A stretch of DNA of 24,955 bases from a virus: IMG/VR virus record IMGVR_UViG_3300011116_000677, positions 1-24,955 of that record; one strand, given 5' to 3'. A program made the translations under genes and the position numbers. How positions within the stretch are numbered: position 1 is the stretch's first letter; each line of letters starts with the position of its first letter. Below are positions 1 to 24,955 of the stretch, in pieces. A model generated the notes under the pieces. The model was not told the origin of the DNA. It saw only the letters and a list, made by a program, of their open reading frames with translations, and searched no databases.

Positions 1-27
1 GGTTACCAAACATTCGTAAGGGGGACT

Positions 28-513
28 ATGAGCGCATCTAAAAAACCAGTTCAGTTTCATAAGGGCGGGGCAACAATCAAAGAGTTGGTTGAGTTCACCG
101 GCCTTGACATCACAGACCGCCGCTTCCGGCAGCTTGCCAAGGACGGTCACTTTCCTGAGCCGGCGGGAGGAAAATACGACCTCAAAGCCACTGTTCAGGG
201 CCTAATCAAATACTACCGAGAGCAGAAAGAGACGCTGGCCCAGATGAAAAAGGCGATAGCTGATGAAGAACACAGGAAAAAAAAGCGGGAAAACGACATT
301 GCCGACGGACTCGTTGTTTCAAGGTCGCTTGTCGTGGCTGACTTCCGCAAGGTCGCTGAGCCCATCAAACAGATCCTGCGCCAAAAACTAGAGAACGAAT
401 ACCCGCTCGCCGTCGCCGGACTGGATGTTCCCCAGGCGCGCATCTACGGAAAGCGCTTAGAAGACGACGTGCTGGCTGAGTTTCAGAAAATCTTTTCAAG
501 GTTTGAGACATGA
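28..513 (+). CDS. Terminase small subunit, Nu1-like
   Basis: This 161-residue protein looks like the lambda Nu1 family: the small terminase subunit that recognises the packaging site on phage DNA and delivers it to the large subunit. Residues 15-65 form a winged-helix-like region (IKELVEFTGL, then RRFRQLAKDG and FPEPAGGKYD), followed by a charged helix rich in E, K and R (about 63-95) and a helical C-terminus for contact with the large subunit. A clear Shine-Dalgarno (GGGGG at 20-24) precedes the ATG. The stop overlaps the start of the large terminase gene (ATGA), supporting coupled translation. Family assignment is from motif pattern and position; no alignment was run. Confidence 0.85.
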   Translation: MSASKKPVQFHKGGATIKELVEFTGLDITDRRFRQLAKDGHFPEPAGGKYDLKATVQGLIKYYREQKETLAQMKKAIADEEHRKKKRENDIADGLVVSRSLVVADFRKVAEPIKQILRQKLENEYPLAVAGLDVPQARIYGKRLEDDVLAEFQKIFSRFET

Positions 514-2348
514 AGATTGGCGAACAAATATCCCACATGTTTTCGCCGCCAGAGCGGACGACCATCCACGACTGGCTGTCGAAGAACTGGGTTCTGTCGC
601 CACCGATCACCAAGACCGGCCCGTTTGATGTGAGCGGGTCGCGTCACTTCATTGCCATCTTCGACGCATGGCAAGATGACCGAGTTCGTGAGGTCAATAT
701 CCTTAAACCAGTGCGCGGCGGCGGGTCGCTAATTGGCGACGGAATCTGCCTGTATGGAATATCATCCGACCCAGGCCCATACATGGAAATTTTCCAGACA
801 GATCAGGAAGCGAAATTCTTTGCGGAATCCCGCTCTGTGGTCAACTTCCGCAACTGCCAGCCCGTCCGCGATTTGTTTCCAGCAGAGCGCCACAAAATAC
901 GCGACAACGAGATCATGTTCAGCCACGGGCACGGATGGTATAACTCCGGCCCGGCCATCTCCAACCTTCAGACAAAATCAATACGCTACCTGCGCCTTGA
1001 AGAATGCTGGATGTGGGATCAGGGCAAAATGGGAGAAGCCATCGGGCGCGTGGGCGACTACCTAAAGACGCAGACATCGAAGGTTTTGGCCATCAGCCAA
1101 GCCGGGCCGCGCGACGGATTCGCCGAGCCGATGGAGAACTCCGATTGGCATCGTCACTATCACCGGGCTCAGATCCATGAGTGGACCGTTCAATGCCCGG
1201 CCTGCTCGAAATACTTCGAGCCAGTGTTCAGCGGTCAACGCTTAGACGGCAGCTTCTGGGGCATGACATGGGACAAACACCAAACACCCAGCGGCGATTG
1301 GAACATTGCAAAGTGCATCCCTACCGTGCGCTTTGAGTGCGAACACTGCGCGCACCCGATACTCGACGGCAGCCGCACCAAGAACGAATGGAATCGCACA
1401 GGCCAATACCTTGCCAAAGGAGAGACAAACGACAAACGTAAGTCGTTCCACTGGGAGACCGTCATCGACTTCCCCTGGGTGGAGCTGGTCGAGCTATGGC
1501 TGGAGGCCAGCAACGCCGAGAAGCGCGGAGACCTAAAGCCCAAGATTCAGTTTTATCAGAAACGGCGCGCCATGTTTCGCGACGAAGAGTCGCTGCTCAA
1601 AGGCGCGTTCCACATTGCGCGTAGCAGTTACGACATCGAGAGCGATTGGGCAGATGAGAAAGCGCGCTTCCTCACCGTGGACCGCCAGGAGGAAGACCTG
1701 TTCTGGTGGACTGTGCGCGCATGGTCTGCGGACCGAAGTCGTCGCTTGGGATTTGGGAAAGCCTACGGGTTTGCAGCGCTCGAGGAGATTCGGCAGAAAT
1801 TTAAGGTGCTGCCCAACCGGACATTCATCGACTCACGCTATCTTCCAAAGGGCGACAACGGAGTCTACTCAGCCTGCATCCGCTACGGATGGGTGGCCGT
1901 CATGGGCGCGAAGGAATACTACTTCACTCATAGACTGATAGGCGGGAATATGGTGCGCCGCAGCTATGCGCCCGTGGCGTATGGCGACCCAGAATCCGGA
2001 CAAAGCCTCAGCCGCCGGCGCTGTCCAGTCATACGATTTAGCAAATCGCAGATGAATCAAAAAGTTCAAGAACTCATCGATGCGCTGCTCTGGGAAGAGC
2101 CCATCACCGGCGATGAAGACACCGAGAAAGAATACAACGCGCAGATGAGCAGCCGCGTCAAACGCACCGACTTTGACAAAAAGACCAATGAAACGCGAGT
2201 GTATTGGAAAGAAGGCCGCAACGATCACGCTCGAGATTTGGCCAATCATCAGGTGCTTGGCGCGATACTGGCGGACCTCGTCCCCGATCCGTGCGCCGAA
2301 AGATTAAGTCGCAGTGAACAAAAACAAAACACCCCCACAAACCAATGA
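510..2348 (+). CDS. Terminase large subunit, lambda GpA family
   Basis: The 612-residue packaging motor ATPase and nuclease pumps DNA into the prohead and cuts genome ends. The deviant Walker A of lambda GpA (KxxRxGxS) is visible as K66-P-V-R69-G-G71-G-S73. A Walker B-like strand ends at E164-E165 (YLRLEE), and a coupling motif lies at about 191-200 (KVLAISQAGP). Two CxxC pairs (C229/C232 and C277/C280) form the zinc-ribbon insert seen in this family. The C-terminal nuclease domain begins near TVDRQ (D391, equivalent to the first metal-binding aspartate of GpA) and continues with FIDSRY (D441). Length is close to lambda GpA (641). It sits directly after the Nu1-like gene. The Walker B ends in EE rather than the usual DE. 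Confidence 0.93.
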   Translation: MKIGEQISHMFSPPERTTIHDWLSKNWVLSPPITKTGPFDVSGSRHFIAIFDAWQDDRVREVNILKPVRGGGSLIGDGICLYGISSDPGPYMEIFQTDQEAKFFAESRSVVNFRNCQPVRDLFPAERHKIRDNEIMFSHGHGWYNSGPAISNLQTKSIRYLRLEECWMWDQGKMGEAIGRVGDYLKTQTSKVLAISQAGPRDGFAEPMENSDWHRHYHRAQIHEWTVQCPACSKYFEPVFSGQRLDGSFWGMTWDKHQTPSGDWNIAKCIPTVRFECEHCAHPILDGSRTKNEWNRTGQYLAKGETNDKRKSFHWETVIDFPWVELVELWLEASNAEKRGDLKPKIQFYQKRRAMFRDEESLLKGAFHIARSSYDIESDWADEKARFLTVDRQEEDLFWWTVRAWSADRSRRLGFGKAYGFAALEEIRQKFKVLPNRTFIDSRYLPKGDNGVYSACIRYGWVAVMGAKEYYFTHRLIGGNMVRRSYAPVAYGDPESGQSLSRRRCPVIRFSKSQMNQKVQELIDALLWEEPITGDEDTEKEYNAQMSSRVKRTDFDKKTNETRVYWKEGRNDHARDLANHQVLGAILADLVPDPCAERLSRSEQKQNTPTNQ

Positions 2349-2767
2349 ATACCGAAGAAGATATCGTCGAACAGAACGAGCCCGACAGAGGCAACCCATT
2401 GACTGCCGAACTGGAATCGGACGACCAGAATCATTATCGAGAAGCTTGTGTTTTGGCGCTCGATTTTTTCAAAGACTCCGCTCGCATCATCAAAGATTAT
2501 CGCGGTCAGCGCGAGTTCGCGCTGGACTGCTGGCTGCTGGCTATGGGCTGGCACGAATTGTCAGGCGTAGAGACCCAAGAAGAGCTGGCGTTGCGCTATA
2601 AAAAATCCAACGGAGATCCGATGACAAAGGCCAACGTCAGCAAGATGGTGAAGAAATTTCAGAGTGTCGGGTTTCTCAACCTGCCTCCTGCCATAGGGCA
2701 GAGAAAACTTACTAGCTGCAAAAACATGTCGGAAAAACGCAAACAACAACTCCCCAAAAAACTATGA
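2345..2767 (+). CDS. Unrecognised protein with winged-helix-like region
   Basis: This 140-residue gene overlaps the terminase stop by ATGA. The N-terminus is acidic (about 1-30), the middle is helical (FALDCWLLAMGW), and residues about 77-115 read like a winged helix (TQEELALRYKK, then MTKANVSKMVKKF as a recognition-helix candidate). The C-terminus is basic. It is probably a DNA-binding protein. Lambda has only the small gpW gene between the large terminase and portal, so this gene and the next are additions to that plan. They may assist packaging or regulate the structural operon. No function is assigned. Confidence 0.75.
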   Translation: MNTEEDIVEQNEPDRGNPLTAELESDDQNHYREACVLALDFFKDSARIIKDYRGQREFALDCWLLAMGWHELSGVETQEELALRYKKSNGDPMTKANVSKMVKKFQSVGFLNLPPAIGQRKLTSCKNMSEKRKQQLPKKL

Positions 2768-3306
2768 CACAGATTGAACTGCGATCAAAAACAGCTTCAC
2801 TTGACAAGCTGAACCGAGACTGGAAAAAACTCTCAAAACTTGGCCGAGCCGTGTGCGACTCCAAGATTGAGCTGGTTAACCTCGGTCGCGAAATAGGGAT
2901 TGGCCTTCAGACGCTCTGCCAACACGAGCAGATGAGCCTCTCGTTTTTTGAGACCATCAAGAAACAGCTTCCAGAGGGATTCACCTTTCTGGCAGTGCAG
3001 AAGTGTATCCACATCGCCATCGCGCTGCCGCAGCCGGCTCGGACCATAGACGAGGCGAACCACGTCGAATCGCAGACCATGCTTGCGCTCGGCCTGATTG
3101 AGCAGCCGCACCGAACTGCCATCCAGACGCGGCACGACTCCACCCCGGACACCGCCATATTCATGGCGCTGGCATCTGCCAAGGACAAGCTGTTCAAGCA
3201 GTTTGAATCTTCGGAGACGTGGACGGCATCCACCAAACAGTCAGTCCGGATACAAGTTGAGAAGTTCGAGGCCGTAATCGCTCAGATCAAAACAAGACTC
3301 GTTTGA
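2764..3306 (+). CDS. Unrecognised phage protein
   Basis: The 180-residue protein is predicted to be mostly helical and soluble, without signal peptide or membrane segment. Its start overlaps the previous stop (ATGA), so the two genes are probably translated together. The N-terminal half (LDKLNRDWKKLSKLGR, LVNLGREIGIGLQTL) and C-terminus (SVRIQVEKFEAVIAQIKT) look like amphipathic helices. I see no catalytic motif. Its partner gene has a DNA-binding look, so a role next to DNA or terminase is possible but unproven. Confidence 0.7.
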   Translation: MTQIELRSKTASLDKLNRDWKKLSKLGRAVCDSKIELVNLGREIGIGLQTLCQHEQMSLSFFETIKKQLPEGFTFLAVQKCIHIAIALPQPARTIDEANHVESQTMLALGLIEQPHRTAIQTRHDSTPDTAIFMALASAKDKLFKQFESSETWTASTKQSVRIQVEKFEAVIAQIKTRLV

Positions 3307-3324
3307 CTTCCCGCCATCGTGTAG

Positions 3325-3579
3325 ATGGCAATCAATTACTTCATCGGATGGTCTGTAAAAGACCTGGAGGCGTCATTGCGAGAAGCGCAAGACGACCTCG
3401 CGTCGGGCAAATCCTCCACGCTTTCACAAGCTGGAGATGCCCGCACCGAGGCCGCAATCGCCAAATCTGCCGAAGAACGCATCCGAATGATATTGAGGGC
3501 GCTCAACCTTCAAGACCCGGAAAAATACCCCATTGCAGATATCACCGCTGCTACAAGCACGCGGATCTCATTCGCCTGA
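3325..3579 (+). CDS. Head-tail joining protein, gpW-like
   Basis: The 84-residue protein lies immediately upstream of the portal gene, where lambda carries gpW, a 68-residue head-completion protein that stabilises packaged DNA and makes the site for tail attachment. The pattern fits: a first helix (LEASLREAQDDLASGK), a short beta turn (SSTLSQAGDARTEA), and a second helix (AEERIRMILRALN). It is slightly longer than lambda gpW. No strong Shine-Dalgarno is visible; the start is the first ATG after the previous stop. Assignment rests on position and secondary-structure pattern. Confidence 0.7.
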   Translation: MAINYFIGWSVKDLEASLREAQDDLASGKSSTLSQAGDARTEAAIAKSAEERIRMILRALNLQDPEKYPIADITAATSTRISFA

Positions 3580-3582
3580 CCT

Positions 3583-5166
3583 ATGGCATCGCAACCTTAC
3601 CGCATCATCGACCGGCGCGCATCGTCAGGTTATAGCAATTCAAACAACCTCATCGAGGCCGCCACGCAGACGATGGATCGGAAAACAGTTCCGATGCTCG
3701 ATTACGACATCCACAGAAGCGTCAGCACCTATGGACGGCGCACGCTTACCACGCTGGGTCGGCAGATGTTTTGGAAGTATCCTTCGTTGCAAGGCTCTAT
3801 TCTTGAGCAGGCAAACCTCGCCGTATCATCTTTCATTCCGCAGTTTTCGGGACAAGACAAAGCATGGGGAGAGCAAGCCGAGTCCGCGCTGAATGAGTGG
3901 CATAAAGTCATGGATGTGGCCGGATGGCCCTATGACTACGACTCCTTCCTCCAGGGCAAGGTCATCAACTCACTTGTGGATGGTGAAGACTTCACGCTGC
4001 TGACCGAGACGCCGGACGGCTATCCGCTCATTCAGATCATCCCATCGCACCGCGTCGGCTCGCGCATCTCCGGTGGCTCGACCTCCTCGGTGCAGTTCAT
4101 CGGCAAACAGATGTTCATTGACGGCATATTGGTGGATGACAATCGACCCTATGAAGCCGCCACGGAAATCAATTTTGACGCTCAAGTCATCGACGGCGTC
4201 GTCGTGGACAATTACAGCCGACCGCTCGCCTACCGAGTCTACGAGGACTCTGTCGGGAGTTCAGTCTATCAGGACATCTCGGCGCGGAACATGTTTCCAA
4301 GCTTTTGTCCGATGATCACCGGGCAGGTGCGCGGCTTCTCGCTCCTGGCGTCCAGCGTGTTTGACTGGCAAGACATGCACGAATGGTCTCGGTTCGAGAT
4401 GCTCGCTCAAAAAGCGTTTTCCACGCGCACCATCGTCGAGACCAACGAGACAGGAGAAGCAGACACCGCCAAAGCCATCATCCAGCAGGCGGCCACGTTC
4501 GACTCGGACACAAACAACAAAACCGCGCTCGACATCCAGAAGCTTGACGGCGGAACGATCAACTATCTCAAAGCAGGCACAGGCAGCAAACTTGAAGCCT
4601 TCCACTACGACAGACCCGGCGGCGGCACGCAGAGTTTCATGGCAAACAAGCTCCGCGATGCGTTCAAGGGCACAGAGTGGGACGTGTTCTTCTCGCTAGA
4701 CCCTCAGTCCGTCGGGGGAGCGCCCATGCGCGTCATCGTTGAGAAAATCAATGCCGTCCTGGACAAGCGCCGAAAAATGGTTCGCAAAGCGTGTCAGCGC
4801 GTCGACGGATACGCCATCAGCAGATTCATCAAGCTCGGCATCCTGCCACCGTCGCCTGAGTGGTATAAGTGGGACTATCAAGGCCCGGGCGAAATCACCG
4901 CAGATAAGAAATATGATTCCGACGTGGACCTGCAAGAGATCAGCCAAGGCATCACCACGCGCAAGCTGACCTGCGCTCGTCGCGGTCTATACCTCGAAGA
5001 TGTGGACGCGCAGCGCGAACGCGAAGCGGACAGCGATCTCGAACGCGCCGGCAGACTGGCCGCCAAACACGGCATCACAATTCAAGAAGCTCTGGTCGTC
5101 TTACGACCTCCGAGCGTCAGCGCGCAGATGCCGCAAATCCCGCAATCTTCTAACGCACCTCAATAA
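3583..5166 (+). CDS. Portal protein, lambda gpB family
   Basis: At 527 residues this matches lambda gpB (533). The portal forms the dodecameric ring at the head vertex through which DNA enters and leaves. Family-like segments are the N-terminal tyrosine/arginine-rich stretch followed by NNLIEAATQT, the central wing-type region with DGEDFTLL and IQIIPSHRVG, the WSRFEMLAQKAF helix and the C-terminal VDGYAISRFIK/DLQEISQGITTRK segments. The tail is proline- and glutamine-rich (PQIPQSSNAPQ). The gene ends with TAATG, overlapping the protease gene. Its position after the gpW-like gene strongly supports the call. Confidence 0.92.
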   Translation: MASQPYRIIDRRASSGYSNSNNLIEAATQTMDRKTVPMLDYDIHRSVSTYGRRTLTTLGRQMFWKYPSLQGSILEQANLAVSSFIPQFSGQDKAWGEQAESALNEWHKVMDVAGWPYDYDSFLQGKVINSLVDGEDFTLLTETPDGYPLIQIIPSHRVGSRISGGSTSSVQFIGKQMFIDGILVDDNRPYEAATEINFDAQVIDGVVVDNYSRPLAYRVYEDSVGSSVYQDISARNMFPSFCPMITGQVRGFSLLASSVFDWQDMHEWSRFEMLAQKAFSTRTIVETNETGEADTAKAIIQQAATFDSDTNNKTALDIQKLDGGTINYLKAGTGSKLEAFHYDRPGGGTQSFMANKLRDAFKGTEWDVFFSLDPQSVGGAPMRVIVEKINAVLDKRRKMVRKACQRVDGYAISRFIKLGILPPSPEWYKWDYQGPGEITADKKYDSDVDLQEISQGITTRKLTCARRGLYLEDVDAQREREADSDLERAGRLAAKHGITIQEALVVLRPPSVSAQMPQIPQSSNAPQ

Positions 5167-6167
5167 TGAAATTTCAACGACTCATTCAGGCCGTTTATTA
5201 CCAGCCATGGAGCATCACGCACGATGCGTGGATGGACATCCACAGGCTCATCAAGCCACACCTTTCCGGCGCGGCACTTCCGGAGGTGAAGTCAGACGGA
5301 ATGGATTTTTTTGGAAACGCGCTGCCTGAGATGAAGATTGAGTTCGACACGGCAACCATTCCAATCATCGGAACACTGGTCCGTCACGCATCGTTGATTG
5401 AAAAGGCGTGCGGTTGCGTCAGCTACGAAGACATCAAGGAAGATTTGAAGGAAGCCATGGCCACGCCAGGCGTCACCAAAATCAGGCTTGTGATTGATTC
5501 ACCGGGAGGTCAATGCGTCGGGAACATCGAATGCGCTCAGGCCATCGCCGAGGCCGCTCAGTTCTTTGACGTGGAAGCCGTAAGCGATGGCCAGATATGT
5601 TCCGCTGCTTATGCGCTTGCCGCAGGCGCTCGTCGCATCCTCATCACACCATCGGCCATCGTGGGCAGCGTCGGCGCATTTGTGGCCATAGAAGATTCAT
5701 CCAAGGCCGCAGATATGGCAGGCATTCGGATTGATGTCATAAAAGACGGAGACGTGAAGGGCGCAGGCATCCCTGGCACAGCACTCAGTCCTGAGCAGCG
5801 AGACGATATCCAGCGCATGGTCACCAAATACGCGGACATGTTCCGCAGCCATGTGGACGAATACCGGATCATTGACGGCAGCAACTTGAACGGATCGTGT
5901 TTTGTCGGCACAGACGCTGAAGCATCTGGGTTTGTGGACGGCATCATCGCCGATATCGAGGCAGACCTTGAATTTGAAGAGGCTGAAATGGAAGACGATT
6001 GCGATGACGAGTGCGAAGGAGATTGTGAAGAGCCTCTGACAAAATCCGAACAACCCATCCACATTAACATCACCAACTCGATTGCGCCGGCTACGGAACA
6101 GAAAAAGAAGGTCGTCATCAAGCGCGGAACAGATGGGCGCATGATTGGAATCGAGGAGGAAAGCTAA
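5166..6167 (+). CDS. Head maturation protease, S49 (gpC-like)
   Basis: This 333-residue serine peptidase belongs to the SppA/ClpP-fold S49 family used by lambda-like phages to process head proteins. The IDSPGG motif (110-115) and GQICSAAYALAAGA give catalytic S146, and DVKGAG gives the likely base K198. Residues 160-180 (ITPSAIVGSVGAF) fit the family core. The C-terminal quarter is very acidic and contains several cysteines (DDCDDECEGDCEE, about 277-289), unusual for the family. In lambda the scaffold Nu3 is nested in the 3' end of gpC; here the protein is shorter and a separate scaffold-like gene follows 0.7 kb later. Confidence 0.92.
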   Translation: MKFQRLIQAVYYQPWSITHDAWMDIHRLIKPHLSGAALPEVKSDGMDFFGNALPEMKIEFDTATIPIIGTLVRHASLIEKACGCVSYEDIKEDLKEAMATPGVTKIRLVIDSPGGQCVGNIECAQAIAEAAQFFDVEAVSDGQICSAAYALAAGARRILITPSAIVGSVGAFVAIEDSSKAADMAGIRIDVIKDGDVKGAGIPGTALSPEQRDDIQRMVTKYADMFRSHVDEYRIIDGSNLNGSCFVGTDAEASGFVDGIIADIEADLEFEEAEMEDDCDDECEGDCEEPLTKSEQPIHINITNSIAPATEQKKKVVIKRGTDGRMIGIEEES

Positions 6168-6170
6168 TCC

Positions 6171-6848
6171 ATGGCATTACTAGTTCCAAACAACGGAGAA
6201 GGGGACATGTTGTCGTTTATCGTCAACAAATCCACACCAGAAAATCTGGTGCTGCGATTGTTCACTAACAACATCACTCCGGCAGAAACAGACACCGCCG
6301 CTACTTATACCGAGGCCAGCGGCAGCGCCGTTGTCTCGAAAACGATTGTCACCGCATCGTCTGGCGGCATACAGACCGCCGGCGCGTCAATCATTGGCAG
6401 GACCATCATCACGGCGTCAAACGGAGGCGCGCAGGCTGGCGGAACGGCGGCAGTCAAACGGACCTTCTCCACCGCATCCAGCGGCGGAATCACCACAGAC
6501 GGAAACGCCACAATCAAGCGCACGTTTGTCGTATCGTCTAGCGGTGGAGCGCAAACGGCAGGGACTGCCACCGCATCAATGGTCTCCGCCGGCGGGGCGG
6601 TTTATAGCGTCACATCTTCCGGCGGGGTGACTACCGGAGGCACGGCCACGGTCACCTTGATCTCCGCTCCGGTGGTAGCACCCGAGAACACGGTCGGAGG
6701 TTTTTACGCGCCACCGAAAAAGCGCCAGGCATTCACCCACCTTGGCCGTCTTGAGTTACAGATTTTCGGATGGAACGACGGCGAGTTCGTGCCTTCACCC
6801 GAAAACATCGAAGAAGAAGAACTCCTTGCTGCATTTCTCAATGGCTGA
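6171..6848 (+). CDS. Structural protein with SGG tandem repeats
   Basis: The 225-residue protein starts with a compact module (about 1-50: MALLVPNNGEGDMLSFIVNK, LVLRLFTNN) resembling an N-terminus I associate with phage particle proteins. Residues 62-165 are a run of about 20-residue repeats, each starting A/S-S-x-GG followed by (I/A)(Q/T)(T/A)xG, then a beta-prone strand such as IKRTFV. The C-terminus (176-225) is a separate segment with FGWNDGEF and an acidic end. Its place between protease and scaffold is where lambda encodes the head decoration protein gpD. Decoration or head fibre is therefore a reasonable inference, but no gpD similarity is visible. Confidence 0.7.
   Translation: MALLVPNNGEGDMLSFIVNKSTPENLVLRLFTNNITPAETDTAATYTEASGSAVVSKTIVTASSGGIQTAGASIIGRTIITASNGGAQAGGTAAVKRTFSTASSGGITTDGNATIKRTFVVSSSGGAQTAGTATASMVSAGGAVYSVTSSGGVTTGGTATVTLISAPVVAPENTVGGFYAPPKKRQAFTHLGRLELQIFGWNDGEFVPSPENIEEEELLAAFLNG
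6354..6665 (+). repeat. Degenerate ~60-bp coding tandem repeats
   Basis: Three successive 20-codon units (protein residues 62-81, 82-101, 102-121) align without gaps. A fourth and fifth, less regular unit cover 122-165. Each encodes SSGG or SNGG near its start and a K/R-T-F/I strand near its end. The DNA copies have diverged while the protein pattern is kept, suggesting selection on a repeated beta structure. Confidence 0.75.
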
Positions 6849-6864
6849 AAGTTGACTCCGCAAA

Positions 6865-6895
6865 CCCATGTAGAAAGAAGAATTTTCTATGTGGG
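6865..6895 (+). promoter_or_regulatory. Hairpin over the scaffold start codon
   Basis: The arm at 6865-6876 (CCCATGTAGAAA) pairs over 12 positions, two of them G-T, with 6884-6895 (TTTCTATGTGGG), leaving a 7-base loop GAAGAAT. The start codon of the next gene (6889-6891) lies inside the 3' arm. The purine-rich stretch most like a ribosome site (AGAAAGAAG, 6872-6880) lies in the 5' arm and loop. The 5' arm also contains an ATG directly followed by TAG. A translational control role is inferred. Confidence 0.6.
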
Positions 6896-7326
6896 ACAAA
6901 ATTAAATCTGAACTCGCTTCACTGTTCTCCTCGCAGAACAACACCATCGTCACAGGCGTCAAGTCTGCCGTCCTAGACGAATTAAACTCCCTCAAAGCCG
7001 ACCTCGGCAAATCAAACGCTGAGCTGGCATCCGCAAAAGCCGCCCTCGCTGAAAAAGCTTCTGCTCTGGAGAAATCATCCGAGGAAGCCACATCAGCTAA
7101 GGCCAGCGTTGAAAAGCTGACGAGCGACCTCGCCGCAGCCCAGAAGCTCGCGCCCGCTCAAGCGCAGCAGATCACCGCCGCTCAAGGTCAACCCCCGCTT
7201 CACACCGCGCCTCCGGCTACGGTCACTGGAAGCTCACAAGCCACTATGAAGCGCACCGACTTTGAAGCGCTGCCGGTCTCCGCAAAATCAAAATTCGTTC
7301 GGACTGGCGGAAAAATCACCGACTAA
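6889..7326 (+). CDS. Probable capsid scaffold protein
   Basis: This 145-residue protein lies directly upstream of the coat gene. Residues about 23-88 are an alanine-, lysine- and glutamate-rich heptad-like region, a likely long coiled coil (ELNSLKADLGKSNAEL, KAALAEKASALEKS). Residues 89-118 form a flexible Q/A/P-rich linker. The end (119-145, MKRTDFEALPVSAKSKF) looks like a short basic domain that could bind coat protein, as scaffold C-termini do. Composition, order and location support scaffold; sequence similarity was not tested. The start codon sits in a hairpin (6865-6895), so its translation may be controlled. Confidence 0.7.
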   Translation: MWDKIKSELASLFSSQNNTIVTGVKSAVLDELNSLKADLGKSNAELASAKAALAEKASALEKSSEEATSAKASVEKLTSDLAAAQKLAPAQAQQITAAQGQPPLHTAPPATVTGSSQATMKRTDFEALPVSAKSKFVRTGGKITD

Positions 7327-7352
7327 ACCAAATCACAAAAAAACTCTGATTT

Positions 7353-8510
7353 ATGGCAAATACACTTACAAACCTCATTCCTGCCGCTTACGAAGCGTTG
7401 GACGTAGTTTCACGCGAACTGACTGGCATAATCTCGGCAGTCAATCTTGACGCCTCATCCGACACAATGGCAAAGGGCCAAACAGTATACTCTCCTGTGG
7501 CTCCGACCGGCGAAGCTGTGGCGGACATCAGCCCGGCGATGACCGTGACTGCCGCTAGCGACCAAACCATTGGCACAAAGTCGATCGCAGTTGAAAACTT
7601 TAAGACCAAGGGCTTCAACTGGACTGGCGAAGAAGAGTTCGGCATCAACACTGGTCCTCGCATGGAAAAGCTCATGCGCGACCAGCTTGCACAATGTTTT
7701 CGAGCGCACGCTAACGCGATGGAGACAGCCATCTGGACTGCGGCTTATAAAGGTGCGTCTCGCGCCATCGGAACGACTGCTGGCACTGCTCCTATCTTGG
7801 CAGACTTTGCTGGTGCAAAGAAAATCCTCGATGATAACGGCGCTCCAATGACAGACCGCAGTGTGGTTATTGATACCACCGCTGGTGTTGCTCTGCGCGG
7901 CATTTCAAACTTGTATAAAGTGAATGAAGCTGGCGACAACGGATTGCTCCGCAACGGGACGCTCGGCAGCCTCTACGGGTTTGCCCTGCGCGAGTCTGCT
8001 GCGATTCTGCCTGTGACGGCTGGAGCGATGGCCAGTGCAACCTCAAGCAACGCTGCATTCACTGTTGGTCAAACCGTTATTCCTCTCGCTCTGGCAGGCA
8101 CCGGCGTGGTCGCTGCTGGCGACATCATCACGTTTGCAAACGACACAAATAAGTATGTCGTGACTTCTGTTTCATTTGCTGGCGCAAACCCAGCTGCTAC
8201 CGATTCAATCACGATTGCTGCTCCCGGTCTCCAGAAAGCACAGTCAGCCGCTACTCGAGCCATCACGGTGTTTGCTACCAGCACCCGCAACTTGGCGCTT
8301 TCTCGCAACGCTATCTCGCTTGCGACGCGACTGCCAAAATCACAGGCGGGAGACCTGGCCGCAGACCGCACCATAATCACCGACCCAAATTCCGGCATCA
8401 GCTTCGAATTGACGATGTGGCCCGGTCAACGCATGGTGAAATACGAAGTTGCGATTGCTTACGGATTCACGGTCATCAAGCCTGAGCATCTTGCGGTAAT
8501 TGTTGGTTAA
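7353..8510 (+). CDS. Major capsid protein, P22 gp5-like
   Basis: The 385-residue protein is the main shell subunit. It reads like the P22 coat (gene 5) family: an N-terminal arm with helix (LIPAAYEALDVVSREL), a GxTVYSPVAP strand, TGEEEFGINT, a spine-helix region (MEKLMRDQLAQCFRAHANAMETAIW), and FAGAKKILDDNGAP. An inserted beta-rich segment (about 222-310, with GDIITFANDTNKYVV) corresponds to the P22 I-domain. The end (ISFELTMWPGQRMVKYEVAIAYG, written here as one segment interrupted by positions 353-375) is typical of the HK97 fold P-domain. The start lacks a Shine-Dalgarno (GATTT before ATG). A strong terminator follows. Confidence 0.88.
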   Translation: MANTLTNLIPAAYEALDVVSRELTGIISAVNLDASSDTMAKGQTVYSPVAPTGEAVADISPAMTVTAASDQTIGTKSIAVENFKTKGFNWTGEEEFGINTGPRMEKLMRDQLAQCFRAHANAMETAIWTAAYKGASRAIGTTAGTAPILADFAGAKKILDDNGAPMTDRSVVIDTTAGVALRGISNLYKVNEAGDNGLLRNGTLGSLYGFALRESAAILPVTAGAMASATSSNAAFTVGQTVIPLALAGTGVVAAGDIITFANDTNKYVVTSVSFAGANPAATDSITIAAPGLQKAQSAATRAITVFATSTRNLALSRNAISLATRLPKSQAGDLAADRTIITDPNSGISFELTMWPGQRMVKYEVAIAYGFTVIKPEHLAVIVG

Positions 8511-8533
8511 TCGTTGTTGTCTGTTGTTGTCAT

Positions 8534-8570
8534 CCGCCTCGTCAGGAAACTGGCGGGGCGGTTTTTCTTT
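8534..8570 (+). terminator. Rho-independent terminator after coat gene
   Basis: A 12-bp stem, including two G-T pairs, is formed by 8534-8545 and 8550-8561. It is closed by a GAAA tetraloop and followed by TTTTTCTTT. It lies between the coat gene and the first connector gene, where partial termination would enrich coat transcripts over downstream genes. Confidence 0.9.
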
Positions 8571-8579
8571 CAAGAACAT

Positions 8580-8903
8580 ATGAGCATTGCATCCGATTTG
8601 AACCGCAGCCAGAAGAGCCTAGAGCGGGCGTTGGGCTTTCCCACGTTTGTCTGGAACGGCAGCATCTATGGCTGCACTACCACTAGCGCCACAAAGACCA
8701 AAGACCTCACGCCAGGCGGATTCTCTCCAGACACGGACCTCAACTTGTTTGTGCGCGCGGAGCTGTTCGACTCAGGCGGTCAACCTCAGCCCAAAGACAA
8801 GCTCACCTACAAAGACACGCTCTATCGGATCTCGGACGTGGTTACACTTCCGGGAGATTCGGTGCTGCGTCTGGGCTGCATGGACGCCAATCGCAAAGCA
8901 TGA
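8580..8903 (+). CDS. Probable head-tail connector / head closure protein
   Basis: This 107-residue protein starts at the ATG at 8580 (MSIASDLNRSQK). An upstream in-frame extension would run through the terminator stem and is rejected. The beta-rich C-terminal half (LNLFVRAELF, DKLTYKDTLYRISDVV) resembles lambda FII-type and related head-closure proteins, whose family pattern includes a YRG-TYRI-like strand. It lies right after the coat gene, and its stop overlaps the next start (ATGA). A role in joining head and tail is inferred from position and length. Confidence 0.6.
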   Translation: MSIASDLNRSQKSLERALGFPTFVWNGSIYGCTTTSATKTKDLTPGGFSPDTDLNLFVRAELFDSGGQPQPKDKLTYKDTLYRISDVVTLPGDSVLRLGCMDANRKA

Positions 8904-9667
8904 GCAATCCGCTGTTCAAATTCGATACCAGCGCTCTTGAGTTGGCCACGCGGCAGCTTGTTGCAGAGAACGGAAAAGACCTTGCCACGGCATTCAATAA
9001 GAAGATGGGGTGGCTTCTGCGCCGATGGCTATGGCTGACGCCAAAGGCAGATAAAAACGTCATGTCGCGCAAGCTAGGACTCCAGATGAAGCTCTATCAG
9101 TCCGGAGAAAAAACAACCAAATCCGGAAAGAAGCTAAAATTCAAGGGCGGATGGAAGATTAAGGGAGTTGCCAAAAAGGGAAACGCCACCACCAAGACGG
9201 GAGCGTCCATTCCGATGATATTTGCAATCCTATCAAAGAGCAAATCAGGCTCTCCGTTTAAGGGCAAAAGCAGGTCGGCAGGACGCAAGGCCATGGCAAA
9301 GGCGGTCAAAAAGAAGATTGGAGCAAGGTTGAAATCCATCTCCTATCTCAAGTCGGCTATTGCTACGGCTCAAAAGCCTTTCCTGTCTTACAGCTCTGGC
9401 TCAAACACCGTTCCACAGGACAACAGCTCGAGCCTAAAGCCGGTCGGTAGGCCGAAAGGGTTTGGGACACTGGCCACTGCAGGAAACAAGGTTTTAGCCG
9501 TCGCTGTCAACAAAGCCATGACCAAACGACAGGGCGACAAGGGCCTGATGAAATACGCACTGCCAGCGCTTCAGAAAGCCTACGCAGACGAGCTGGCTGA
9601 CACCCAGGACTACTTGGAGAAAGAGCTTAAAAAGACGGCTCAGCGGCTCAGCATTAAAACTCGTTAG
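8900..9667 (+). CDS. Probable minor tail / tail completion protein
   Basis: The 255-residue protein is strikingly basic: lysine clusters occur throughout residues 65-150 (KTTKSGKKLKFKGGWKIKG, KAMAKAVKKKIGARLK). The N-terminal helix and the tryptophan patch (WLLRRWLWLTPK), then a C-terminal helix (LPALQKAYADELADTQDYL), resemble tail completion proteins of the lambda gpZ / HK97 gp10 type, which occupy this position after the head closure gene. Its high charge would suit contact with DNA or the acidic tail top. Assignment is by order and general shape. Confidence 0.5.
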   Translation: MSNPLFKFDTSALELATRQLVAENGKDLATAFNKKMGWLLRRWLWLTPKADKNVMSRKLGLQMKLYQSGEKTTKSGKKLKFKGGWKIKGVAKKGNATTKTGASIPMIFAILSKSKSGSPFKGKSRSAGRKAMAKAVKKKIGARLKSISYLKSAIATAQKPFLSYSSGSNTVPQDNSSSLKPVGRPKGFGTLATAGNKVLAVAVNKAMTKRQGDKGLMKYALPALQKAYADELADTQDYLEKELKKTAQRLSIKTR

Positions 9668-9689
9668 TTTGACTCCACCACTGGATTGA

Positions 9690-10172
9690 ATGTCTAGCGC
9701 ATCTCACGCCATCCGGAAAACAGACAACGCACTCAAGGCGTTCTTTGTCGCCCAATCCATTTCCGGACTCACCACGGACAACGTGGTCCGCACAAAAGAG
9801 ACTACGGGTAAAACGCTACCGCTGCTCATCTGCAACACGGAATCCGCTGAACGCCAGCGTTCAAAAAACTGGAAGGTTACAGGTTCGTTGCTGCTCAAGA
9901 CAGATCCGTCCACGGATGACAACGAAGACAACCTGACAATCTCCGATGCGCTGGAGGACACAGTGCTGGAGACCATCGAAACGCTAGTTCCGGCAGATGA
10001 CAGACCACAGCCGGTCGCTGACGCCATCACCGCAGCAGCAGTGGCGGCAGGCGTGGTCGATTCCACAGAGTTTATGATGACGGCGTTTCAGATCATCCGC
10101 ATCGCCACCGGGTTTGATGAAGACGAGATTTGGACGTTGTCTGTTGACTTTACGGCCACAGTGATTGCTTGA
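9690..10172 (+). CDS. Probable tail terminator protein
   Basis: The 160-residue protein occupies the slot of the lambda tail terminator gpU, between the tail completion gene and the tube gene. It begins with a helix (ALKAFFVAQSI), has a central strand set (LLICNTESAER, WKVTGSLLLK), an acidic loop (DDNEDN) and ends in a strand with W and TLSVDFTATV. This alpha-beta pattern with a C-terminal strand fits terminator proteins, but no signature residue is decisive. The stop (10170-10172) is followed within five bases by the next ATG. Confidence 0.5.
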   Translation: MSSASHAIRKTDNALKAFFVAQSISGLTTDNVVRTKETTGKTLPLLICNTESAERQRSKNWKVTGSLLLKTDPSTDDNEDNLTISDALEDTVLETIETLVPADDRPQPVADAITAAAVAAGVVDSTEFMMTAFQIIRIATGFDEDEIWTLSVDFTATVIA

Positions 10173-10176
10173 TTTT

Positions 10177-10371
10177 ATGCCAGACAACATCAAACCAAAA
10201 CTGACTTTCAACGGGAAAGACATCTCCGATTTAGACGCCTTTGCAAAGCTCAAGGAAATCTACGGAGACCGCCGCGCCGCAGAGGTCATCAAAGGTCTGG
10301 CAGACGGCACACATAGCTGCGCCTCCGTCGCCGGCGGATATCTCGAACCCAAAAAAACTCAACTCGTTTAA
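10177..10371 (+). CDS. Small unrecognised tail-region protein
   Basis: This 64-residue protein starts at the ATG at 10177 (MPDNIKPKLTFNGKD), preceded by GATTTT and no Shine-Dalgarno. A TTG four codons upstream lies inside the previous gene and is less likely. The middle is helical (LDAFAKLKEIYGDRRAAEVIKG). Near its end lies a run of seven adenines. It may be a small tail accessory protein; function unknown. Confidence 0.65.
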   Translation: MPDNIKPKLTFNGKDISDLDAFAKLKEIYGDRRAAEVIKGLADGTHSCASVAGGYLEPKKTQLV

Positions 10372-10374
10372 TTT

Positions 10375-10815
10375 ATGGCAAACATCGGAACATCAGCCTA
10401 CGCAACCTATCAAGGCATCCCCGCTACAACCGTCACATGGACGGGCCGCAGCGCTGGATCTCGGTCTGGAACAATCTTCACCAGCGTAGAAAAAACGCTC
10501 GTCACTGACGACAGCACCACCGTGGATAACTCAGGAGAAATCCAAGCCGTCCGCACTCGCAACGATAGGATTCAATTTCGCTTTGCCATCAAGCCTATCG
10601 CAGCCAATGCAGCCGCAGCGCTTGCCATCTTGGGCGACATGCCGAAGAAGAACACGGCCATCACCATCACGGGCGACGCCGCAGACACGGACATGAGCGT
10701 GGCGGGCACAAACCTCGTCACAGACGCATCCGTGAGCTACACCCCGGACGGAGAAGGCATCATCAATCTCACCGTGGTCAAGCACGTCGGCAAAACCTTC
10801 GCTGCCCTGAGCTGA
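10375..10815 (+). CDS. Probable major tail tube protein
   Basis: The 146-residue protein is almost entirely beta-prone (YQGIPATTVTWTGRSAG, DRIQFRFAIKPIAAN, TAITITGDAADTD, IINLTVVKHVGKTF). It lies three genes before the tape measure, the normal place of the tube protein that polymerises around the tape. Threonine, alanine and valine dominate, as in many tube proteins. It starts three bases after the previous stop with AATTT before ATG and no ribosome site. It is short compared with lambda gpV (246), which also carries an Ig-like domain absent here. Inferred from order and fold type. Confidence 0.6.
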   Translation: MANIGTSAYATYQGIPATTVTWTGRSAGSRSGTIFTSVEKTLVTDDSTTVDNSGEIQAVRTRNDRIQFRFAIKPIAANAAAALAILGDMPKKNTAITITGDAADTDMSVAGTNLVTDASVSYTPDGEGIINLTVVKHVGKTFAALS

Positions 10816-10818
10816 TGA

Positions 10819-11421
10819 ATGAGCCGCACCGCAACACCACGAGACCTAGTTCCCGAGGCGCACAACGTCTTGGGAACGATGTTGCGACCGTTTAGCGTCG
10901 GCCATCACATTCTGCTCAACCGCATCGGCTCTCCTTTTTGTGGAGATTCAGACGGCGACGTAGTGTCAACACCAGAGGCACTAGCGCTCGCCGTTTTCGT
11001 TTGTTCGAGTCCGTATTCACAGACCGAGGAAGCCATCCTGCGCGGAGAGTGGCAGTCTGAGTTCGCACGCTGGATGACGGCGCTCAAGCCTAGGTGGTAT
11101 CAACGCACGCGCTTTGTTCACGAGACTGAGTCTGACAAGTTCTCCAAGTATCTAGTGGACGGCTACCGCCGCGCGCCGGTCATGCGGCACATGACAACGA
11201 GCGGTATCGAGTTCAGTGCGCCGTGGGAGTGTTTGATGTTGGCAAGATTGATGACGGGCGGATTCTCAGAGCGTGAAGCGCTTGAAAAATATCTGCCCGC
11301 AGCATGGTATCACTACCACACGCACGGAGAGATTGCCAAGGCTGAGAACATCACGGACCTCTCTAAATGGAGAAAAACATTCTGGACAGAGTCTGACGCA
11401 GAGAAATACGCAAGGAGCTAA
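10819..11421 (+). CDS. Probable tail assembly chaperone-position protein
   Basis: This 200-residue protein lies between the tube and tape measure genes, where most siphoviruses encode the tail assembly chaperones (lambda G and GT). The N-terminus contains a segment I associate with this position (LRPFSVGHHILLNRIGSPF, residues about 22-40), followed by a helical body with WMTALKPRWYQRTRF, ECLMLARLMTGG and WYHYHTHGE. No overlapping second frame with a convincing product was found, so the programmed frameshift typical of lambda is not evident. Chaperone function is inferred from location only. Confidence 0.5.
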   Translation: MSRTATPRDLVPEAHNVLGTMLRPFSVGHHILLNRIGSPFCGDSDGDVVSTPEALALAVFVCSSPYSQTEEAILRGEWQSEFARWMTALKPRWYQRTRFVHETESDKFSKYLVDGYRRAPVMRHMTTSGIEFSAPWECLMLARLMTGGFSEREALEKYLPAAWYHYHTHGEIAKAENITDLSKWRKTFWTESDAEKYARS

Positions 11422-11423
11422 TC

Positions 11424-12620
11424 ATGGAACTCATCGTCAAAATAGGAGCAGACCAGCAAGGATTGAGCGACACCATCAACCGGATCACTCAGCAATTCAA
11501 GACCATGAACACGTCGATGCCGCAGGCTTGGGGGGCTCAGTCGGCAGCGGTCAAGCAATACGGAAGCGTTGTTCAAACCTCGGCAGCAACAGGTGGAATG
11601 GATAAGCTTGCAGAGACCATCGGCAAGATCTCTCCAGTGGCCGGGGAGCTTATGGGTAAGTTTTCTGGGATGCTGGGGCCTATTGGCGCGCTTTCAGCCG
11701 GACTCGGAGCGCTGGCGGGACTGGCCACCGCAGCCGGCAACAAGATGGTGGAAGCATCGGCGTTATCTCGCCAGTCTCGTATCACGGGCGCAAGCGCCGG
11801 AATGCTCAAGACATTCGGACGCGCTGCGGAGCTGGCTGGAGTTGATAAAGATTCCGCTTTCAATGCGCTAAACCGATTCAACGCCAAAGCCGGCGCATTC
11901 AACCAAGGTGACGCAGAAGCTCAAAAGCTGTTTGGTGAACTCGGAATAAATCCATCCGGACAAAACGTCGACGACACATTGATGCAGGTCAAACAGCAGT
12001 TCGGAGGAATCACCGACCCAGCCAAGCGCGCCAGGCTGAGCAAGGGGCTTTTCGGGCGTGGCGGATTTGAGATGTCGGAAACATTTTCAAAGATGGATTC
12101 GGCCAAAAGCGGAAACTTCTTTGAAGGTCGAGACATCGAGGACATGGCCGCTGCTCGGAAAAAATCAAAGTCATTTTTCAACAAGGTGGGAATCATGTTT
12201 GACGACATCACCACCATGTTCACATCAGACGTGGTCCGAATGCTGGGGATGAATAAAGGCGCAAGAAAAGGAACATCTATTGGCGGCGGAGCATCTCAGA
12301 CCATCGGAGAAGAAGCCGATTCAACGGTCAGCCTTAACGATACGAAACAAAAGTTTGACGCCGTAGCAGGCGGCGGAAAGTTGACAAAAAATTACAAGTG
12401 GAAAGACGGATCAATCCACGACACCAAAGAGCCTAAGGAGCGTTTCAAACAAGACCGACAATCCATGCCGTTCGATTTTGACGCCATGGGCCAAGTCGGT
12501 CTGTTCACTGGATCGTCTTTGGCGTATTCGGGCGGAAACGACACCGCTCAGCAGCAGATTGATCTGCTAACCGGCATCCGCGACAACACTGCCAGACTGG
12601 GCGAAGGAGACTTCAAATGA
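11424..12620 (+). CDS. Tape measure protein (short)
   Basis: The 398-residue protein shows tape-measure features: an N-terminal helical region rich in Q, A and S (QQGLSDTINRITQQFK), a glycine/alanine hydrophobic stretch at about 82-105 (GMLGPIGALSAGLGALAG), and a conserved-looking motif (TGASAGMLKTFGRAAELAGV) common in phage tape measures. A second part contains a lysine- and glycine-rich region. A good Shine-Dalgarno (AGGAG at 11414-11418) precedes the ATG. If the usual proportion of about 0.15 nm per residue holds, the tail would be about 60 nm, much shorter than lambda's. The stop overlaps the next ATG. Confidence 0.8.
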   Translation: MELIVKIGADQQGLSDTINRITQQFKTMNTSMPQAWGAQSAAVKQYGSVVQTSAATGGMDKLAETIGKISPVAGELMGKFSGMLGPIGALSAGLGALAGLATAAGNKMVEASALSRQSRITGASAGMLKTFGRAAELAGVDKDSAFNALNRFNAKAGAFNQGDAEAQKLFGELGINPSGQNVDDTLMQVKQQFGGITDPAKRARLSKGLFGRGGFEMSETFSKMDSAKSGNFFEGRDIEDMAAARKKSKSFFNKVGIMFDDITTMFTSDVVRMLGMNKGARKGTSIGGGASQTIGEEADSTVSLNDTKQKFDAVAGGGKLTKNYKWKDGSIHDTKEPKERFKQDRQSMPFDFDAMGQVGLFTGSSLAYSGGNDTAQQQIDLLTGIRDNTARLGEGDFK

Positions 12621-13519
12621 GTGACAGATTAACGACAGGCCAAGGGCCGTGGCTGACATCCACCGAAATCGAGACGGATAAAACGTCAAAAGGCAGCAAC
12701 CTGGTCGAGGTCTGGGAAGGTTCTGAGGCCGAGTGCCGAAATTACGTCTACATTGTTCAGGGCAACGGCGCTACCGTCACCAAGCTTTCTGCTAAAGGCG
12801 ATGGCAACTGGTCTCTCCGCGCCTCGTATCCCTACGACAAGGACGGGAACAACCAGGGATACGTAGACACGATGGAGCTGGAGGTCAACGTCATCAATCA
12901 GCGCTGGGAAAATTCTCCCATTTTCCGAAGCAAGTTCTCCGACTACATCGCCGTCACGAGATCATCAGCAAAGGCAGATGCGTGCATCACCGTCATTCGT
13001 GACATCGCTCAAAAATACAGGAGTGGATTGCCAGCCCTTGAGCAGACTGGAACAAACGCAGGGAAAGCAAAATGGCTGTCCACGTATTACAACAGCAAAG
13101 AGCTGGCCCTTGATGCGGAATGGCTTTATCGCATTGCGATAATTGACGCTGCATTGAGCCTAAGCAGTGGCGACAAAGCCGCCGCTTATAAAATGCTTTT
13201 GCTTGTTATTCGCGGACTGTCTGGCTTTCTTGAATACAGCCACGTGTTCCGTCGCCGTGTGACCGCCGGCAGCGCAAATGCAATCCGAGCAAACAACGTC
13301 GGCTCAGGAAAGATATGGACCAGCGCCGAGGTTGTTTCGTGGGAAGGCATTCCACAAAACGGATGGTTCGACCTTCCCGTAAGCGTGCAGTGGCACAAAG
13401 ACAAGCCGCGCGTCACGGCATCTTACGGATCGCGGACAGAAATTTCTTACAGCTACACCGAGGTGGCTACCGCCTCCGACCTGCTCTACGAAGCCTACGG
13501 CAGCGCCGTATTACTCTGA
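12617..13519 (+). CDS. Probable tail tip protein
   Basis: The 300-residue protein starts within the tape measure stop (ATGA). The first third is beta-rich (NLVEVWEGSEAECRN, YVYIVQGNGATVTKL, DTMELEVNVINQRW), the middle is helical (LALDAEWLYRIAIIDAALS) and the last third is beta-rich again (WFDLPVSVQWHKDKPRV). Position directly after the tape measure suggests a distal tail or baseplate hub component. I do not recognise the family. Confidence 0.6.
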   Translation: MSDRLTTGQGPWLTSTEIETDKTSKGSNLVEVWEGSEAECRNYVYIVQGNGATVTKLSAKGDGNWSLRASYPYDKDGNNQGYVDTMELEVNVINQRWENSPIFRSKFSDYIAVTRSSAKADACITVIRDIAQKYRSGLPALEQTGTNAGKAKWLSTYYNSKELALDAEWLYRIAIIDAALSLSSGDKAAAYKMLLLVIRGLSGFLEYSHVFRRRVTAGSANAIRANNVGSGKIWTSAEVVSWEGIPQNGWFDLPVSVQWHKDKPRVTASYGSRTEISYSYTEVATASDLLYEAYGSAVLL

Positions 13520-14001
13520 TGCCAGAAATCCCTCCAGCCAGGACAACCAGTGGGACACGCTCAGGCGATGCGTTTAACCGATCCGTGGAGAATGCGCGCT
13601 CGCATCAGCCTGTATCCTCTCCCGGCGCTCGCTCCGGTCACACCATCCACGGCACATTTCACGAGGTGGATGACTCCGGACCGTCTGGATACGGCGGAGC
13701 GCAATCAGGCTGGCGCTGGGCAACTCCAAAGAAATACGACAAAGACACAGGATATTCTGAAGGCGAAGTCGTCGTCATTCTTCCGTTGGACACCATCGTC
13801 ACCGCAGGCGCAGCTTCATATGAAAGCTCAGGCTCAGTGCTTGTAGCGCTTCCCGGCGTCTGGGTGGCATTGCAGGCAGTTTCCCCGGAAGACCAGGGCG
13901 CAGGCGTGTTTTGGTATCACATACCGCGCCTGCCGCTTCCTAGCGAGACCAGCATTGACTCGGCCCTAAATTATTGGATGCAAATCACGGCATTCTGCTA
14001 A
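13519..14001 (+). CDS. Tail-region protein, possibly fibre-associated
   Basis: This 160-residue protein begins at the ATG at 13519 (MPEIPPARTTSGTR), which overlaps the previous stop by one base; a longer upstream frame is a shadow of the preceding gene. The N-terminus is a polar, proline/serine/glycine-rich linker of about 65 residues (GARSGHTIHGTFHEVDD). The remainder is beta-rich (EGEVVVILPLDTIV, GVWVALQAVSPED). It could attach a fibre to the tail tip; no motif confirms this. Confidence 0.55.
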   Translation: MPEIPPARTTSGTRSGDAFNRSVENARSHQPVSSPGARSGHTIHGTFHEVDDSGPSGYGGAQSGWRWATPKKYDKDTGYSEGEVVVILPLDTIVTAGAASYESSGSVLVALPGVWVALQAVSPEDQGAGVFWYHIPRLPLPSETSIDSALNYWMQITAFC

Positions 14002-14002
14002 C

Positions 14003-14443
14003 ATGAAAACTCTAATCTCAATACTCCTGCTCTGCGCGCTCAGCGCGTCGGCTCAATACCGATACACTTTATATTCTTCGAGCATATCGACGAACGATTA
14101 TATCGCTACGAACTCTTACACAACCTACAACACGGCGTTCGCGGTTTCCGCTGGAAGTTCGGCTCAGATCCAGCTCGCGTTCAAGATGGCGACCAACGAT
14201 TACCCGCGCTTTGCCACCAACGACATCATCACCACATGGCAATCGAGCATGGACGGAAGCCGATACACCAATCAGTTTCAGTTCACTTTGAAATCGACGG
14301 CCACGGCCACCAACACCGAAGTCTGGGGTCTGACTAACTTCAGTGTCACTTATCCCTGGCTAAAGCTCATCAGCATATCAAACTTGAATCAATCAAGGCT
14401 TACAAATCACTCCATCAAAGTAGGCCAAAAGACTGGCATTTGA
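14003..14443 (+). CDS. Secreted-type TN-rich tail-locus protein
   Basis: The 146-residue protein starts with a classic Sec signal peptide: MKTLISILLLCALSASAQ, with likely cleavage after ASA. The mature part is beta-prone and rich in Thr-Asn pairs (ISTNDYIATNS, MATNDYPRFATND, TNTEVWGLTN). It lies between tail genes in the same operon and ends three bases before the next gene. Signal peptides are not expected for phage tail proteins, which assemble in the cytoplasm. It may be a periplasmic or surface protein made during infection, or a tail component with an unusual hydrophobic N-terminus. Function unknown. Confidence 0.7.
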   Translation: MKTLISILLLCALSASAQYRYTLYSSSISTNDYIATNSYTTYNTAFAVSAGSSAQIQLAFKMATNDYPRFATNDIITTWQSSMDGSRYTNQFQFTLKSTATATNTEVWGLTNFSVTYPWLKLISISNLNQSRLTNHSIKVGQKTGI

Positions 14444-14446
14444 TTT

Positions 14447-14752
14447 ATGGGCTGCTGTGGGCAATCTAAAGAAATGCCGTCACTCGCCAGACAGGGCGCG
14501 AACGCAATGTCTGCGATTGGCCGGGTCACCGCCTCGTTTATAAACGAGAAGCCCGTGTTCGCCAAAGAGGAAACCGTGGCCGCTCGCCGCGCAATTTGCC
14601 TTGCGTGTCCTGAGTGCGTTCCGCATCCTCCGAACCAAAACGAGACTCACCGCTGCCGCAAGTGCGGCTGTTGGCTTGACGCCAAGCTTCTTTCAAAGCT
14701 AAAGCTCGCTCCCGAGGTTTGTCCGCTCAACAAATGGGGGGCTGAGTTATGA
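14447..14752 (+). CDS. Small cysteine-rich zinc-binding-type protein
   Basis: The 101-residue protein has a cysteine cluster in its C-terminal half: C51, C54, C57, C70, C73, C75 and C92, within CLACPEC, RCRKCGCW and VCPLNKW. This CxxC-type pattern with a terminal CPxxKW fits a zinc-ribbon small protein that I recall near phage tail genes. An N-terminal CC pair occurs at residues 3-4. The start is preceded by GATTT. The stop overlaps the ATG of the large cysteine-rich tail protein (ATGA), so the two are probably co-translated. A role in folding or assembly of the large protein is a guess. Confidence 0.7.
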   Translation: MGCCGQSKEMPSLARQGANAMSAIGRVTASFINEKPVFAKEETVAARRAICLACPECVPHPPNQNETHRCRKCGCWLDAKLLSKLKLAPEVCPLNKWGAEL

Positions 14753-17421
14753 CGATCGGTGGTTGCTGTTGCGCCTGCAAAGAGAAAGAGGTTGAGGTTG
14801 ACGAGTTTGAAAACGTCACCGAGGTCTTGAGCTACGACGGCGCGTCTACAATCCCGCCTTACGCTCGTGAATCGTCAGACTGCGGATACCCTACGGCCTG
14901 CGGCACTCCGGGAACTCAGCCTGCCTGCGATACGATGGGATTCGATTACTCAATCCTACAAGAACCGTGGGAGGTCAGCGGCATCCTGGGCGGTTCTGCT
15001 GGCGCTGGCGCAACTGTTGATAAGGTTGAAAACAATTACTATTCAAAAACGGGAGCAAAGGCAACGGTAGGAAATCCGTGCGGATACGGCTGGAAAGGAG
15101 TTCAGGCGAAGGCTGTCTGGTGCGGCGTTCCGGGATTTGGCGCGGAAGAATGTTGCAATTCAGCAGGCCAGCAGCAGGTGCGGTATCTCACAAGGACCAC
15201 AACTCAGACGATGTGGTATAGGGTCACCCAGAAACAGGAAATTTCGGGCACGCCTTGCAGCGGCGACCTCGCTTGGGAGGACGTGGTGTTATACAACCAG
15301 CTCAACATCACGCTTGTTGAAAACGTCGATGTTTTCGGAAATATATCGAGTACAAAAAGTGTTAAGTATGTAGCTTCGCAAACCGGCGGCGGCGCTTACT
15401 CGACTGAATCTTGCGACGAAGAGTCGTGGGGGACTGGTCCAGGTTCAAGCGGCTGCAAATACGCCAGCACCGCAATAGGAACAGTTCCGCTTTATAGGAA
15501 CGCCCCTTTCACCGCATCCTGCGGAATTATCACCTGGGGTTGCGGAACGGATGAGGTCGTAGGGACTCCTGGTGAAATTAACGACCTTAACAAGTGGGCT
15601 CCCCTATCTACAACGTCTGATTCAAACCCGTGTTTTTGCGGAGACACTGGCCCAGGCGTTGGCCCAGACGTCGTAGTCATGACATCAACGGGATCGCCGC
15701 TTGTAGTTTCTTTATCTAATATAAAAATAACCGCATCTTACTCAGGTGATACAATTTTCACAAGAAGCGGAGGATGCAAAGACACTCCGCAAGGAGTATA
15801 TTTAAGATACGAGCATTTCTTCGAAAAGACCGTCGTCCTTTCGGGTGAGAATCCATACTCAAACGTGATTGAGGATGTAAAATATCTCCTCAGCCAATGG
15901 GATTTGACTGACCACAAACTCTACCCGTGGCGCACGGACAGCAATACGTGGCAGATGCCAATCGTGTCGAGGGACGCGGCGGCAGCCGGTCCAGGCTCGG
16001 GTTCATTTGACGTGGTCACCTGCGAGATGATACCGACGCCGCCTCAATACTCTGGCGACATTCGTGGCGCTCCGCTGCCGGGGGGCGGATACGGAAAATA
16101 CTACAATTTTTTTCACAAGAATCATTACGGCGACACGGCCGGCGGTTATTGCGCGAGCTGCCTTGATTCCATTGGAGCTTCAAACCCGCTTGATGCCGCC
16201 GCAACTCAATGGACGACTCTCGAAGAGGGGGTGCAGATGTTCGGTCCGGGAGCGTGGCTTATAGACTTTGAGATTACGGGCTACTTCTCACCGTCTGGCG
16301 GCGGGCCGCAAGATGGAGGAAGCGTTGTAATCGCTCAGAAGTGGGCTGAAACCCTTGAGGCGTGGCCACGCGCATCCTCAATCCGTCCCTGCGGTCGAGA
16401 TAGGTATTTGTTTGATGAAGCCAACGTAGGGTGCGTAGCGTCGTGGGACGGCACTACTGTGGTGCTAGACCTTCCCGTTGCGCTCAGCGGCACGGTGGTC
16501 ATGGGCAGCACGCTCTACACGGTGACAGGCGGCAGCGGCAGCACATACACTCTAGTCAGTCAATCGATCACATCTCCCGTGCCGTGCGACGGCATAGCAA
16601 ACCTGAGATATCCAACGGCACGCGGCATCTGTGGACGACTCGCGGCCACGGCGGTTCAGACATCTCCGGGAGTTGTCACAATCACAACGGCAGCGAACTA
16701 CCTCCGCACCGGAGACACGGTGACGGTGGCTGGCATCGGCGGCATCACCGGCGGCACAGTCACCGTCATCAATTCCACCTCGTTCACGCTTTCCGGCACG
16801 GTGACAACGCCGCTGACCGGGTGGGTTCACAACGTCGGCATCACGTCAGCCACCTGGGACTTGGAACAACCGTGTTCGGAGCATAAGTATGTCGTCGCAA
16901 CCGCGCAGAGCGACCTACGGAATGCTGGCAACGTGGACTACACTTTCACAGATGACACGCTCGAGCCGACAAAGAGTTATCCGTCGGTGCTGTATTGCAC
17001 TCCAAATGGGGAGTCATTCCCGCACGGCAAATCGTATCCATTTGGAAACATCGAGAGCGATATTTGCTACGGTTCTTACTGGGGTCTGATTTTCTATCAA
17101 GCGGTGGCCGACCCGTATTGGCAGCAGCCTCATGTCCCTTGCGATTATGCCGGTGGAGGTTGGACGATGACCGACGACCCCTGCGGAACACCGACCGCCA
17201 ATACTTACCCATTCCCGCCGCTCGTCGAGCCTTCGGTCGGCATATCCACATTGCCAGCGACATTTGGCGGAGGCGGATACACGGATTGCTACACTCCATA
17301 CAGCCGCGCCACGGCTCACTTTTATAGAGCGGCGTGGTTGGCTTGTAACGATATCCCGCCGGGCTGTTCATCTGGAGGATCAGTTGTTCTTGCCAGCGGA
17401 ATCAACCTCTCTGGCAGTTGA
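14749..17421 (+). CDS. Large cysteine-rich tail protein
   Basis: The 890-residue protein begins GGCCCACKEKE and carries over 30 cysteines spread along its length (NPCFCGD, GYCASCLD, LACNDIPPGC), together with many Gly, Ser, Thr and Tyr. Residues about 635-690 form a beta module (VVTITTAANYLRTGDTVTV, GITGGTVTVINSTSFTLSGT) that matches the ubiquitin-activating E1 FCCH-like repeat often present in phage fibre or tip proteins. A related strand set lies at about 563-605. It probably forms part of the tail tip or a side fibre. No signal peptide is visible. The rest is unrecognised. The next gene starts 15 bases later from a GTG. Confidence 0.65.
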   Translation: MTIGGCCCACKEKEVEVDEFENVTEVLSYDGASTIPPYARESSDCGYPTACGTPGTQPACDTMGFDYSILQEPWEVSGILGGSAGAGATVDKVENNYYSKTGAKATVGNPCGYGWKGVQAKAVWCGVPGFGAEECCNSAGQQQVRYLTRTTTQTMWYRVTQKQEISGTPCSGDLAWEDVVLYNQLNITLVENVDVFGNISSTKSVKYVASQTGGGAYSTESCDEESWGTGPGSSGCKYASTAIGTVPLYRNAPFTASCGIITWGCGTDEVVGTPGEINDLNKWAPLSTTSDSNPCFCGDTGPGVGPDVVVMTSTGSPLVVSLSNIKITASYSGDTIFTRSGGCKDTPQGVYLRYEHFFEKTVVLSGENPYSNVIEDVKYLLSQWDLTDHKLYPWRTDSNTWQMPIVSRDAAAAGPGSGSFDVVTCEMIPTPPQYSGDIRGAPLPGGGYGKYYNFFHKNHYGDTAGGYCASCLDSIGASNPLDAAATQWTTLEEGVQMFGPGAWLIDFEITGYFSPSGGGPQDGGSVVIAQKWAETLEAWPRASSIRPCGRDRYLFDEANVGCVASWDGTTVVLDLPVALSGTVVMGSTLYTVTGGSGSTYTLVSQSITSPVPCDGIANLRYPTARGICGRLAATAVQTSPGVVTITTAANYLRTGDTVTVAGIGGITGGTVTVINSTSFTLSGTVTTPLTGWVHNVGITSATWDLEQPCSEHKYVVATAQSDLRNAGNVDYTFTDDTLEPTKSYPSVLYCTPNGESFPHGKSYPFGNIESDICYGSYWGLIFYQAVADPYWQQPHVPCDYAGGGWTMTDDPCGTPTANTYPFPPLVEPSVGISTLPATFGGGGYTDCYTPYSRATAHFYRAAWLACNDIPPGCSSGGSVVLASGINLSGS

Positions 17422-17436
17422 CACCGTGCCACTAGT

Positions 17437-17799
17437 GTGGCCAGAGAAATCACTTACAGCGCAATAATCAACGCCGTCAAGAGTGGAGCGTCCGTTCAGC
17501 ACTCCATTTCAAAAACGTCAGACATGACGGGCGACGACATGATCAAATCAACCCAGCTCATCGGGACGACCGCCGAGCTTCTGACGTTTGACGAAATATC
17601 AGGACCTCCACAACTCCTACTCATCGTCAACCTGGACACGGCCAACTATATCGAGGTGGATGCCGTCTCCGGAATGACCAGCTTTCCACAAAAAGTCACA
17701 TTTGGGGACTTCGTTTTACTCAGGCCGCAAACAGCCAGCATTTACGCAAAAGCCAACACCGCTGCCGTCCGCATCTTGAAAGTTGCCATCGAAGCATGA
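17437..17799 (+). CDS. Small beta-rich tail protein
   Basis: The 120-residue protein is beta-prone (PPQLLLIVNLDTANYIEVD, QKVTFGDFVLLRPQ, AAVRILKVAIEA), soluble, and resembles a jelly-roll or trimer module. It starts at GTG (17437), with no ATG nearby giving a comparable product and no ribosome site. The stop overlaps the ATG of the large fibre gene (ATGA). Likely a tail tip or fibre accessory; family not recognised. Confidence 0.65.
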   Translation: MAREITYSAIINAVKSGASVQHSISKTSDMTGDDMIKSTQLIGTTAELLTFDEISGPPQLLLIVNLDTANYIEVDAVSGMTSFPQKVTFGDFVLLRPQTASIYAKANTAAVRILKVAIEA

Positions 17800-20780
17800 A
17801 AAAGCTCATCTCACTTCTTTTGTTTCTATCCATTGCCGCTTTTGCGGCTGACGTTCGCTGGACCTTTGTAGACTTTACCAGCAGTCCACAGTCGGTAAAG
17901 AAGGTCTATATCACTCCCATTGCGGCCTACGGCACAAACTCCACCAACATCGTCACCGGAGATCGCAGGACCTATACTAACAACAGCTCAGGATCGCTCA
18001 TCGTCAGCAACGTCATCGTGGGTCGCTCCTACCGCGTAGAGCTTCAAGGACCATTCACCGAAACGGTCATCACCAACAGCTTTGACTCGAGTGTAAGCGG
18101 ATTTGTGGAGGCAGTCAGTTACATCAGCGCACCACTCAGCGATGGCGGACTGTCTTCCTATTCTAAGACAGCAGCAGATGCTAGATTCCACAACGTGTCT
18201 GGAGACACAAGCACAAACGCAGCTTTCCGAGGCACGTTCAAAATACCAGCTGGCGCAACTGTTGGCTATGTTCTTACAGCTACAAATGCGGATGGCAGCG
18301 CATCATGGCAGGTGGCCAGCGCCGGCACATCCGGCGCACTGACAAACAACGACACGCGAGGCATAACATTTCTAAACGGATTAACGGTTCAGAATAATCT
18401 TGAGGTTTCTAGTATTTCTTCAGGAACAGGGAATCTCTCGCTGTCCCCAGAAGCATCCGGCAACGTCGTGATTAGTGTTGGTCAACTGGTCGGCAACGGC
18501 GGCGGACTGACCAACCTTACCGGCTCTGGCTCATCCATCGCCGCTGGCACAAACATAGTCACCGTCACCAATGGCTCTCTAGTGACCGTCCACGGAACGG
18601 CAAACGTCACCCAAGCAGGATTGGCGGCGGGGAGTTATGCAATCAACGGAATGCTGGTTGATGCTGATGCTGGGCTGTATTTGTCAGCAGTGGGTAGGAC
18701 TAACAGTCAATTTGCCAATCGTGCAAACGGTGGCTTTATGGCTCTCAAGCAGTTCAACCTCTGGACAAACCTCATTGATGGAGCAGTTCTTGGAACAAAC
18801 TTAAACTTGTCTGGAAGCTACTGGCGCACGTTCAAGCTGAACTACGGCACGAACGTGAACAATCCAACGGTATTGGATTACGGATTGCAATTTGACGGAA
18901 CAAGTCGCGCCTACGTCCGAAACCTCTCGGACATGCGGACGAATACAATTCTCGTTTGCTACCAGTCGATTGGAAACTTTGATGTCACCGCGACCAACGC
19001 CATCTTTGCTGCTCAAAATTCATCAAGCTCAAATAACTCAGTTGCGGTGTTTGTTTATCCATATACTGGATCTCCAATTTATCTCGCTCCACCACTTAAT
19101 CATTTTGTCGGCGCAAACATCTCGGCAGGTCAAGCAACGTCAAACAATTTTACGGCGTTCACAGGTGCGGCAGTGAGCGGAAGGCACATGGACGAGCATT
19201 ATATTTCTATCGGCGTTTCTAACCTTTCGCGCACGGCAACAATTGACGGTTATGGTGCGCCATTAGCCGACACAACTTTTTCTTTCAACAGCTCAATCAC
19301 TTCTTTCAACTTGGCCGACTTTCAAGCGGGAGATTCTGGAGTAGATACAACAGGAATGTTTAAAGGGAAAATTAAGTCGTTTTTGATTTTCAACAAAATG
19401 CTTTCAACGAACGAGGTTCGACAAGCCATGACCGCGCTTCGATGGTTCGATGTTCGTGAGGAAAACGTAATCTTCATTGGAGACTCATTAAGCAACGCCT
19501 ATGACGATCCGTATGAGTCTGGCACATACGCAACAAACAACTGGCCTTGGTTGTGGATGAACAACTCGGCCAACTCAAACAGGTTCTTTTATCGCAACTG
19601 GGGAAAAGGCGGACTCAGCATCGGTCAACATGATGCTGCGGACTATTCAAACAAGGTTCACGCATTCAAACCGGGCGGCCCAGTGAAGCGCACACGTCTG
19701 ATGTATTGGCTTGGAGCCAATGACGTGCTTCAAAACTCTGGCGATGCAAACTGGGCGTCACCGCTTGCGTTGGCAATTCAATCGTGGGATTTGGCAAGCA
19801 AGAACGGCTTCCAAGTTGAGGTGTTAAACATACCAACAATGACAAACTCCTTTGGCGGACAGGTCACAAACAACACCTTTCGCCTTGGACTTAACCGTTC
19901 TTTCGAAACCAACTCAGGTTTCTACTCAAAGCTTTGGGACATTGACTCGCTTGCCCCATTCAGAAACACAAATTCAACATACAGCGTTGACGGCACACAC
20001 GGCACTTATGCTTACCACAAAGTCATTGCGGATTATCTGACAAGCGGCCAGATCAGTTCGACTGGCGCACTTTATAGAGCTCGCGGTTCTATCATTGCTG
20101 ACGCATTTGTGGGTGATGGAACAATGATAAATATCGGAGAGGACGTTGCTTTTGTGAGAGATGATTTCTTTAGCGGAATTTCAACCTCTGCAAATGGCGA
20201 CTTGAACTGGCAACCAACCGGAACGGTAACAACTCGCAACACGGTCTACGACACAGGCAGATGGGGAGTGCTGTCTCTGGAAAGTGCAGCAACGTCCGGC
20301 ACTGCTGGGCAGATATATCTCAGCGCAGCAGGAGGAGGATATTTAGGCACGCTGCCGCTGGCAACTGTCGTGCCGTGGCGAGCGAAGTTCATTATTCGTC
20401 CTACAAATACAAATGCTGTCGCAAACGTGGTTGGATTTTCAGTTCCTAGCGCAGCGTGGGGTGCGACCACTCACGGCATTTACGTTCGAGCAGATGACAC
20501 GATGGACGGCAGCAATTGGAAGTTCATCACCCGAGGCGCGGGAGGCGCTACGACCAACGACACGGGAGTTGTTGCTAGAACTAACAGCTTTGTAAAGTTT
20601 GAGTTTTATAGCGTTACAGCTGGGTCTGTGATGCTTCGGGTGGATGGCGGCAACTGGATTACAAACAGCACGACCATGCCAGGCAACGTGTCCCCTATAT
20701 TTTCCATCGTCCCGCGTGAAAACGTCGCCAAAACCAATGCGATAGACTTCTTTGAGTTCGTCGCATGGCCTGACCGATGA
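17796..20780 (+). CDS. Tail fibre with LamG-like, SGNH hydrolase and lectin-like domains
   Basis: The 994-residue protein starts with a Sec-type signal (MKKLISLLLFLSIAAFAAD). Residues 122-138 (YSKTAADARFHNVSGDT) match a motif of phage fibre proteins, and 233-241 (GNGGGLTNL) another motif frequent in Verrucomicrobia. Residues about 340-555 resemble a LamG/concanavalin domain (LQFDGTSRAYV ... KIKSFLIFNKMLS). Residues about 556-745 form an SGNH hydrolase: GDSL at 562-565 with nucleophile S564, GAND at 640-643, and DGTH at 732-735 with D732 and H735. The end (about 790-994) is beta-rich and lectin-like. It likely binds and de-esterifies cell-surface glycans. Confidence 0.85.
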   Translation: MKKLISLLLFLSIAAFAADVRWTFVDFTSSPQSVKKVYITPIAAYGTNSTNIVTGDRRTYTNNSSGSLIVSNVIVGRSYRVELQGPFTETVITNSFDSSVSGFVEAVSYISAPLSDGGLSSYSKTAADARFHNVSGDTSTNAAFRGTFKIPAGATVGYVLTATNADGSASWQVASAGTSGALTNNDTRGITFLNGLTVQNNLEVSSISSGTGNLSLSPEASGNVVISVGQLVGNGGGLTNLTGSGSSIAAGTNIVTVTNGSLVTVHGTANVTQAGLAAGSYAINGMLVDADAGLYLSAVGRTNSQFANRANGGFMALKQFNLWTNLIDGAVLGTNLNLSGSYWRTFKLNYGTNVNNPTVLDYGLQFDGTSRAYVRNLSDMRTNTILVCYQSIGNFDVTATNAIFAAQNSSSSNNSVAVFVYPYTGSPIYLAPPLNHFVGANISAGQATSNNFTAFTGAAVSGRHMDEHYISIGVSNLSRTATIDGYGAPLADTTFSFNSSITSFNLADFQAGDSGVDTTGMFKGKIKSFLIFNKMLSTNEVRQAMTALRWFDVREENVIFIGDSLSNAYDDPYESGTYATNNWPWLWMNNSANSNRFFYRNWGKGGLSIGQHDAADYSNKVHAFKPGGPVKRTRLMYWLGANDVLQNSGDANWASPLALAIQSWDLASKNGFQVEVLNIPTMTNSFGGQVTNNTFRLGLNRSFETNSGFYSKLWDIDSLAPFRNTNSTYSVDGTHGTYAYHKVIADYLTSGQISSTGALYRARGSIIADAFVGDGTMINIGEDVAFVRDDFFSGISTSANGDLNWQPTGTVTTRNTVYDTGRWGVLSLESAATSGTAGQIYLSAAGGGYLGTLPLATVVPWRAKFIIRPTNTNAVANVVGFSVPSAAWGATTHGIYVRADDTMDGSNWKFITRGAGGATTNDTGVVARTNSFVKFEFYSVTAGSVMLRVDGGNWITNSTTMPGNVSPIFSIVPRENVAKTNAIDFFEFVAWPDR

Positions 20781-21247
20781 GCATGACCACACAACCCAAA
20801 ATTATCAGGGTTGCCGCCATATTGTTGATCTCAACGATATGGTCTCACTCCGCGCAGGTCGTGCCGGGTGTCAAAATGGTAACAGCGTCTAGCCTTGCGC
20901 TTCCTGTGTCGATTGTGACGTTCAAGCAAACGGTTTTAACATGGGACAACCCACTCGGCGCATCTAATCGCGTTGCGTGGGGTGGAGCGAGACATAGTTG
21001 GACAAACAGCGCGTCAGTCAGCACAAACCAATTCAACGTCACGAACGGAGTCTGCTACTGCGTCACGGCCATCGTCAACGGAATTGAAAGCATCCCCGCG
21101 CTCTGGCCGTCCAATCGGTTTGATAGGGTCATCGTTCAAACCTCAACTAATCTTTTGACGTGGCAGGATGCGTTCACATGGACAACCAACTTCAACAAGC
21201 CGCAGGAGTATTTAAGGCTCAGAAGTGAACTAATTAGGTGGGAATAA
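20777..21247 (+). CDS. Secreted-type protein with FN3-like fold
   Basis: The 156-residue protein overlaps the fibre stop by ATGA. After 8 residues comes a hydrophobic segment (IIRVAAILLISTIWSHSAQ, about 9-27), a probable signal peptide or membrane anchor. The rest is beta-rich and looks FN3-like (VSIVTFKQTVLTWDNP, CYCVTAIVNGIES). The end contains VIVQTSTNLLTWQDA and EYLRLRSE, a pattern I associate with Verrucomicrobia secreted proteins. It may accompany the fibre, or be a surface protein changing phage adsorption. Function not established. Confidence 0.65.
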   Translation: MSMTTQPKIIRVAAILLISTIWSHSAQVVPGVKMVTASSLALPVSIVTFKQTVLTWDNPLGASNRVAWGGARHSWTNSASVSTNQFNVTNGVCYCVTAIVNGIESIPALWPSNRFDRVIVQTSTNLLTWQDAFTWTTNFNKPQEYLRLRSELIRWE

Positions 21248-21252
21248 ATTCT

Positions 21253-21489
21253 ATGAGCGAACAGGAACAACAGGGATTAAGGGAGCAGATCGCAAGCGAC
21301 GTGAGAGAGATCAAGCAGGCCGTGCTTGGCGACAAAGCAATCGGTCTAAACGGACTGGTTGATGACATGAAGGAGATGAAAACGTGGCGCAACTCAATCA
21401 CAATAAAAGCGGCACTTGTCAGTGGTGCGGTGAGCAGCGTGATACTGGGTGGCAAAGCGTTTCTGGTTAAAGTTTTTGGCAACCAGTGA
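21253..21489 (+). CDS. XhlA-like membrane protein, lysis
   Basis: The ATG at 21253 gives 78 residues: an N-terminal amphipathic coiled-coil region (1-48, REQIASDVREIKQAVLGDK, LVDDMKEMK), then one membrane segment (about 49-74, ITIKAALVSGAVSSVILGG). This arrangement is that of the haemolysin XhlA family of phage membrane proteins, which cooperate with a holin. A start five codons upstream (21238) is possible, but it overlaps the preceding stop region. It is the first gene of the lysis cluster. Confidence 0.65.
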   Translation: MSEQEQQGLREQIASDVREIKQAVLGDKAIGLNGLVDDMKEMKTWRNSITIKAALVSGAVSSVILGGKAFLVKVFGNQ

Positions 21490-21492
21490 AGC

Positions 21493-21518
21493 GACTCGCT
21501 CAACGAGTTTTAATTTTT
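21493..21518 (+). terminator. Possible weak terminator
   Basis: A 6-bp stem GACTCG/CGAGTT (21493-21498 with 21504-21509, one G-T pair) with loop CTCAA is followed by a T-rich stretch to 21518. A second hairpin of 7 bp (TCCGTCG/CGGCGGA) follows at 21520-21540. The stems are short, so termination efficiency is uncertain. Confidence 0.35.
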
Positions 21519-21562
21519 GTCCGTCGTATAGTGCGGCGGAGACTGAAAAGGAAAAATAAAAA

Positions 21563-21763
21563 ATGAGTGCATCGTGGAGAACAACATTATTCGGAGTCGG
21601 CGGAATCGTGACCGTCGTGGCGGCAGCCTGCAACGCACTGTTCGATGGCAACCCAGCCACCAACCCTGACTGGACTAGCGTTATCGCGTCAATCAGCGCT
21701 TGCGTTGGTTTGCTATTCGCTCGCGACAATGTCGTGACCAGCGAGCAATCAGGAGCAAAGTGA
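21563..21763 (+). CDS. Putative holin
   Basis: The 66-residue protein has two membrane-prone segments (about 6-25, RTTLFGVGGIVTVVAAA, and 37-53, WTSVIASISACVGLLFA), joined by a short DGNPATNPDW loop, with a polar charged tail. It resembles a common small phage protein with the DG-PATNPDW loop found beside lysis genes. A holin makes the membrane holes that release the endolysin. AAGGA at 21547-21551 precedes the ATG, with an A-rich spacer. Its stop overlaps the next start (GTGA). Confidence 0.7.
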   Translation: MSASWRTTLFGVGGIVTVVAAACNALFDGNPATNPDWTSVIASISACVGLLFARDNVVTSEQSGAK

Positions 21764-21939
21764 CTTGGGGATGGATAAAACCATTACTGGAGGCGCTGCT
21801 GGCATTCCTAGAGAAGAAGGCCAGCGCGCCTCAAACAATTGTTGATGCAAACACTCCTCCAAGTATTCGTGACCGTTGGGCTGCTAGCCTGCGCGAGCGG
21901 TTGCGTGACAAGGGTGGTAGTTCTGGACAGTCAAAGTGA
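21760..21939 (+). CDS. Small lysis-cluster protein
   Basis: A GTG at 21760 overlaps the holin stop and has an AGGAG at 21751-21755, giving 59 residues (MTWGWIKPLLEALLAF...). The N-terminal 20 residues are hydrophobic/amphipathic and the C-terminus is basic and polar (RDRWAASLRERLRDKG). The lipoprotein gene begins inside it at 21845 in another frame, an arrangement reminiscent of Rz/Rz1 spanins. No clear single transmembrane helix of inner spanins is visible, so the inner-spanin role is uncertain. Confidence 0.55.
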   Translation: MTWGWIKPLLEALLAFLEKKASAPQTIVDANTPPSIRDRWAASLRERLRDKGGSSGQSK

Positions 21940-22060
21940 TGTCGTGCGTCTAGGGTCAAATGTGCGCGGAGACGTCTATGTCTGGGACAACGGAGCATGG
22001 GCAAAAAAAGGAAAAGTCACCCTGCCAGAGGGTTGGTATGCCGGGCCGCCTCCAAAATGA
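21845..22060 (+). CDS. Small lipoprotein, outer-spanin-like
   Basis: The 71-residue protein starts at ATG 21845 (MQTLLQVFVTVGLLACASGC). The lipobox ASGC places the lipidated cysteine at residue 20, leaving a mature peptide of 52 residues. The remainder (RLGSNVRGDVYVWDNGAW, VTLPEGWYAGPPP) matches a repeated pattern in small phage lipoproteins from lysis regions. It overlaps the preceding gene by 95 bp in a different frame, and its stop overlaps the next ATG. It may be the outer-membrane half of the host envelope disruption system. A lipoprotein destined for the outer membrane suits a Gram-negative host. Confidence 0.65.
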   Translation: MQTLLQVFVTVGLLACASGCVTRVVVLDSQSDVVRLGSNVRGDVYVWDNGAWAKKGKVTLPEGWYAGPPPK

Positions 22061-22215
22061 ACGGCAAAGGATCAGCACCTCGCAACTGTTTTTCGCAAGA
22101 CTTCCGCCAGAACTACGACGGCATTCAGTGGCGCAAGCGTGAGAGGCGAAGCAGGCGCGGAGCAGTCGTCTCAAGGCCGAAAGGTTGGACGGGCAAGCAC
22201 ATCTCTGAGTTCTGA
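22057..22215 (+). CDS. Small GKGS-motif phage protein
   Basis: The 52-residue protein starts at ATG 22057, overlapping the previous stop (ATGA). It reads MNGKGSAPRNCFSQDFRQ, a start pattern (GKGSxPR, then N/F-Y-D) found in many phages as a small conserved protein of unknown role. The C-terminal half is strongly basic (RKRERRSRRGAVVSR). It was probably kept for a conserved purpose but none is known. Confidence 0.7.
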   Translation: MNGKGSAPRNCFSQDFRQNYDGIQWRKRERRSRRGAVVSRPKGWTGKHISEF

Positions 22216-22218
22216 ATT

Positions 22219-22950
22219 ATGTCGAAATTCACCAAGTTCGTTTTCGCCTCAGATGTCCACGGAGATATGCAAGATGAGGAAGCGAATGAGGCGCTGTTTC
22301 GCTTTGTGGATTCCTTCAAGCCTGAAATCCGAATCATGGGCGGCGATCTGTGGGACTTCAGGCCTCTACGCAAAGGCGCTTGTGATGATGAAAAGCGCGA
22401 ATCTCTGGCGAAAGATTACAACGCCGGCATGCAGTGGCTCAAGCGCTTCAAACCCCAATTTTTCCTGCTAGGAAACCACGATGCGCGATTGTTCGAGTTG
22501 GCAGAGGCAGACAAAGGAGTGGCTTCGGATTATGCAGCGCAGGGAGTCGCTGAGATTCGCGCAGTAGCCAGCAAGCTCAAATGCAAAGTGCTTCCCTATC
22601 ATCATCGGGATGGATTGCTTAAAATTGGACGAGCAAAGTTCGCTCACGGCTTTTCCACAGGCCTCTATGCCGCGCGGGTCATGGCCAACACTTACGGAGC
22701 AGTCATCTTTGGACACGTCCACACCGTATCGGAGTTCTCAATCCCTGGACTAGAACGCCGCGTGGCTCGATCTGTGGGCTGTCTTTGCAAACTCTCTATG
22801 GAATACCAGATACGCCAGCTCCAATCGTTAGCTCACTCGCACGGATTCGCCTACGGCATCATCAACGAGCGCACTGGCTCTTACGTCGTTAATCAGGCGG
22901 AAGAAATTGACGGCAAGTGGATTTTGCCAAGCGACTTCAAAATTGTATGA
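22219..22950 (+). CDS. Calcineurin-like metallophosphoesterase
   Basis: The 243-residue enzyme has the full metal-binding set: D12 and H14 (SDVHGD), D43 (GGDLWD), N86 and H87 (GNHD), H143 (AHGF), H166 and H168 (GHVH). It hydrolyses phosphoester bonds with two metal ions. The substrate cannot be told from sequence; it could be a nucleic acid end, nucleotide or phosphoprotein. It is placed after the lysis cluster and its stop overlaps a winged-helix gene. The start is preceded by GAATT. No signal peptide, so cytoplasmic. Confidence 0.88.
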   Translation: MSKFTKFVFASDVHGDMQDEEANEALFRFVDSFKPEIRIMGGDLWDFRPLRKGACDDEKRESLAKDYNAGMQWLKRFKPQFFLLGNHDARLFELAEADKGVASDYAAQGVAEIRAVASKLKCKVLPYHHRDGLLKIGRAKFAHGFSTGLYAARVMANTYGAVIFGHVHTVSEFSIPGLERRVARSVGCLCKLSMEYQIRQLQSLAHSHGFAYGIINERTGSYVVNQAEEIDGKWILPSDFKIV

Positions 22951-23171
22951 GCAACTGGCTTGACAAGCTCACCGGCGATTTCGTTTGTGAAAAAGCTCCG
23001 AAGGGATTCTATTCACTAAGAGAAATCGTGAAGCTCAAAGGCTTTTCAAACCGACGCACAGCGGCGCTGCTGCGGGATGAGCTGGACGCTGGCCGCATCA
23101 AAGTTATCAAAGTTAGAATTAAATCCGGCCAGCGCCAATATCCCGTCCCTCACTACGGCCCAGCAAAATGA
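22947..23171 (+). CDS. Winged-helix DNA-binding-type protein
   Basis: Starting at ATG 22947 (overlapping the phosphoesterase stop), the protein has 74 residues. After a short linker, residues about 21-60 fit a winged helix-turn-helix (YSLREIVKLKGFSNRRT, ALLRDELDAGRIKVIKV), and the wing ends with GQRQYPVPHY. It may be a small transcription regulator or DNA-binding accessory of the late region. The following zinc-ribbon gene overlaps its stop. Confidence 0.65.
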   Translation: MSNWLDKLTGDFVCEKAPKGFYSLREIVKLKGFSNRRTAALLRDELDAGRIKVIKVRIKSGQRQYPVPHYGPAK

Positions 23172-23260
23172 ATATCTGCGAGCTATGCGGGTGCGGTTTG
23201 CTGCGCATGATAGATTATTGGATGTGTCCCGAATGTGGCCACACTGAGGAGATCCAATAG
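23168..23260 (+). CDS. 30-residue zinc-ribbon microprotein
   Basis: A 30-codon frame starts with ATGA overlap on the previous stop and ends at 23260. It encodes MNICELCGCGLL, then MIDYWMCPECGHTEE. Two CxxC-type knuckles (C4/C7 and C20/C23, with a further C9 and H25) form a plausible zinc ribbon. Overlap coupling and the unmistakable cysteine spacing make it a credible gene, though short. It could bind metal or assist the winged-helix protein encoded upstream. Confidence 0.65.
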   Translation: MNICELCGCGLLRMIDYWMCPECGHTEEIQ

Positions 23261-23320
23261 GTAGGACATTAGCATGTCCGAGGCTTCAGTATTAGCTTTC
23301 CTGCAAACTTATTTTGCCAC

Positions 23321-23348
23321 TTGCAAATGATTTTTACTCGGCTAGTCT
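23321..23348 (+). promoter_or_regulatory. Weak sigma70-like promoter candidate
   Basis: TTGCAA, a 16-base spacer and TAGTCT approximate the -35 and -10 consensus but match only partly (about four and three of six). It lies upstream of the leader hairpins in the longest gene-free gap, where a promoter would be expected. Treat as a lead only. Confidence 0.25.
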
Positions 23349-23410
23349 CTAAATCGTCAGAGGCGAAGAGCCGCTGGCCCGGAGTAAGACCCGGAAAAAT
23401 AAAGAGCAAT

Positions 23411-23473
23411 ATGACAAAGCAAAACTACAAATTTAGTCCCCCGTCAGGTGGAGGTCTTCAAGGCCAAGCCTAG
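23411..23473 (+). CDS. Possible 20-residue leader peptide
   Basis: A 20-codon frame reads MTKQNYKFSPPSGGGLQGQA, ends at TAG 23471-23473, and lies seven bases before a terminator-like hairpin. The upstream AAAGAG could serve as a weak ribosome site. The PP and GGG codons could slow ribosomes. Short ORFs occur by chance, so confidence is low. Confidence 0.3.
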   Translation: MTKQNYKFSPPSGGGLQGQA

Positions 23474-23479
23474 TTGCTC

Positions 23480-23510
23480 GCCTCCCGTCTTAACTGGCGG
23501 GGGGCTTCTA
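23480..23510 (+). terminator. Terminator-like hairpin or attenuator
   Basis: A 10-bp stem (23480-23489 with 23496-23505, two G-T pairs) has loop TTAACT, followed by TTCTA, a poor T tract. Its right side shares the 11-base AACTGGCGGGG with the strong terminator at 8548-8558. It sits 22 bases before the next ATG and may end upstream transcripts or attenuate the downstream ones. Confidence 0.5.
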
Positions 23511-23527
23511 ACAAACTAATAAAACTT

Positions 23528-23734
23528 ATGATCTCTTTACAACACGACCTCGGAAACCTTCTCGATGCTCAGCGGCCACTGGTGGTCCTCAAGAAGCACG
23601 GATTCCAAGAGGGCTTCGGCACGCTTCCCGGAAGATGGCTCTACAACGTCATCTCTGGCGATTACGCGCACGGATCTACGGTGACGATTGAGAGTATGAA
23701 GATGCGCGGCTTTCGCGTGGAGGTCGTGTCATGA
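23528..23734 (+). CDS. Small unrecognised protein
   Basis: Starting from ATG 23528 (preceded by AACTT, no ribosome site), the protein has 68 residues. An upstream in-frame start would run through the terminator-like hairpin and is rejected. It reads ISLQHDLGNLLDAQRPLVV, then YNVISGDYAHGSTVTIESM, ending in a strand (FRVEVVS). Alpha then beta, no cysteines, no recognisable family. Its stop overlaps the next ATG. Confidence 0.65.
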   Translation: MISLQHDLGNLLDAQRPLVVLKKHGFQEGFGTLPGRWLYNVISGDYAHGSTVTIESMKMRGFRVEVVS

Positions 23735-24042
23735 CTGCCACGCGCGATGCCAATTACTTCAGGCTTGCGATGCGACAGAGCCGAGCCAAGCGCATAAACC
23801 AAGCCTGCGCGTGCAGCCAGAAGGCTTTCAAGCTCGACTCCGAAGGCGCTCCGGTCTGCTGGCGTTGTAACGAGATTGAGACGCATCGCTTCATTTGGCG
23901 CGAAAACCTTCACGCGCTCTCGATGATTAAGCCTGAGGCGGCCAAGCCAGTTCCCGCTTTTGAACGGTTCTGCGTGTCCATACGCGACACGGCTCACTTC
24001 CTAATCATCCGCGCTCACGGCCTTTACGTTTATCACTTATGA
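23731..24042 (+). CDS. Small zinc-finger-like protein
   Basis: The 103-residue protein is basic at its N-terminus (MRQSRAKRINQ) and has four cysteines in a CxC-14-CxxC arrangement (C26, C28, C43, C46) within NQACACSQKAF and PVCWRCNEIE. This suggests a zinc finger, possibly binding nucleic acid. The C-terminal part (RFCVSIRDTAHFLII) is beta-prone. It overlaps the next start by ATGA. Confidence 0.65.
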   Translation: MTATRDANYFRLAMRQSRAKRINQACACSQKAFKLDSEGAPVCWRCNEIETHRFIWRENLHALSMIKPEAAKPVPAFERFCVSIRDTAHFLIIRAHGLYVYHL

Positions 24043-24599
24043 CCAACACACAAATCACAATCATGCTTTCCGAAGCTCCCGGCATTGTCGCCAGGGCTGA
24101 GGCTAAGGGGTGGATCAAGCGACATTATGCCAATGCTGGAACTCAGATTCCCATAAAGGGTGTCAGGAAGTTCAGCAAGGCGCACAAATCGAACGTGGCC
24201 ACTGGGGTTCGCAAGGGCCACGCCGCGCGGCTCAAGGCGCTGGCGGCGATGATTACGCTCTGCGCCTTCCAGTCGTTCGGAGCGATTGACGACTCGAAGG
24301 CAGTTCGCGCAATCGTGGGTGAGGCGGCGAATCAAGGTCGCTCTGGAATGCTCGCGGTGGCGGGGGCTATTCGGAATCGCGGAAGCCTTAAGGGTGTCTA
24401 TGGCGTCAAGAATCCAGCCGCAGACAAACAACCCTCTTGGGTATGGCAACGGGCGCGTGAGGCGTGGGCGATGTCTGCTACCAATGACATCACCCATGCA
24501 GCTACCCACTGGGAGAACACAAAGGCATTTGGAAAACCTTACTGGGCTAAGTCGCTGACCGTCACGACCAACATCGGAAGCCACACGTTCTACAAATGA
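24039..24599 (+). CDS. Endolysin, SleB-type cell wall hydrolase
   Basis: The C-terminal domain (about 84-186) is of the SleB/CwlJ cell wall hydrolase family: VGEAANQGRSGMLAVAG with likely catalytic E95, IRNRGSLKGVYGV, THWEN and SHTFYK, which is the usual end. It would cut host peptidoglycan glycan strands. Residues 64-82 (RLKALAAMITLCAFQSFGA) form a hydrophobic stretch that resembles a signal or signal-arrest-release helix, preceded by a basic region. Residues 1-60 are an extra basic domain (GWIKRHYANAGTQIP, FSKAHKSN) not usual in SleB proteins. It lies 2 kb after the holin. Confidence 0.85.
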   Translation: MTNTQITIMLSEAPGIVARAEAKGWIKRHYANAGTQIPIKGVRKFSKAHKSNVATGVRKGHAARLKALAAMITLCAFQSFGAIDDSKAVRAIVGEAANQGRSGMLAVAGAIRNRGSLKGVYGVKNPAADKQPSWVWQRAREAWAMSATNDITHAATHWENTKAFGKPYWAKSLTVTTNIGSHTFYK

Positions 24600-24850
24600 A
24601 ACCAACCCATGAACCCGGATTCCGTTACAGCCGCAAAGAACGCGCCGAGGCCGACTGGCTTGCTGGTGTTGAGATTTCCGAACGCGAGGCTGCATTGAAA
24701 GAGGCAGCTAGAGCGAAATACAAGCCCACTCAAAACTGGATCAATCCAATGGGCGCTGACGATATCATTAAAAATCGCAGGCTTGTCGAGATGCCGCTGA
24801 CCGGCGAGGAGCGTGATGATTTGTGCCGGAGAGCGGCAAAACAGATTTAA
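24596..24850 (+). CDS. Small helical unrecognised protein
   Basis: The 84-residue protein begins with ATGA overlap on the endolysin stop. It is charged and helical (RKERAEADWLAGVEISERE, AALKEAARAKY), with a C-terminal segment (LTGEERDDLCRRAAKQ). No membrane or catalytic motif is seen. It is probably a co-translated accessory to the lysis region, function unknown. Confidence 0.6.
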   Translation: MKPTHEPGFRYSRKERAEADWLAGVEISEREAALKEAARAKYKPTQNWINPMGADDIIKNRRLVEMPLTGEERDDLCRRAAKQI

Positions 24851-24873
24851 CGGACAACACACAACACACAACC

Positions 24874-24955
24874 ATGACCTATCAACAACTAATCGAACGC
24901 AAGTCGATTAAGCAATGCGATCACGGACTAAAAGAAGTGCCCCCGCTCGGAGATT
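24874..24955 (+). CDS. Partial gene at window end
   Basis: A frame starts at ATG 24874 (MTYQQLIERKSIKQCD) and remains open to the last base. About 27 residues are visible, too few to recognise. The upstream spacer is AC-rich (ACACAACACACAACC) and contains no ribosome site. It appears to follow the same operon direction. Confidence 0.5.
   Translation, partial: MTYQQLIERKSIKQCDHGLKEVPPLGD

Follow-up and report, generated by a model that had tools for sequence, protein, structure and literature searches.

Predicted Sec signal peptides on tail-fibre genes of an uncultivated tailed phage and its relatives, and the possible export of fibre proteins

Three genes in the tail module of an uncultivated phage encode proteins, here called SP1, SP2 and SP3, whose N-termini are strongly predicted to be signal peptides of the Sec/signal peptidase I type. 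With the same strength we can predict that these N-termini are conserved as signals and not as sequences, that they recur on fibre genes, and that in relatives the fibre is split from an anchor resembling the baseplate protein BppU. We regard it as evenly balanced whether SP1–SP3 are tail-tip or fibre components that are made as Sec pre-proteins, exported and later docked on the virion. Tentatively, we further propose that there is a widespread class of tailed phages, several of them associated with Verrucomicrobiota, in which the fibres, proteins probably used for gripping the host, are split from their baseplate anchor and exported by Sec, so that the host-recognition structures would be completed outside the cytoplasm.

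The window, by which we mean the whole stretch of 24,955 bases analysed here, is an uncultivated-virus record. It encodes a terminase, a portal, a head maturation protease, a major capsid protein (phrog_283; annotated as P22-coat-5-like in the relatives) and a tape measure protein, and this set shows that the phage is tailed and, judged by gene content, probably a siphophage. All three signal genes lie downstream of the tape measure gene, within the tail module, whose features are the following:

11424..12620, + strand: tape measure protein (phrog_2276, E=2.8e-9), the locus marker for the tail module
14003..14443, + strand: SP1, 146-aa Thr/Asn-rich protein in the tail locus; predicted signal 14003-14053, MKTLISILLLCALSASA/QYRY
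14749..17421, + strand: 890-aa cysteine-rich tail-locus protein (34 Cys) without signal peptide
17437..17799, + strand: tail protein of 120 aa, no signal peptide; immediately upstream of SP2, which it overlaps by 4 bases
17796..20780, + strand: SP2, 994-aa tail-fibre/tailspike-like protein; predicted signal 17796-17846, MKKLISLLLFLSIAAFA/ADVRW
17847-18314, + strand: conserved N-terminal module of SP2; the C-terminus beyond it is variable
19473..20030, + strand: predicted hydrolase domain of the SGNH/GDSL type within SP2 (Pfam PF13472 at E=3.5e-4, which does not reach the family's curated cut-off)
19479 (GDS), 19596 (block-II-like NWGKGG), 19713 (GAND) and 19989 (DGTH), + strand: SGNH blocks in SP2
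20777..21247, + strand: SP3, 156-aa protein with a probable Sec signal; predicted signal 20777-20854, MSMTTQPKIIRVAAILLISTIWSHSA/QVVPG (...IWSHSA/QVVPG)

A sequence-only reading of this DNA had pointed to signal-type N-termini on the genes at 14003, 17796 and 20777, and indeed all three open reading frames are found there and pass our signal-peptide rule. The rule is a heuristic, not SignalP or Phobius, with thresholds that differ slightly between scans; it asks, at a true N-terminus, for a basic n-region, a hydrophobic core free of charges, and small residues at both -3 and -1. Among the 34 open reading frames picked in the window it flags SP1, SP2 and SP3 only. Applied to 83 distinct N-termini from relatives, those of homologues of terminase, portal, protease, capsid and a few more core proteins, the rule flagged none, and none of 90 internal methionines passed it either. 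The strict form is matched by SP1 and SP2 and by 5 of 20,000 shuffles of each (about 1 in 4,000). SP3 fails the strict form and passes a looser one only, as do 4% of its own shuffles; across the three proteins the loose form is passed by 2–4% of shuffles. The MK-LIS-LL pattern and the ASA/AFA ends described earlier for the first two proteins are present as claimed. Additionally, the mature regions proved to be rich in Thr and Asn, with a combined content of 24%, 19% and 19% compared to 11–16% in the capsid protein, the tape measure and further tail proteins. A clear Shine-Dalgarno site was not found upstream of the three starts.

The phage L002 is a close relative in the tail module and keeps all three signals. 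Its tail genes are mostly 87–96% identical to those of the window (SP3 64%), and its capsid protein is only 51% identical; similar tail genes beside a dissimilar capsid protein indicate that head and tail modules were exchanged and that the signal genes travelled with the tail. SP1 is 90% identical in L002, and its signal differs by three codon changes, all from hydrophobic to hydrophobic, plus eight silent ones. The SP2 signal is identical and residues 14-173 are about 91% identical, followed by a complete replacement of the remainder: the L002 protein is 682 aa long and ends in a C-terminus unrelated in sequence to the SGNH-bearing part of SP2. Read from the two sequences, this constant N-terminus with a swapped C-terminus is typical of tail-fibre/tailspike modularity. 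SP3 carries a different N-terminus in L002, MTHAFSIISALLLCASAVHSA, in front of the same HSA/QVVPG junction. Because the orthologue keeps the cleavage junction despite the diverged signal, we consider the SP3 signal supported, although it is the weakest of the three.

These comparisons bear directly on the suggestion, made in the sequence-only reading, that the genes were captured from the host, in which case they might have retained their signal peptides without any function for the phage. Thr/Asn-rich mature regions and the secreted proteins that the probable hosts commonly have would suit such an origin. It is largely contradicted by the movement of the three genes as a block with the tail module (64–96% against 51% for the capsid protein), by the maintenance of the signals through divergence and by the mature domains of the relatives, which resemble phage tail and virion proteins, and we regard capture as very improbable.

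We collected eighty loci with related capsid proteins and read the tail regions of twenty records further, the fibre starts cited for GC-rich relatives by hand. A search of metagenomic phage genomes for signals beside tail genes had been proposed together with the original observation; ours furnished signal-bearing fibres in at least ten relatives. Among the loci with related capsid proteins these are L002, L003, L004, L018, L055, L056, L086 and L098 (L018, L019, L020 and L036 are grouped as one entry, and L086 and L098 belong to the records of L053 and L039), to which L113-L117, L168-L172 and L177 are added. Fibres without a signal occur in many other relatives, for example L007, L013, L022, L026, L051, L059, L063 and L070, and a fibre search showed the same repeats behind ordinary N-termini and behind signal peptides. 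The signal-bearing fibre of L018 includes a tailspike domain of the pectate-lyase type (PF12708, E=1.4e-10), and 3' of the L113 fibre lies a gene whose product, a laminin-G protein (PF13385, E=5e-23), resembles virion structural proteins. Matches to tail and virion protein families exist for the signal-bearing fibres of the relatives, and most of these fibres have no Pfam enzyme domain. Apparent signals on the capsid open reading frames of L056 and L106 were set aside, because there the frame extends upstream of the usual capsid start.

In the L004 fibre the predicted cleavage site coincides with the start of a signal-less L055 homologue (A/TTVTG versus M-TTVTG). In L055 and L018 the N-terminal domain of this fibre forms a protein of its own that lacks a signal, and a scheme of signal-less anchor plus signal-bearing fibre is therefore not universal. 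A homology of the SP2 N-terminal module to the L004/L055 domain is not supported (hhalign probability 1.3%). Hydrophobic segments are also found in tail-tip and tape-measure proteins, and the N-termini described here might, instead of being Sec signals, serve the virion for packing or for insertion into a membrane, for instance as plugs by which the fibre is held on the tail tip. We judge this improbable, since the basic n-region, the hydrophobic core and the A-x-A site are all present, the core sequences diverge freely with hydrophobicity and cleavage junction kept, the signal-less homologue begins at the predicted cleavage point, and several unrelated proteins of one locus bear such N-termini.

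The C-terminal end of SP2 holds a complete predicted SGNH-esterase active site: the Ser of GDS, the Asn of GxND and the Asp/His of DxxH are present at positions 562, 640 and 732. In the Pfam search no enzyme domain was found in SP1 and SP3, and none of the three proteins gave a significant PHROG match. A phmmer search of SP2 against the PDB returned nothing useful, isolated phages gave no tblastn match to SP2, to the L018 tailspike or to the anchor described below, and an AlphaFold model of SP2 residues 350-795 from the single sequence (pLDDT 32) was set aside. With an SGNH domain in SP2, the exported proteins could be lysis or envelope-degrading enzymes, the esterase weakening the envelope from the periplasm. 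A parallel is gp40 of the Xanthomonas phage PBR31, an esterase with a signal peptide and similarity to tail hydrolases, which was suggested as a lysis aid (PMC10975493); it shares with SP2 the signal peptide on a tail-hydrolase-like esterase and differs in that interpretation and in being a single case. L002, however, keeps the signal and the N-terminal module of SP2 with a C-terminus unrelated to the SGNH part, and most signal-bearing fibres of the relatives, like SP1 and SP3, are without an enzyme domain. We consequently give a lysis function even less credit than the plug.

How an exported fibre could be attached is suggested by a second arrangement in the relatives. In L113 and L114 the signal-bearing fibre comes after a 186-aa protein without signal, the anchor. 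A domain with 63% identity to this anchor is joined in L091 (the same phage as L167) to a fibre of 743 aa, and one with 38% identity is joined in L092 (the same phage as L173) to a fibre of 855 aa; neither of these fused fibres has a signal. The C-terminal head of the fused L092 fibre is about 62% identical to the head of the split, signal-bearing fibres. By its AlphaFold model, which is of good confidence (pLDDT 79), the anchor, a small stand-alone baseplate-type protein, resembles BppU domains; a BppU domain protein ranks first among the BFVD hits (E=1.3e-6), and the weaker hits in the PDB include the 80alpha baseplate (PDB 6v8i, E=3e-3). In the window no homologue of this BppU-type anchor was found. 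The SP2 neighbour at 17437-17799 belongs to a different family, homologues of which adjoin fibre genes, signal present or absent, in L004, L063, L070, L034 and L045.

A scan for the anchor gave nine loci, with a stand-alone anchor followed by a signal-bearing fibre in 7/7 split cases and a fused anchor with a signal-less fibre in 2/2 (L167 and L173). The association (Fisher p=0.03; p=0.015 with three more distant split cases added) is indicative only, because several of the loci are near-duplicates, and its fused class comprises just the two loci. The gene after the L113 fibre starts MKTLSHIIAIIWLAAACPALG/FIINPFRF, and its positional counterpart in the fused L173 starts MNLVNPFRF, without a signal. 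Scanning with the fibre N-terminus gave another set of 16 loci, with about 11 distinct fibres; 15 of the loci were read by script. In L168, for instance, the anchor lies at 5001-5537 and the mature fibre begins at 5660. The signal directly precedes the conserved mature start QT[VI]GQ[YFW]E (QTVGQYELRKR...) in all 15 readable loci, the signal peptides themselves being widely different in sequence. The upstream anchor ends with the tail GxVxHxxLNxGEPPA in 14 of the 15 and with a related tail in the fifteenth; the type of this C-terminal tail goes with the mature fibre start. Signals that diverge in sequence and remain physically conserved, a cleavage point at the start of a signal-less homologue, and matched anchor and fibre ends together argue for Sec export followed by docking on the virion.

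The main rival is a secreted receptor-blocker or exported enzyme. Here the fibre-like proteins would not be virion parts; they would coat or modify the surface of the infected cell, masking receptors or removing polysaccharide substituents, and thereby block superinfection or the adsorption of progeny to debris. Phage lambda offers a precedent in lom, a signal-peptide gene within the tail-fibre locus. The likeness, drawn by description, lies in the position of the signal gene and extends to other phage-encoded exported surface proteins; Lom is an outer-membrane barrel and not a fibre. The predicted SGNH active site in SP2 would fit as well, and so would five Q-rule signal-peptide genes in phages of P. 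gingivalis, which the authors read as possible outer-membrane modifiers (PMC10367356). Those genes likewise encode proteins with Sec signals, and in many of them the mature part begins with Gln; they are annotated without function, come from Bacteroidota phages and have no link to fibres or to an anchor/fibre split (PMC10367356). Against a role at the cell surface, the signals sit on fibre genes of the tail operon, the split family keeps a BppU-like anchor whose tail type is paired with the mature fibre start, as expected for docking, and the fused phages carry the same C-terminal head on a virion-type fibre. We think such a role unlikely, though deserving serious attention.

For the preferred reading, export with later docking, the following course can be envisaged. 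During infection SP1–SP3 would be exported via the host Sec translocon and cleaved by signal peptidase I, and would then fold, the fibre as an oligomer, in the periplasm or farther out. The head and the tail with its signal-less tail-tip proteins would be assembled in the cytoplasm as usual. Lysis would bring both together, and the exported fibre parts would dock on the virion outside the cytoplasm; in the window, the products of 17437-17799 or 14749-17421 are candidates for the virion-side partner. Export, cleavage and docking as such we infer from the sequence patterns described above. An exported fibre would have to reach the virions after lysis, and we know of no tailed-phage precedent for this. 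The interpretation offered with the original observation, export of fibre-like proteins together with an envelope-associated assembly step, fits the evidence well in these two parts. In many related phages the signals are found again, not only on tail fibres but also on a tailspike of pectate-lyase type and a protein of laminin-G type, and they vary with the fibre/anchor split. The third part, host capture, is not supported.

Regarding the hosts, long stretches of the L086 phage match, at 99.7-100% identity, a contig that was binned into a Verrucomicrobiaceae MAG; by way of the binning, this is weak evidence for a host in this family. At the fibre locus, the contig from the MAG encodes another fibre, and its signal peptide differs too (MKRILLALLALAAPAAA/QVSGD). 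When 388 genomes of the associated phylum were queried with the L114 fibre, one weak match only was obtained. Gln at position +1 occurs in 16 of 26 phage signals, a set that contains homologues, and in 6 of 39 signals (15%) from sampled genomes of that phylum. The 26 are those passing one rule, and some accepted signals fail it; given this and the homologues, the excess is a lead and not a result. That Gln at +1 simply reflects a rule of the probable hosts is not supported at the frequency seen in this sample. In Bacteroidetes, Gln after the cleavage site is known as the Q-rule (PMC5837995, PMC10653852).

In their architecture the proteins are close to the known tailspikes and fibres of tailed phages with pectate-lyase, SGNH, laminin-G or repeat domains: they share the constant N-terminus with an exchangeable enzyme or lectin C-terminus and the location in the tail operon, and such domains were matched in the relatives. 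Ordinary fibres, however, have no export signal and assemble in the cytoplasm, whereas those described here have a Sec signal peptide in front. Likewise, the predicted fold of the relatives' anchor matches the BppU-type upper baseplate proteins of siphophages such as 80alpha (PDB 6v8i), but in the split relatives this domain is a protein by itself that ends in a new C-terminal tail, and the fibre is encoded separately and predicted to be exported; in the window the domain was not found. In the open-licence literature we found no paper that links signal peptides to tail fibres. Sec signals, fibres and BppU anchors are known kinds of element; their combination and the assembly route that it implies appear to be new.

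The textbook view is that tailed-phage virions assemble entirely in the cytoplasm. If our reading is true, there would be an alternative assembly route for tailed phages. Fibres that are exported and added later would give the progeny its host-binding ability only at release. The periplasm could be the place where they fold or form disulfides, and phages that live in one community could share or exchange their fibres. Finally, signal peptides on fibre genes would provide an easy metagenome marker for such phages and for their receptor-binding proteins.

Signal-peptide-like starts were also seen in other phages. After the capsid region of one of these (L148:4516-11297), up to five consecutive genes begin in this way, three by our heuristic rule and two by eye; the first has fibre repeats in common, the phage being otherwise different. 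At L178:2967-6121, several signal-peptide genes follow a giant fibre, and the structural genes of that phage differ, apparently being of myovirus type. Furthermore, the capsid ORFs at L056:8045-9370 and L106:9842-11155 reach upstream past the usual start, and hydrophobic segments are found there. Signal peptides on the capsids of P. gingivalis phages have been mentioned (PMC10367356).

In most of the phage signals, glutamine is the predicted first mature position, for example in the window proteins starting at 14003 and 20777 and at L056, L018, L113 and L168. It does not hold this position in the majority of signals from the sampled genomes of the associated phylum, Verrucomicrobiota.

Further features of the window are the following:

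14749-17421, 890-aa tail-locus protein, 34 cysteines, without signal peptide
21563-21763, putative holin
21839-22060, short lipoprotein-like ORF (..GLLACASGC), close to the putative holin
24039-24599, putative endolysin resembling PF07486 (E=4e-4, short of the cut-off)

So many cysteines are unusual for a tail protein assembled in the cytoplasm. The lipoprotein-like ORF is a candidate spanin, kept in the sister phage L002 with a clearer lipobox than in the window. Inside the putative endolysin, the hydrophobic stretch KALAAMITLCAFQSFGA comes ahead of the catalytic region, an arrangement suggestive of an additional, shorter product that might be exported.

Between L002 and the window, the capsid is 51% identical, whereas the tail genes mostly reach 87-96%. 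Judged by these identities, the head and tail modules have separate histories.
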